Below, in pieces: positions 1 to 44,585 of a DNA stretch of 44,585 bases (its first letter is position 1; the number at the start of each line of letters is the position of its first letter). The notes under the pieces are model-generated. The model was not told where the DNA came from. It worked only from the letters and a program-made list of their open reading frames with translations, and searched no databases. The DNA comes from an archaeon (lineage in GTDB: Archaea > Thermoplasmatota > Thermoplasmata > JAJSAE01): positions 1-44,585 of the forward strand of contig JAJSAE010000027.1 of NCBI GenBank assembly GCA_024281315.1. Direction: 5' to 3'. The translations under genes were made by a program, and so were the position numbers.

Positions 1-187
1 GGGGGGGGGGCGGAGGAGGTGAAGGAAGGGGGGGCGGAACAACTGGGGGATTCGATGGCGGTCGGTTGGCATCAGGTTTGAGCGGCTCATGAGGATTAGA
101 GGCCTCAACATTAGAGATAAGAAGAACGAATAGAACCAATAAAGATATAAATATGATTGAGCTCCTTCTTGTATTTTTTCTGGTCAT
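1..187 (-). CDS. Secreted or surface protein with Pro-rich linker, N-terminal fragment
   Basis: An open frame starts at ATG 187-185 on the minus strand and runs off the left edge. The 62 visible residues begin with a basic N-region (MTRKNTRRSS), a strong hydrophobic core (about residues 11-25) and a likely signal peptidase site near VEA-S, followed by a Pro/Ser-rich stretch (PPSNPP, VPPPP, SAPPP). This is the layout of an exported archaeal surface protein with a flexible tether; the functional domain would lie beyond the window, so no function can be named. The G10 run at positions 1-10 is read as proline codons, and such low-complexity sequence often ends contigs. Confidence 0.6.
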   Translation of the reverse strand, partial: MTRKNTRRSSIIFISLLVLFVLLISNVEASNPHEPLKPDANRPPSNPPVVPPPLPSPPPPPP

Positions 188-215
188 ATAGTTCGCCACA
201 CAGTTGTATGGGGGT

Positions 216-239
216 GCACATGTGCTTCCGCTATATAAT
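216..239 (-). promoter_or_regulatory. Predicted promoter and palindrome for the secreted protein
   Basis: On the minus strand a TATA-like box (ATTATATAG, 239-231) precedes the ATG at 187. A perfect 10-bp palindrome, GCACATGTGC, lies at 216-225 between box and start, close to the expected transcription start. This is a candidate operator, but a 10-bp palindrome may be chance. Confidence 0.35.
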
Positions 240-414
240 CCTTATCATCCTGATGCGGTGTTGTAGGACCCCCAATCCAGTTTATAGTATCCCCTTTTGT
301 TTACGCAAGGTCCCCGGCCCTTTTGTCTCCATTTGGCGGCCATAATACATCCTCTTTACTGCTTGTGAAAGGGTTTCTCACTCCCTTTATGTACTCTTTG
401 ATATCCGTGACAAA

Positions 415-423
415 CTTTATTTA
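415..423 (+). promoter_or_regulatory. TATA box of the CDF gene
   Basis: CTTTATTTA lies about 28 bp upstream of ATG 447, the spacing expected of a leaderless archaeal transcript. There is no Shine-Dalgarno sequence before the ATG. Confidence 0.5.
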
Positions 424-446
424 CTCCAATAGATTACATCATCCGA

Positions 447-1673
447 ATGAAAGAAGACGCACTGAAAAGAGGTGAGAGAGTCGCTCTCTACGGCACCATA
501 TTCACAGCGGTGCTTGCTGCAATAAAGTACAGTGCGGGAGAGGTCAGCGGAAATGTGTCTCTTAAAGCGGATGCCATACACACATCCGCCAATCTTCTTA
601 CCATTGCGGCGGCGTACTTCGGCCTGCACATTGCAAAAAGAGGGGAGAACGAGCGCTTTCCGTACGGATATTACAAGGCGGAAACCATCACCACACTCTT
701 TATTTCATTCGTTATCATCGCGCTCGGTGCGGATGTGGGTTATGAAGCATATACGCATATCGGAGGGTCGCCGACACTTCAGTACGGTTACCTTGCCATG
801 GGAGCCGCCCTGTTCGCCAGCATCGGAGCGTTTCTCATATATTTATACGAAGCAAAGGCGGGAAAGGAATTGAACTCGCAGTCCCTCCTGGTGAATGCCA
901 AGGAATCACTGGCCGATACGGTGAGTTCTCTCGTAGTCTTTGCATCTGTAATTCTGTCCTACTTCGAAATCCCGTACCTGCCGGCAATAATCGGACTCAT
1001 AATAGCGGCCATGGTCATCGGCATAGGAATAAGTGCGGCGAAGAACAGCATACTGGTACTCATGGATTCCGGAATGGACCCAAATCTCCTGAGGGACATC
1101 AGAGAGAGCATATATGGTGTCAGAGGGGTGCTGGATATAAGAACCATGAAACTGAGACGCTCCGGCCCGTTCGTTATTGCGGAAGCCACCATTGGCATTT
1201 CGGCGGACCTGAGGCTGGATGATGCTTATTTAATCGCAAAAAGCGCGGAAGATGCGGTAAAGAACGAGTTCCCGGAGGTCATTGCCGTGCACCTTCAGAT
1301 GGTTCCGGCCGAAATGGGACGGACACGAGTGGCGGTTCCGGTGATTTCCAACGAGGGAAACCCTGAAATCAGCCCGAATATATGCAGTGCACCCTATTTC
1401 TACCTTGCAACCATGAGAACGGACGGAAAGGGGGAGATAATCGAGGAGGGATTCATAAGGAGTCCGCCAGTAAAAGACGAGTATCTGGCCGGCCCGGCTA
1501 ATGTCCATATTCTCATAAAGAACGGAGTTGATGTTCTGCTCACCGGAAAAATAGACGAAAGAATTCTGGAGAGCATAACGGAGGCAGGTATCTCGGTCTA
1601 TCGCACGGAAAAGAGAACGATAAAAGAGGCCATGCAGGAGTATTTTGAGGGGAAAAGAGAGACCATGAAGTAG
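447..1673 (+). CDS. Cation diffusion facilitator fused to a NifX/NifB-like domain
   Basis: This 408-residue membrane protein has an N-terminal cation-efflux domain (about residues 10-290) and a C-terminal dinitrogenase iron-molybdenum-cofactor-like domain (about 295-400). The CDF part shows the FPYGYYKAE motif and TM2/TM5 metal-site helices followed by a cytoplasmic ferredoxin-like domain. CDF proteins export divalent metals (Zn, Mn, Fe, Co, Ni) by proton antiport; the fused NifX-like domain could sense or bind an Fe-S or metal cluster (inference). The expected TM2 HxxxD is H45-T-S-A-N49 and the TM5 pair is E153-S-L-A-D157, so two canonical ligands differ and the substrate cannot be assigned. 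It is a single gene followed by a tRNA, and other iron transport genes lie elsewhere in the window. Confidence 0.9.
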   Translation: MKEDALKRGERVALYGTIFTAVLAAIKYSAGEVSGNVSLKADAIHTSANLLTIAAAYFGLHIAKRGENERFPYGYYKAETITTLFISFVIIALGADVGYEAYTHIGGSPTLQYGYLAMGAALFASIGAFLIYLYEAKAGKELNSQSLLVNAKESLADTVSSLVVFASVILSYFEIPYLPAIIGLIIAAMVIGIGISAAKNSILVLMDSGMDPNLLRDIRESIYGVRGVLDIRTMKLRRSGPFVIAEATIGISADLRLDDAYLIAKSAEDAVKNEFPEVIAVHLQMVPAEMGRTRVAVPVISNEGNPEISPNICSAPYFYLATMRTDGKGEIIEEGFIRSPPVKDEYLAGPANVHILIKNGVDVLLTGKIDERILESITEAGISVYRTEKRTIKEAMQEYFEGKRETMK

Positions 1674-1862
1674 GGGGGCATCTGGGAAACAACGCTCGGC
1701 ATATTCCTTGGGGATTTTCCTATCGTTTAGCTTTGTTCTCCCAATATGTAAAGGAGTCTTATGCAAAATAAACGACAGTGAGTTTTGAGCATCTATGGCA
1801 AAAGAGACGGCTGTTACATAAATAATTTCCACACTCTACAACCGAACCCCATCCCCAAAAGA
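1674..1862. other. Intergenic region without recognised features
   Basis: About 190 bp between the CDF gene and the tRNA-Ser promoter. I see no gene, repeat or clear structured element. The open frame that reaches in from 1230-1832 on the minus strand is an antisense shadow of the CDF gene. Confidence 0.5.
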
Positions 1863-1869
1863 TTTAAAA
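1863..1869 (+). promoter_or_regulatory. Box A of tRNA-Ser
   Basis: TTTAAAA about 40 bp upstream of the mature tRNA 5' end, as expected for an archaeal tRNA promoter with a short leader. Confidence 0.55.
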
Positions 1870-1904
1870 GCCTTCGGTATTCTGGGTTGCAGGCCTACTA
1901 TTAT

Positions 1905-1991
1905 GCGAGGATAGCCCAGCCCGGCAAGGCGACGGATTGCTAATCCGTTGGGAGTAATCCCACGGGGGTTCAAATCCCCCTCCTCGCGCCA
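1905..1991 (+). tRNA. tRNA-Ser(GCT) with encoded CCA
   Basis: Acceptor arm GCGAGGA (1905-1911) pairs with TCCTCGC (1981-1987), the discriminator is G1988, and CCA is encoded at 1989-1991. The anticodon stem-loop is ACGGA / TTGCTAA / TCCGT, giving anticodon GCT. The long variable arm (GGGAGTAATCCCAC) and the T arm GGGGG-TTCAAAT-CCCCC are typical of serine tRNA. No intron is present. Confidence 0.97.
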
Positions 1992-2015
1992 GCTTCCTTC
2001 CTATCTTGAGTACGG

Positions 2016-2024
2016 TTATTTTTT
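2016..2024 (+). terminator. T-rich terminator after tRNA-Ser
   Basis: The run TTATTTTTT begins 25 nt after the tRNA CCA end. Archaeal RNA polymerase terminates at such oligo-T tracts. Confidence 0.5.
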
Positions 2025-2121
2025 ATGGGTTAATCTGGCCACACAATAGACAGTTTCTTCCCTCTTTAAACTTTGGCGAAATAATTCCCGTACTCCACAA
2101 CACCGCACTATAACAGAAAGC

Positions 2122-2129
2122 TATAAATA
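2122..2129 (+). promoter_or_regulatory. TATA box of the endonuclease IV-like gene
   Basis: TATAAATA sits about 90 bp upstream of ATG 2218, implying a 5' leader of about 65 nt. The start codon is preceded by a purine-rich GAAAGAGGATG that can serve as ribosome binding site. Confidence 0.45.
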
Positions 2130-2217
2130 CGAGCAAGCAGAAGATTAATACACTGCTGTTTCCGGAGAAATTACGCGGCTAGAAGTAAAGAATTAGAGAC
2201 AGAAAGAGGATGAGAAA

Positions 2218-3669
2218 ATGAACAGATACGGACCTGCCGGCATACCACTTTCCTCAAAGGGGAGAACAATAAAGGATGGGATTGAAGATGTACACATGAT
2301 GGGGCTCAATGCCATAGAGATTCAGATGATACGGAATTTCGTGGAACAAAGGCCACCGGAAGACTTCGAAGTGGGAATGAGACCGGAGGAGGTCCGGAGT
2401 TCTTTTATTGTTGAGGTGGGGAAACCTGCCGGGGACGATTATATATACACATCCACGGGAAAAGAGGTCATAGATGAAGATGATCTTCTGACGGTGCTTC
2501 ATGTTCCCAGCGTTGGGATAAACTACATGGAACTTAGGGCCATGGGAAAACTTGCCCGCATACTTGATGTAAGGGTTGCCGTGCACAGCCAGTATTACAT
2601 AGACCTGATATGTGACGAAGAGATAACATACAGAAGTCTGGATAACATAATGTGGAGCGGCGTGGTGGCAAGAGAGATAGGAGCGGAGCTCGTTATCACC
2701 CATCTCGGCCCTTACGGAGACATCAAAAAGAAAGAAGCGATGAGAAGAGTTAAGAAGAATCTGCAGGCTATTGTGCAGCGCTTCAGAGAAAATGGCATAA
2801 CCGCCATTATAGGGGTTGAAACGAGCGGAAAGCAGGAGTTAGTCGGCACGGTGAACGAAGTTATAGCCATTGCCAGAGATGTTAACGGTGTGGTTCCTCT
2901 TCTGAATTATTCACACATCCACTCCAGAGAGGACGGAAGTCTTAAAACGCCCGAAGACTTCAAAAAGCTCTTTCAAAAGATAAGAAAATACACTGGAACA
3001 GAGATTTACGGCCACTTTTCTGGGGTTGAGTACGACAAAGGAAACGAAACAAGGGCCACTCCCATAAAAAAAGGCGACCTGAAGTTCGAACCGCTAGCCG
3101 AAGCCATGCTCGAAAGTGAGGAAGATTTTGTGCTCATATGCGATTCGCCCCTTCTCGAACACGATGCGATGTACATGAAGGTCATCACCGAAAGGACACT
3201 GAGCAAGAAGATTGCAAAGGAGAGGAGAGAGAGGGAAAAACTGGCACTTGAGCATGAGAAAGAGGAAGAGGAGAGGAAGAAACGGGAAGCGGAGGCCGCA
3301 AAAGAGGCAGAGAAGAAGAAAAGGGAGGAGGAGAAAAATGCCACTACTCTCGCAAAGGAAGAAAAGAAGGAAGATGAGATAACAGAGAAGAAAACGCAGA
3401 AAAAAGCCGCCTCCGAACCCAGTGGAAAAAAGCCGGCAAAGAAGGATGGTAAGGGAGAGAAAAACGAAAGCTCTGTAAAAACTAAAAAGAAGGAAGAGAA
3501 AAAGGAAGCGGGGAAGAAGGAATCACCGAAGGCAGCAAAGAAGAGTGAGGGGGAGAGTAAGGAAAAGAAAGAGAAGGCTGCTTCAGAATCTCCCGATAAA
3601 AAGGACAAGAAAGCAAAAAATGGGAAAAAATCTCCTACAAAAAAGAAAACGCCAAAGAAGGAAAAGTGA
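2218..3669 (+). CDS. Endonuclease IV-like TIM-barrel protein with long Lys/Glu tail
   Basis: Residues 1-325 form an AP-endonuclease-family-2/xylose-isomerase-like TIM barrel. Motifs matching endonuclease IV metal ligands are H123 (VHSQYY), H162 (THLG), E201 (GVETSG), H233/H235 (NYSHIHS), H266 (GHFSG) and D309 (LICDSP). Several canonical ligands (the Asp before the HxH region, and the DxH pair) look replaced, so abasic-site cleavage is probable by family but not certain. Residues about 329-483 are an extreme-composition tail, almost all Lys, Glu, Ala and Ser, with no predicted fold. Lys-rich tails often give non-specific DNA binding; that is inference here. The gene is followed after 4 bp by hxlB. 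Confidence 0.8.
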   Translation: MNRYGPAGIPLSSKGRTIKDGIEDVHMMGLNAIEIQMIRNFVEQRPPEDFEVGMRPEEVRSSFIVEVGKPAGDDYIYTSTGKEVIDEDDLLTVLHVPSVGINYMELRAMGKLARILDVRVAVHSQYYIDLICDEEITYRSLDNIMWSGVVAREIGAELVITHLGPYGDIKKKEAMRRVKKNLQAIVQRFRENGITAIIGVETSGKQELVGTVNEVIAIARDVNGVVPLLNYSHIHSREDGSLKTPEDFKKLFQKIRKYTGTEIYGHFSGVEYDKGNETRATPIKKGDLKFEPLAEAMLESEEDFVLICDSPLLEHDAMYMKVITERTLSKKIAKERREREKLALEHEKEEEERKKREAEAAKEAEKKKREEEKNATTLAKEEKKEDEITEKKTQKKAASEPSGKKPAKKDGKGEKNESSVKTKKKEEKKEAGKKESPKAAKKSEGESKEKKEKAASESPDKKDKKAKNGKKSPTKKKTPKKEK

Positions 3670-3673
3670 TGAA

Positions 3674-4255
3674 ATGCCGGAAATAGATGAACTCACGCAG
3701 CTGCTTGATGCGATAAAAGCCACGCTTCAGAACGGCTCAAACGGAAGCGACTCAAGGAGCAAAGGCGAGAAGAGAGAGGGGCCGATAGAGCAGATGGTAA
3801 ACTGCATCCTTACGGCGCCTAACATATTTGTCTACGGCGTAGGGCGCTCCGGGCTGGTGGGAAAGGCATTTGCCATGCGGCTGGTGCAGATGGGATTCCA
3901 GACCTTCTTCATCGGGGAAACCATAACACCCATTGTCAAAAAAGGGGATGTTGTAATTGTCATATCAAACACCGGCCAGACCATGTCGGCGGTACAGACT
4001 GCAAACATATCGGGGAGAGTGGGGGCGAAGATTGTTGCCGTTACCGGAAATTCCCAGTCCAAACTGGGACATGCGGCGGACATCATTATCCCCATTGAAC
4101 TCGTAAGGGATAGAAACAGGAGGGAGTATGCTCCTTTGGGAACACTTTTCGAGGATGCCACACTCATCCTGCTTGACAGCGTGGTTGCCGTAATAATGAA
4201 GAGAACGGGACAGAGCGAGAAGGATATGAAGCAGAGACACTCCATTATGGTATGA
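3674..4255 (+). CDS. hxlB: 6-phospho-3-hexuloisomerase
   Basis: A 193-residue SIS-domain protein that isomerises D-arabino-3-hexulose 6-phosphate to fructose 6-phosphate. In archaea lacking the oxidative pentose phosphate pathway it runs in reverse, with hexulose-phosphate synthase, to supply ribulose 5-phosphate. Visible motifs are VYGVGRSGLVGKAF (about residues 53-66), the SIS segment VISNTGQT and VAVTGNSQS, and the C-terminal ATLILLDS with a basic end. I chose ATG 3674 because it gives the usual family length and lies 4 bp after the upstream stop; the longer frame from 3545 overlaps the Lys-rich tail of the preceding gene. No hexulose-phosphate synthase gene is visible nearby. Confidence 0.9.
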   Translation: MPEIDELTQLLDAIKATLQNGSNGSDSRSKGEKREGPIEQMVNCILTAPNIFVYGVGRSGLVGKAFAMRLVQMGFQTFFIGETITPIVKKGDVVIVISNTGQTMSAVQTANISGRVGAKIVAVTGNSQSKLGHAADIIIPIELVRDRNRREYAPLGTLFEDATLILLDSVVAVIMKRTGQSEKDMKQRHSIMV

Positions 4256-4258
4256 GAC

Positions 4259-4870
4259 CTAATCATCCCAGCAGACATCCGTTCTTAACCGGATACGCCG
4301 CATTATTTTATACACCCTTTCTCCGAAGAACAGAGTAAAGTAGAAGTTCCCTGCCGCATGCAGAATGTTGAATATCATACCGGATAGAAGAACTGCAAGA
4401 TAGGTATAAAGTCCGGGCGGGAAGAACATCAGGAATGTGGAGGTGTCCATTATGAGGCCGTACATTATACCGAAAAGAGCGGAGACCACCGCAGCGGTCT
4501 TTACATTCAGATGCACACCTTCATCCCCCTTTCTCAGAAGCAGAGGCCGAAGATAGGAAGATATGGCACCCACAAGGCCCCATGCCAGCATCTGCCAGAT
4601 TGTCCAGTATCCCTGACCCAAAAATATATTGGATATCGCTGCGGTCATTACCCCCACAAGAAAGCCGCTCTCCGCCCCGAAGGCAAGGCCCGTCATCATT
4701 ATAAGAAATGTGCAGGGCTGTATATTCGGAAGAGGCGCAAACGGAATCCGGGACACTCCGATAAGTGCTCCGAGAACGGAGACAAGGACAACCCTTCTGG
4801 AATCCATTGCCCCCATTTCGAATCGGATTATGACATAGAGTACAGGCAGAGCAGCCAGTAACACGGACAT
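4259..4870 (-). CDS. ECF transporter substrate-binding (S) component
   Basis: A 203-residue integral membrane protein with about six hydrophobic helices. The N-terminal region around RRVVLVSVLGALIGVSRI and the following FAPLPNIQPCTFLIMMTGLAFGAESGF resemble energy-coupling-factor S components. S components bind the vitamin or metal and topple in the membrane to deliver it. It is the last gene of a five-gene minus-strand operon, 13 bp after the EcfA gene. The substrate is not evident from the sequence; the associated transcobalamin-like DUF4430 proteins point to a corrinoid (inference). It ends tail-to-tail 3 bp from hxlB. Confidence 0.82.
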   Translation of the reverse strand: MSVLLAALPVLYVIIRFEMGAMDSRRVVLVSVLGALIGVSRIPFAPLPNIQPCTFLIMMTGLAFGAESGFLVGVMTAAISNIFLGQGYWTIWQMLAWGLVGAISSYLRPLLLRKGDEGVHLNVKTAAVVSALFGIMYGLIMDTSTFLMFFPPGLYTYLAVLLSGMIFNILHAAGNFYFTLFFGERVYKIMRRIRLRTDVCWDD

Positions 4871-4883
4871 CAGAGGAGTAATA

Positions 4884-6296
4884 TCAGCCGTTGTACCGCC
4901 CCCTGCATATCAGTTCCCCGTTCCTTAATTCATATATGTTGGCAGAGAGAAGGCGGAGAAGTTCGGTATCATGACTGGCCACAATCGCACCCTTTCCCTC
5001 CCTCAATTCCCCCGACAGATAGTTTACAAGGGCCAGCCTCTTTGCGGGGTCCATTCCGCGTGTGGGCTCGTCGAGAAGGATTAGCCTCTGTCCCGACACA
5101 AGAACGGAGGCCAGTGCGGCCCTCTCCTTTTCGCCCGTGCTGAGGTCCCTCGGATTGGTATATCTGTATTTCGTAAGGAACAGGCGATCCAGTATCTCAA
5201 GCGTTCTTCTGTCCGCATCATTTTCCTTAAAATTTCTCAGTGAGAATGTGATCTCTTCCTCAAGGGTATCATGAAACAGATAGACACCGGGATACTGGCC
5301 GAGATAGGCGATATAACGGGCACGGGAGGCGGGAGAAAGTTCATTCATAACCTTCATTTCGTTTCCGGTATTCACTTTCACAACCCCCTCTGTTTTCACC
5401 CTTGGCAGGCCCATTATACCTTTGAGTAATGTGCTCTTTCCGGAACCGTTTATCCCTGTGAGGCCGATGACCTCGCCTGCACGGAGACTTATATTTATGT
5501 TATTGATCACAGGGCTGTCCCCGCCAACCGTATTGACCGTATTGTTATAGGAGGCGGAAAAACCGGAAATTTCCAGAAGAGGGCTGTTATCCACAGTATA
5601 TAACGGAATCGCTTCTCTCTTTTTAAAAATGTAGTTCATGCACGCACAGTCCGACTCCGCCCCGTGCTCCATGCAGAATTCCCTGCTTCCCTTCTCTTTT
5701 CCGTGGGTCGAGAGGAGGAGCGTTACGCCTTCCTTGTTTAGCCCCCTTAATAGTCTCATGAGATCATCTGCGATGGTATTATCGAGTTGTGACGCGGGTT
5801 CGTCAAGAAGAACATACTTCGGTCCGGGCGCGAGGATGCTGGCAAGAAGAACTCTCTGCTTTTCCCCGCCGGAAATCTCCGTAGTTCTGCGCTCCAGAAG
5901 ATGGGATATGCCGAGAGCGTCGGCCCAGTACTCTATTCTTCTCAGTATTTCGCTCCTCCCGAAGTTTAGATTCTCCATGGCAAAGGCAATCTCCTGCTTT
6001 ACCGACGACATGACAATCTGATTCTCCGGGTCCTGAAAGAGTAGACCCACCGTTTTTCTTATACGCTCGACATCGTATCTTGTGCTCAATCCATCCACGG
6101 TTACATCACCGGATATGTGTCCCCCGTAGAAATGAGGGACTATTCCGTTCACAGAGCGAAGAAGCGTTGTTTTGCCCGAACCGGAAAGCCCTCGTATGAT
6201 AAGAAAATCGCCTTCCTGCACGGAGAGATTCAGACCGTTTATGGCCGCTTCCCTTCCTTCTGGATAGCGGTAAGTAAGGGATTTTACCTCTATCAT
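4884..6296 (-). CDS. ECF transporter ATPase with two fused ABC domains
   Basis: A 470-residue protein with two complete ABC ATPase modules, equivalent to EcfA1 and EcfA2 fused in one chain. Module 1 has Walker A GLSGSGKTT (near residue 36), signature ISGGEKQR and Walker B VLLDEPASQLD. Module 2 has Walker A GINGSGKST (near residue 280), signature LSTGEKER and Walker B ILLDEPTRGMD. Each half keeps a switch His (STHGKE; ASHDTE). Between the modules is a Cys-containing insert (ESDCACMNYIF) not typical of the family. It energises vitamin or metal uptake with EcfT and the S component. Its start overlaps the end of ecfT by 4 bp. Confidence 0.93.
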   Translation of the reverse strand: MIEVKSLTYRYPEGREAAINGLNLSVQEGDFLIIRGLSGSGKTTLLRSVNGIVPHFYGGHISGDVTVDGLSTRYDVERIRKTVGLLFQDPENQIVMSSVKQEIAFAMENLNFGRSEILRRIEYWADALGISHLLERRTTEISGGEKQRVLLASILAPGPKYVLLDEPASQLDNTIADDLMRLLRGLNKEGVTLLLSTHGKEKGSREFCMEHGAESDCACMNYIFKKREAIPLYTVDNSPLLEISGFSASYNNTVNTVGGDSPVINNINISLRAGEVIGLTGINGSGKSTLLKGIMGLPRVKTEGVVKVNTGNEMKVMNELSPASRARYIAYLGQYPGVYLFHDTLEEEITFSLRNFKENDADRRTLEILDRLFLTKYRYTNPRDLSTGEKERAALASVLVSGQRLILLDEPTRGMDPAKRLALVNYLSGELREGKGAIVASHDTELLRLLSANIYELRNGELICRGRYNG

Positions 6297-7150
6297 CGTT
6301 CACCTCCTGCAATCACAGACAGATAAAGCAGAATTGAAATAAGAGCGGCAGGGGAAAGACCGATGTCAGGAAAATCAGCAAGTAATAGAGGAAAAGTCCA
6401 GGGAGCGATAAAAATCCATGAAAGCATGAGAAAGAGAGCGATTGTCTGAAATGCTAGAAGAAGTTTTTCAAAGCGAAAGAGAGGTCTGTGAAAAGCGGGC
6501 ACAACCCCTTTTCTTCCGGAGAAAGAGCGGGACTCCATGGATTCGGCCACACTGAGCCCTCTCTCAAGAGAGCCGGTAAGCAGGGGAAGGAGTAGCAGCC
6601 CCCTGTTCCTGATCTTCTCGATTCTGCCGCCGGCATCCATTTCGACCCCGCGCACCCTCATAATGTCCTCTATTTCCGCCTCGTCCTCTGCGATAAGAGG
6701 GTAAAGACGGCTCCCCATGGCAACGGCAAGCATTACCTTCGAACCGGAGGTTGCGTTGAGTATCTCATCGGGATTGACCACCAGTGAGAGGATGAGGAAG
6801 GAGCCGATTGATACCAGAAGGCGGAGAATAAGCGGTATGGAGGCCATCACGGGTTCCACGGGAATCGATATGCCGTAGATATTCCACCATGTGTTTTTCG
6901 GAAGGATGATAAGGTCTATGATAAGTATGCTGAGGGAGAGGTAAAGGGCGAAACGCATCACGGAGGCCCAGTTCCTCAGGATTTTCGCAAATGCGGCAAC
7001 AATAACGGTCACCATCAGCAGGAGGCACATATACCAAATGTTCGCAGTTACAAGAGAGGCCGAGAATACGGAAAGCACAAAGGCTGTTATGACATACGGA
7101 TGAAGCGAGTGGATTCGGCTGCCGGTATCTCTGTAAATAGGAAGCATCAT
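6293..7150 (-). CDS. ECF transporter transmembrane component EcfT
   Basis: A 285-residue EcfT/CbiQ-type coupling protein with about six hydrophobic segments. The cytoplasmic region includes the conserved Arg/Gly-containing motif DIMRVRGVEMDAGG, which docks onto the ATPases, and a second coupling-helix-like segment (AESMESRSFSGR). It links ATP hydrolysis by the double EcfA to movement of the S component. The gene overlaps both neighbours by 4 bp (ATGA type), indicating translational coupling in the operon. Confidence 0.92.
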   Translation of the reverse strand: MMLPIYRDTGSRIHSLHPYVITAFVLSVFSASLVTANIWYMCLLLMVTVIVAAFAKILRNWASVMRFALYLSLSILIIDLIILPKNTWWNIYGISIPVEPVMASIPLILRLLVSIGSFLILSLVVNPDEILNATSGSKVMLAVAMGSRLYPLIAEDEAEIEDIMRVRGVEMDAGGRIEKIRNRGLLLLPLLTGSLERGLSVAESMESRSFSGRKGVVPAFHRPLFRFEKLLLAFQTIALFLMLSWIFIAPWTFPLLLADFPDIGLSPAALISILLYLSVIAGGER

Positions 7151-7653
7151 ACACCTCTGGAATTCCGGGCAACAGATGATGAAAAAGACCAGACAACGAT
7201 GTCATCATGGGCAAGAGCATAGGAATCGGAGGAAACTGAGGCATACACGCCATTGACCCAGTACTGCCAGTATGCCCCGCCATCCCCATTATTATATCCA
7301 TTTACGGAAACAACCAGTTTTCCGTAGGAGTAATTTTCGTAACTGAAACTCCACCCCGCAATGTCAGATGCGTTTTTGAGGGCCTCAAACGGATTCTCGG
7401 CGGAGAGATTATGAAAGATAACCGTGGAGGAGTTCCCTGTTTTCTGCATCCACACGCCATCATTAAGAAACCATTCCTCGGGTTCCGATGCATCTCTACC
7501 TCCAAAGTTCACGGTAAGAGTTATCCGTGGAGCATCTTTATCAATATGTCCGTTTTGCAGAGGATTGAACCCTGCGAGGAAAAGGATGAGGAGAGCGAAG
7601 ATAACAAAGCCGACAGCGGCGAAGCCCAGCTCCTTCTTTCCTCCCCTTTCCAT
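7147..7653 (-). CDS. Membrane-anchored DUF4430 (transcobalamin-like) protein
   Basis: A 168-residue protein with an N-terminal signal anchor (about residues 10-29) and an extracellular DUF4430 domain. The hallmark is the C-terminal segment YWQYWVNGVYASVSSDSYAL followed by DDIVVWSFS. DUF4430 is related to the beta domain of human transcobalamin and intrinsic factor. A role presenting substrate to the adjacent ECF permease is inferred from the operon. It lies 4 bp after the PQQ-repeat gene and overlaps ecfT by 4 bp. Confidence 0.8.
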   Translation of the reverse strand: MERGGKKELGFAAVGFVIFALLILFLAGFNPLQNGHIDKDAPRITLTVNFGGRDASEPEEWFLNDGVWMQKTGNSSTVIFHNLSAENPFEALKNASDIAGWSFSYENYSYGKLVVSVNGYNNGDGGAYWQYWVNGVYASVSSDSYALAHDDIVVWSFSSSVARNSRGV

Positions 7654-7657
7654 GCCT

Positions 7658-9367
7658 TTACCTCCGCTTCAGTACAATCACCGCCAGCAGAATACCGACA
7701 ACCGCTATGACGACGATTCCCACGGCCATGTAGATGTACACATCCATGTTAAGGCCGGTCAGCGGTTCATCGGTACCGTTCCCGGTGCTGTTTCCGTCCG
7801 AAACTCCAGAATCGTTTGCACCGCCATCAGAAAAAGCAACCGCGTGCGTGTATATGTAAAGAGAGCCGGTATCCGCTCCCATGACCAGCTGGTCTTCAGC
7901 CGGCACTGGAGACGAGAGAACATAGGAACCGCCGGTTATGGCGTCATTCCAGCGAATAGCCCCGTCCGCCGTGTCCAGTGCGTACAGTGTACTGTTGTCC
8001 TCCGAAGTTACCGCATATATAGTGTCCCCCGCCACAATTGGAGATGCTTTCAGAGGCCCCCCAAGGTCCTTTTCCCAGACCCTGTTTCCATCTTTATTAA
8101 GACAGAGAAGGCTGTTTCCGGCAGCGGCATAGATGTTATTACCGTCGTGGGCCGGTGATGAGGTGGCAGGGCCGGTTTCCGCCGTCCAGAGAATGCTTCC
8201 GTCCGTTTTCGAGAGGGCAGCTATGTTGCCGCTAACCGCTGCATATCCGCTGTAAACCGAGGATGTTACTATGAGCATGTCGCCTGCCACAACCGCACTG
8301 CCCCGTATCTTCCCACCTACGCTGGCGTTCCAGACCTCCCCGCCGCTGGTATTAACAGCATAGAGAACACCGGCATCATTTCCGATGAAGATGTTCTGGC
8401 CGTCTGTGGTGGGTGTGGCCGCATAGATGGAAACGGTGGTGTTGAACCTCCAGTTCATGGTCCCGTTCATGGCCACAGAGTAGAGGTATCCGTCTCCCGA
8501 ACCGACATATACGGAGCCTCCATAATACATAGGACTGCCGGTTATTCCGGTGAATGAGGGAGATGTACCAAATGTCCATTCCTCGCTCCCGTCCTCCGCA
8601 TCGAAGGAATACAGTTTTCCGTCTGTAGAGCCCACGATAACCATTCCGTCGGCATATAGTGATGTTGATGTCTGCCATCCCGCACCCCCGATGTCGCTCT
8701 TCCAGAGGATATTATAATCCCGGTCCATGCAGAACACCTGCGGGCTGCTGTCGTATGAATACGAGGTCCAGTTGTAGAGACCGGAGGTCACCCCGATTAT
8801 CTTACCATCCGCATATATGACGCTGGAGTCGATGAAGCCGTTGTTCATTGGAATCTCCGTTCTGTTCACAGGCCCCGCTATTCCGGCAATAGAAGAGTAA
8901 CCGGGAGCGCCGGGGCCGTTCCTGTATGAAACCCATGGATGCATGTTCTCAGGGGTTGCAGCGGGGGAATCGCCGGGGTACCCTGCCACGAGGCTCCATG
9001 CAATTGCCCCTTTATCAACGGCCACACTGTCCGCACCGGAAGTAGAGAGTTCCCACGAAAAAGACGAGGAGTTCCAGAGCCAGAAGTGCCACCACGGCCC
9101 GGGCCATGCCCCCTCCCGGCCGCCGATGGAGTTCACCATCACGCCGTATGAACTGGTGCTGTAATTGATATCGATGCCCGCACTCTCGCAGGCCGCAAGG
9201 GTCATGTTAAAGGCGCTCCCTGTTTCATTCGATTCGAGCCAGACGGATCTGCCGTCCCCGTAGTCAATGAGGACCGGCACAGATGTTTCTTCTCCCATTA
9301 CTGCATGGGGCGCAAAGAGAACCGCCAGAAAGGCCAGTGCCAGTATTATAACTGCAATTTTTCTCAT
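7658..9367 (-). CDS. Surface protein: DUF4430 domain, PQQ-like beta-propeller, C-terminal membrane anchor
   Basis: A 569-residue protein with a signal peptide (residues 1-25), a DUF4430 domain (about 28-125, with WPGPWWHFWLW and DKGAIAWSLV), a beta-propeller of PQQ-type repeats (about 170-510; repeated W-F/G and LYALDTADG-like blades) and a C-terminal transmembrane helix followed by KRR (about 540-569). It is therefore anchored outside the cell. The N-terminal domain could catch a ligand for the downstream ECF transporter, while the propeller is probably a binding or structural scaffold; no catalytic residues for a PQQ dehydrogenase are apparent. It is the first gene of the operon and sits directly behind an inverted-repeat promoter element. 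Confidence 0.85.
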   Translation of the reverse strand: MRKIAVIILALAFLAVLFAPHAVMGEETSVPVLIDYGDGRSVWLESNETGSAFNMTLAACESAGIDINYSTSSYGVMVNSIGGREGAWPGPWWHFWLWNSSSFSWELSTSGADSVAVDKGAIAWSLVAGYPGDSPAATPENMHPWVSYRNGPGAPGYSSIAGIAGPVNRTEIPMNNGFIDSSVIYADGKIIGVTSGLYNWTSYSYDSSPQVFCMDRDYNILWKSDIGGAGWQTSTSLYADGMVIVGSTDGKLYSFDAEDGSEEWTFGTSPSFTGITGSPMYYGGSVYVGSGDGYLYSVAMNGTMNWRFNTTVSIYAATPTTDGQNIFIGNDAGVLYAVNTSGGEVWNASVGGKIRGSAVVAGDMLIVTSSVYSGYAAVSGNIAALSKTDGSILWTAETGPATSSPAHDGNNIYAAAGNSLLCLNKDGNRVWEKDLGGPLKASPIVAGDTIYAVTSEDNSTLYALDTADGAIRWNDAITGGSYVLSSPVPAEDQLVMGADTGSLYIYTHAVAFSDGGANDSGVSDGNSTGNGTDEPLTGLNMDVYIYMAVGIVVIAVVGILLAVIVLKRR

Positions 9368-9392
9368 ATTCTATCACCGTTTACCTGTATCG

Positions 9393-9411
9393 GTTGGATG
9401 TATCATCCAAC
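9393..9411 (-). promoter_or_regulatory. Perfect 8-bp inverted repeat, candidate operator of the ECF operon
   Basis: GTTGGATG (9393-9400), spacer TAT, CATCCAAC (9404-9411). It lies 25 bp upstream of the first ECF gene (ATG 9367) and just downstream of a TATA box, i.e. over the predicted transcription start, where archaeal repressors usually bind. Confidence 0.65.
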
Positions 9412-9432
9412 TGGCGAGAGGAATGAAACGGG

Positions 9433-9440
9433 GTATAAAA
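9433..9440 (-). promoter_or_regulatory. TATA box of the ECF operon
   Basis: On the minus strand TTTTATAC at 9440-9433. A start site about 25 bp downstream would be near 9410, within the inverted repeat at 9393-9411. Confidence 0.6.
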
Positions 9441-9576
9441 AGGATTCGAAGGGCTCGCCAAATAAATCAGAGCAGAAAGTGAGCTAAAAAGGACAACTTT
9501 AAACCACCAGATTACATGTTAAATCCCAGAACATTTCAAGTTTTTTCACCTCACTCGCCCTGCTTACAACGATAGA

Positions 9577-9585
9577 TTTATATAT
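9577..9585 (+). promoter_or_regulatory. TATA box of the NucS-domain gene
   Basis: TTTATATAT centred 26 bp upstream of ATG 9607 with no Shine-Dalgarno sequence, implying a leaderless mRNA. Confidence 0.6.
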
Positions 9586-9606
9586 GGTTATGCAATCAAT
9601 CTTAGT

Positions 9607-10800
9607 ATGAGTGAAAGAATAGAAAAATTTGTTGATGAAGCAATTAAAAATAATGATATGGCTCTTATTGATGTCTTATGGACTTTATCATATTCTTGGA
9701 GTCCTGGTTATTACGATAATTATTCTGCTTATAGAAGAACTTTTAAAAATTGGTTTCTGCCAATTACTAAACAGAACCTACAGAAGAAGTATAATTTAAA
9801 GAACCCGGGAATAAAAGAAAAGATGAGGCTTTTTTATAGATTTCAAGATGACCTGCCTGAGTTTTTCTACCGAGAAAAAAATCAAGAGGAATTAAGGAAA
9901 ATACTACTTGATAAGACCCCAAAAATCTTGGTCCAAAACCTCAGAAGCAATCTAAAAAATTTGTCTGATCTTGATAAGAATATTCTTTCATTTGTGATAG
10001 CCTATCCAATAAAAGGCAATTTTTGGCGTGGCGATATAGAAGGATATACAAAGATCTTTAATATTTTGTTCGAAGAAGAATTAACACGAGAAAAAGCCAA
10101 TCCAAATAATAGAAGAGGGGTGAATAAAATAACTGGCGGAGCGATTCTAGAAATAGTTAATCCTAATGAAAAGTGGTCTAAGGTTCAGGCCTTAAATGAC
10201 AGTTTTTGGCAATTCGGAGATGAACTGGTAAAGATGGGTGTTGGTTACTGGTATATTTTTATAAGCTCGAAAGGAAATGAACAGATAAGGTTTGTCATCC
10301 CAGATTTTATTTCTGAAGATATTGAGAATAATAAGGAATATTATCAGAAACATCTCCCATTAATTGATAGAGAAAGAATCAAGGAAATAAAAGATGATAT
10401 AAAGCACGGCCTTGAAAATGATGAGACAATAGTTAGTAATCTGTCTGAGCGGGATATCGAAGATTTTTTAGTATCGCACCCAGAAAAGTTAGAAGAGGGT
10501 TTAGTAATGATAGATAGGCAATATAAAACACCCGATGATGTTGGTAGAATGGATATGCTATGCAGGGATAAAGATGGAAATTTTGTTGTCGTAGAGTTGA
10601 AAAAAGATAATGAAGGGCAGGATAAAGCAGTTGGTGAGATTCAAAGATATATGACTTCGGTCGAGAAAAATCTTGCTAAAAACGAAGAAGAGGTTAGGGG
10701 AATTATTGTAGTAAAAGAAGATAATGATAAACTAAAATATTCTATACATGGCTCAAGATTTCACATAGATATAAAAGCATTTAAGGGGATTTCACAATAG
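9607..10800 (+). CDS. NucS/RecB-like nuclease with unrecognised N-terminal domain
   Basis: A 397-residue protein whose C-terminal 125 residues match the NucS (DUF91) endonuclease fold: D316 in GRMDML, E330 and K332 in VVVELKK, Q346 and Y348 in EIQRYM. The D-to-E spacing of 14 residues is the same as in NucS. NucS cuts mismatched or branched DNA. The first 270 residues, rich in aromatic and charged residues (YSWSPGYYDNYSAYRR; WYIFISSKG), are not recognised and replace the usual NucS DNA-binding domain. The gene is much richer in A+T than its neighbours and uses AT-ending codons, so recent transfer is likely. A defence or restriction role is possible but not shown. It stands alone with its own promoter. 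Confidence 0.8.
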   Translation: MSERIEKFVDEAIKNNDMALIDVLWTLSYSWSPGYYDNYSAYRRTFKNWFLPITKQNLQKKYNLKNPGIKEKMRLFYRFQDDLPEFFYREKNQEELRKILLDKTPKILVQNLRSNLKNLSDLDKNILSFVIAYPIKGNFWRGDIEGYTKIFNILFEEELTREKANPNNRRGVNKITGGAILEIVNPNEKWSKVQALNDSFWQFGDELVKMGVGYWYIFISSKGNEQIRFVIPDFISEDIENNKEYYQKHLPLIDRERIKEIKDDIKHGLENDETIVSNLSERDIEDFLVSHPEKLEEGLVMIDRQYKTPDDVGRMDMLCRDKDGNFVVVELKKDNEGQDKAVGEIQRYMTSVEKNLAKNEEEVRGIIVVKEDNDKLKYSIHGSRFHIDIKAFKGISQ

Positions 10801-10822
10801 AAAATACTATTGAGTTTGAGTC

Positions 10823-10830
10823 GTATAAAC
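10823..10830 (+). promoter_or_regulatory. TATA-like box before the structured region
   Basis: GTATAAAC lies 22 bp after the nuclease gene. A start about 25 bp downstream (near 10851) would place the hairpin-rich segment at the beginning of a transcript. Confidence 0.35.
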
Positions 10831-10850
10831 ACATGGTTGTATTGTTTTGG

Positions 10851-11040
10851 CGCTTCAAATCGAGAGGTGTGTCCCTCGGCCGTAACACCCGAAATCACAG
10901 AAGCGGTTACCGCACTCCTCCGACTGACCCTGGCCGAGGGTGTGCTGCTGGCCGTTGATCTTCAGTCATGGTCCGGTGTCGCACCGGCCTCGTGAAGGAA
11001 CCCATTTGCCATGCAGCCTGCACATTGTGCAGGGGTGATA
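10851..11040 (+). ncRNA. Candidate structured RNA or leader of larA
   Basis: This gene-free segment contains several perfect stems: CCCTCGGCC (10873-10881) with GGCCGAGGG (10932-10940); GCGGT-T-ACCGC inside it; CCGGTG-TCG-CACCGG (10973-10987); CCTGCAC-ATT-GTGCAGG (11017-11033). It is GC-rich, next to an AT-rich gene, behind a TATA-like box. I do not recognise RNase P, SRP RNA or a known riboswitch in it. It could be a free ncRNA, a long 5' leader of larA, or a remnant of an element. The strand is inferred only from the TATA box. Confidence 0.35.
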
Positions 11041-11114
11041 AACGCTCGGGAACTATTTAGAGGTTGCGGATAAAGTGGTGCAGAAGGAACACATCTGTGT
11101 ACTTCCTGAAAACC

Positions 11115-11120
11115 TTTTAT
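11115..11120 (+). promoter_or_regulatory. TATA-like box of larA
   Basis: TTTTAT about 50 bp upstream of ATG 11167; a GGGAG Shine-Dalgarno-like sequence at about 11155-11160 precedes the start codon. Confidence 0.35.
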
Positions 11121-11166
11121 GCATCCCCGTGTTTCCACCTTTCATAAAAAACAAGGGAGCGATAGA

Positions 11167-12429
11167 ATGAAGATAGAACTGCCATACGGAGAGAAGAAAC
11201 TGACAGTCAGCGTTTCGGACAAGAATCTGGCCGGCGTAATCCTGCCCACCGATATATCGCCGGAGAAAGGAGCGAGGGATGCAATCGTTCAGGCACTGGA
11301 GCGGCCGATGGGCTCCCGCCCTCTGAACGAGATTGCAAAAGGAAGAAGGGATGCGGTCATAGTTGTGGACGACAACACCCGGCCCTGCCCCACATGGGAG
11401 ATGATACCCCCTGTTCTTGATATACTGAACGGAGCAGGAATCCCCGATGAGAGGATAACCGTCATATTCGCAACCGGCACCCACAGAACCGTGAGAGATG
11501 ATGAGGCGGAGCGGCTGTTAGGAAAAGAGGGTGCGTCACGGGTAAGATACATAAGCAACGACCCGCACGGAGAGGACTTCACATATGTGGGCACAACATC
11601 CAGAGGGACGGACATGGAGGTGAAGAACGCATACCTGAATGCAGACCTGAAGATACTCCTCGGAGATGTGGAAATCCACTACTTCGCAGGGTATGGAGGA
11701 GGAAGAAAGAGCATCCTGCCGGGCATATGCAGTTACAGAACGATTCAGGAGAACTACATCGCCAATTTCTTCAGCCACACCGCTGCTCCCGGAGTCCTTG
11801 ACGGGAATCCGATGTATGAAAATATGACAGAGGCCGCAAGGCTCGCACCCCCGGATTTCACCCTCAATGTGGTTCAGAACAGCAGGCACGAGATTGTAGG
11901 GGCCTTTGCGGGAGATTTTGACATGGTCCTCAGAAAGGGCGCGAGGCTTATAGACCGTATGTATAAGGTGAAGGTGAAGGAGAGGGCGGACATCGTTATC
12001 GCGGCTGCCGACGGGAATCCGCACGACATCAACATGTATCAGGCCTACAAGGCCATTCATCTCTCTCTACCTGTGCTGAAGGATGGGGGGCGCATAATTC
12101 TGGTAGCCGCATGTCCGGACGGTATCGGAAGCAAAGCCTACGGGGAATGGCTGAAAAAATACGACACGCCGGAAGAGGTGGAGGCCGCACTGAGAAAAGA
12201 GTTCATCCCCGGCGGCCACAAGGTGTATTTCCAGTACAACGCTATAAAGAAGGCAAGGATAAGCATGGTAACCGAGATGACAAAAGAAACGGTGGAAAGC
12301 CTGCTGCGGTTCACATACGAGGAGAATGTGCAGGAAGCACTGGAAAAGGCTCTCGAGGAATACGGTGAAAAAAGCCGGGTTCTCGTGATACCGAGGGCCA
12401 CCACGACACTGTCGGAGTGGATGGAATAG
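11167..12429 (+). CDS. larA: LarA-family nickel-pincer-dependent 2-hydroxyacid racemase
   Basis: A 420-residue DUF2088/LarA protein. LarA racemises lactate using a nickel-pincer nucleotide cofactor; related enzymes act on other 2-hydroxyacids, so the substrate is open. Key matches are DDNTRP (69-74), H106 in ATGTHR and H171 in EIHYFAGYGGGRK (proposed catalytic pair), K181 (site of pincer attachment in the lactate enzyme) and H204 (candidate nickel ligand). I chose ATG 11167 for its GGGAG ribosome site and because the length matches the family; the frame from 11119 begins within the promoter. No larB, larC or larE pincer-synthesis genes are in the window. Confidence 0.88.
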   Translation: MKIELPYGEKKLTVSVSDKNLAGVILPTDISPEKGARDAIVQALERPMGSRPLNEIAKGRRDAVIVVDDNTRPCPTWEMIPPVLDILNGAGIPDERITVIFATGTHRTVRDDEAERLLGKEGASRVRYISNDPHGEDFTYVGTTSRGTDMEVKNAYLNADLKILLGDVEIHYFAGYGGGRKSILPGICSYRTIQENYIANFFSHTAAPGVLDGNPMYENMTEAARLAPPDFTLNVVQNSRHEIVGAFAGDFDMVLRKGARLIDRMYKVKVKERADIVIAAADGNPHDINMYQAYKAIHLSLPVLKDGGRIILVAACPDGIGSKAYGEWLKKYDTPEEVEAALRKEFIPGGHKVYFQYNAIKKARISMVTEMTKETVESLLRFTYEENVQEALEKALEEYGEKSRVLVIPRATTTLSEWME

Positions 12430-12435
12430 GTGAAA

Positions 12436-12621
12436 TTAGTCCCGCTCCATCTTCTCCTCTTTCATAACCAGCGGCGTCCCGCACACAGGGCATCTCATGT
12501 TCTTGAGTGTCTGGCCCAGTTCGGCCAGCCCCTTCTCTATCTCCTCCATATTCTCCAGCGGAATGCCCTTCTTGCACATAACGCAGTAGGCCACTTTTCT
12601 TACAGCGGACGAATCTTCCAT
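12436..12621 (-). CDS. Small zinc-ribbon protein
   Basis: A 61-residue protein starting MEDSSAVRKV with two CxxC knuckles (CVMC and CPVC) separated by a 30-residue helical segment, i.e. one zinc ribbon. Similar orphan zinc ribbons are common in archaea and their functions are mostly unknown. ATG 12621 is chosen because a TATA box lies about 25 bp upstream; a longer frame to 12789 would read antisense through the tRNA-Cys gene. It converges with larA, 6 bp apart. Confidence 0.75.
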   Translation of the reverse strand: MEDSSAVRKVAYCVMCKKGIPLENMEEIEKGLAELGQTLKNMRCPVCGTPLVMKEEKMERD

Positions 12622-12640
12622 GTAGCCAATATAAGCAGAG

Positions 12641-12690
12641 AAGCATATAAAGTTAGCGGTCTTTTTGAAAGCGGGTGTAAGAGTTATATA
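12641..12690. promoter_or_regulatory. Divergent promoters for zinc-ribbon gene and tRNA-Cys
   Basis: On the minus strand CTTTATATG (12652-12644) serves the zinc-ribbon gene about 25 bp away. On the plus strand TTATATA (12684-12690) lies about 28 bp upstream of the tRNA-Cys 5' end. Confidence 0.55.
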
Positions 12691-12714
12691 CCCGAAAATA
12701 TTAGCAGGTGCCGT

Positions 12715-12788
12715 GCCGGGGTGACAGAGCGGCCATGTGGCGGACTGCAGATCCGTATACGGGAGTTCAAATCCCCCCCCCGGCCCCA
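12715..12788 (+). tRNA. tRNA-Cys(GCA), with atypical T stem and discriminator
   Basis: Acceptor GCCGGGG (12715-12721) pairs fully with CCCCGGC (12778-12784). The anticodon stem GCGGA/TCCGT holds loop CTGCAGA, anticodon GCA. The T loop is TTCAAAT. Oddities: the T stem GGGAG faces CCCCC, giving an A-C mismatch, and the discriminator at 12785 is C where tRNA-Cys normally has U, an identity element. CCA follows at 12786-12788. Both oddities adjoin a 9-C run, so a base-call error is possible. Confidence 0.88.
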
Positions 12789-12797
12789 TAATATTCC

Positions 12798-12947
12798 TTA
12801 TTTTAAGAAGAGCATCAGAATCATTGCATAACCGATTGCAGTCATGGCCAGCGACACGATTACAGCGATAATAAGCAGCCTTCTCCTATTCCTGAATATC
12901 TCTTCGTCCGGCGGCGGTGTATAATCGAGAATGTTATTTATGGTCAT
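12798..12947 (-). CDS. Small single-span membrane protein at the end of the ATP synthase operon (AhaG-like position)
   Basis: A 49-residue frame, ATG 12947 to TAA 12798: a short acidic/proline N-terminus (MTINNILDYTPPPDEEIF), a basic RNRRR and one hydrophobic helix (LLIIAVIVSLAMTAIGYAMILMLF split by few polar residues), ending in Lys. The start overlaps the end of the subunit D gene by 14 bp, so it belongs to the operon. Methanosarcina A-type ATPase operons end with a similarly placed small gene, ahaG, after ahaD; homology is not established here. It is too short for usual gene-calling cut-offs. Confidence 0.6.
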   Translation of the reverse strand: MTINNILDYTPPPDEEIFRNRRRLLIIAVIVSLAMTAIGYAMILMLFLK

Positions 12948-13575
12948 TGCGCTCTCCCTTGTCCTTTATCCTCTTCAGTCGAAATGTGTTCTCCCTCTCC
13001 ATCTCCTCCAGCCTCAATTCGATAAAACGCTCGGCCTCCTGCAGTTCCGGTGTGACCTTGAATTCCAGAGCGTTGACCCTTCTCTTGGTCTTCTCAATCT
13101 CATCCAGAAGTTTCTTCATGCTCGTCTCAATCTCCGCCGCTCTTATGATGCTTTCCACCAGCTCCTCATACGCCTTTGCCGCATCGTTTATATAAGGAGA
13201 GGTCCCGATAAGGCCGTACCCTCTCTCATCCACCGGCGTTTTTATACTGTTGGCCCGTATCTGGGGCACCACAACTCCCATAAGATTTCTGGACTCCAGT
13301 TCAATCTCCGGGTGCTTGGTCAGGGCGAAGGAGGCGGATTTAACGGAGAACGACCCTTCTACCGCGGATGCAATGGCAATGCTTTCCTGCGCCGCCGCGT
13401 ACTGCTTCGCAAGGGTGTCCCTCATCTCCCTTGCGCTGTCCAGAATGTTAAAGAATTCCAAAATAAGGCCATCTCTCTTCATTTTCAGGAGTTTATGGCC
13501 GCTTCTGGATATGGCAATCTTCTTCTTCACGCCGAGCAGTTCGGAGCGGGTCGGTTTTACATCTCTTACGGCCAT
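12934..13575 (-). CDS. atpD: A-type ATP synthase subunit D
   Basis: A 213-residue central-stalk subunit, equivalent to gamma of F-type enzymes, which rotates within the A3B3 head. The sequence has the characteristic N-terminal DVKPTRSELLGVKKKI and long antiparallel coiled coil ending in LEFKVTPELQEAERFIELRLEE-type helices. ATG 13575 is chosen: it yields the family length, has a GAGGG ribosome site, and lies 17 bp after the atpB stop. The longer frame from 13692 lies inside atpB. It overlaps the small membrane gene by 14 bp. Confidence 0.93.
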   Translation of the reverse strand: MAVRDVKPTRSELLGVKKKIAISRSGHKLLKMKRDGLILEFFNILDSAREMRDTLAKQYAAAQESIAIASAVEGSFSVKSASFALTKHPEIELESRNLMGVVVPQIRANSIKTPVDERGYGLIGTSPYINDAAKAYEELVESIIRAAEIETSMKKLLDEIEKTKRRVNALEFKVTPELQEAERFIELRLEEMERENTFRLKRIKDKGERNDHK

Positions 13576-13592
13576 TTTATCCCTCTGCTTCT

Positions 13593-14978
13593 TTACGCTG
13601 TCCTGGTCATGTGAGCAGGATGGTATTTCTCTATGAACTTGCGGTCTATTCTTGTCAGAGCCTCCTCCGGCAGATTGGTAACGAGTTCCCATGAGAGATT
13701 CAGGGTATCCTCTATGGAACGGCCCTCATTTACCCCCTGCCTGACAAATCTGTCCTCGAACAGGTCCGCAAATTCAAGGAATTTTCTGTCCCTCTCCGAA
13801 AGAGCGTCCTTTCCAACTATCGCCACAAGACCGCGCAGGTCCTTTCCCTCGGCATAGGCGGCATATAACTGGTCGGATATGGCTTTGTGGTCGTCTCTTG
13901 TCATGCCCAGCCCGATACCGGCGTTCATGAGTCTCGATAGGGAGGCGGAGACATTAATCGGCGGATAAATACCTCTCATATGAAGGCCTCTATCAGCAAC
14001 AATCTGACCTTCGGTAATATAAGCGCTCAGGTCTGGAATGGGATGGGTGATGTCGTCACCGGGCATGGATAGAATCGGCACCTGTGTTATGGAACCCTTC
14101 TTCCCCTTTATTTTGCCTGCCCTCTCATAAAGGGTTGCAAGGTCGGTGTACATATAACCCGGATAGCCTCTTCTGCCGGGAACCTCCTCTCTGGCCGCAC
14201 CGATCTGTCTCAATGCTTCGCAGTAGTTGGTCATATCAGTCAGAATAACAAGAACATGCATATCCAGTTCGAATGCAAGGTACTCGGCCGTGGTGAGCGC
14301 AAGCCTCGGAGTGATTATCCTCTCGATTGCCGCATCATCGGCAAGGTTAAGAAAGACAACCGCTCTCTGAAGTGCCCCGGTCCTCTCAAAGTCCTCCATA
14401 AAATGGTCCGCCTCCTCATGAGTGATGCCCATTGCCGCGAAGACCACGGCAAACTCCTCCTCCGTACCGGGCACCTTGGCCTGTCTGGCAATCTGGAGTG
14501 CAATGTCGTTGTGCGGGAGGCCGGAACCGGAGAATATCGGGAGTTTCTGCCCCCTCACCAGCGTATTCATGCCGTCTATCGTTGAGATGCCTGTCTGAAT
14601 GAACTCCTTGGGCGATTCTCTGGCATAGGGATTGATAGCCGCACCGGTAATATCCAGTTTTTTCTCAGATATAATATCGGGCCCTCCGTCAAGCGGGGTG
14701 CCGGCACCAGAAAGAATCCTGCCTAGCATGTTGCGAGAGACCGGCATTTTCAGTGTTTCACCCAGAAATCTCACACGAGACGCCCTATCAATACCGGCAG
14801 TTCCCTCGAATATCTGGACGGCAACGAGATCCTTCGATGTGTCCAGCACTTGTCCTCTCTTCTGCGAGCCATCGGGAAGAATAATGCTTACAAGTTCACC
14901 GTACATCACTGGCTCTGTCTTCTCTACAAACACCAGCGGGCCGGCGATTTCGGTAATGGTTCTGTAATCCTTCATCAT
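13593..14978 (-). CDS. atpB: A-type ATP synthase subunit B
   Basis: A 461-residue non-catalytic nucleotide-binding subunit of the A3B3 hexamer. It begins [24 protein letters not shown], typical of archaeal B subunits, and contains [21 protein letters not shown], and the [11 protein letters not shown] and [10 protein letters not shown] segments. It lacks a full Walker A, as expected of B. The first ATG (14978) overlaps the atpA stop (ATGA); a second in-frame ATG follows at once, and an AGGAGGAG ribosome site precedes both. Confidence 0.96.
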
Positions 14979-16711
14979 ATCTCCTCCTTCAATCTTGCCA
15001 TTTCGGCTGGGAGTTTGCGCATCATCATATCCAGAATAGTATCCACATTATCCTCGAACTTGGACCTTCCCAGCTCCGCCCTCATGGGTAGAGACGCAAT
15101 GCTCTGGAGCGGGACGCCCCTCTTCATGGCCTCGGCCGCAGAGTCGGCAAACACCTTTATGGCCTTCATCATGGCAAACTGCCGCTTCAACGAAGTGTAT
15201 GTATCGACGCTGTGGAACGCATTCTGCTGAAGGAAGAATTCCCGTATAAGTTTTGTAATCTCCAGGATTAACTGCTGGTCTTCCGGAAGCGCATCGGAGC
15301 CGACCAGCTGCACAATCTCCTGAAGTTCCGCCTCTTTTTGAAGGAGGCCCATGGCCCATCCCCTCAGGGATTCCCATTCCGGGTCCACATTCTCCTCATA
15401 CCAGCTCTCCAGAGTGCCGCTGTAAAGAGAATATGAGCTGAGCCAGTTGATTGCCGGAAAGTGCCGCCTCTCCCTGAGCTTTGTGTCAAGAGCCCAGAAA
15501 ACCTTCACGATTCTGAGGGTATTTTGAGTTACGGGCTCGCTGAAATCGCCCCCGGGCGGGGAGACCGCCCCGATAACAGTGATGGAGCCTCTGGAACCGT
15601 TAAAGCTGATTGTCCTGCCGGCTCTCTCGTAGAACTCGGATAGTTTTGATGCGAGATATGCGGGATAGCCCTCTTCTCCGGGCATCTCTTCCAGTCTGGA
15701 CGAAATTTCCCTCATGGCCTCGGCCCATCTGGAGGTGGAATCCGCCATGAGCGATACATCGTAGCCCATATCCCTGTAGTACTCCCCCAGCGTCATACCG
15801 GTATAAACCGATGCTTCCCTCGCAGCCACAGGCATGTTGGATGTGTTGGCAATGAGAATGGTTCTGTTCATGAGCGGTTCGCCGTTTCTCGGGTCTTTGA
15901 GTTCCGGGAACTCGGTGAGAACCTCGGTCATCTCGTTCCCCCTCTCTCCGCAGCCCACATATACAACTATGTCGGCATCGCTCCACTTGGCCAGCTGCTG
16001 CTGTGTAACCGTTTTACCCGTCCCGAAACCGCCGGGAATGGCCGCCGTTCCTCCTTTGGCCAGTGGAAAGAGGGTGTCCAGAATTCTCTGTCCCGTTATG
16101 AGGGGTATGTCCGGCTTCAACCTCTGCTTCGAAGGCCTGGGCTGTCTTACCGGCCATGTGTGCATGGGCTTCAGTTCCGTTCCGTCGTCCAGCCTAACTA
16201 TTGTTTCCTCCACGGTTTTTTCACCCGGAAACACCTCCGCAACGGTTCCGCTTATCTTCGGCGGCACCATGATTCTGTGCTCGAGTTCGTATTCCATTGT
16301 TGTGGCGATTACATCTCCGCCCCTCACCCTCTCGCCAACCTTGACTCCGATATGGATGGGCCACTTTCTCTCCCTGTCCAGAGCGTTTGCGGTAATCCCC
16401 CTCTCAATGAAATCTCCCTTCTTCTCCATAAGTACGGAGAGCGGCCTCTGGATGCCGTCGTAGATTCCGCTAAGGAGGCCGGGGCCCAGTTCCAGCACCA
16501 GCGGAGCCTTCGTATCAATTACTGGCTCACCCGGTTTAATACCCGTGGTATCCTCATAGACCTGTATAACGGACTTATCGCCCTCTATCTTGATTACCTC
16601 GCCCATCAACTTCTCATCCCCCACAAGAACCACATCGTACATTCTCGGGGAAATACCCGTAACCGTAACCACCGGACCGGCAACCCTGTATATCTCACCA
16701 TTCTCACTCAT
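14975..16711 (-). CDS. atpA: A-type ATP synthase catalytic subunit A
   Basis: A 578-residue catalytic subunit that hydrolyses or synthesises ATP at the A/B interfaces. Walker A is GGFGTGKT at 227-234 (archaeal A subunits usually have GPFGSGKT), followed by the [18 protein letters not shown] and [18 protein letters not shown] segments and the arginine-containing SYSLYSG region. The non-homologous insertion typical of A/V-type enzymes is present (about 115-190). It lies 20 bp after atpF and overlaps atpB by 4 bp. Confidence 0.96.
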
Positions 16712-16731
16712 AACATCACTCTCTTGATTAA

Positions 16732-17034
16732 TTATCCTGATTTGTAAAGGTCAACGCCTATGGCTCTCTTGACCTTCTCCCTCAATTCGTCCTCTTCTCC
16801 GCCTATCGTGATAAACACCGGATGTATGCTCTCCAGCATTCTTGCTCTCAAACCCTGCGGCAGATGTTTTATCTCCCCGGCATGGATGACGATAATCCCT
16901 ATTTTTTTGTTTGCCATCACATTCCGTATGGTTTCTTCCAAAATCTCCGAATTGGCCGCATATATGTTTCTGATTCCCGCAAGCCTGAAGCCAAGTACGA
17001 AGTCCTCACTGCCGACCGCTGCGATCTCCATCAT
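16732..17034 (-). CDS. atpF: A-type ATP synthase subunit F
   Basis: A 100-residue central-stalk subunit of the F family with the typical [14 protein letters not shown] motif and IGIIVIH and PVFITIGG strands. It binds subunit D and modulates ATPase activity. Its start overlaps the stop of atpC by 4 bp (ATGA), which shows that the reading frame of atpC reaches this point. Confidence 0.93.
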
Positions 17035-18089
17035 AATACCAGCAACTCCTTAATCATGCCCTCGGACAGGCCGTTGTCCTTCCCTTTCACGATTATTCGG
17101 ATAAAATCAACCTCCTTCTTCTTACGTATGATGAAGTCAATTACCGGCAGCACCGAAAGCGGATATGTGTGAGACAGCTTCTCCGATGTGCGCATGAGAA
17201 AACGGTCAAGTTCAATGGCTATGCGATGAGCGCCCTTATCTGTGGAAACGCCCCGCAGTTCATCTTTTAACCGCAACTTAATCTCTTCAAGCGCATCTTC
17301 CGCCCTCATCCATGAGATGTCATTCAGAGCTTCCATAGGTAGAATGGCACCCCCCCGGATCATGTAATTCATTATCTTCTCCGGTTTCATCCCTTCCAGT
17401 TTCAGTTTCATCAGATTCTTTGCGTTGACAACATCGATTTCTTTTCGAATGAAGAGACGATATATCTTCATGGGCTTCGACTCCCCTTTTATAGCAGCTA
17501 GAAGAGTAATGTAGTACTCCCGATCATAGAAATCCTCTATTTCCGATAGATCCCGTGAGTTTGCAAAACGCTCCATCACATCACTTGGCGGCACGACAAA
17601 ACCCTTCTGTTCCAGCAAATTTATAGCCAGTTCAGTGCTCTCCTCTGCGGCAAGTTTCTCCAAAAAATCCTCAGAAAACGAGCCGGCCGGGACGAGAGAT
17701 TAGACAATCACCTTCCGCGAGATTCCGTGCTCTACACCCCTGATGACAGTCTTTATGTTCCTTACATCCCAGATGTCCAGATACTCTTCCACCATGTGCT
17801 TGAGATCCCCCTTGGAAAAACTCAGAATATCTCTGTAGACTCTTGCAAGGTTCATGTTAAGAGCTTTTTCTATCAGGTCACTGCCAGAGTAATGCGAAGC
17901 CAGAGCCAGCATCTCCTCCCGATATGTGGTTTCACCGAGAAGGCGGGCAATCTGGGAAGGCTTCATCTTCATAAGTTTGGGATATGCCTCCGGACCGAGC
18001 AGGTTCTTCTTCTTTCCTTTAACCCTTGCGGTAACATAGGGGTAGTTGCCTCTATTCAGAGGGAGCCGCACAATATCGCTCAAAGGCAT
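17031..18089 (-). CDS. atpC: A-type ATP synthase subunit C, interrupted by an in-frame TAA
   Basis: The frame 18089-17031 has 353 codons, the normal length of subunit C, which couples the rotor ring to the central stalk. A single TAA at 17702-17700 splits it after GISRKVIV; the same frame continues SLVPAGSFSEDFLEKL, exactly the family pattern (LIPGG followed by an acidic helix). Everything else is intact: the start overlaps the end of atpE (TGATG) and the stop overlaps atpF (ATGA). The second half has no ATG nearby, only a TTG at 17663. Possible readings are a sequencing or assembly error, a real nonsense mutation, or readthrough. The residue expected at the stop is Glu or Lys. Confidence 0.85.
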
Positions 18090-18658
18090 CAGATTTCACC
18101 TTCGGGGAAGATTATGCGGGAGATTTCACCTGCATTTCTATCCCATATCTCGCTCACAATGTCGTCAAACCGCATGTCGAGAACCACCTAACCGTCGGTG
18201 CTTTCGGCGAGGAATCCCCCTATGCAATCTATGGGCTCGCCCACGCTGAAGCCGGGGATTCCGGAAAAGAATCGCTCTTCACCGGCACGGCAGTGAATTA
18301 TCCCGGCAGAGAGTTCGGCCAGCACCTTTTTGGTCATTGCGGAGTAGTACTTTCTTCTTGTATCTTCTGAGAGGGCGCTAAAATGCTCCAATACGGCGCT
18401 GTGGGCATAGTCCAGTATCTCTTTCCTTACTCTGAGAAACAGTTTCTTCAGCTCAACCTCCGTTCGTGCGGCCTCTCTCTGTTTCAGCTGGACAACAACT
18501 TCTTCCATATGCCTGCGGTAGTTCCCAAGGATTTCGTCCCTCTTCTTTCCGGCTGCACTCAGCATCTTCTGCCTCTCCGCATCTGCCTCGGCGAGTATGC
18601 GCTCCTCCTCTGCCTGACTCTCGGCGACTATCCGTTCCACTATCTTTTCAAGTCCCAT
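18089..18658 (-). CDS. atpE: A-type ATP synthase subunit E, interrupted by an in-frame TAG
   Basis: The frame 18658-18089 has 189 sense positions, the usual size of peripheral-stalk subunit E. The N-terminal half is the expected charged coiled coil (about 1-100). A TAG at 18190-18188 interrupts it after GGFLAESTDG; the frame continues VVLDMRFDDIVSEIWDRN and ends in a TGA that shares one base with the atpC ATG. The extension is the conserved E C-terminus (family pattern: DG, basic residue, V, then NTFE-like helix), so the short 156-residue version would lack the part that holds the A3B3 head. An amber codon is also in the next gene's pattern (TAA in atpC). Pyrrolysine would be unprecedented here. 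Confidence 0.85.
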
Positions 18659-18675
18659 GGACTCACTTCTTCCCT

Positions 18676-18903
18676 TTACATCTTTCCCATTAGCAGGAAA
18701 GCAATCAGGAATCCGAAGATAATAATGGTTTCCGGAATGACCGTAAGAATCATTGCCTTACCAAATATCTTCTCGTTCTCGGCCAGCGCGCCCACCGCAG
18801 CGGAACCGATGTCCTTCTCGGCCCATGCAGTCCCGAGTGCCGCCAGTCCGATCGCTATTCCAGCCGCCATCGCTATTGCTCCTGCGTCATTTAACAATAC
18901 CAT
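18676..18903 (-). CDS. atpK: A-type ATP synthase subunit K (c-ring)
   Basis: A 75-residue proteolipid with two transmembrane helices (about 7-28 and 49-72) and a polar loop (AEKDIGSAAVGALAENEK). The ion-binding carboxylate is Glu58 in IPETIIIFG of helix 2. It forms the rotating ring in the membrane. A single hairpin per chain, not the duplicated form seen in some archaea. Whether it carries H+ or Na+ cannot be told with confidence from the motif. Confidence 0.92.
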   Translation of the reverse strand: MVLLNDAGAIAMAAGIAIGLAALGTAWAEKDIGSAAVGALAENEKIFGKAMILTVIPETIIIFGFLIAFLLMGKM

Positions 18904-18906
18904 TTT

Positions 18907-20841
18907 TCATGCCTCCTTTGTGTATTTCCTTCTATACCTCAGGGGATTGAATTTCTCCCCGCCGCCTATGTAGAACTTCGAGAAGAATTCCACATAATGC
19001 AACCTTAATGTCTGAATGAGCGGCCCCATAAGACCGAGGGCCAGATTGAGAGTGTGCCCCATTATTAGCACGATTACACCGATTGCTATGCCTATTCCAC
19101 CGCCTTCTATGGCGGGCAGGGCCATGTTTTCGTTGAATGCCATGGCGATTCCTACGGAGGACAGGCCGATGGCGTAAATTCTTGTGTATGAGAGGAGATT
19201 GCTGGCCAGTCCGGGAAGTTCCAGCACGCTGTTAATCCCCTCCACCAAATAGGTCATAACTATTCCAACCACCAGAAGTATAATTCCGGTGAGAATCTGT
19301 GGGCTTGTGAATGACAGTTCAGTCCCGTGCACGAGAGCAGGAAGGGCCGCAAAGGAAAAGAGAACAAAGCCCACAAGAATGAGAATCCATCCTCCTTTTT
19401 CAAGGATCGCCTTTTTAAGGCCGTGTTCCGCCTTTACCGTAAAGAATCCCATGACATAGCCGATGAACAGGTGAGCGATTCCGATATAGACACAGAGCAT
19501 TAGCATAGCACCCACCGTCTCCGGGCTGGCCCTGTGCACAGGGAACTCTATCCCCATAATAGAGAATTCAACATGATGCCCCAGAATCTCAAAGCCAAAG
19601 AACTCGTCAAATAACAGGCCAAATATTACAGTTGATATGCCAGAGTAGAATAGGATTTTGTTGAGACCGGGCGCACCTCCGCCCATTCCGAGTTTCTGCA
19701 TCAGTTTCGTGAATCCGCCGGATAAGACGAGGGCAAGGATTGCAATCCCGTAGCCCATATCTCCCAGCATGAGTCCGTAGAACAGAGGGAATGTAAAGAA
19801 CATGAGGAATGTGGGGTCCACCTCATCGTACTTCGGGAGGGAGAACATCTCCATGAGCATCTCCATGGGCCGGGCAGGTTTCGGGTTCTTCTGCTTGATG
19901 GGCGGCCCCTCTGTTTTTGAGTCCCAATCAAGTTCTATTAGCTCCGCAATTCCGGTTTTTATGCCGGACACTCCCTCCTGCAACCTTTTCATGGAGGAGG
20001 CGGGGATCCATGCATCCACGATGAAAGAGTGATGGCCGGTTCCGAATCTCAGAGGGGTTTCGGCCCTGTTTGCTTCTATGGACAGTTCTTCAAGCGAGGC
20101 AATTACAAAGAGGCCATGTCTCTGCCTGAGAGTGTCAATTCTGCTGTTTATTCCGGCGAGGCGTTTTTCAAGGTCGCCAATCTCCGAATTGAGGCGATGT
20201 ATGGCCACAAGCGGTTTTTCGCTTATTTTTAGGAGAGGAATCTCCGAGAAACCTGCTCTTCCTAGTATTTCTGCCGCCTCCCTTTCTGCTCTTTTATCCA
20301 CAAAAAAGACACTGGCCTCCCCTCTTATAATATCATAATCAACACCGAGAACGGAAAACTCCGCCTCAGGATCGGACTTTACATGCCCCACAAATACCGC
20401 CAGCGAATCGTAGTCCCTGAGAAGTGCGAGCGGAAGGTCTATGTGCTTCAGGGGATGAAGTGCGGACAGCTCAGCATTCTTCTCGGCCAGAAGGTTTTTC
20501 ACCTCCTTTCTCGCGTGGGCCTCCGAACTGATTTCCAGCTCCAGATTGGATATCGCCGCATCTATTTCCGCCTGAATTTTTTTAACGGGAATCTTCTCCA
20601 CCACGGGCATATCCTCTTCATCCATGTCAAGGTTTTGAGAGATACTCATCATATTCAGAAGGCGGCGAGATGCTCTTTCTGCCTCTGGAAGGGGCGTTCC
20701 TATATCAAACACATCATCGCTTTCTTTGTAATCAATAATGTGAAAGGAGCCGGTCCTGTATAAAAAATCTACTGTTTCCGGCAGGGCGGGCATTGTGCCG
20801 AGAAGGAGCACACGCTTCATCCTTTCAGTTTTGAACATCAT
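18907..20841 (-). CDS. atpI: A-type ATP synthase subunit I (a-subunit)
   Basis: A 644-residue membrane stator subunit. The N-terminal cytosolic half begins MMFKTERMKRVLLLG and contains long coiled coils (about 80-130 and 210-245); the C-terminal half (about 340-630) has about seven to eight transmembrane helices including the family region PKYDEVDPTFLMFFTFPLFYG and GMMLGDMGYG-like LMLGDMGYG, and the Arg-containing LLSYTRIYAIGLSS that faces the c-ring carboxylate. The start at 20841 lies within the end of atpH (17-bp overlap), matching the usual N-terminus. Confidence 0.94.
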   Translation of the reverse strand: MMFKTERMKRVLLLGTMPALPETVDFLYRTGSFHIIDYKESDDVFDIGTPLPEAERASRRLLNMMSISQNLDMDEEDMPVVEKIPVKKIQAEIDAAISNLELEISSEAHARKEVKNLLAEKNAELSALHPLKHIDLPLALLRDYDSLAVFVGHVKSDPEAEFSVLGVDYDIIRGEASVFFVDKRAEREAAEILGRAGFSEIPLLKISEKPLVAIHRLNSEIGDLEKRLAGINSRIDTLRQRHGLFVIASLEELSIEANRAETPLRFGTGHHSFIVDAWIPASSMKRLQEGVSGIKTGIAELIELDWDSKTEGPPIKQKNPKPARPMEMLMEMFSLPKYDEVDPTFLMFFTFPLFYGLMLGDMGYGIAILALVLSGGFTKLMQKLGMGGGAPGLNKILFYSGISTVIFGLLFDEFFGFEILGHHVEFSIMGIEFPVHRASPETVGAMLMLCVYIGIAHLFIGYVMGFFTVKAEHGLKKAILEKGGWILILVGFVLFSFAALPALVHGTELSFTSPQILTGIILLVVGIVMTYLVEGINSVLELPGLASNLLSYTRIYAIGLSSVGIAMAFNENMALPAIEGGGIGIAIGVIVLIMGHTLNLALGLMGPLIQTLRLHYVEFFSKFYIGGGEKFNPLRYRRKYTKEA

Positions 20842-21157
20842 ATTCCCTCATAAATATTCCGGAAACGCTTTCGATGACCTGGGACTTTCGTACGGCAGCC
20901 TCTTCCTTCTGTGCGGCGGCCATTCTATTCGCCTCGGCCAGCCTCGCAGCTCTAATCTCTTCCTCTTCTCGACGCGCGGCATCGAGAGCGTCTTTTATCA
21001 TCCTGCGACCCTCCGTTTCAGCCAATGCTACTATGGATGAGGCCTCTCTTGCGGCCTTCTCCTTCACGGACTCGGCCTGCTGTTCTGCCCTTCCCCGTCT
21101 GGCCCGTGCTTCGGCCTCGGCAGCCTTTATCTTCATCAGTACGATCTCTCTTTCCAT
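20825..21157 (-). CDS. atpH: A-type ATP synthase subunit H (peripheral stalk)
   Basis: A 110-residue, almost wholly helical, Ala/Glu/Arg-rich coiled coil (MEREIVLMKIKAAEAEARARR...) ending in a short SGIFMREYD segment. It pairs with subunit E in the right-handed coiled-coil peripheral stalk. It is the first gene of the operon, preceded by a TATA box 30 bp upstream. Confidence 0.88.
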   Translation of the reverse strand: MEREIVLMKIKAAEAEARARRGRAEQQAESVKEKAAREASSIVALAETEGRRMIKDALDAARREEEEIRAARLAEANRMAAAQKEEAAVRKSQVIESVSGIFMREYDVQN

Positions 21158-21182
21158 GGTCTCAACTCATGTAATGTTTATA

Positions 21183-21190
21183 GTATAAAA
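21183..21190 (-). promoter_or_regulatory. TATA box of the ATP synthase operon
   Basis: TTTTATAC on the minus strand, about 30 bp upstream of ATG 21157. The resulting leader would be only a few bases long. Confidence 0.55.
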
Positions 21191-21427
21191 AAACTATCCC
21201 ATAAGATTACGAAAACTTCGGCTATTACCGATTTGCCCCCTGAAATTGGCATTCGGAGGCCATACTTGGGCATGAAAGAAAAAGAGGACATATGAGGTGG
21301 GAAAATAGGACGGATGTGGTGAATTAAAGATGCTTCTGCAAGCTACTGTTCGTTCAAACACAGAGCGCCCCATAAAAAAACTGGAGTTCATACAATGAGC
21401 CAGACAATAAATTCATGCTCAAAAAAC

Positions 21428-21465
21428 TTAAATATGGATGCTCCTATTTGCATGTAGATGCAAAT
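21428..21465 (+). promoter_or_regulatory. Promoter and perfect inverted repeat before the aldo/keto reductase
   Basis: TATA box TTAAATAT (21428-21435) is followed by ATTTGCAT (21446-21453), spacer GTAG and ATGCAAAT (21458-21465). The repeat covers the predicted start site near 21457, a standard place for an archaeal repressor. A GTGAGGTGA purine-rich stretch follows as ribosome site. Confidence 0.65.
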
Positions 21466-21478
21466 GTGAGGTGAATAC

Positions 21479-22441
21479 ATGGAATATAGAAATGTTGGCA
21501 GATGGGGGCTGATGCTCAGTGAACTCGGACTCGGGAGCTGGCTAACTGTCGGAAACCAGATTCGACCGGTAGACCTGAAAAAAATAGTACATCACGCGTT
21601 CGATGCGGGCATAACCTTCTTCGACACCGCAGAAGCTTACACAGGCGGTGTGGCGGAGAGCATGATGGGTCAGGTATTGAAAGACTTTAACAGGATGGAC
21701 TATGTGATATCCACAAAAATATTCTGGTGGGGTGAACGCCAGAGGAACCAGCAAGGACTGACCAAGAAACATCTTGTTGAGGGTATGAAAGAATCCCTGA
21801 ACCGGCTTCAACTTGATTATGTGGATATAGTGTACTGCCATCGACCGGACCCGGAAACACCGCTGGAAGAGACTATTGCCGGAATAGAGTATATACTGGA
21901 CAGCGGCATGGCTCTCTACTGGGGCACATCCGAGTGGCCTGTTGAGAGAATAAAAGAGGCCGCCAGAATTGCCGGTGAAATAGGAATCCTACCGCCAATA
22001 GTCGAACAGCCCCATTACAACATGCTGGTGAGGGAGAAGGTTGAAAAGGAATTCCTGCCGCTTTATGAGGAGGTCGGAACAGGACTGACCACATTCAGCC
22101 CGCTAGCATCTGGAGTTCTCACGGGCAAGTACAATGACGGCATACCTCCCGGATCCAGACTCGATCGATTTTCATGGCTCAGAAACCACATCGAAGAAGA
22201 CGGGCTGCTGAACCCGGATATGCTTAAAAAACTGGAGTCTCTAAATCAGGTTGCAGAGGAACTTGATGCAACTATGGCGCAGCTTGCAATTGCGTGGATT
22301 CTCAAAAATGAGCATGTAACCTCTGTTATTCTCGGAGTATCGAATATAGAGCAACTGGAGGAAAACCTCATAGCGGCGGAGATAAAGCAGAAGCTTACAC
22401 CCGAGATAATGAATGAGATAGAAAAAATCCTCCCGGCATGA
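21479..22441 (+). CDS. Aldo/keto reductase, KCNAB (AKR6)-like
   Basis: A 320-residue NAD(P)H-dependent reductase with a TIM barrel. The catalytic tetrad is D49 and Y54 (FFDTAEAYTGG), K80 (VISTKIFWWG) and H121 (YCHRPDPE). The sequence resembles the beta subunits of voltage-gated K+ channels and bacterial YghZ-like enzymes (EYRNVGRWGLMLSELGLGSW; SPLASGVLTGKYN; ILGVSNIEQLEENL). The natural substrate is unknown; detoxification of reactive carbonyls is a common role. The strong inverted repeat at its promoter suggests dedicated regulation. Confidence 0.9.
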   Translation: MEYRNVGRWGLMLSELGLGSWLTVGNQIRPVDLKKIVHHAFDAGITFFDTAEAYTGGVAESMMGQVLKDFNRMDYVISTKIFWWGERQRNQQGLTKKHLVEGMKESLNRLQLDYVDIVYCHRPDPETPLEETIAGIEYILDSGMALYWGTSEWPVERIKEAARIAGEIGILPPIVEQPHYNMLVREKVEKEFLPLYEEVGTGLTTFSPLASGVLTGKYNDGIPPGSRLDRFSWLRNHIEEDGLLNPDMLKKLESLNQVAEELDATMAQLAIAWILKNEHVTSVILGVSNIEQLEENLIAAEIKQKLTPEIMNEIEKILPA

Positions 22442-22492
22442 CGGCACGGCTCATCGTTAAAGGGAGCGGGATAGGCGGCAAACAGCGAAACC

Positions 22493-22500
22493 AATATATA
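22493..22500 (+). promoter_or_regulatory. TATA box of alba
   Basis: AATATATA about 53 bp upstream of ATG 22550. A strong AAAGGAGGCG ribosome site lies 6 bp before the ATG, so this gene, unlike many neighbours, is leadered. Confidence 0.55.
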
Positions 22501-22549
22501 CCATAATCGAAATTCCCTTCCCCCCAATAACTACAAAGGAGGCGAAAAA

Positions 22550-22819
22550 ATGACAGAAGAGAACACAATATACATCGGAAAGAAGCCGACAATGAACTAT
22601 GTGCTTGCCGTGGTAACACAGCTGAACAGGGAATCAACCGAGGTCGTCATAAAGGCCAGGGGAAAATCCATAAGTCGGGCCGTGGATGTGGCCGAGATTG
22701 TTAAAAGGAAGTTCGTGGACGGCCTGAAGCAGACTGTGACCACCGACACGGAACACCTGACGAACGAAGAGGGAAAAGAGGTCAATGTTTCAGCCATCGA
22801 AATAACACTCACGAAGTAA
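22550..22819 (+). CDS. albA: DNA/RNA-binding protein Alba
   Basis: An 89-residue chromatin protein of the Alba (Sac10b) family. It starts MTEENTIYIGKKPTMNYVLAVV, has the KARGKSISRAVDVAEIVKRKF segment containing the Lys-Ser position that is acetylated in Sulfolobus (K-S here at GKSISRA), and ends with the EVNVSAIEITLTK strand. It coats and bridges DNA and binds RNA. The strong ribosome site agrees with high expression. Confidence 0.96.
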   Translation: MTEENTIYIGKKPTMNYVLAVVTQLNRESTEVVIKARGKSISRAVDVAEIVKRKFVDGLKQTVTTDTEHLTNEEGKEVNVSAIEITLTK

Positions 22820-22875
22820 CCCTTTCCCTTTTTTGATTTCAAAATCCTCAAATAGTCGGAAGCCATTGGAAACAG

Positions 22876-23286
22876 GTGGAACGCTGGACCGACAGGCTGG
22901 AGGCGCTGGATCTCCTGCTTATAGACCTCAGGGCGGAGAACACCGAATTCCCCATAATAGTGGAGGGAAAAAAGGATGAAGAGAGTCTGCGTGCCCTCGG
23001 TTTCACCGGCGAGATAATCCGGATTAACACGGGAAAGAGCATTGTGGCCACATGCGAGGGGCTGGTCGGAAGAGAAAAAGTTATTCTGCTCTTTGACTGG
23101 GACAAAAAGGGGGCGGAACTTACGAGAGCGCTCGCCGATGCGCTGAAAACAGATATAGACTACGACACAAGGATCAGGAGCGAACTGGCCGTTCTGGTAA
23201 AGAAGGACATCAAGGATGTAGAATCACTGGCCGGAATGCTCCGCAGACTCAGAGAAACTACTCCACCAGCTGATGGGCCGGTGTGA
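22876..23286 (+). CDS. Small Toprim-domain protein
   Basis: A 136-residue stand-alone Toprim protein. The catalytic Glu is in IIVEGKKDEESL and the DxD motif is in LLFDWDKKG. Archaeal stand-alone Toprim proteins are thought to act as nucleases or primase-like enzymes, but this family is mostly uncharacterised. The start is GTG 22876; no ATG occurs earlier in frame. It follows alba by 56 bp and overlaps the 3' end of fetB, on the other strand, by 29 bp. Confidence 0.8.
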   Translation: MERWTDRLEALDLLLIDLRAENTEFPIIVEGKKDEESLRALGFTGEIIRINTGKSIVATCEGLVGREKVILLFDWDKKGAELTRALADALKTDIDYDTRIRSELAVLVKKDIKDVESLAGMLRRLRETTPPADGPV

Positions 23287-24028
23287 AGATACTCTTTCTT
23301 GCAAGGGATACCGCATAAACCGTTGTTATTATGCCTGTGGCCGCCAGCATTATGAATATCAGGACCTGATACTCCGCAGCAAGTATCGGAGAAACGCCAC
23401 CCATGAGCATCCCTGCCATAACGCCGGGAATTGTTATAACACCCAGAGTCTTCATGGTATCTATTGTCGGTATCATTGCGGCACGCACGGAGTTTATGGA
23501 ATAAGGGGCGATGGCCTCGCCGCTGTCCGCACCGAGAGCGAGAGCGGCCTCTATTTTCAGCCTGTTGGCCTTTATCTCCGCCGAAACACGGTCAAGCGTG
23601 AGGGAGCATATCTTCATGGAGTTTCCGAAGGCCATGCCGGAAAGAGGGATAATGAACTCGGGGCGCATGGGCATCATTCCGGTTACAGCCAGCGTTATGA
23701 GGGAAACGGAGGTGCCCGCAAGAATGCTTTGAAGCGATATGCTGAAACCATTCCGTATCTGCTTTGCCCGTCGGGAGGAGGTGTGAGCCGCCATCACCGC
23801 CATTACGAAGAGCAGGAGGAGAACATAGATGTACCAGTCAGGGGCCGCAAATATGTATTCGAGAACAAGGGCGAGGAGCATTATCTGAGTAAATCCTCTT
23901 ATTAGGGCAAGAACGAACTCTTTCCCTATTCCTATCTTTTTCAGGTACGACACAAGGACAAGAACGAGCACCAGGACCATTGTGGCCCCGAGACGAAAAA
24001 GTCCCTGAATCGGGTCGAAAGGAATCAA
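23258..24028 (-). CDS. fetB: FetB-type (UPF0014) iron-export permease
   Basis: A 256-residue membrane protein with about seven transmembrane helices. Family signatures are the SSRRAKQIRNGF loop, LSGMAFGNSM and the long EAALALGADSGEAIAPY...RAAMIPTIDTMKTLGVITIPGVMAGMLMGG block. FetAB exports iron and protects E. coli from oxidative stress. Its start overlaps the fetA stop by 4 bp. Confidence 0.9.
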   Translation of the reverse strand: MIPFDPIQGLFRLGATMVLVLVLVLVSYLKKIGIGKEFVLALIRGFTQIMLLALVLEYIFAAPDWYIYVLLLLFVMAVMAAHTSSRRAKQIRNGFSISLQSILAGTSVSLITLAVTGMMPMRPEFIIPLSGMAFGNSMKICSLTLDRVSAEIKANRLKIEAALALGADSGEAIAPYSINSVRAAMIPTIDTMKTLGVITIPGVMAGMLMGGVSPILAAEYQVLIFIMLAATGIITTVYAVSLARKSIFTPAHQLVE

Positions 24029-24714
24029 TATATCCCCTCCCAGTCTATCTCTTCGGGGCTGTCTGCCACATTCAGAACTCCGCCGGATAGAATCGCTATC
24101 CTGTCCGCCACCCTGATGGCCTGCTCCCTTCCGTGGGTGACCCAGATTGCCGTCAGTGTCCTCCTGTTCACAAGGCTTTCAATAGTCTTCTCCACCACGG
24201 CCGCCGCTTTCGGGTCAAGGGCCGATGTGGGCTCGTCAAGGAGAAGGACTTCCGGGTCCAGCGCAAGCGCCCTCGCAATGGCAACCCTCTGTTGTTCACC
24301 GCCCGAAAGTTTCCCGGCATCCTTATCCAAAAAACCGGGAGAGAGGCCGGCATCTTTCATGCTGTCCCGTACCTTTCTGTCGATCTCCCCTTCCGGCAGT
24401 TTCATAAGTCTCAGGCCGTAGGAGACATTGTCCATCACCGTGCCGGGGAAAACAATCTGAAGCTGGAAGACCATGCCGATCTTCCTCCTCAATTCTATGG
24501 GGTCCATCTTATTAACGGGAATGCCGTTGAAAAACACCTCGCCGGAGTCCACATCAATCAGGCGATTTATGCATCTGACAAGGGTCGATTTGCCGGAACC
24601 AGACGGGCCGACGAGAACCAGTTTTTCCCCCTGATTCACCGAAAGATTCACATTGTTAAGGACCGAGCGGCCTCCAAGCGTCTTCCTGACATTCCGCATC
24701 TCAACAATAGCCAT
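24025..24714 (-). CDS. fetA: FetA-type ABC transporter ATPase
   Basis: A 229-residue ABC ATPase: Walker A GPSGSGKST (about residues 36-44), Q-loop VFQLQIVFPG, signature LSGGEQQR, Walker B VLLLDEPTSALD, switch His in WVTHGREQ. It partners FetB; the two genes are coupled by a 4-bp overlap. A TATA box and a GC-rich inverted repeat precede it. Together with the CDF exporter and Feo importer it makes iron traffic a theme of this window. Confidence 0.92.
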   Translation of the reverse strand: MAIVEMRNVRKTLGGRSVLNNVNLSVNQGEKLVLVGPSGSGKSTLVRCINRLIDVDSGEVFFNGIPVNKMDPIELRRKIGMVFQLQIVFPGTVMDNVSYGLRLMKLPEGEIDRKVRDSMKDAGLSPGFLDKDAGKLSGGEQQRVAIARALALDPEVLLLDEPTSALDPKAAAVVEKTIESLVNRRTLTAIWVTHGREQAIRVADRIAILSGGVLNVADSPEEIDWEGIY

Positions 24715-24735
24715 GGAAAGGGATATGATCGGTGG

Positions 24736-24762
24736 ATTTAAATCTTGTGCGCACCTGTGCGC
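24736..24762 (-). promoter_or_regulatory. fetAB promoter with adjacent inverted repeat
   Basis: Minus-strand TATA box ATTTAAAT (24743-24736), about 25 bp upstream of ATG 24714. Directly upstream is GCGCAC-CT-GTGCGC (24749-24762); TGTGCGC also recurs as a direct repeat (24746-24752, 24756-24762). The repeat occupies the BRE/activator position. Confidence 0.5.
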
Positions 24763-24857
24763 TAGTTCGCAACCAGCCTCCAGTATAGTTCACCCGTTAA
24801 TTCCAGCAACAGCCGAAAGCATTATTTTCTACCTGTCGATGGGGTGTCGGTGCTTTA

Positions 24858-26174
24858 ATGAAACAGATGCTCAAGGAACTCGGACTGAAAACGACCTCGG
24901 AACTCTTCGCAGCCATACCCGAAGAAGCCATGCTGCATGAACCCGCCCTCCCGGAGGGGATGAGCGAAATGGATGTTATGCGGCATATTTACGCCGTAGC
25001 GAAGAAGAACATGCATGCAGGAAAGGCCCCCTCGTTTCTCGGGGCCGGGATATACAACCACTTCGTACCTGCGGCAGTGGAGGAGATAGTTTCCAGAAGC
25101 GAGTTCTACACATCCTACACATCCTATCAGCCGGAGATAAGTCAGGGGATGCTGCAGACCCTTTTCGAGTACCAGAGCTTCATGGTGGAACTTACGGGAA
25201 TGGATGTTGTCAACGCCTCCATGTACGACTGGGCCTCGGCCCTCGGGGAAGCGGCACTCATGTCGGCCAGAGTTACAAAGAGGAGCAGGTTCCTGATTCC
25301 GGAGAACATACTGCCGGATAGAAGAATGGTGCTGGAGACATACTGTGCAGGGCCGGGGATTGAGATTGATACATACTCTTACAATAAAGAAACGGGAGAG
25401 GCGGACCTCGAATCGCTGGCGGAGAAGATGGATGAAAATACCGCAGGCGTGTATGCGGAACTTCCGAACCTTTTCGGGGTAATAGACTCAAAAGTTGCCG
25501 GCATGAAGGGAATAATGGGAGAAAAGACCCTTCTGGTGGCTGGCGCGAACCCCCTTCTGCTGTCCGTCATGAAGAGCCCTGCTGAAATGGGAGCGGATAT
25601 CGTAATCGGGGAGGGGCAGATAACCGGCTCCCGCATGAACTTCGGCGGCCCCCTTCTGGGAATATTCGGAACGAGAAAAAAGTACATAAGAACCATGCCG
25701 GGGAGGATAATCGGCGCAACCGTTGATGCAAACGGGAATCGGGCATTCACCATGACGCTGCAGACAAGGGAGCAGCACATAAGAAGGAGTCGGGCCACAT
25801 CCAATATATGCTCAAACGAAGCCCTTTCGGCGGTAACATCTGCGGTTTATATCGCAGTAATGGGCGGGAGCGGATTGAGGAATCTTGCAGCGGAGAACCT
25901 GATGAAAGCGGAAAAACTGGCGGCCATGCTGGACGGCCTGAGCGAGATAGAAAGCCCCGTATTCTCCGCACCGCACTTCAACGAGTTCGTAATCGATCTG
26001 CCGATGGAGGCAAAAGAGGTGAATGCCCTTCTTCTTGAAAAGAAAATTATCGGAGGCCTTCCGCTGGGATTCCTCGGAGATGAGATGAAGAACAGGATGA
26101 TTATCAACACAACGGAGATGCACACCGATGCGGATTATAACGCCCTTGCGGGGGCACTGAAGGAGGTGCTCTGA
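24858..26174 (+). CDS. gcvPA: Glycine dehydrogenase (decarboxylating) subunit 1
   Basis: A 438-residue N-terminal half of the split P-protein of the glycine cleavage system. Typical motifs: SFLGAGIYNHFVP, SYTSYQPEISQGMLQTLFEYQS, ELTGMDVVNASMYDWASALGEAA. With GcvPB it decarboxylates glycine on a PLP cofactor and passes the aminomethyl group to lipoyl-H protein. The stop overlaps the gcvPB start by one base. No gcvT, gcvH or lpd gene is in the window. Confidence 0.96.
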   Translation: MKQMLKELGLKTTSELFAAIPEEAMLHEPALPEGMSEMDVMRHIYAVAKKNMHAGKAPSFLGAGIYNHFVPAAVEEIVSRSEFYTSYTSYQPEISQGMLQTLFEYQSFMVELTGMDVVNASMYDWASALGEAALMSARVTKRSRFLIPENILPDRRMVLETYCAGPGIEIDTYSYNKETGEADLESLAEKMDENTAGVYAELPNLFGVIDSKVAGMKGIMGEKTLLVAGANPLLLSVMKSPAEMGADIVIGEGQITGSRMNFGGPLLGIFGTRKKYIRTMPGRIIGATVDANGNRAFTMTLQTREQHIRRSRATSNICSNEALSAVTSAVYIAVMGGSGLRNLAAENLMKAEKLAAMLDGLSEIESPVFSAPHFNEFVIDLPMEAKEVNALLLEKKIIGGLPLGFLGDEMKNRMIINTTEMHTDADYNALAGALKEVL

Positions 26175-27640
26175 TGTACAGGCAGGCATCCTACTCCACA
26201 AAACTCATATTCGAGTATGCGGGGGAGAAGAAAGAAGGCGGCGAGGCGGAAAGGCTCCTGAAAGAACGGCTGCCTCCGGGCCTCTTTAGAGAAATGCTGG
26301 AAATCCCTGATGTGCCGGAAAACATCGTGATGAGGCACTACACCAACCTTTCGCAGTTGAACTACGGCGTGGACAACGGCCTCTACCCCCTTGGCTCCTG
26401 CACCATGAAATACAACCCGAAGTACACGGAAAAAGCCGCAGGACTGCGGGAATTCTCGCTCATACACCCATATATGCCGGACGAGGCAGTTCAGGGGGCG
26501 CTTCGGGTGATGTACGAACTTCAGACATATCTGGCCGCACTATCCGGCATGGATGCGGTAACGCTTCAGCCGGCAGCCGGCGCACACGGGGAATACACTG
26601 GCATGTCCATTGTAAGGGAGTACCACAGGTATAACGGCCATCCCGAAAGAAACGAGGTAATCGTGCCGGACAGCGCCCACGGAACAAACCCAGCATCGGC
26701 GGCAATGGCAGGATTTAAGGTGATCGAGGTCCCCTCGAATGAAAGAGGGCAGGTGAACATAGAGGCCCTGAAAGCCGCTGTATCGGACAAGACGGCGGCA
26801 ATGATGCTGACCAACCCCAACACCCTCGGAATATTTGAGGAAAGAATTCTGGAACTGGCCGAAATCATACACGGGGCCGGCGGGCTCATGTACTACGACG
26901 GCGCGAACTTCAACGCAATTCTGGGAAGAGCAGCACCGGGTCTCATGAACTTTGATATCGTGCATTTCAACCTTCACAAGACATTCGCAACCCCGCACGG
27001 AGGCGGAGGGCCGGGGAGCGGACCGATAGGCGTAAAGGAAAAACTGGAGAAGTTCCTGCCTGTACCGGCGATAGAGTTCGACGGGGGTATGTACAAAAGA
27101 AACTACGACAGACCCCACAGCATCGGGAAGGTGCATGGCTATATGGGAAACTTTGCGGTGATTCTGAAAGCCTATCTCTACATAAGAAGGCTCGGCATAT
27201 CCGGGCTCAGGGAGGCATCGGAAAGGGCCGTGGTGAATGCAAACTACCTGATGCGAAGGGTGGAAAAGATAGAGGGACTGGAACTCCCGTACAAAGGGCC
27301 GAGAATGCACGAATTCGTGGTGGGAGCGGAGCCAGCTAAAAAAGAGAAGGGGATAAGGACGCTGGACATTGCGAAACGCCTGCTGGACCACGGTATACAC
27401 GCACCCACCATATACTTCCCGCACCTTGTGGAGGAGGCCCTGATGTTCGAACCAACCGAGAGCGAAACAAAGGAGACGCTGGATTACCTCATATCCGTCA
27501 TGGAGGAGATAATGAGCGAGGACCCGGAAACGGTTAAGAAAGCACCGCACAACACATTCATCGGCCGGGTGGACGAGGCGAGGGCGGCGAAGCACCTGCT
27601 CCTCTCGTGGAGGGACATAGAAACGGAGAGTGAGGCGTGA
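26174..27640 (+). CDS. gcvPB: Glycine dehydrogenase (decarboxylating) subunit 2
   Basis: A 488-residue C-terminal half of the split P-protein. It carries the PLP-binding lysine K269 in HFNLHKTF followed by the glycine-rich TPHGGGGPGSGP loop, plus LGSCTMKYNP and DSAHGTNPASAAM. Split P-proteins are the rule in archaea and many thermophilic bacteria. It is coupled to gcvPA by a one-base overlap and followed immediately by tmk. Confidence 0.96.
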   Translation: MYRQASYSTKLIFEYAGEKKEGGEAERLLKERLPPGLFREMLEIPDVPENIVMRHYTNLSQLNYGVDNGLYPLGSCTMKYNPKYTEKAAGLREFSLIHPYMPDEAVQGALRVMYELQTYLAALSGMDAVTLQPAAGAHGEYTGMSIVREYHRYNGHPERNEVIVPDSAHGTNPASAAMAGFKVIEVPSNERGQVNIEALKAAVSDKTAAMMLTNPNTLGIFEERILELAEIIHGAGGLMYYDGANFNAILGRAAPGLMNFDIVHFNLHKTFATPHGGGGPGSGPIGVKEKLEKFLPVPAIEFDGGMYKRNYDRPHSIGKVHGYMGNFAVILKAYLYIRRLGISGLREASERAVVNANYLMRRVEKIEGLELPYKGPRMHEFVVGAEPAKKEKGIRTLDIAKRLLDHGIHAPTIYFPHLVEEALMFEPTESETKETLDYLISVMEEIMSEDPETVKKAPHNTFIGRVDEARAAKHLLLSWRDIETESEA

Positions 27641-27641
27641 G

Positions 27642-28268
27642 ATGACCTTCATAACATTCGAGGGGATTGACGGCTCTGGAAAAAGCACAGTGGCAAAGAT
27701 AGCGGCCGAAAGGCTCGGTTTTGCTCTTACAGCGGAACCGACGGAAGGACCGCTCGGAATGGAACTCAGACAGGCCACGGAACGGAGAGACGGTTCGATA
27801 GTCGAGGCGCTTCTCTTCACCGCGGACAGGTACACCCACACGGAGCAGATTAAAAAATGGCTGGCCGAAGGAAAGGGGGTCATCTCCGACAGGTATTTCC
27901 ACTCAACCATAGCGTACCAGCTGGCCGAACTGCAGCAGAGAGCGGAAAGGAGAGGAGAGGAGTGGAACGACAAAATAAAGAGGGAATGGAAGGAATGGCT
28001 CGTTGAGATAAACAGGCCGGCCTCCATAGCTCCCGACATTACGATACTCATAGATGTGGATGTGGAGACAGCACTGGCCAGAGTGGGAAACCGCGGGAAG
28101 CTCTCGAACTTCGAGAAGAGGGAGCTTCTGGAGATTGTCAGAAAAAACTATCTGGAGCTGGCCGATGACGGCAGGTGGAACATTGCCGTGATAGACGGAG
28201 CAAAAGATGTGCAAAGGGTCGCGGAAGCGGCAATGAAGGAGATAGAAAGAGCGGGCAGGAGTGATTAA
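27642..28268 (+). CDS. tmk: Thymidylate kinase
   Basis: A 208-residue dTMP kinase: P-loop FEGIDGSGKST (6-16), TAEPTEGPLG, and the DRYFHSTIAYQ motif. It phosphorylates dTMP to dTDP for DNA synthesis. I chose ATG 27642, 1 bp after the gcvPB stop; an in-frame GTG at 27630 would add four residues. It ends overlapping the 3' end of the opposite-strand membrane gene by 4 bp. Confidence 0.93.
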   Translation: MTFITFEGIDGSGKSTVAKIAAERLGFALTAEPTEGPLGMELRQATERRDGSIVEALLFTADRYTHTEQIKKWLAEGKGVISDRYFHSTIAYQLAELQQRAERRGEEWNDKIKREWKEWLVEINRPASIAPDITILIDVDVETALARVGNRGKLSNFEKRELLEIVRKNYLELADDGRWNIAVIDGAKDVQRVAEAAMKEIERAGRSD

Positions 28269-28999
28269 TCGGATTCGCTAAAACCTGCGAGTCTCAGAAT
28301 CTCCGCCTCTATCTTCGGTTCGATGGTGTCACCCTTGGGGATGTCGGAAATGAATATAAGACAATCCCTGAAGTTCTGGCCGACTCCGATTTTAATACCT
28401 GACTCCAGTTCCACAAACTTTCTTTCGTCGGGGAGACCGAAAAGGCCTTTTGGTCTGGAGTAGGGAAGATTCAGGTTATCAAGGGTTTTTAAGATTATCT
28501 CTTTTGCGGAAGCAATCGGAATCTTCAATAGCACATTCCTGTTTTCTTCAAAATTCTCTCGTCTTCTGCGGTACATATTCCAGAACAAGAGAAATACTGG
28601 AGTTGGCAGAGCCATTCCCAGCAGAGGAATAATGTTGACAATATCAATCTGATGAAAGTCCCCCCGGATTGCCCAATGGTAAATAGGAAGCTCGAAGGAG
28701 GCGAGAATTCCTGCCACTATCGGCAACGAAAGATATTTGAAGAATATGATAACCATTTTCTCCCATGAAATCCAGAGCCCGTAAGGTCTCTTTGCACGCC
28801 TATATGTCAGAATGAAAAAGGGGGGAAAGGCTATGAATATCAGCAGGAAAGCGAAGAAAAAGACTATACTGCCAGACTGAAGCAAAAAATAGAGAAGTGC
28901 CAGAAAAACAGGCGGAAGAATCAAGAGCCAGATACTGGCGAATATAAGGACAGCCTTTATCCGCCTGCTTTCCGCCTCGATAAACTCTTCTTCGTTCAC
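28265..28999 (-). CDS. Uncharacterised membrane protein, tandem paralog 1
   Basis: A 244-residue protein starting NEEEFIEAESRRIK, with about four transmembrane helices (two pairs, about 15-70 and 85-145) and a soluble C-terminal domain (about 155-244) ending EPKIEAEILRLAGF. The neighbouring gene at 29052-29774 has the same layout, the same N-terminal motif and the same ending. GTG 28999 is chosen since it matches the paralog start and lies about 25 bp from a TATA box; ATG 29017 lies before the expected transcription start. I do not recognise the family. Confidence 0.65.
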   Translation of the reverse strand: MNEEEFIEAESRRIKAVLIFASIWLLILPPVFLALLYFLLQSGSIVFFFAFLLIFIAFPPFFILTYRRAKRPYGLWISWEKMVIIFFKYLSLPIVAGILASFELPIYHWAIRGDFHQIDIVNIIPLLGMALPTPVFLLFWNMYRRRRENFEENRNVLLKIPIASAKEIILKTLDNLNLPYSRPKGLFGLPDERKFVELESGIKIGVGQNFRDCLIFISDIPKGDTIEPKIEAEILRLAGFSESD

Positions 29000-29020
29000 G
29001 GTCCCGTATCTGACCATGTC

Positions 29021-29030
29021 TATTTATTAT
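29021..29030 (-). promoter_or_regulatory. TATA box of membrane paralog 1
   Basis: Minus-strand ATAATAAATA, about 25 bp from GTG 28999. The whole segment from box to start resembles that of paralog 2 (shared ATAAATA, CATGGT-AGATA, GTGAACGA). Confidence 0.5.
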
Positions 29031-29051
29031 TTTCCAAAGGAAGAGGGAAAA

Positions 29052-29774
29052 TTACTCAAGATTATGCAAAGCTGCAAGCCTCAAAATTTCCTCCTCTATT
29101 TTCGGCTCGATGAGGTCGTTTTTGGGGATTCTCGCGATAAGTATCTGAGAATTCTTAAAATGCTTGATGGCATAAATCCTCATGCCTGTTTCAAGCTCAA
29201 TGTGCCAAGGCCTGTCGAATTTGGAGCGGGGAACAACTTCCGAATACTTAACTTCCAGCCCTTTAATGGCCTCTGTGATCAACTTCTTGGCCGAATCAAC
29301 GGGAATACCCAGCAGAATGCTTCTGCTCATCTCGAACATTTCCAGCTTTCTGTGCATCTCTTTTTCTATGTACTTGACGGAAAGAAGCGACGAGAGAACA
29401 AAAAAGAATGTTATTCCAAGAGAGGCGACAAACAGGGCCATATAATCGGCATCGGAAGAGATTGTGAATAGAAAGCCTCCCAATAAAATGCCAGCTCCGA
29501 CCATGACGAAAAAGATAGAAAGTCCCCGCAGATGCGCACTGGAGAGTTTCTCCCGGGAATACCATAAGCCCAATACATCCTTTTTCTTCATAGAAAACAG
29601 AATAAACAGGACGGGAACACCGGAAAACAGGAGCGGAAAGAGAAACATGAAAGCGGAATCCGCAGTAACCATAGGAATAAGAACCACGGGCAGAACCAGT
29701 AGCACAAGGCTCAATCCCAGATAAATTTTCTTAATACGCTTACTTTCCGCCTCAATAAACTCTTCCTCGTTCAC
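29052..29774 (-). CDS. Uncharacterised membrane protein, tandem paralog 2
   Basis: A 240-residue protein starting with GTG 29774 (NEEEFIEAESKRIKK), about four transmembrane helices and a soluble C-terminal domain with RILLGIPVDSAKKLI-like text and the ending EPKIEEEILRLA. It is a diverged copy of the gene downstream (28265-28999), including its promoter, so the pair arose by tandem duplication. Function unknown; the repeated DxIEPKIExEILRLA tail suggests a conserved interaction site. Confidence 0.65.
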   Translation of the reverse strand: MNEEEFIEAESKRIKKIYLGLSLVLLVLPVVLIPMVTADSAFMFLFPLLFSGVPVLFILFSMKKKDVLGLWYSREKLSSAHLRGLSIFFVMVGAGILLGGFLFTISSDADYMALFVASLGITFFFVLSSLLSVKYIEKEMHRKLEMFEMSRSILLGIPVDSAKKLITEAIKGLEVKYSEVVPRSKFDRPWHIELETGMRIYAIKHFKNSQILIARIPKNDLIEPKIEEEILRLAALHNLE

Positions 29775-29794
29775 GGCCCCTTATCTCACCATGC

Positions 29795-29803
29795 GTATTT
29801 ATC
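29795..29803 (-). promoter_or_regulatory. TATA box of membrane paralog 2
   Basis: Minus-strand GATAAATAC about 25 bp from GTG 29774, without a Shine-Dalgarno sequence. Confidence 0.5.
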
Positions 29804-29831
29804 TTTTCCCCCGAGAGCTCCCGCTCATCCA

Positions 29832-29850
29832 TAAAAAATTAAAAAAATTA
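29832..29850 (-). terminator. Oligo-T terminator of the 16S rRNA unit
   Basis: On the minus strand, TAATTTTTTTAATTTTTTA follows the 3' arm of the processing stem. No 23S rRNA follows, so transcription of the unit ends here. Confidence 0.6.
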
Positions 29851-29856
29851 CGGTAT

Positions 29857-29893
29857 GACGCTCGATGAAAATTTGGTGCCTGCAATCCTATTT
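29857..29893 (-). other. 3' arm of the pre-16S processing stem
   Basis: The segment pairs with 31442-31479 across the 16S gene: GACGCTCGATGAAA, GGTGC, CTGCAAT and CTATTT blocks are shared as an inverted repeat, separated by short mismatched bulges. This is the layout of archaeal bulge-helix-bulge stems cut by the tRNA-splicing endonuclease. Confidence 0.7.
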
Positions 29894-29911
29894 GGTGGGC
29901 CGAAGCCCACC
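29894..29911 (-). other. UUCG hairpin just after 16S rRNA
   Basis: Minus strand GGTGGGC-TTCG-GCCCACC, a perfect 7-bp stem with a C(UUCG)G tetraloop, 10 nt beyond the 16S 3' end and inside the processing stem. Confidence 0.75.
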
Positions 29912-29920
29912 TTGATTTCT

Positions 29921-31390
<1,470 letters not shown>

Positions 31391-31441
31391 TTATCCAATC
31401 GATCTGCTCGCACACATTATCATTTTTACACTTGTTTCGGT

Positions 31442-31479
31442 AAATAGAATTGCAGGTTGCACCTATTTCATCGAGCGTC
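31442..31479 (-). other. 5' arm of the pre-16S processing stem
   Basis: Partner of 29857-29893 (see there). It lies about 50 nt before the mature 16S 5' end. Confidence 0.7.
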
Positions 31480-31640
31480 AGAACCAAGAGGTCACGGAAA
31501 CCGGGTTTCTTGGCTCTCCATCATGTTGACAGAACGGGAACGAACCGGTCACGGTAGCCCGAACGGGCCTCTCATGGTTCTCGCCATATCGTCTGCCATA
31601 TACCCCACAAAGAGGGGATTTCTCCCATAACTTGAGGTGC

Positions 31641-31649
31641 TATATATAC
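31641..31649 (-). promoter_or_regulatory. Probable 16S rRNA promoter
   Basis: Minus-strand TGTATATATA box within GTATATATAGCACC, about 250 bp upstream of mature 16S. The leader 31391-31615 holds further inverted segments (e.g. CCAAGA near 31485 with TCTTGG near 31508) and a repeated GGTCACGG, but no gene. Confidence 0.4.
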
Positions 31650-31780
31650 ATTTCGGGCACAAAGCACCGTCATATTCCTTTTTTGGGGTGGTAGTGCAGG
31701 CCATAGGGCAGGGGTATATGAAGATTTCGATGAAGATGCTATTTACAGACCGGAATATTATTTTGTCGAAGTTCGCTATC

Positions 31781-31789
31781 TTTAAATAT
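31781..31789 (+). promoter_or_regulatory. TATA box of the zinc-finger/EF-1 beta operon
   Basis: TTTAAATAT about 35 bp upstream of ATG 31821, giving a leader of about 10 nt. Confidence 0.55.
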
Positions 31790-31820
31790 GGGAAGGTTAT
31801 CGGGCAGATGAGGTCAGAAC

Positions 31821-31985
31821 ATGGAACACAAAGTATGCATATCATGCGGAATCCCCCTCGAAGGAGAAGGAAACTCCATATTCCTATGTCCCAACTGCGG
31901 GGAGGTTGAGATAGCAAGATGCAAGCACTGCAGAAATCAGTCTGTGGCATATACATGCCCCAGCTGTGGATTTCAGGGGCCGTGA
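31821..31985 (+). CDS. Small double zinc-finger protein (HVO_2753-like)
   Basis: A 54-residue protein with four CxxC motifs (CISC, CPNC, CKHC, CPSC) forming two zinc-binding sites, ending GFQGP. It belongs to the archaeal short zinc-ribbon group typically encoded directly before EF-1 beta, as here (9 bp upstream). In Haloferax the homolog is needed for swarming and biofilm formation, but the molecular role is unclear; a translation link is suggested by the neighbour. It is below common gene-length cut-offs. Confidence 0.88.
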   Translation: MEHKVCISCGIPLEGEGNSIFLCPNCGEVEIARCKHCRNQSVAYTCPSCGFQGP

Positions 31986-31994
31986 GGTGAGAAA

Positions 31995-32264
31995 ATGGGT
32001 GAAGTGGCAATAACATACAGACTGATGCCGGACGGTCCAGATGTTGACATAGAGAGTATTATAGAAACAATAAGGACTGGCGGACCGGAATGGGCGCGGG
32101 TTAACGATGTTCAGATCAAGCCGATAGCATTCGGACTGAAATCCATAGAGACACTGATTGTAATGGGCGACAAGAGCGGAAACAATCCCGACGATGTGGA
32201 AAAGTTCCTTTCGGAGATACCGGGCGTTCAGAATGTCGAAACCATAAACATGACCCTTTTATAA
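31995..32264 (+). CDS. ef1b: Elongation factor 1-beta
   Basis: An 89-residue archaeal EF-1B guanine-exchange factor for EF-1 alpha. It shows MGEVAITYRLMPDGPDVDIESI, IKPIAFGLKSIETLIVMGD and the C-terminal PGVQNVETINMTLL. A GTGAG ribosome site precedes the ATG. Operon with the zinc-finger gene. Confidence 0.96.
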   Translation: MGEVAITYRLMPDGPDVDIESIIETIRTGGPEWARVNDVQIKPIAFGLKSIETLIVMGDKSGNNPDDVEKFLSEIPGVQNVETINMTLL

Positions 32265-32327
32265 AACCTTAAATCAAATTTTTACCGGAAACTGCCTCAA
32301 CTTAATCTTAGAGACAGAGGGATAATC

Positions 32328-32336
32328 TATAAATAT
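32328..32336 (+). promoter_or_regulatory. TATA box of the coiled-coil gene
   Basis: TATAAATAT about 40 bp upstream of ATG 32372. Confidence 0.5.
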
Positions 32337-32371
32337 CATGCCCCTCATAATGAGACGGGAGACCTGAAGCC

Positions 32372-33913
32372 ATGGGCTGGAGAAATAAGAAAAAGAAAGA
32401 GGGAACCCTGCAAAAGAAGCACGGGCACTCCATATTCGGACACGAAAAAAAGACTGGCCCCAGTCTGGAACATATCCGTAAGATAGAGCCGGAAGAACTG
32501 GGATTCGAAAGGAAAATAGAAGAGACAGAACCGGCACTGTCCCATGCCGAGAAAAGAGAGGCCCCCAGCCCGGTGAGAGAGGCTCTTGACATGGAAGAAA
32601 GCCCTGTTTCTAAGGATGCGGAAGAGATTGAAAAGGAAAAGAAAGAAATTGAGGCCGCAAAGGAAAAACTTGCGGATATTGCCGCAAAAATTAAGGAGGA
32701 AAAGGAGAGGGTAGAGAGGGAAGACAAGATAATTGAGGAGAAGAAGGCGGAACTGGCTGCTAAAGAAGAGGAGCTGGAACAGCGGGAATATAAATTCAAT
32801 GAAGCAGTGGAGAAACTGAAGGCGGCCCATGCAGAAGTAGAGAACGAAAGGAACGAACTTCAGGAACAGGTCAGAACATTCGAGAAGCGAAAAAGTGATA
32901 TTGAATCCAGAGAGAGAGAACTCGCCGCCGAACTCGGAGATAAAGAAGAACGCATTAAACTGGCTGCCGAAGCACTCGAAAAAGAGAAGAAAAGACTTGA
33001 AGAAATGGAAGCGGAATTATCGAATAGCAGAAAGGAACTGGAAGAAATGGAGCGGCGTATGGCCATTGCCGGAGCGGAGCTGAAGGAGAAGGAGGAATAC
33101 ATCTCCGAGCAGGAAGAAAAGATAAGGATGGCTACGGAGAAACTGCAGACCGCCGTAACCCAGATAAAGGAGAAAGAATCGGCCCTGGAACTCAGAGAAA
33201 AGGAACTGGAAGATATGCGATTGGGACTTGAGAAGCAGAGAGATTCGCTTGAGCCAAAGATAATGGAACTCAGGGAAAAAGAGGCGGAATTGAAAAAAAT
33301 GGGGGAGGAACTCGCCGCAGAGCAGGAGGCAATCGCCGAATCCAGAAGGAAAATAAGGGAAAGGGTTGAGACACTGGATGCCCGGGCAAAAGACCTGCTG
33401 GACAAAGAAAAAGGAGTGGCCGAGAGAGAGGCCCGTATAGACAGCATCCGCGAGGAACTGGATACGGAAAAGGAGCGGCTTCGGGAGAGGGATAAAGAGC
33501 TCAAAATATGGCAGGAGCAGCTGAGCGAGAAGGAAAACGAGATTGAGGCCACGAGGGAGGAAATTTCCCTTGCAAAGAGGAGAATTGAGGAACAGCAGGC
33601 AGATGTGGCGGAGAAAGCAAGAACGCTCAACACCCTGAGAGACGAACTGAACAGCATGAAGAAAAAAGTGGAGTCAAGAGAGCAGGAACTTGTGGTACTC
33701 CAAAACGAACTGAGCAGGAAGGAACTGAATCTGAAAAAGGCCGAAGCAAAGATAACCGAGGCAAGAGAACTCATCGCTAAAAAATGGGAGGAACTGAAAG
33801 CGGTTGAGATAGAGGCTATGAGGCGCAAGAAAGAGGTTGACGATGTGGAACTGAAACTCATCGCCAAGGAGAAGGAGCTATACAGCAAAGAGGTCGTTTT
33901 GAAGAATAACTGA
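32372..33913 (+). CDS. Long coiled-coil protein (SMC-like helix only)
   Basis: A 513-residue protein: a basic N-terminus (MGWRNKKKKEGTLQKKHG), a linker to about residue 80, then about 430 residues of nearly uninterrupted heptad-rich Glu/Lys/Leu coiled coil with repeated EKE and ELEEME/ELREKE-type segments. No ATPase, transmembrane or DNA-binding motif is seen, so it is not an SMC or Rad50. A cytoskeletal, scaffold or chromatin-tether role is possible; I cannot choose. It has its own promoter and stands alone. Confidence 0.8.
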   Translation: MGWRNKKKKEGTLQKKHGHSIFGHEKKTGPSLEHIRKIEPEELGFERKIEETEPALSHAEKREAPSPVREALDMEESPVSKDAEEIEKEKKEIEAAKEKLADIAAKIKEEKERVEREDKIIEEKKAELAAKEEELEQREYKFNEAVEKLKAAHAEVENERNELQEQVRTFEKRKSDIESRERELAAELGDKEERIKLAAEALEKEKKRLEEMEAELSNSRKELEEMERRMAIAGAELKEKEEYISEQEEKIRMATEKLQTAVTQIKEKESALELREKELEDMRLGLEKQRDSLEPKIMELREKEAELKKMGEELAAEQEAIAESRRKIRERVETLDARAKDLLDKEKGVAEREARIDSIREELDTEKERLRERDKELKIWQEQLSEKENEIEATREEISLAKRRIEEQQADVAEKARTLNTLRDELNSMKKKVESREQELVVLQNELSRKELNLKKAEAKITEARELIAKKWEELKAVEIEAMRRKKEVDDVELKLIAKEKELYSKEVVLKNN

Positions 33914-33957
33914 TTACACCTCCCTGAGAGCCGCAGGGGTACACAACTGCCCAATAG

Positions 33958-33966
33958 TTTTAAATA
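33958..33966 (+). promoter_or_regulatory. TATA box of the feo operon
   Basis: TTTTAAATA about 40 bp upstream of ATG 34003; the start site near 33990 falls in the DtxR-type box. Confidence 0.6.
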
Positions 33967-33975
33967 CAACCTTTT

Positions 33976-33991
33976 TTTAGGTATGCCTAAA
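33976..33991 (+). promoter_or_regulatory. DtxR/IdeR-type iron box
   Basis: TTTAGG-TATG-CCTAAA, a perfect 6-bp inverted repeat. TTAGG-4-CCTAA is the core of DtxR/IdeR/MDR1 operators. Position over the transcription start fits iron-dependent repression of ferrous iron uptake. Confidence 0.75.
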
Positions 33992-34002
33992 TAGGTGCTA
34001 AG

Positions 34003-34239
34003 ATGCAGGATGTACCACTCAGTGACCTGAATGTCGGCGATAAGGCCAGAATAGTTTCCATAGGCGGCAGCGGAGCGGCAAGGCGGAGAATCATGGACAT
34101 GGGCCTCGTTCCCGGTTCCAGAATAGAAACAATAAGAAGAGCACCGATGGGCGACCCGATAGAGTTCAAGGTAAGGGGGTATATGATATCTCTCAGAAAA
34201 GAGGAAGCTAGGCAGATAATCGTAAGGAGGGATGAATAG
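34003..34239 (+). CDS. feoA: FeoA domain protein 1
   Basis: A 78-residue SH3-like FeoA protein: LSDLNVGDKARIVSIGG, RRRIMDMGLVPGSRIE, DPIEFKVRGYMISLRKEEA. FeoA proteins bind FeoB and modulate ferrous iron uptake. The first of two consecutive feoA genes; its stop is directly followed by the ATG of the second. Confidence 0.92.
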   Translation: MQDVPLSDLNVGDKARIVSIGGSGAARRRIMDMGLVPGSRIETIRRAPMGDPIEFKVRGYMISLRKEEARQIIVRRDE

Positions 34240-34470
34240 ATGCCCCCACTCCCTCTCAGCCTTCTTTCTCCCAATCAGAAGGCCAGTGTGATCTCCGTAA
34301 GCGGAGGGCGTGGGCTGGTAAAACGGCTGAACGACATGGGTTTCGGCCCGGGAGCCGAAGTGATGGTACTCAACAGGGCGATGAGCGGCCCGCTCATGGT
34401 CATGATAAGAGGGACCAGAGTGGCCATCGGGCGCGGACTGGCCACGAAGATAATGGTTAATCCAGAGTGA
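34240..34470 (+). CDS. feoA: FeoA domain protein 2
   Basis: A 76-residue FeoA paralog: LSPNQKASVISVSGGRGLVKRLNDMGFGPGAEVMVLNRA, with MIRGTRVAIGRGLATKIMV. Tandem FeoA genes before FeoB are common in archaea. The gene starts at the base after the feoA1 stop and precedes feoB by 4 bp. Confidence 0.92.
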   Translation: MPPLPLSLLSPNQKASVISVSGGRGLVKRLNDMGFGPGAEVMVLNRAMSGPLMVMIRGTRVAIGRGLATKIMVNPE

Positions 34471-34474
34471 TGCG

Positions 34475-36478
34475 ATGAACGGAAAAAAAGTCATGGCACT
34501 TGCCGGGAACCCAAATGTCGGGAAAAGCACGATTTTCAATGCGCTAACCGGTGCAAGACAGCATGTAGGCAACTGGCCCGGCAAGACGGTGGAGCAGAAA
34601 AAGGGCTACTTCGAGATAAACAGGGAAAAAATAGAGGTTGTGGACCTTCCGGGAACATACAGCTTAACCGCCTACTCTATCGAAGAAACCGTGGCCAGAG
34701 ATTTTATAATCAAGGACAAGCCGGATGTGGTCATAGACATTCTGGATGCGTCCAACATAGAGCGAAATCTGTACCTCACGCTTCAGATTCTGGAACTCAC
34801 AGACAGGGTTGTGGTGGCCCTTAACAAAACGGACATCGCAGAGGCGGAGGGGGCCGAGATAGATGCGGAAAAACTCTCCCGACTCCTCGGAGTCCCTGTA
34901 ATTCCACTGATTGCAACGCATAAGTCCGGTATTGACAGACTTGTAAAGACGGCCCTTGATATCGCAAAAGGAGAGAAGAAAACAACGCCCTTGAAAATAG
35001 CATACGACAGGGCGGTGGAAGGGCGCATTGAAAAAATAGAGCTGATGCTGAAACCTCTCTCACTAGAAGGCTATCCCCTGAGATGGCTGGCGATAAAACT
35101 GCTTGAAATGGACAGTGCCGCAGTGGAACTGGTGAAGAAAGCGGGAGGAAAGGATATCCTCATCGATATCAGCGGGATGGAACCGCTTGAAGGAGAGCAT
35201 GATATAGAGACGGTCGTACCCGCGACGCTTTATGACATCATAGGAAAAATAGTGGATGAGGCTGTCATTTATAAAGAGAAGGGAGAGACGCTGACCGACA
35301 GGCTGGACCGAGTCCTGACGCACAAGTATCTCGGCCTCCCCATACTATTCCTCGTTTACGGATTGATCTTTGGAATAACATTCGTCCTGAGCACTCCCCT
35401 GATGGAGTTGATAGATACGGGTTTTAATGTTCTGAGAGGGGGGGCCGCATCCATTCTGAGCTCTTCCGGAGCACCGGCATGGCTCAATGGCCTTATCGTA
35501 GACGGAATTATAGCCGGAGTCGGAGGGGTGATGGTATTCCTTCCTGTCATAATCCTGTTTTTCTTCATGTTCGCAATCGTGGAGAACAGCGGCTACATGG
35601 CGAGGGCGGCCTTCGTAATGGACCGCATAATGCATAAAATGGGGCTTCACGGAAAGACATTCCTCCCTCTGCTACTGGGCTACGGCTGCAATGTTCCGGC
35701 CATAATGGCCACGAGAACCCTTGAAAATAGGAAGGACCGACTTATCGCAATACTTATAAACCCTCTCATACCCTGCGGGGCGAGATTGGGAGTTATGACA
35801 TTCATCGTCTCCGTATTTTTCAGCGGCCTAACCGCAACACTCGTAATGCTATCTCTCATAATGATAAGCCTCGGCCTCGTCTTTCTCATGGGCGTTCTGT
35901 TCAGAAAGTTCGTTCTTCCCGGAGAGCATCCCCCGTTCCTGATGGAACTCCCTCCCTACCAGATGCCCGGTATAATGGATATTCTGATTCATACCGGAGA
36001 AAGGGGATCGATATTCGTTAAGAAGGCGGGGACCGTTATTGTTGCGGTCTCAATCGTTATATGGTATCTTTCCAACTATCCCGGTGCGAATATAAACAGC
36101 AGTTACGCCGCCATGCTGGGGCGCACCCTCGAACCCCTCGGGTCTTTAATGGGATTTGACTGGAGAATCATGGTAGCACTCATTGCGGGATTCGGAGCCA
36201 AGGAGACGACAATAACCACACTGGGTGTACTCTATGCATCCGGCGGCTCCAGTGCGGGATTCATTGCAGGCATTACGGCATCTCTGACGCCTCTTGTTGC
36301 TTACACCTTTCTGCTCGTGCAGATGATATATGTGCCGTGCCTTGCTACCGTTGCCATCATAAAAAAAGAGACCGGCTCATGGAAATGGACAGGGATTGCG
36401 GTGGGATATACGCTTCTGCTTGCCCTCATACTGGGTGTTCTGGTCTACGGAATCGGAAAACTTCTGGGGTGGGGCTGA
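34475..36478 (+). CDS. feoB: Ferrous iron transporter FeoB
   Basis: A 667-residue protein with an N-terminal G domain (G1 GNPNVGKST at 11-19, G3 DLPGTYS, G4 NKTD) and a helical insertion domain (about 170-265), then about eight to ten transmembrane helices including the Gate motifs with conserved Cys (GYGCNVPAIMATR and NPLIPCGARL). It imports Fe2+. The stop overlaps the ATG of the next small gene by one base. Confidence 0.97.
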   Translation: MNGKKVMALAGNPNVGKSTIFNALTGARQHVGNWPGKTVEQKKGYFEINREKIEVVDLPGTYSLTAYSIEETVARDFIIKDKPDVVIDILDASNIERNLYLTLQILELTDRVVVALNKTDIAEAEGAEIDAEKLSRLLGVPVIPLIATHKSGIDRLVKTALDIAKGEKKTTPLKIAYDRAVEGRIEKIELMLKPLSLEGYPLRWLAIKLLEMDSAAVELVKKAGGKDILIDISGMEPLEGEHDIETVVPATLYDIIGKIVDEAVIYKEKGETLTDRLDRVLTHKYLGLPILFLVYGLIFGITFVLSTPLMELIDTGFNVLRGGAASILSSSGAPAWLNGLIVDGIIAGVGGVMVFLPVIILFFFMFAIVENSGYMARAAFVMDRIMHKMGLHGKTFLPLLLGYGCNVPAIMATRTLENRKDRLIAILINPLIPCGARLGVMTFIVSVFFSGLTATLVMLSLIMISLGLVFLMGVLFRKFVLPGEHPPFLMELPPYQMPGIMDILIHTGERGSIFVKKAGTVIVAVSIVIWYLSNYPGANINSSYAAMLGRTLEPLGSLMGFDWRIMVALIAGFGAKETTITTLGVLYASGGSSAGFIAGITASLTPLVAYTFLLVQMIYVPCLATVAIIKKETGSWKWTGIAVGYTLLLALILGVLVYGIGKLLGWG

Positions 36479-36615
36479 TGATGAACATAGTAAAGAAAAT
36501 AAGCAATGGGGCGGAGAAACTGCTGTTCAGAATGGCCTGTGCCACATGTCCACTTCAGGACTCCTGCGGGGGAGCCTGCGGCAGCACTGCCAAAAAAGAG
36601 GCAGAAAAGGAATGA
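36478..36615 (+). CDS. Cysteine-rich FeoC-like small protein
   Basis: A 45-residue peptide beginning MMNIVKKISNG with four Cys in CATCPLQDSCGGAC, ending in a charged tail. Small Cys-rich proteins after feoB are often thought to play the FeoC role (Fe-S sensing or coupling), but no winged helix is present. It overlaps feoB by one base, so it is translated from the same mRNA. Confidence 0.75.
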   Translation: MMNIVKKISNGAEKLLFRMACATCPLQDSCGGACGSTAKKEAEKE

Positions 36616-36618
36616 GTT

Positions 36619-37764
36619 TTATCCCACGACATTGGCTTCCTGCACCATATTGCGGCTCTTAAAGCGCCTCATGTTCATGCTCTCTATAGGCACGGATGTC
36701 TTTCCGTTTACTATCAGTTCGGCCATCAGCTCGGTTACAATTGGTGCCAGCATGAAACCGTGGCCGCTATATCCATTGGCCTGTATGAATCCCTGCAGTC
36801 CGTCCACCTCTCCAAGTATCGGCTTAGCATCCGGTGTGACATCGTAGAAACCTGCCCACTGCCGCACCACATTCACATTCTTGAACTGGGGCAGAAAATC
36901 TATGAGAGCGGAGGCCATTCTCACGGCAAAATCAAGGCTGGAACTGAGGTTGTAGCCCGGTTTTTCGCTGGGGTTCCCTATCCCGCCTACAATCTCTCCT
37001 CTCGTGGTCTGGCTGAAGTAGAGGCCGTGGTGGAAGGATATTATCATGGTATCAAGGAAGTGTTTGAACCGCTCGGTTGCCAGAATCTCGTGACGGTACG
37101 GCTTGTTAGGCATCTCCAGCCCTGCCATACTTCCTATCAACGGCGAATAGGGGCCGGCCGAATTCACCACGAACTTCGTCTCTATGTCTCCTCTGTCCGT
37201 CTTAACGCACCGCACCGCGCCGTCAACCACATCTATACCCCTAACGGTTGTAAAGAGTTCCATATCAACTCCCATCTCCTTTGCATTCTTTGCATATCCC
37301 TCGGTAACCGCAAACGGATTGGCATGGCCATCGGTGGGGCAGAATGTGGCACCCATCATTTTCTCCGTGTTTAACATGGGCAACAGTTCCTTTATCTCCT
37401 CGCTGCTCATATATTCGGTTGGAACGCCCAGAGAGTTCTGCAGGGCCATGTTCTTCCGATAATCTCTAACTTCCTGCTCGGTGAACGCAGGAATCAGGTA
37501 GCCGCCCTGTATGAAGCCTATGTCTATCCCCAGCTCCTCGTTCATTCTCTCGAATCGCTCAACACTGGCCTTTGCAAGTCTTATGTTTTCCTCGGTAGTC
37601 CACTGCTGACGAATTCCGCCTCCGCATCGGCCTGTGGAGCCGTAAGAGTACCGCTTCTGCTCCACAAGGACCACATCAGTCATCCCGAGTTTTGCAAGGT
37701 TGTAGGCGATACCCGTGCCAATGACGCCCGCACCAATAATGACCACGCTGGCTCTGTCCTTCAT
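36619..37764 (-). CDS. FAD-dependent dehydrogenase, beta subunit (proline/sarcosine type)
   Basis: A 381-residue D-amino-acid-oxidase-fold flavoprotein: dinucleotide site VIIGAGVIGTGIAYNLAKLG (residues 8-27), RCGGGIRQQW, and C-terminal SGHGFMLAPIV. In the alpha-beta-gamma-delta dye-linked L-proline dehydrogenase of Thermococcales the beta subunit oxidises the substrate. Here the substrate (proline, hydroxyproline, sarcosine or other) is undetermined. Last gene of the operon, overlapping the gamma gene by 4 bp. The nearby 3' feo gene is convergent. Confidence 0.85.
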   Translation of the reverse strand: MKDRASVVIIGAGVIGTGIAYNLAKLGMTDVVLVEQKRYSYGSTGRCGGGIRQQWTTEENIRLAKASVERFERMNEELGIDIGFIQGGYLIPAFTEQEVRDYRKNMALQNSLGVPTEYMSSEEIKELLPMLNTEKMMGATFCPTDGHANPFAVTEGYAKNAKEMGVDMELFTTVRGIDVVDGAVRCVKTDRGDIETKFVVNSAGPYSPLIGSMAGLEMPNKPYRHEILATERFKHFLDTMIISFHHGLYFSQTTRGEIVGGIGNPSEKPGYNLSSSLDFAVRMASALIDFLPQFKNVNVVRQWAGFYDVTPDAKPILGEVDGLQGFIQANGYSGHGFMLAPIVTELMAELIVNGKTSVPIESMNMRRFKSRNMVQEANVVG

Positions 37765-38054
37765 TCGCCCCCCCCCTCATTCACATTAAGAATGCCTAGT
37801 GGAATTGGCCTTACAGGTGGTCTCGCGGTGGGGAGCCCGATCTCTTCCATGCTCGCTCCGGTCTCCTGCCTCAGTATTCTTATGACAAGAGGGATGCAGG
37901 TCTTTCCCTGACACGGCCCTCTCCCTATGTTCAGATGGTGCCGCAGAGACTCCAGGTCCGTAAATCCACCCTCGCGTATCGCTTTCAGTATATCGGCACG
38001 GGTGACATCCTCGCACCTGCAAATTATGATTTTTTCATCCGGGCTGTCGCTCAC
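37761..38054 (-). CDS. BFD-like [2Fe-2S] protein, gamma subunit
   Basis: A 97-residue protein with the BFD iron-sulfur pattern: ICRCEDVT near the start and GPCQGKTC (residues about 46-53). Ends EGGGE encoded through a G9 tract (C run 37768-37776 on the plus strand) in frame. It probably relays electrons between the flavins. Overlaps both neighbours by 4 bp. Confidence 0.85.
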   Translation of the reverse strand: MSDSPDEKIIICRCEDVTRADILKAIREGGFTDLESLRHHLNIGRGPCQGKTCIPLVIRILRQETGASMEEIGLPTARPPVRPIPLGILNVNEGGGE

Positions 38055-38578
38055 CGGCTCACCCCCTCCGGGCCGCGGATAACACGGCCTATGCTTCTAA
38101 CTTCCATAAGCAGTTCCGCAGGGACCTCCATGGTAATGAGAGCCGTTCCACTGTTCTTTTCCGGCGGGAACACGCGTGTTATAACGGCTTCGCCCACGAT
38201 TTCACCTCTTCTGTTGATTGCTTCCACAACACTCATTTTTTCCGGAACCGGCAGAAGTTCGTATGGTATGGTTATCTCTCCCACCTCTTCGCCCCCTTTC
38301 TTCCTGAGGTAAACCATGAATATCGTGAGGCCCGGGCACACGCGCATACACATAGTACAGCCGGTGCATTTATCGAAATCAACCTTCGGAGGTGCGGTTA
38401 TCGTTTCCATGAGAATCGCATCGAAGGGACAGGCCGCCTTGCACGGATTGCACGGAATCTCCTGAATACACTCGGTTATTGCCACGGGTGCTTTTCTCAG
38501 CCTCTCCTCCGGCGGGATATTCCCCTTCTCTTTCAGGTCATCAACCGTCAGGTACCCTTCCGTTTGCCAGTCACTCAT
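38051..38578 (-). CDS. Ferredoxin-like protein with two [4Fe-4S] clusters, delta subunit
   Basis: A 175-residue protein with CIQEIPCNPCKAACP (about 37-51) and CTGCTMCMRVCP (about 71-82), each fitting a [4Fe-4S] cluster, then a C-terminal domain with PFAM-unassigned IPYELLPVPEKMSVVEAINRRG. Electron acceptor of the dehydrogenase complex. Overlaps neighbours by 4 bp. Confidence 0.85.
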   Translation of the reverse strand: MSDWQTEGYLTVDDLKEKGNIPPEERLRKAPVAITECIQEIPCNPCKAACPFDAILMETITAPPKVDFDKCTGCTMCMRVCPGLTIFMVYLRKKGGEEVGEITIPYELLPVPEKMSVVEAINRRGEIVGEAVITRVFPPEKNSGTALITMEVPAELLMEVRSIGRVIRGPEGVSR

Positions 38579-40059
38579 ACCCTCGCCCCCGTTAACTGCT
38601 CATATAACTCGAATGATTTCCGCTTTCCGTTTCTTCCCCTCGCTCCGAAGGGGCCGTCTCTCAGTGATTCCAGCTGTTTCTGTGTGTGTTCCAGCATTTG
38701 ATCCGCCTCTTTCCTCTTTTCACCGACCGGTTTACCGAGAGAGAACGCGGCGGATATGGCCGCAACCTTCCCTTCCATCATGGCAATGCTGGCCTCCTCA
38801 ACACCGGAGGAATCACCTGCAACATATATTCCGGGAACGGTGGTTTCGAGATTCCGGTTGTGAACGGCGACATGGCCGCTCAGTTCCGGTATGAACTTTA
38901 TGGCACAACCTGCCTGAGCCATCAACTCATAGGAAGGATGCAGGCCGACCGAAAGGCAGATAACATCGCATTTTACATCGAACTCCGTGCCGGGAACAGG
39001 CTGCCATTTATCGTCCAGTTTTACGATGGTGGCCCCTTCCACCTTTCCGTTTCCGAATGCCCTCTTTATGCTGTGACCCACATATATCGGCACCCCGAAC
39101 CTCCTTATCTTCGCCGCATGGACAAAGTATGCACCGATTTTAGGCATGGCCTCCACGATGGCCTTAATCCTGACCCCCGCCTGCATCAACTGATAACTCA
39201 CGATTACCCCAACATTGCCGGAGCCGACCATGAGGACCTCATCCCCGGGCTTCACGCCGTAGACATTCATAAGGGTCTGGGCCGCTCCCGCACCGTAAAC
39301 GCCCGGCAGGTCGTTGTTCTCGAATGCAAGGCTGTTCTCCGCCGCACCCGTGGCCAACAGGACTCTCTTCCCGGTTATCTTCACAAGTTGTTTATTCTCC
39401 TTTACCGCCGCAATGACACCTCCGGGGTAGTAGCCGAACGCAGTGGTACCGAGCAGCACACTTACTTTATCGCTGGCCTCCACCTTTTCAATCATGCTCT
39501 TTGCAATGGTCACGCCGCGAACTCCGGCATCGTGCTCCTTCGAGCCAAAGAATCGGTGCGTCTGCTTTATTAACTGACCGCCCAGCTGGTGATTTTCGTC
39601 GAGCAGAAGAACGGACATCCCGAGATCAGCGGCTTCAAGGGCCGCAGAAAGACCCGCCGGGCCGCCCCCTATAATCACCATATCCGCCTCAAGCTCTGGG
39701 GATGCGGTTTCATAGTCCCCAACAGTGGTTTCCGGAAATGTTCCCGCTCCTTTCTGTTCCTCTACTATCATACCGTTCCTTACCGGAGTAATACATGACC
39801 GCACATTCGAAATTCCGTCTATGTTCATAACGCAGGACGCACACTTTCCAATGGCACAGAAGAGACCGCGGGGCCTGTCAAGGCCGGGGCTGTAACTGAA
39901 TGTTCGGACTCCGGCAGCATAGAGCGCCGAGGCAACGGTTTCCCCTTCATAGGCCAGAATCGGTCTGCCGTGATAGTATATGGTCAGTTCTTTTCTCCTG
40001 TGAAATTCCAGAATTGGGTGCCTGTCGATTCTCGATGTTCCAATATCGTTTTCTGACAC
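38575..40059 (-). CDS. FAD/NAD(P)-binding oxidoreductase with N-terminal [2Fe-2S] domain, alpha subunit
   Basis: A 494-residue protein beginning (from GTG 40059) SENDIGTSRIDRH. The N-terminal [2Fe-2S] domain has C68, C73, C76 and C89 (LFCAIGKCASCVMN ... RSC). Then an FAD site VIIGGGPAGLSAALEAADLG and an NAD site MVGSGNVGVIVSYQLMQAG. It takes electrons from the complex to a pyridine nucleotide or other carrier. GTG 40059 is preferred over ATG 40101: an AGGAGGT ribosome site lies 8 bp before it, and a TATA box at 40106-40114 puts transcription start downstream of the ATG. Confidence 0.88.
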   Translation of the reverse strand: MSENDIGTSRIDRHPILEFHRRKELTIYYHGRPILAYEGETVASALYAAGVRTFSYSPGLDRPRGLFCAIGKCASCVMNIDGISNVRSCITPVRNGMIVEEQKGAGTFPETTVGDYETASPELEADMVIIGGGPAGLSAALEAADLGMSVLLLDENHQLGGQLIKQTHRFFGSKEHDAGVRGVTIAKSMIEKVEASDKVSVLLGTTAFGYYPGGVIAAVKENKQLVKITGKRVLLATGAAENSLAFENNDLPGVYGAGAAQTLMNVYGVKPGDEVLMVGSGNVGVIVSYQLMQAGVRIKAIVEAMPKIGAYFVHAAKIRRFGVPIYVGHSIKRAFGNGKVEGATIVKLDDKWQPVPGTEFDVKCDVICLSVGLHPSYELMAQAGCAIKFIPELSGHVAVHNRNLETTVPGIYVAGDSSGVEEASIAMMEGKVAAISAAFSLGKPVGEKRKEADQMLEHTQKQLESLRDGPFGARGRNGKRKSFELYEQLTGARV

Positions 40060-40105
40060 GGAGCGACCTCCTGATGGTCTGATGGCCGGGGGTATGGCCA
40101 TTATG

Positions 40106-40114
40106 TACTTATAG
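40106..40114 (-). promoter_or_regulatory. TATA box of the dehydrogenase operon
   Basis: Minus-strand CTATAAGTA; start expected near 40085, leaving a leader of about 25 nt before the GTG with its GGAGGT. Confidence 0.55.
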
Positions 40115-40268
40115 ACTTCGATTGCTGAGAAGAAAGAGGAGGGCCGAAGGTGGTAAATACGAGGTATCCGGCAGTCACGGCCCCGGCGGTCTGGCTCATG
40201 CTTATCTCAATCCGTCTGCGCCATAATGAGTTTTCTGTCACTGCACAGGGGTGCAAATGGCTTAACGC

Positions 40269-40793
40269 TTATTCAATCCTCCCATACGGGACTAGGGAGC
40301 TATTACTAGAAGGGATTGACTCCGATAAGTACTCTTGAATTTGCTCGGCGACTTCACGACTCACTGGGCAATAATCTTTCTGACTTGAAAAATGCAAGGA
40401 ATAGTCCGGAACCTCCCTTATTCTCATCCCATTAAACCGCCCCAAATCACCGATGGGTTTTAGATAAGTTATGTCAGTCCAATGGATAAACAGCTCTTTT
40501 CCACCATACGAAATGGCATAGAAGCCTTTTTCTGTGTATTTTATGGTCCCAAAAATGGACCTAATAAAAAGGAACATTACTATAATCCTGAAAAGAAAGA
40601 TAGGAATAAAAACCAAGAGAGTCCATGCTAATAAAGATAAGAAATCTATTTCAACAGCCATAGATAGAATCAAACAACTCAAGAACCACAACAATGGAAT
40701 AAATATTATGTCAAAGCAACGCCATCTTCGATAGAAGGACAGGAGATTTTTGGAGAGATTGTTTTTCTGCTCGAATATTATTTTATCGCCCAT
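40269..40793 (-). CDS. Membrane protein with PH-like C-terminal domain
   Basis: A 174-residue protein starting MGDKIIFEQKN (ATG 40793, AAAGGTG ribosome site; the ATG at 40811 lacks one). It has two transmembrane helices (about 28-48, 55-78) and a beta-rich domain (KYTEKGFYAISYGGKELFIHW, then DITYLKP) resembling bacterial PH domains. Same layout as the gene upstream (40850-41502). The function is unknown. Confidence 0.6.
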   Translation of the reverse strand: MGDKIIFEQKNNLSKNLLSFYRRWRCFDIIFIPLLWFLSCLILSMAVEIDFLSLLAWTLLVFIPIFLFRIIVMFLFIRSIFGTIKYTEKGFYAISYGGKELFIHWTDITYLKPIGDLGRFNGMRIREVPDYSLHFSSQKDYCPVSREVAEQIQEYLSESIPSSNSSLVPYGRIE

Positions 40794-40849
40794 TTGAACA
40801 CCTTTCAACATATTCAGTTATTGGCCTTGAATAGCCGTATTGCCTATTT

Positions 40850-41502
40850 TTACCTCTTTCTATTGTTTTTTTCAGCCTTGAAAGCGCCATGTCCATCCAT
40901 CTGGGGTTCAGAACTCTTGCACGGGCCTCTTACTTCACTTTTTGTACGCATGTGGTAGTGTTCGTTCTTTCTGTAAAAAACATCAACTCCATTACATACG
41001 AGGCAATCGCTGAATTTCTCCGCATCAATAACAAATTCCATGTTCCATTCGTATGTTTCAAGCCCCTTCCCATTGCGTGAGGGGTTTATGGTTTTTATCA
41101 ATATTCTCCTACCCGCACAGCCCCAGCACCTGAAATCTTCGCCAACAACGACGGAATCTATTTCTGACAACTCGAACCTTTTCGCACCGTTCCCAAAGAA
41201 CTCAAGCGCCTTGCCATCCACCCTGACACCGATTTTCTCTGTTCTTAGAATCTTTCTTTCCTAAAAAAAGAGATGGAGATGTATAATACAAATCCACCGC
41301 CAAAAGTCGCTAAAATTGTAATAGGTAATATCTTCCTTCCTCCCTCCACGCCGAGACAGATAATAGGGATAAGACCCCCAAGTATAGTTATAAAAGCCGC
41401 AACGGTTCCGCCTATCAAAAACCTACGGCTTTCTTTTTCTATGTAATCCCGATAGTACTCCTTCTTCTCAGTTGTATCATACACGCAATCTTCATCGAAC
41501 AC
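40850..41502 (-). pseudogene. Membrane protein with PH-like domain, frameshifted
   Basis: Two open frames (41502-41245 and, in another frame, to 40850) join into one protein if a single base is missing in the GGAAAGAAAG stretch near 41257-41266. The merged product (about 217 residues) has two transmembrane helices, then RTEKIGVRVDGKALEFFGNG and IDSVVVGED, the same PH-like layout as the gene downstream. The frame 1 end (FRKERF, TAA) and the second frame (ERKILRTEKIG) overlap in this purine run. The 653-bp length becomes divisible by three on adding one base. It starts at GTG 41502, 25-30 bp from a TATA box at 41524-41531. This may be a true pseudogene or a base-call error. Confidence 0.65.
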
Positions 41503-41523
41503 ATAAAGATATGTAATGTATGA

Positions 41524-41531
41524 TATTTAAA
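41524..41531 (-). promoter_or_regulatory. TATA box of the PH-like gene pair
   Basis: Minus-strand TTTAAATA, about 25 bp from GTG 41502. Confidence 0.5.
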
Positions 41532-41591
41532 ACTTTGTACCCGTGAGGAAAACTATTTAGAATACAGAGCATTGTATGGCCGAGTGATACC

Positions 41592-42893
41592 ATGTTTGAA
41601 CCGGAAATAGAGAGAATGAAGACCGACCAGATAAAGAAACTGCAGGAAGAACGCTTCATACGGCAGGTTCGCCACGCCTACGAGAATGTGCCGATGTACA
41701 AGAAGAGATTCAGAGATAAGGGGATAACCCCAGACGACATCAGAACGCTGGACGATGCCTACAAGATACCACTTACCGTAAAGGACGACCTCAGGGACCA
41801 CTACCCATACGGAATACTGGCCGTGCCGCTCCGGGATGTGGTGGAGATGCACGCATCCTCCGGAACAACCGGAATTCCCACTGTTGTCACATACACGGAA
41901 AGAGATATGAGGACATGGAGAAGGCTCATGGCCAGAACCTATGCCGCCGCCGGTGTTACATCCGAAGATATCGTTCAGAACGCCTACGGTTACGGCCTTT
42001 TCACAGGAGGCCTCGGCTTCCACTACGGAATTCAGGAACTCGGCGCAATGGGAGTTCCCACCGCAACCGGCAACACAAAGAGGCAGCTGAGAATGATGAA
42101 AGACATGAAGACCACCGTGCTGGCCGCTACGCCGTCATACGCCCTCTTTCTCGGGGAGGCCGCAAAGGCCGAGGGATACGACCCTCTGAATGACTTCAAC
42201 CTGAGAATCGGAATGTTCGGTGCGGAGCCGTGGAGCGAGGAGGCAAGGAAGAAGATTCAGGATACATTCGGCCTGAGAGCTCACGATGTCTACGGCATGA
42301 GCGAACTGTACGGGCCGGGCGTGGCTGTGGAATGCGAGCACCAGAACGGCCTGCATATATGGGCGGATGAATTCCTTGTGGAGGTAATAGACCCGGACAC
42401 CGGTGAGGTTCTCGAAGAGGGAAAGAAAGGGGAACTTGTATTTACCATGCTGACAAGGGAGGCCATGCCGCTGCTGAGATACAGGACAAAGGACCTTGCG
42501 GTCATCGAGTGGGAGGAGTGCGAGTGCGGAAGGTACCACCCCAGAATCATGAGAATCAAGGGGAGAGCGGACGATATGCTCATTGTGGGAGGCGTAAATG
42601 TCTTCCCGAGCCAGATCGAGCATGTGCTCATGAACATCGAGGAGCTGGCAGGCGAGTTCTTCCAGATTGTTCTCGAAGGGGACATACTGGACAGGCTGTA
42701 TGTTAAGGCCGAGGTGGAACCCAAGTTCTTCAAGTCCGATAAGTACGACGCAGCAAAGCTGAAGAAGAAGGTGGAGGACGAGCTTCAGGCCGTGCTGACG
42801 CTGAGGGCAAGGGTGGAACTTCTGGCCCCGGGAAGCCTGCCGAGGACAGAGGGGAAGGCCAAGCATGTGGTGGACCTCAGGCACAAGACGTGA
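41592..42893 (+). CDS. paaK: Phenylacetate-CoA ligase
   Basis: A 433-residue AMP-forming acyl-CoA ligase of the PaaK type. The ATP-binding P-loop is SSGTTGIPTVVTYTERD; the later core MSELYGPGVAVECEHQNGLH and the C-terminal hinge RIKGRADDMLIVGGVNVFPSQIEHVL are family signatures. It activates phenylacetate or a related aryl acid (such as indoleacetate) to the CoA ester; in peptide-using archaea it handles products of aromatic amino acids. No partner genes for ring cleavage or IorAB are nearby. Confidence 0.9.
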   Translation: MFEPEIERMKTDQIKKLQEERFIRQVRHAYENVPMYKKRFRDKGITPDDIRTLDDAYKIPLTVKDDLRDHYPYGILAVPLRDVVEMHASSGTTGIPTVVTYTERDMRTWRRLMARTYAAAGVTSEDIVQNAYGYGLFTGGLGFHYGIQELGAMGVPTATGNTKRQLRMMKDMKTTVLAATPSYALFLGEAAKAEGYDPLNDFNLRIGMFGAEPWSEEARKKIQDTFGLRAHDVYGMSELYGPGVAVECEHQNGLHIWADEFLVEVIDPDTGEVLEEGKKGELVFTMLTREAMPLLRYRTKDLAVIEWEECECGRYHPRIMRIKGRADDMLIVGGVNVFPSQIEHVLMNIEELAGEFFQIVLEGDILDRLYVKAEVEPKFFKSDKYDAAKLKKKVEDELQAVLTLRARVELLAPGSLPRTEGKAKHVVDLRHKT

Positions 42894-42912
42894 AAACCAT
42901 TACCCAAAACCA

Positions 42913-42919
42913 TTTATAC
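42913..42919 (+). promoter_or_regulatory. TATA box of the AlbA/HATPase gene
   Basis: TTTATAC about 24 bp upstream of ATG 42940, implying a leaderless mRNA and excluding the upstream in-frame ATG at 42925. Confidence 0.55.
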
Positions 42920-42939
42920 CCTTTATGCGATTTGTACCC

Positions 42940-44259
42940 ATGAAAGAATCCGAAACCGTTGAGTTCAAGCGCTCCACCGGCGAGATCAAGGAGGCGGTGA
43001 TATCAATAGTCGCCATGCTCAACAAGCATGGAAAGGGCGAACTCTACTTCGGAATCAGGAACGACGGCGAAGTTATGGGTCAGGATGTGAGCGACAAAAC
43101 TCTCCGGGACATCTCGCAGGCGATATCGGGCGGGATTGAGCCGAGGATATATCCCCGTATCGAAAAGATCAGTATCGAGGGAAGGGAATGTGTCCGTGTG
43201 GTCTTCGAAGGCGATGATATGCCATACTTTGCCTATGGTCGGGCCTACAAAAGGGTTGCGGACGAGGACAGGCAGATATCCGCAAAAGAGCTGGAGTCCA
43301 TCATCGTGAAAAAGAACATGGAAAGTATTCGGTGGGATGCCAATATATGCCAGACGGCAAAAATAGAGGATGTATCCGTTGACAGATTCAGGGCATTGAC
43401 CGCACATTCGAAGAGAATCAACTTGGAAAGCGAAACGAAGGAGACGATACTGACGAAGCTGCACCTGCTAAAGGACGGAAAACTAACCAACGCCGGGGTT
43501 CTGCTATTTGCCGGGGAACCAAACCGGTTTCTGGAAAACATAACGGTGAGGTGTGGGCGGTTCAGGGGTGTTGAAAAAGAGGAATTCCTTGACATGAAGG
43601 ATTTCAATGGAAATCTGTTCGATAACCTTGAAAACATAATCGGTTTTATCAAAGAACACCTGAAGCTAAGAGCAGAAATAAAGGGAATGCAAAGAATAGA
43701 ATCATGGGAGATCCCTCTTGAAGTATTGAGAGAGGCAGTTATCAACGCACTTATCCACAGGGATTACGCAAAGCCGGGCTACATCTATGTGAAGATATAC
43801 GACGACACCATAACCATATCAAACCCCGGTGAACTTCCCGAAGAACTGGCAATTGAAGACCTGTTCAGGGAGCACGAATCCATCCCAAAAAATACATTGT
43901 TAGCAGATGTGTTCTATTATGCCGGATACATTGACACATGGGGAAGGGGTAGCCTGAACATAATCAATAAACTGAATGAAGCTGGCATCGAAAAACCGAT
44001 TTTCGAACAGTCGGGAGGATATTTCAGAATAACGATCAAGCGAGGAGGGGTAGAAGAATACCCCGAAACTAGGGAGAAAACTAGGGAGAAACTGCTGAAT
44101 GCCATTATGGAAAATCCTGAAATAACCACCCGTGAACTGGCATCCATGCTTGGTATTACCACAAAAGGTGTAGAATGGCAGTTACAACAGCTCAAGAAAA
44201 AAGGAATAATCAAGCGAGTTGGACCGGCAAGAGGGGGACACTGGCTGATAAAAACATGA
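42940..44259 (+). CDS. AlbA_2 (Schlafen-like) + HATPase + winged-helix regulator
   Basis: A 439-residue protein: AlbA_2 domain at the N-terminus (ETVEFKRSTGEIKEAVISIVAMLN, ELYFGIRNDGEVMGQDV), a GHKL/HATPase_c_4 region (LREAVINALIHRDY, ISNPGELPEE, RGSLNIINKLNEAG) and a C-terminal winged helix (TTRELASMLGITTKGVEWQLQQLKKKGII). Often annotated as RecG-like ATP-dependent DNA helicase, but no helicase motor is present. Such proteins are thought to be transcription regulators or to act in mobile-element or phage contexts. A short direct repeat (ETREKTREK) is seen before the winged helix. An IS element follows 3'. Confidence 0.85.
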   Translation: MKESETVEFKRSTGEIKEAVISIVAMLNKHGKGELYFGIRNDGEVMGQDVSDKTLRDISQAISGGIEPRIYPRIEKISIEGRECVRVVFEGDDMPYFAYGRAYKRVADEDRQISAKELESIIVKKNMESIRWDANICQTAKIEDVSVDRFRALTAHSKRINLESETKETILTKLHLLKDGKLTNAGVLLFAGEPNRFLENITVRCGRFRGVEKEEFLDMKDFNGNLFDNLENIIGFIKEHLKLRAEIKGMQRIESWEIPLEVLREAVINALIHRDYAKPGYIYVKIYDDTITISNPGELPEELAIEDLFREHESIPKNTLLADVFYYAGYIDTWGRGSLNIINKLNEAGIEKPIFEQSGGYFRITIKRGGVEEYPETREKTREKLLNAIMENPEITTRELASMLGITTKGVEWQLQQLKKKGIIKRVGPARGGHWLIKT

Positions 44260-44446
44260 ATGAAGAACGGAACACCTCCACGATGGAGAAACGACAGAAT
44301 GAACGATAACGGAGTAAGAAAAAACTAAGGCGGCAGGATGATTTTAGGAGACGAAAAACTCATTTCGCTTCGCTCCGTGCCATGTTGCGCCCTCCCGTTG
44401 GCCGACTCGCCAACCGTTAACTGACCTAAAATAACCCCCCCCACCT
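44260..44446. other. Intergenic region with one hairpin
   Basis: No gene is seen. GTTGGC-CGACTC-GCCAAC (44397-44414) can form a 6-bp hairpin. A run of eight C lies at 44435-44442. The left end of the insertion sequence appears to follow. Confidence 0.4.
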
Positions 44447-44473
44447 GCTCTGTTGCATAAATACTTTTATAAA

Positions 44474-44533
44474 GCCATGGTGCATATTCATAGTTGTCAA
44501 ATCACAAAAACCATGGAAGGGATGCACCATGGC
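44474..44533 (+). repeat. 12-bp inverted repeat around the transposase start codon
   Basis: GCCATGGTGCAT (44474-44485) and ATGCACCATGGC (44522-44533) are exact reverse complements with a 36-nt loop. The transposase ATG (44529-44531) lies in the right arm. Confidence 0.7.
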
Positions 44534-44585
44534 CGAGATGGATATAGAGAAGAAGTATATAAGAAATTGGTCTGAGTATAATGAA
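44529..44585 (+). CDS. Transposase, N-terminal fragment
   Basis: The last 19 codons of the window read MAEMDIEKKYIRNWSEYNE. The YxxRNWSEYN pattern is the start of IS5/IS903-group DDE transposases (KYxxxNWxxYNxAL). The rest, including the DDE triad, is outside the window. Confidence 0.6.
   Translation, partial: MAEMDIEKKYIRNWSEYNE

What the first reader, a model, noticed from the sequence alone, without database searches (positions are those of the whole stretch)
4259..9440. ECF transporter operon with two transcobalamin-like (DUF4430) surface proteins
A complete ECF module (EcfT, fused double EcfA, S component) is co-transcribed with two extracellular DUF4430 proteins, one tethered by a signal anchor and one carrying a PQQ-type beta-propeller with a C-terminal anchor. 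DUF4430 is related to the C-terminal domain of transcobalamin, so an archaeal cell-surface corrinoid capture system feeding an ECF permease is a natural hypothesis. Bacterial ECF systems usually need no outer binding protein, so this would be an unusual two-step design.
Basis: inference. Interest (0 to 1): 0.7.

Follow-up and report, generated by a model that had tools for sequence, protein, structure and literature searches.

The report
Archaeal surface vitamin B12 uptake operon
Five neighbouring genes in an archaeon that seems unable to make vitamin B12 most likely build a surface trap and an ATP-driven pump for importing it; the design was predicted for bacteria in 2007, and this case argues that archaea use it for B12 too.

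Summary
Five tightly packed minus-strand genes (9367-4259) encode: a secreted beta-propeller protein with an N-terminal DUF4430-like domain and a C-terminal anchor; a membrane-anchored DUF4430 protein; EcfT; a fused double EcfA; and an S component. The corrinoid reading is well supported. By sequence the S component resembles CbrT, the proven cobalamin S component, far more than any other solved one (E 1.8e-15, next 0.74). The DUF4430 model matches transcobalamin, intrinsic factor and haptocorrin. Relatives of the operon in bacteria carry a cobalamin riboswitch directly upstream (17 of 23 scanned). All 31 of 400 sampled genomes of the class that hold this S component also hold DUF4430. The host genome has an adenosylcobalamin-dependent ribonucleotide reductase and an adenosyltransferase, but no CbiC or CobS was found (genome 91% complete). 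It is not a new kind of system: Burroughs et al. 2007 (PMC1796856) described transcobalamin-like surface proteins, propeller fusions, paired genes and CbiO/CbiQ neighbours, and predicted B12 scavenging in bacteria, leaving the archaeal substrate open. This locus largely answers that point. Binding, hand-over and transport are untested. Side lead: 38 related archaeal loci pair the same surface proteins with a DUF6580 membrane protein and no adjacent ECF motor.

The parts
7658..9367 (-). Gene 1: secreted surface protein, 569 aa: signal/TM segment, DUF4430-like beta-grasp domain, PQQ/BamB-type beta-propeller, C-terminal TM anchor
   Evidence: ORF; PQQ_2 E 1.4e-37; AF2 model pLDDT 75.6 with propeller and TM helix 543-568; Foldseek BamB-like propellers
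8984..9280 (-). DUF4430-like (transcobalamin beta-domain-like) region of gene 1, residues 30-128
   Evidence: hhalign to the DUF4430 protein family 98.7%, E 4.7e-16, unrelated control 0.7%; beta-grasp order of strands and helix in the model; Pfam itself does not detect it here
7844..8869 (-). Beta-propeller region of gene 1, residues 167-508
7664..7741 (-). C-terminal transmembrane anchor of gene 1, residues 543-568
   Evidence: helix in model; hydrophobic stretch followed by KRR in the sequence
7147..7653 (-). Gene 2: membrane-anchored DUF4430 protein, 168 aa, N-terminal TM helix (residues 7-28)
   Evidence: PF14478 E 9.8e-10 over cut-off; model pLDDT 84; Foldseek top 19 hits are intrinsic factor, transcobalamin, haptocorrin and 3u7z
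7180..7389 (-). DUF4430 domain match inside gene 2, residues 89-158
6293..7150 (-). Gene 3: EcfT (CbiQ family transmembrane coupling subunit)
   Evidence: PF02361 E 2.4e-16; below the cut-off of the cobalt-specific TIGR02454
4884..6296 (-). Gene 4: fused EcfA-EcfA' with two complete ATPase domains
   Evidence: two ABC_tran stretches; both Walker A (GLSGSGKTT, GINGSGKST), signature and Walker B motifs are present in the sequence
4259..4870 (-). Gene 5: CbrT-like ECF S component
   Evidence: phmmer to 6fnp_A E 1.8e-15, next S component 0.74; PF12822 over cut-off; shared motifs PN(I/V)QP, SNxFLGxGxWT, HAxGN in alignment A1

Best explanation
The operon encodes a cobamide (vitamin B12-type corrinoid) uptake system. 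The two DUF4430 proteins sit on the outer face of the membrane, one on a short N-terminal tether and one as a larger propeller protein with a C-terminal anchor. They capture scarce cobamide and raise its local concentration at the CbrT-like S component. The S component carries it across the membrane by toppling, powered by EcfT and the fused EcfAA ATPase. In the cell the BtuR-type adenosyltransferase makes the adenosyl form for the class II ribonucleotide reductase. Shown here: gene content, fold and sequence kinship, conserved linkage, riboswitch control in bacterial relatives, and absence of the corrin synthesis markers tested. Inferred: ligand binding by the DUF4430 proteins, hand-over to the S component, transport, and the propeller's role (spacing or docking is more likely than a second binding site).
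For: S component matches CbrT, the S component of a cobalamin transporter proven in proteoliposomes and by E. coli complementation (PMC5997447), at E 1.8e-15 against 0.74 for the next. DUF4430 model: all hits at E<=0.001 are intrinsic factor, transcobalamin, haptocorrin or a bacterial DUF4430 protein. Cobalamin riboswitch RF00174 on the operon strand within 1 kb upstream in 17 of 23 scanned bacterial relatives; 3 of the other 6 lack upstream sequence and 3 are Chloroflexota (gene positions). 64 of 80 relatives fetched by S component alone have a DUF4430 or propeller gene in the operon. In the class sample the S component occurs in 31 of 400 genomes, all DUF4430-positive (p 5e-25), 24 physically linked within 3.3 kb. 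Own genome: adenosylcobalamin-dependent RNR 768 bits against cut-off 400, BtuR 215 bits, no CbiC, no CobS. Genomes with DUF4430 rarely have CbiC: 6 of 79 against 78 of 321, p 6e-4.
Against: No binding or transport data. CbrT is a distant, very long branch in the S-component tree, so fine specificity could have shifted. No riboswitch in the window or archaeal relatives. L. delbrueckii ECF-CbrT transports B12 without DUF4430 proteins (PMC5997447), so they may be dispensable. Four of the 31 genomes with this S component do have CbiC, and the anti-correlation of S component with CbiC alone is not significant (p 0.36). The host also has a BtuCDF/FecBCD-like importer. The genome is 91% complete, so absences are provisional, and PF02310 is absent, so RNR is the only corrinoid enzyme found.
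Confidence: 0.86

Rival explanations
1. The system imports a corrinoid precursor (cobinamide) or a non-cobalamin cobamide, rather than cobalamin itself.
For: CbrT of L. delbrueckii takes up cobinamide as well as cobalamin (PMC5997447). Archaeal environments hold varied cobamides (general knowledge).
Against: CobS, needed to finish cobinamide into a cobamide, was not found in the host, nor in most genomes with this S component. Specificity among complete cobamides cannot be told from sequence.
Confidence: 0.25
2. In archaea the DUF4430 proteins scavenge some other metabolite, the alternative left open by Burroughs et al. 2007.
For: Four genomes with this S component, methanogen-like, keep CbiC, and the archaeal loci lack riboswitches.
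Against: The S component is CbrT-like and belongs to the family that is riboswitch-controlled in bacteria. 27 of 31 genomes with it lack CbiC, and the host has an adenosylcobalamin-dependent RNR and BtuR.
Confidence: 0.08
3. It is a cobalt or nickel ECF importer, as the Pfam name CbiQ 'Cobalt transport protein' suggests.
For: EcfT hits PF02361.
Against: Gene 5 is not CbiM/NikM-like. EcfT scores 39.9 against the cobalt-specific cut-off of 111.8. The genome has a separate CbiM-CbiO-CbiQ cluster elsewhere that does pass (126.7 bits).
Confidence: 0.02
4. It is a riboflavin or other vitamin ECF transporter, and the DUF4430 proteins are unrelated surface proteins that happen to share the operon.
For: A Pfam riboflavin S-component model hits gene 5 (PF07155, E 6.3e-8).
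Against: No riboflavin S component of known structure is matched at E<1, whereas CbrT is at 1.8e-15. The NCBIfam riboflavin and folate models score far below cut-off. DUF4430 linkage spans phyla.
Confidence: 0.03

Closest known systems
Transcobalamin-like SLBB surface proteins in CbiO/CbiQ operons (Burroughs et al. 2007, PMC1796856)
   Same: Transcobalamin C-terminal (DUF4430) domains on secreted anchored proteins, a propeller fusion, a second paralogous SLBB protein in the same operon, neighbouring ECF ATPase and T genes; B12 scavenging proposed
   Different: Described mainly in bacteria (propeller fusion in Clostridium); S component not identified then; the archaeal substrate was left open
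ECF-CbrT of Lactobacillus delbrueckii (6FNP, PMC5997447)
   Same: CbrT-type S component on an EcfT/EcfA module; linked to adenosylcobalamin-dependent RNR (nrdJ operon there, same genome here)
   Different: No DUF4430 proteins are needed for transport there; the ECF module is shared among S components, whereas here it is dedicated and its ATPases are fused; sequence distance is large
Animal transcobalamin, intrinsic factor and haptocorrin
   Same: The beta-domain fold matches gene 2
   Different: The window proteins have no alpha/alpha toroid half; a propeller is present instead. Some bacterial relatives (L168) do carry toroid plus DUF4430
BtuG/BtuH/DUF4465 surface B12 binders of Bacteroides (PMC6143338, PMC8941943, PMC13398666)
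   Same: Surface-exposed proteins that capture B12 for a membrane transporter; BtuG is also a beta-propeller
   Different: They feed an outer-membrane TonB receptor; no detected kinship (gene 1's propeller is BamB/PQQ-type)

Membership tests
ECF transporter | EcfT, two ABC ATPase domains and an S component | tested here: met
   PF02361, two PF00005 stretches and PF12822 over cut-off
ECF transporter | ATP-driven uptake of a micronutrient | not testable with these tools
   needs reconstitution or complementation
CbrT-type cobalamin S component | Sequence kinship to CbrT above that to other S components | tested here: met
   E 1.8e-15 against 0.74; the profile result E 4e-48 is partly circular because CbrT was in the alignment
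CbrT-type cobalamin S component | Close clade with characterised CbrT | tested here: inconclusive
   CbrT forms a branch of length 4.8
CbrT-type cobalamin S component | B12-responsive regulation of the family | tested here: met
   RF00174 upstream of 17 of 23 bacterial relatives; absent in archaeal relatives
CbrT-type cobalamin S component | Binds and transports cobalamin | not testable with these tools
   needs a binding or uptake assay
DUF4430 / transcobalamin beta-domain (SLBB) family: gene 2 | Pfam model over cut-off and matching fold | tested here: met
   39.2 bits against 23.8; Foldseek probability 1.00 to transcobalamin-type proteins
DUF4430 / transcobalamin beta-domain (SLBB) family: gene 1 | Pfam model over cut-off | tested here: not met
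   no hit in the window protein; sub-threshold hits in orthologues
DUF4430 / transcobalamin beta-domain (SLBB) family: gene 1 | Remote homology to DUF4430 proteins | tested here: met
   hhalign 98.7%, E 4.7e-16; control 0.7%
Full transcobalamin architecture | alpha/alpha toroid plus beta-domain | tested here: not met
   no toroid domain in genes 1 or 2
BtuG-type B12-binding propeller | Fold or sequence kinship to BtuG | tested here: inconclusive
   the 50 best PDB fold matches listed are BamB-, tetrathionate hydrolase- or YxaL-like or designed propellers, not BtuG; no direct comparison was made

The most novel reading that the evidence does not exclude
DUF4430/propeller pairs are a general archaeal surface corrinoid receptor that serves two different permeases: a full CbrT-type ECF transporter (this window and at least 27 sibling loci) and, in 38 other loci, a DUF6580 S-component-like protein with no adjacent ECF motor. 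26 of the 39 genomes searched for it have no detectable EcfT at all. DUF6580 would then be a new motor-less B12 transporter family, loosely comparable with BtuM, and the receptor would be an obligate hand-over partner.
Probability: 0.4. Interest if true: 0.65.

Novelty: new member of a known kind. Interest (0 to 1): 0.45.

Why it matters
It addresses a question left open in 2007, whether archaeal transcobalamin-like proteins scavenge B12 or something else, and gives a concrete, testable corrinoid uptake system for archaea that depend on exogenous B12 for DNA precursor synthesis. It links the animal B12 carrier domain to a prokaryotic capture-and-pump system spread over Bacillota, Chloroflexota and archaea. 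It also suggests an accessory binding protein for ECF transporters, whose characterised examples work without one.

Tried and rejected
Cobalt or nickel import: rejected, because gene 5 is not CbiM-like and a separate CbiM cluster exists. Riboflavin: rejected on the solved-structure comparison. Riboswitch in archaeal loci: none found. A simple class-wide anti-correlation of the S component with CbiC: not significant (p 0.36); only DUF4430 against CbiC is. My iterated HMMs for the short DUF4430 protein and the propeller protein merged into one family, so later counts used a profile from short proteins only. PF01923 as the adenosyltransferase marker was negative in the host; PF02572 was the right family. 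The literature search for DUF4430 by name found nothing on function; the prior work is under the SLBB name.
Full report
Observation. Five minus-strand genes lie head to tail between 9367 and 4259 with gaps of 4, -4, -4 and 13 bases. In order: a 569-aa propeller protein, a 168-aa DUF4430 protein, EcfT, a 470-aa fused double ATPase and a 203-aa S component. The next gene downstream is convergent (3-base gap, a 6-phospho-3-hexuloisomerase-like protein) and the next upstream is divergent (9607, NucS-like), so the operon is bounded on both sides. Both ATPase halves keep Walker A, signature and Walker B motifs by inspection.

Surface proteins. The 168-aa protein scores over the Pfam DUF4430 cut-off. 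Its model (mean pLDDT 84) has an N-terminal membrane helix and a beta-grasp domain. The 18 PDB matches at E<=0.001 are human or animal intrinsic factor, transcobalamin, haptocorrin and 3u7z, a bacterial DUF4430 protein; probability falls from 1.00 at rank 19 to 0.33 at rank 20. The 569-aa protein has a BamB/PQQ-type propeller and a C-terminal membrane helix. Its N-terminal domain is not found by Pfam but aligns with the DUF4430 protein family at 98.7% probability, E 4.7e-16, against 0.7% for an unrelated control. That alignment also spans the N-terminal hydrophobic segment; the wider DUF4430 alignment, which covers the domain only, gives 97.8%. In Methanomassiliicoccales-type relatives the small protein carries a lipobox-like FSGC motif (alignment A5); the window copy does not.

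S component. Against all PDB sequences the only convincing match is 6fnp_A at E 1.8e-15; the next S component is at 0.74. 6FNP is ECF-CbrT of L. delbrueckii, shown to transport cobalamin and cobinamide (PMC5997447). Shared motifs are visible in alignment A1. CbrT is nevertheless a very long branch in the tree, while the window protein sits in a supported clade of 20 thermoplasmatal rows. All archaeal rows fall in one supported set of 48 that otherwise holds seven bacterial rows, six of Chloroflexota and one Peptococcaceae MAG.

Conserved linkage. A scan of 84,980 species genomes with the S-component alignment gave at least 588 relatives, of which 80 loci were kept. In 64 of the 80 a DUF4430 or propeller gene lies in the same cluster. 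Most of the other 16 are short contigs or are cut at the operon; L157 and L181 hold the whole module with wide flanks and no DUF4430. In a 400-genome sample of the window's class the S component is in 31 genomes, every one DUF4430-positive, against 48 of the other 369 (p 5e-25), and in 24 they lie within 3.3 kb. Of the other seven, two are split by contig ends next to the operon and five belong to one family in which, in the four loci read, a propeller protein sits beside EcfT.

Substrate. In bacterial relatives a cobalamin riboswitch lies on the operon strand within 1 kb before the first gene in 17 of 23 loci scanned: L121, L123, L124, L136, L138, L139, L145, L146, L150, L151, L153, L155, L163, L168, L171, L175, L198. 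L119, L140 and L149 hold little or no upstream sequence; L132, L154 and L178 are Chloroflexota without one. Riboswitches are absent from the archaeal loci tested. The first gene in several of these bacterial operons is an SLH-anchored DUF4430 protein, and L168 combines DUF4430 with an alpha/alpha toroid, the two halves of transcobalamin.

Host need. The window's genome (91% complete) has an adenosylcobalamin-dependent ribonucleotide reductase (768 bits, cut-off 400) and a BtuR-type adenosyltransferase. It lacks detectable CbiC, CobS and the PF02310 B12-binding domain. Class-wide, genomes with DUF4430 have CbiC in 6 of 79 against 78 of 321 (p 6e-4), but for the S component alone the contrast is not significant (4 of 31; p 0.36). 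A second, BtuCDF/FecBCD-like importer is present next to a CbiM-CbiO-CbiQ cluster on another contig, so this operon need not be the only route.

Mechanism. The proposed order is capture by surface DUF4430 domains, hand-over to the S component, toppling and release driven by EcfT/EcfAA, then adenosylation for RNR. The S-component and ATPase steps follow from the known ECF mechanism. Capture is inferred from fold and linkage. Hand-over and the propeller's role are inference only. Since L. delbrueckii ECF-CbrT works without such proteins (PMC5997447), they may sharpen scavenging rather than be essential.

Prior knowledge. Burroughs et al. 2007 (PMC1796856) recognised the transcobalamin C-terminal domain in bacterial and archaeal surface proteins, listed a propeller fusion, noted paired SLBB genes in operons with CbiO-like and CbiQ-like genes, and predicted B12 scavenging; for archaea they suggested a distinct metabolite might be taken up because many archaea make B12. 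What is added here: the CbrT identity of the S component, riboswitch control across bacterial relatives, the B12-consuming and apparently non-synthesising host, and the separation of two archaeal types. I found no later experimental work on these proteins in the open library searched; subscription papers are not covered.

Side finding. In 38 Thermoplasmata loci the DUF4430 protein is followed directly by a DUF6580 protein, a distant S-component-like family, with no EcfT or EcfA beside it. Of 39 such genomes searched, 26 have no detectable CbiQ/EcfT at all, although many are incomplete, and none has CbiC. No paper in the library mentions DUF6580. This is the most novel lead from the session.

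Noticed in passing
L057, L069, L080, L100, L106 and about 33 more loci: Type II clusters: propeller plus DUF4430 followed by a DUF6580 S-component-like membrane protein with no ECF motor beside it, in 38 thermoplasmatal loci; 26 of 39 genomes searched have no CbiQ/EcfT. Candidate motor-less corrinoid transporter.
   Followed up: partly
L100:12056-12856, L080:8976-9779, L069:8259-9056 and others: A winged-HTH/DUF7839 regulator lies next to many type II clusters, often divergent from the propeller gene; possibly a corrinoid-responsive regulator replacing the riboswitch.
   Followed up: partly
L168:1834-6201, L123:3284-6160, L136:3517-6366: Bacterial first-gene proteins combine SLH anchors with DUF4430; L168 also has an alpha/alpha toroid, the two halves of transcobalamin in one S-layer-type protein.
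   Followed up: partly
L064 (G187:C30:60000-79900): One genome has about six large propeller proteins in tandem upstream of the ECF module, most with a DUF4430-like domain.
   Followed up: no
L167, L174, L186: Clostridium loci with two CbrT-like S-component genes, with DUF4430 genes nearby.
   Followed up: no
L085, L088, L097, L101, L105 (family f9): A second, isolated DUF4430 gene far from the ECF operon in genomes whose operon has only the propeller protein.
   Followed up: no
window 11119-12429: LarA-family nickel-dependent (malate or lactate) racemase; the same genome has a CbiM-CbiO-CbiQ Ni/Co importer on another contig (L199).
   Followed up: partly
window 9607-10800: Protein with a NucS C-terminal nuclease domain fused to an unassigned N-terminal region of about 270 aa, divergent from the operon.
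   Followed up: no
window 2218-3669: Protein of 483 aa whose last third is an extreme lysine/glutamate-rich tail; the N-terminal part looks endonuclease IV-like by eye.
   Followed up: no
window 29922-31390: A 16S rRNA gene with no other rRNA gene detected in the window, a split-rRNA arrangement as in Thermoplasmatales.
   Followed up: no

Follow-up and report, generated by a model that had tools for sequence, protein, structure and literature searches.

The window, that is the whole stretch of 44,585 nucleotides analysed here, is the entire contig C11 of a draft metagenome-assembled genome (MAG; G000 in Table 1; 1.75 Mb in 107 contigs, 91.45% complete) of a member of the Thermoplasmata close to the Methanomassiliicoccales. 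By comparison of AtpA, its nearest named relative is a Methanomassiliicoccales archaeon (genome G041, 75% identity); the relatives compared belong to the same class as the draft genome and none is closer. The window carries an ATP synthase operon with the gene order H-I-K-E-C-F-A-B-D. This order, together with the family profiles, identifies the E and C genes as those of an A-type ATP synthase. These two adjacent genes, atpE and atpC, each contain one in-frame stop codon.

Table 1. The ATP synthase operon of the window and the lone in-frame stop codons of the draft genome G000. Operon positions are those of the window; the other sites are given as contig:position.
Feature	Position	Strand	Stop codon	Remarks
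Probable atpD	12934..13692	-	ends TAA	intact; D assigned by homologue match
atpB	13593..14978	-	ends TAA	intact
atpA	14975..16711	-	ends TGA	intact
atpF	16732..17034	-	ends TAA	intact
atpC (subunit C/AC39)	17031..18089	-	ends TGA; one in-frame TAA	352 residues, read through
TAA in atpC, codon 130	17700..17702	-	in-frame TAA	column mostly Glu (GAG/GAA) in relatives
atpE (A-type ATP synthase subunit E)	18089..18658	-	ends TGA; one in-frame TAG	189 residues, read through
TAG in atpE, codon 157	18188..18190	-	in-frame TAG	sense codons at this column in relatives
atpK-like small membrane subunit	18677..18904 (approximate limits)	-	ends TAA	intact; by position
atpI (V_ATPase_I)	18907..20841	-	ends TGA	intact
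ORF in atpH position	20825..21157	-	ends TGA	intact; assigned by position only
ATPase/TPR protein	C60:49118		in-frame TAG	
PAPS-reductase-like protein, PRK13795 family	C5:7008		in-frame TAG	
purQ	C21:15116		in-frame TAG	
oppD-type ABC ATPase	C33:9972		in-frame TAG	Glu in close relatives
DNA-methylase-like protein	C32:11750		in-frame TAG	reading continuity only
metG	C51:2144		in-frame TAG	in C-terminal tRNA-binding part; sole metG of the assembly
Conserved gene adjoining aRF1	C44:1922		in-frame TAG	
Cys/Met PLP-enzyme gene	C73:612		in-frame TAG	named from its own sequence
DUF4129 protein	C15:9944		in-frame TAA	
FeoA-domain protein	C72:15346		in-frame TAA	
DUF4143 ATPase-like remnant	C60:2887		in-frame TAA	probably a genuine pseudogene; no Pfam match

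The earlier note on this DNA had described both stops as lying within frames that continue beyond them, and the reading frames bear this out. The overlaps of atpE with atpC (TGATG) and of atpC with atpF (ATGA) are intact, as it had also stated. Its claim that the sequence following each stop is conserved holds for both genes, on different grounds. The read-through atpC aligns with PF01992 along 338 of its 339 positions (E 3.6e-62). The PF01991 match of the read-through atpE (E 1.7e-9) covers the N-terminal part of the protein and ends before the TAG, and the continuity of atpE beyond its stop is therefore taken from the identity of all 189 residues to the two nearest relatives (49% to G041 and 44% to G032) and not from this match. 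Each of these genes is the sole match to its family in the assembly. An in-frame TTG preceded by GAGG lies at position 17663 of the window, after the atpC stop, and a 210-residue C-terminal fragment of AtpC could in principle start there.

The comparison with homologues, which the earlier note had proposed as a check, shows that the stops are peculiar to this assembly. No stop occupies the corresponding column in any of 56 aligned atpE homologues or 78 aligned atpC homologues, and among the matches listed from a draw of 200 Thermoplasmata genomes the atpC described here is the only one with an internal stop. The atpE column is variable in the relatives (T, R, S, N, E, K and others), with N in G041 and R (CGA) in G032. 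The commonest residue at the atpC column is Glu, encoded by GAG or GAA, and G032, the nearest relative for which the codon is shown, has GAA; a single change, GAA to TAA, is therefore sufficient to create the atpC stop.

The operon bears no other mark of decay: frameshifts, lost starts and relaxed divergence were looked for in it and not found. The divergence of the E and C subunits from those of the relatives is in line with that of A, F and I. AtpC has 46% identity to that of LCB019-061, as compared with 42-45% for G041 and G032, and AtpE of the draft genome and G041 are 49% identical, as compared with 46% for G041 and G032. By identity to the relatives, neither gene shows accelerated divergence or relaxed constraint. 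The RNA around the two stops has no unusual fold (z-scores of -0.5 to 0.6), and an exact-DNA search found no second copy of the two sites among viral contigs.

Stop codons of the same kind are present in many other genes of the assembly. A coding-potential screen of 1.08 Mb (62% of the genome), followed by homology searches and family models with the candidates sorted by eye, gave 13 lone in-frame stops (9 TAG, 4 TAA and no TGA), within frames that are elsewhere intact or conserved, on 10 contigs, that of the window included; 11 of them lie outside atpE and atpC. A six-frame homology screen without a coding filter gave mostly antisense noise and was set aside. The strongest support comes from purQ, metG, oppD, the neighbour of aRF1, the C73 gene, atpE and atpC, in which homologues align across the stop. 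In five genes, namely those for the TPR and PAPS-reductase-like proteins, purQ, metG and oppD, the stop falls inside the match to an NCBIfam or Pfam model, and the DUF4129, FeoA and methylase cases are supported by the unbroken frame. The residues found in relatives at the stop columns are E, K, Q, R, D, N and S, mostly one substitution away from TAG or TAA. The sites share no flanking motif that could be found. No frameshifts occur in the 156 kb of the draft genome that is covered by homologues. The interruption is thus not specific to the ATP synthase but genome-wide, and the emphasis of the earlier note on two stops within one essential operon turns out to mislead, with at least 11 other genes carrying lone stops.

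Several candidates were rejected in the course of this sorting. A "frameshift" flagged on C44 is an overlap of inositol-phosphatase-like and NAD-kinase-like genes, which are fused in the homologue. The TGA candidate at C60:18284 was judged to be an ordinary gene end, after which a separate acetyltransferase-like gene appears to come next, and those at C14:5683, C28:17278 and C22:26024 were likewise taken as ordinary gene ends, with no homology evidence across the stop.

Two control genomes were treated in the same way. No lone stops were found in their homologue-covered parts, and the coding-potential screen gave one or two candidates in 400 kb of G028, a complete relative, and none in 190 kb of G041. 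These 0-2 candidates in 590 kb compare with about 7 expected at the rate of the draft genome (P of 2 or fewer, 0.03), a comparison of eye-sorted candidates with two small controls that is indicative only; with this proviso, the draft genome carries an excess of pure substitution-type interruptions. A TAA in the frame of a bacterioferritin-like gene is found at position 323174 of G028, an otherwise complete genome.

These observations suggest that the two atp stops are probably single-base consensus errors of the MAG, among others scattered through the draft. This explanation is favoured because the lone stops are scattered over unrelated genes throughout the genome, frameshifts are absent, sense codons occupy these positions in the homologues, and no machinery for decoding the stops has been found. 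One substitution in atpE would have created the TAG and one in atpC the TAA, in each case out of a sense codon; for atpC this codon would most simply be GAA (Glu). In the living organism both genes are probably open and full-length subunits are made. Their status as errors, and not as real alleles, is our inference, as are the codons that originally occupied the two sites. If the errors are random, their implied rate is about 3.3e-4 per base; short reads would presumably give nonsense codons without frameshifts at such a rate of some 3 errors per 10 kb, which could fit a thinly covered assembly. Two of the scattered errors would then have happened to strike neighbouring genes. The atpE and atpC stops lie within 488 bp of each other (p ~0.07 for randomly placed events), and this closeness may reflect locally thin coverage.

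One observation fits the error explanation poorly, namely the missing TGA. Uniform substitution is expected to give 45% TAG, 32% TAA and 22% TGA, and the lack of TGA among 12-13 stops has a p of ~0.04-0.05. The sorting by eye may have been stricter on TGA, the commonest terminator. The missing TGA keeps alive, as a minor hypothesis, the suppression of UAG and UAA that is discussed below.

Interrupted coding sequences arising from sequencing errors have been documented in Mycobacterium smegmatis (PMC1852416). Like the stops described here, they are isolated breaks in conserved genes of varied function in one assembly; in contrast to them, the present cases are only substitutions to TAG or TAA, and they are found in a metagenome assembly. 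The in-frame stops are most likely an artefact of a draft genome and not a new genetic code. Errors being the most likely cause, the case calls for caution with MAGs: before recoding is proposed, single stops, even a pair within the same essential operon, need to be compared with the number of such stops in the whole genome. The earlier note had left errors, inactivation and recoding side by side. Of these, errors now have the strongest support; inactivation of the operon is disfavoured by stops in unrelated single-copy genes and by normal divergence, and recoding by the lack of machinery.

It is conceivable, but unlikely, that the substitutions are real in the sequenced cells, as nonsense alleles that are polymorphic or recently fixed, so that in a sub-population the genes are either inactive or retain some function as fragments. 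Very young alleles would be expected to lack frameshifts and other decay, and a C-terminal piece of AtpC might re-initiate at the TTG mentioned above. Belinky et al. 2021 (PMC7918605) reported that in-frame stops are widespread in prokaryotic genes and that most of them are short-lived, on the time scale of polymorphism. As in that study, the stops here are single and lie in otherwise functional-looking genes. The stops of that study were, however, kept only if common to orthologues, and its set holds all three stop types, whereas the present stops occur in no relative and lack TGA. To carry about a dozen such alleles together, in single-copy genes like metG, purQ, atpE and atpC, would burden the cells heavily. 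True decay, moreover, usually adds frameshifts, none of which are seen, and atpE and atpC show no relaxed divergence.

A third explanation, which we regard as improbable, is that a suppressor tRNA with the anticodon UUA or CUA, absent from the assembly, efficiently reads UAG and UAA, and that the genes work in their present form. It would account for all 13 stops being TAG or TAA, for the mostly variable polar positions at which they occur and for the conservation of the parts downstream. The assembly lacks about 9% of the genome, and several expected tRNAs, e.g. Glu-UUC, Lys-UUU, Tyr and Trp, were not recovered in it. Against this, the suppressor tRNA for which the earlier note had advised a search has not come to light: none of the 38 assigned tRNAs (from 40 Rfam matches, with 9% of the genome missing) has a CTA, TTA or TCA anticodon, and default ARAGORN with introns allowed gave no stop-reading tRNA in the screened stretches of the draft genome. 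Two of the 40 matches were identified by visual inspection alone, as Met/Ile CAT and Ser GCT; an intron-bearing CAT tRNA on C43 and a degenerate tRNA-Ser(GCT)-like copy on C24 were inspected in this way. With relaxed settings ARAGORN reports 'Pyl' and 'Stop' tRNAs by the dozen within coding sequence, all of low quality, and these were taken as noise.

The use of stop codons also speaks against such suppression. Among 589 long genes, 269 end in TGA, 180 in TAA and 140 in TAG, so that TAG and TAA together terminate 320, atpF, atpB and atpD among them. The next backup stop follows at a median of 20-22 codons after genes ended by TAG or TAA, as compared with 14.5 codons after those ended by TGA, unlike the situation in G028. 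There, in the first 400 kb, TAG ends 6 of 291 genes, 5 of which have another stop within 10 codons; G028 seems to avoid TAG, in the way that one would expect of a constitutive pyrrolysine user or an amber-suppressing lineage. The statement of the earlier note that TAG and TAA are normal stops in the window is correct (the CDF and LarA genes end in TAG; atpF, atpB and atpD in TAA), and its exclusion of a global reassignment gains support from the terminator counts and the lack of closer backup stops. The gene for aRF1 is present and open, the stop sites have no common flanking motif, and the RNA folds at the atp stops are ordinary.

In ciliate nuclear codes UAR is reassigned to Glu or Gln. The present case resembles these codes in having TAG and TAA in frame and TGA not, and differs from them in that half of the genes are still terminated by TAG or TAA and that the search for a cognate tRNA found none. 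A dual-meaning code of this kind without pyrrolysine is more doubtful still: an unrecovered UUA-anticodon tRNA would insert an ordinary polar amino acid at UAG and UAA, though not at UGA, at ~20 sites, while the two codons would go on terminating half of the genes. Read-through of the stops would point to UAR codons with two meanings in an archaeon that lacks pyrrolysine, and this would be new if true.

The possibility that TAG encodes pyrrolysine is very remote and close to refuted. The nearest named relatives are classed as Methanomassiliicoccales, an order with pyrrolysine decoding in which, as here, TAG occurs in frame in ordinary genes (PMC4153887), and 9 of the 13 stops are TAG. In 'Ca. 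M. alvus', 16 proteins outside the methylamine methyltransferases are predicted to contain pyrrolysine, and TAG makes up 1.6% of the terminators (PMC4153887). In the draft genome, by contrast, TAG commonly terminates genes (140 of 589), and the TAA codons of atpC, the DUF4129 gene and the FeoA-domain gene would be left unexplained. Models of PylS and PylD find nothing over the cut-off in this 91%-complete genome, and each finds exactly one control genome over it. That the operon is a decaying pseudo-operon, as two nonsense codons in adjacent genes might suggest, is hardly credible with the other subunit genes all open, the overlaps intact, like stops in many unrelated genes and no accelerated divergence of E and C.

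Some minor features were encountered during the screens. A degenerate second tRNA-Ser(GCT)-like sequence at C24:1473-1555 (30 bits), not called by ARAGORN, is perhaps a tRNA-derived integration scar. A remnant of a transposase-like helix-turn-helix gene at about 6254-6356 of C31, with TAA and TGA in frame, is an ordinary decayed mobile element. Contig C45 carries a CRISPR array at about 40300-41700; its repeats resemble ATTTCAATCCCTCATAGGTCTTATTCTTTC, and its spacers are about 36-40 bases long.
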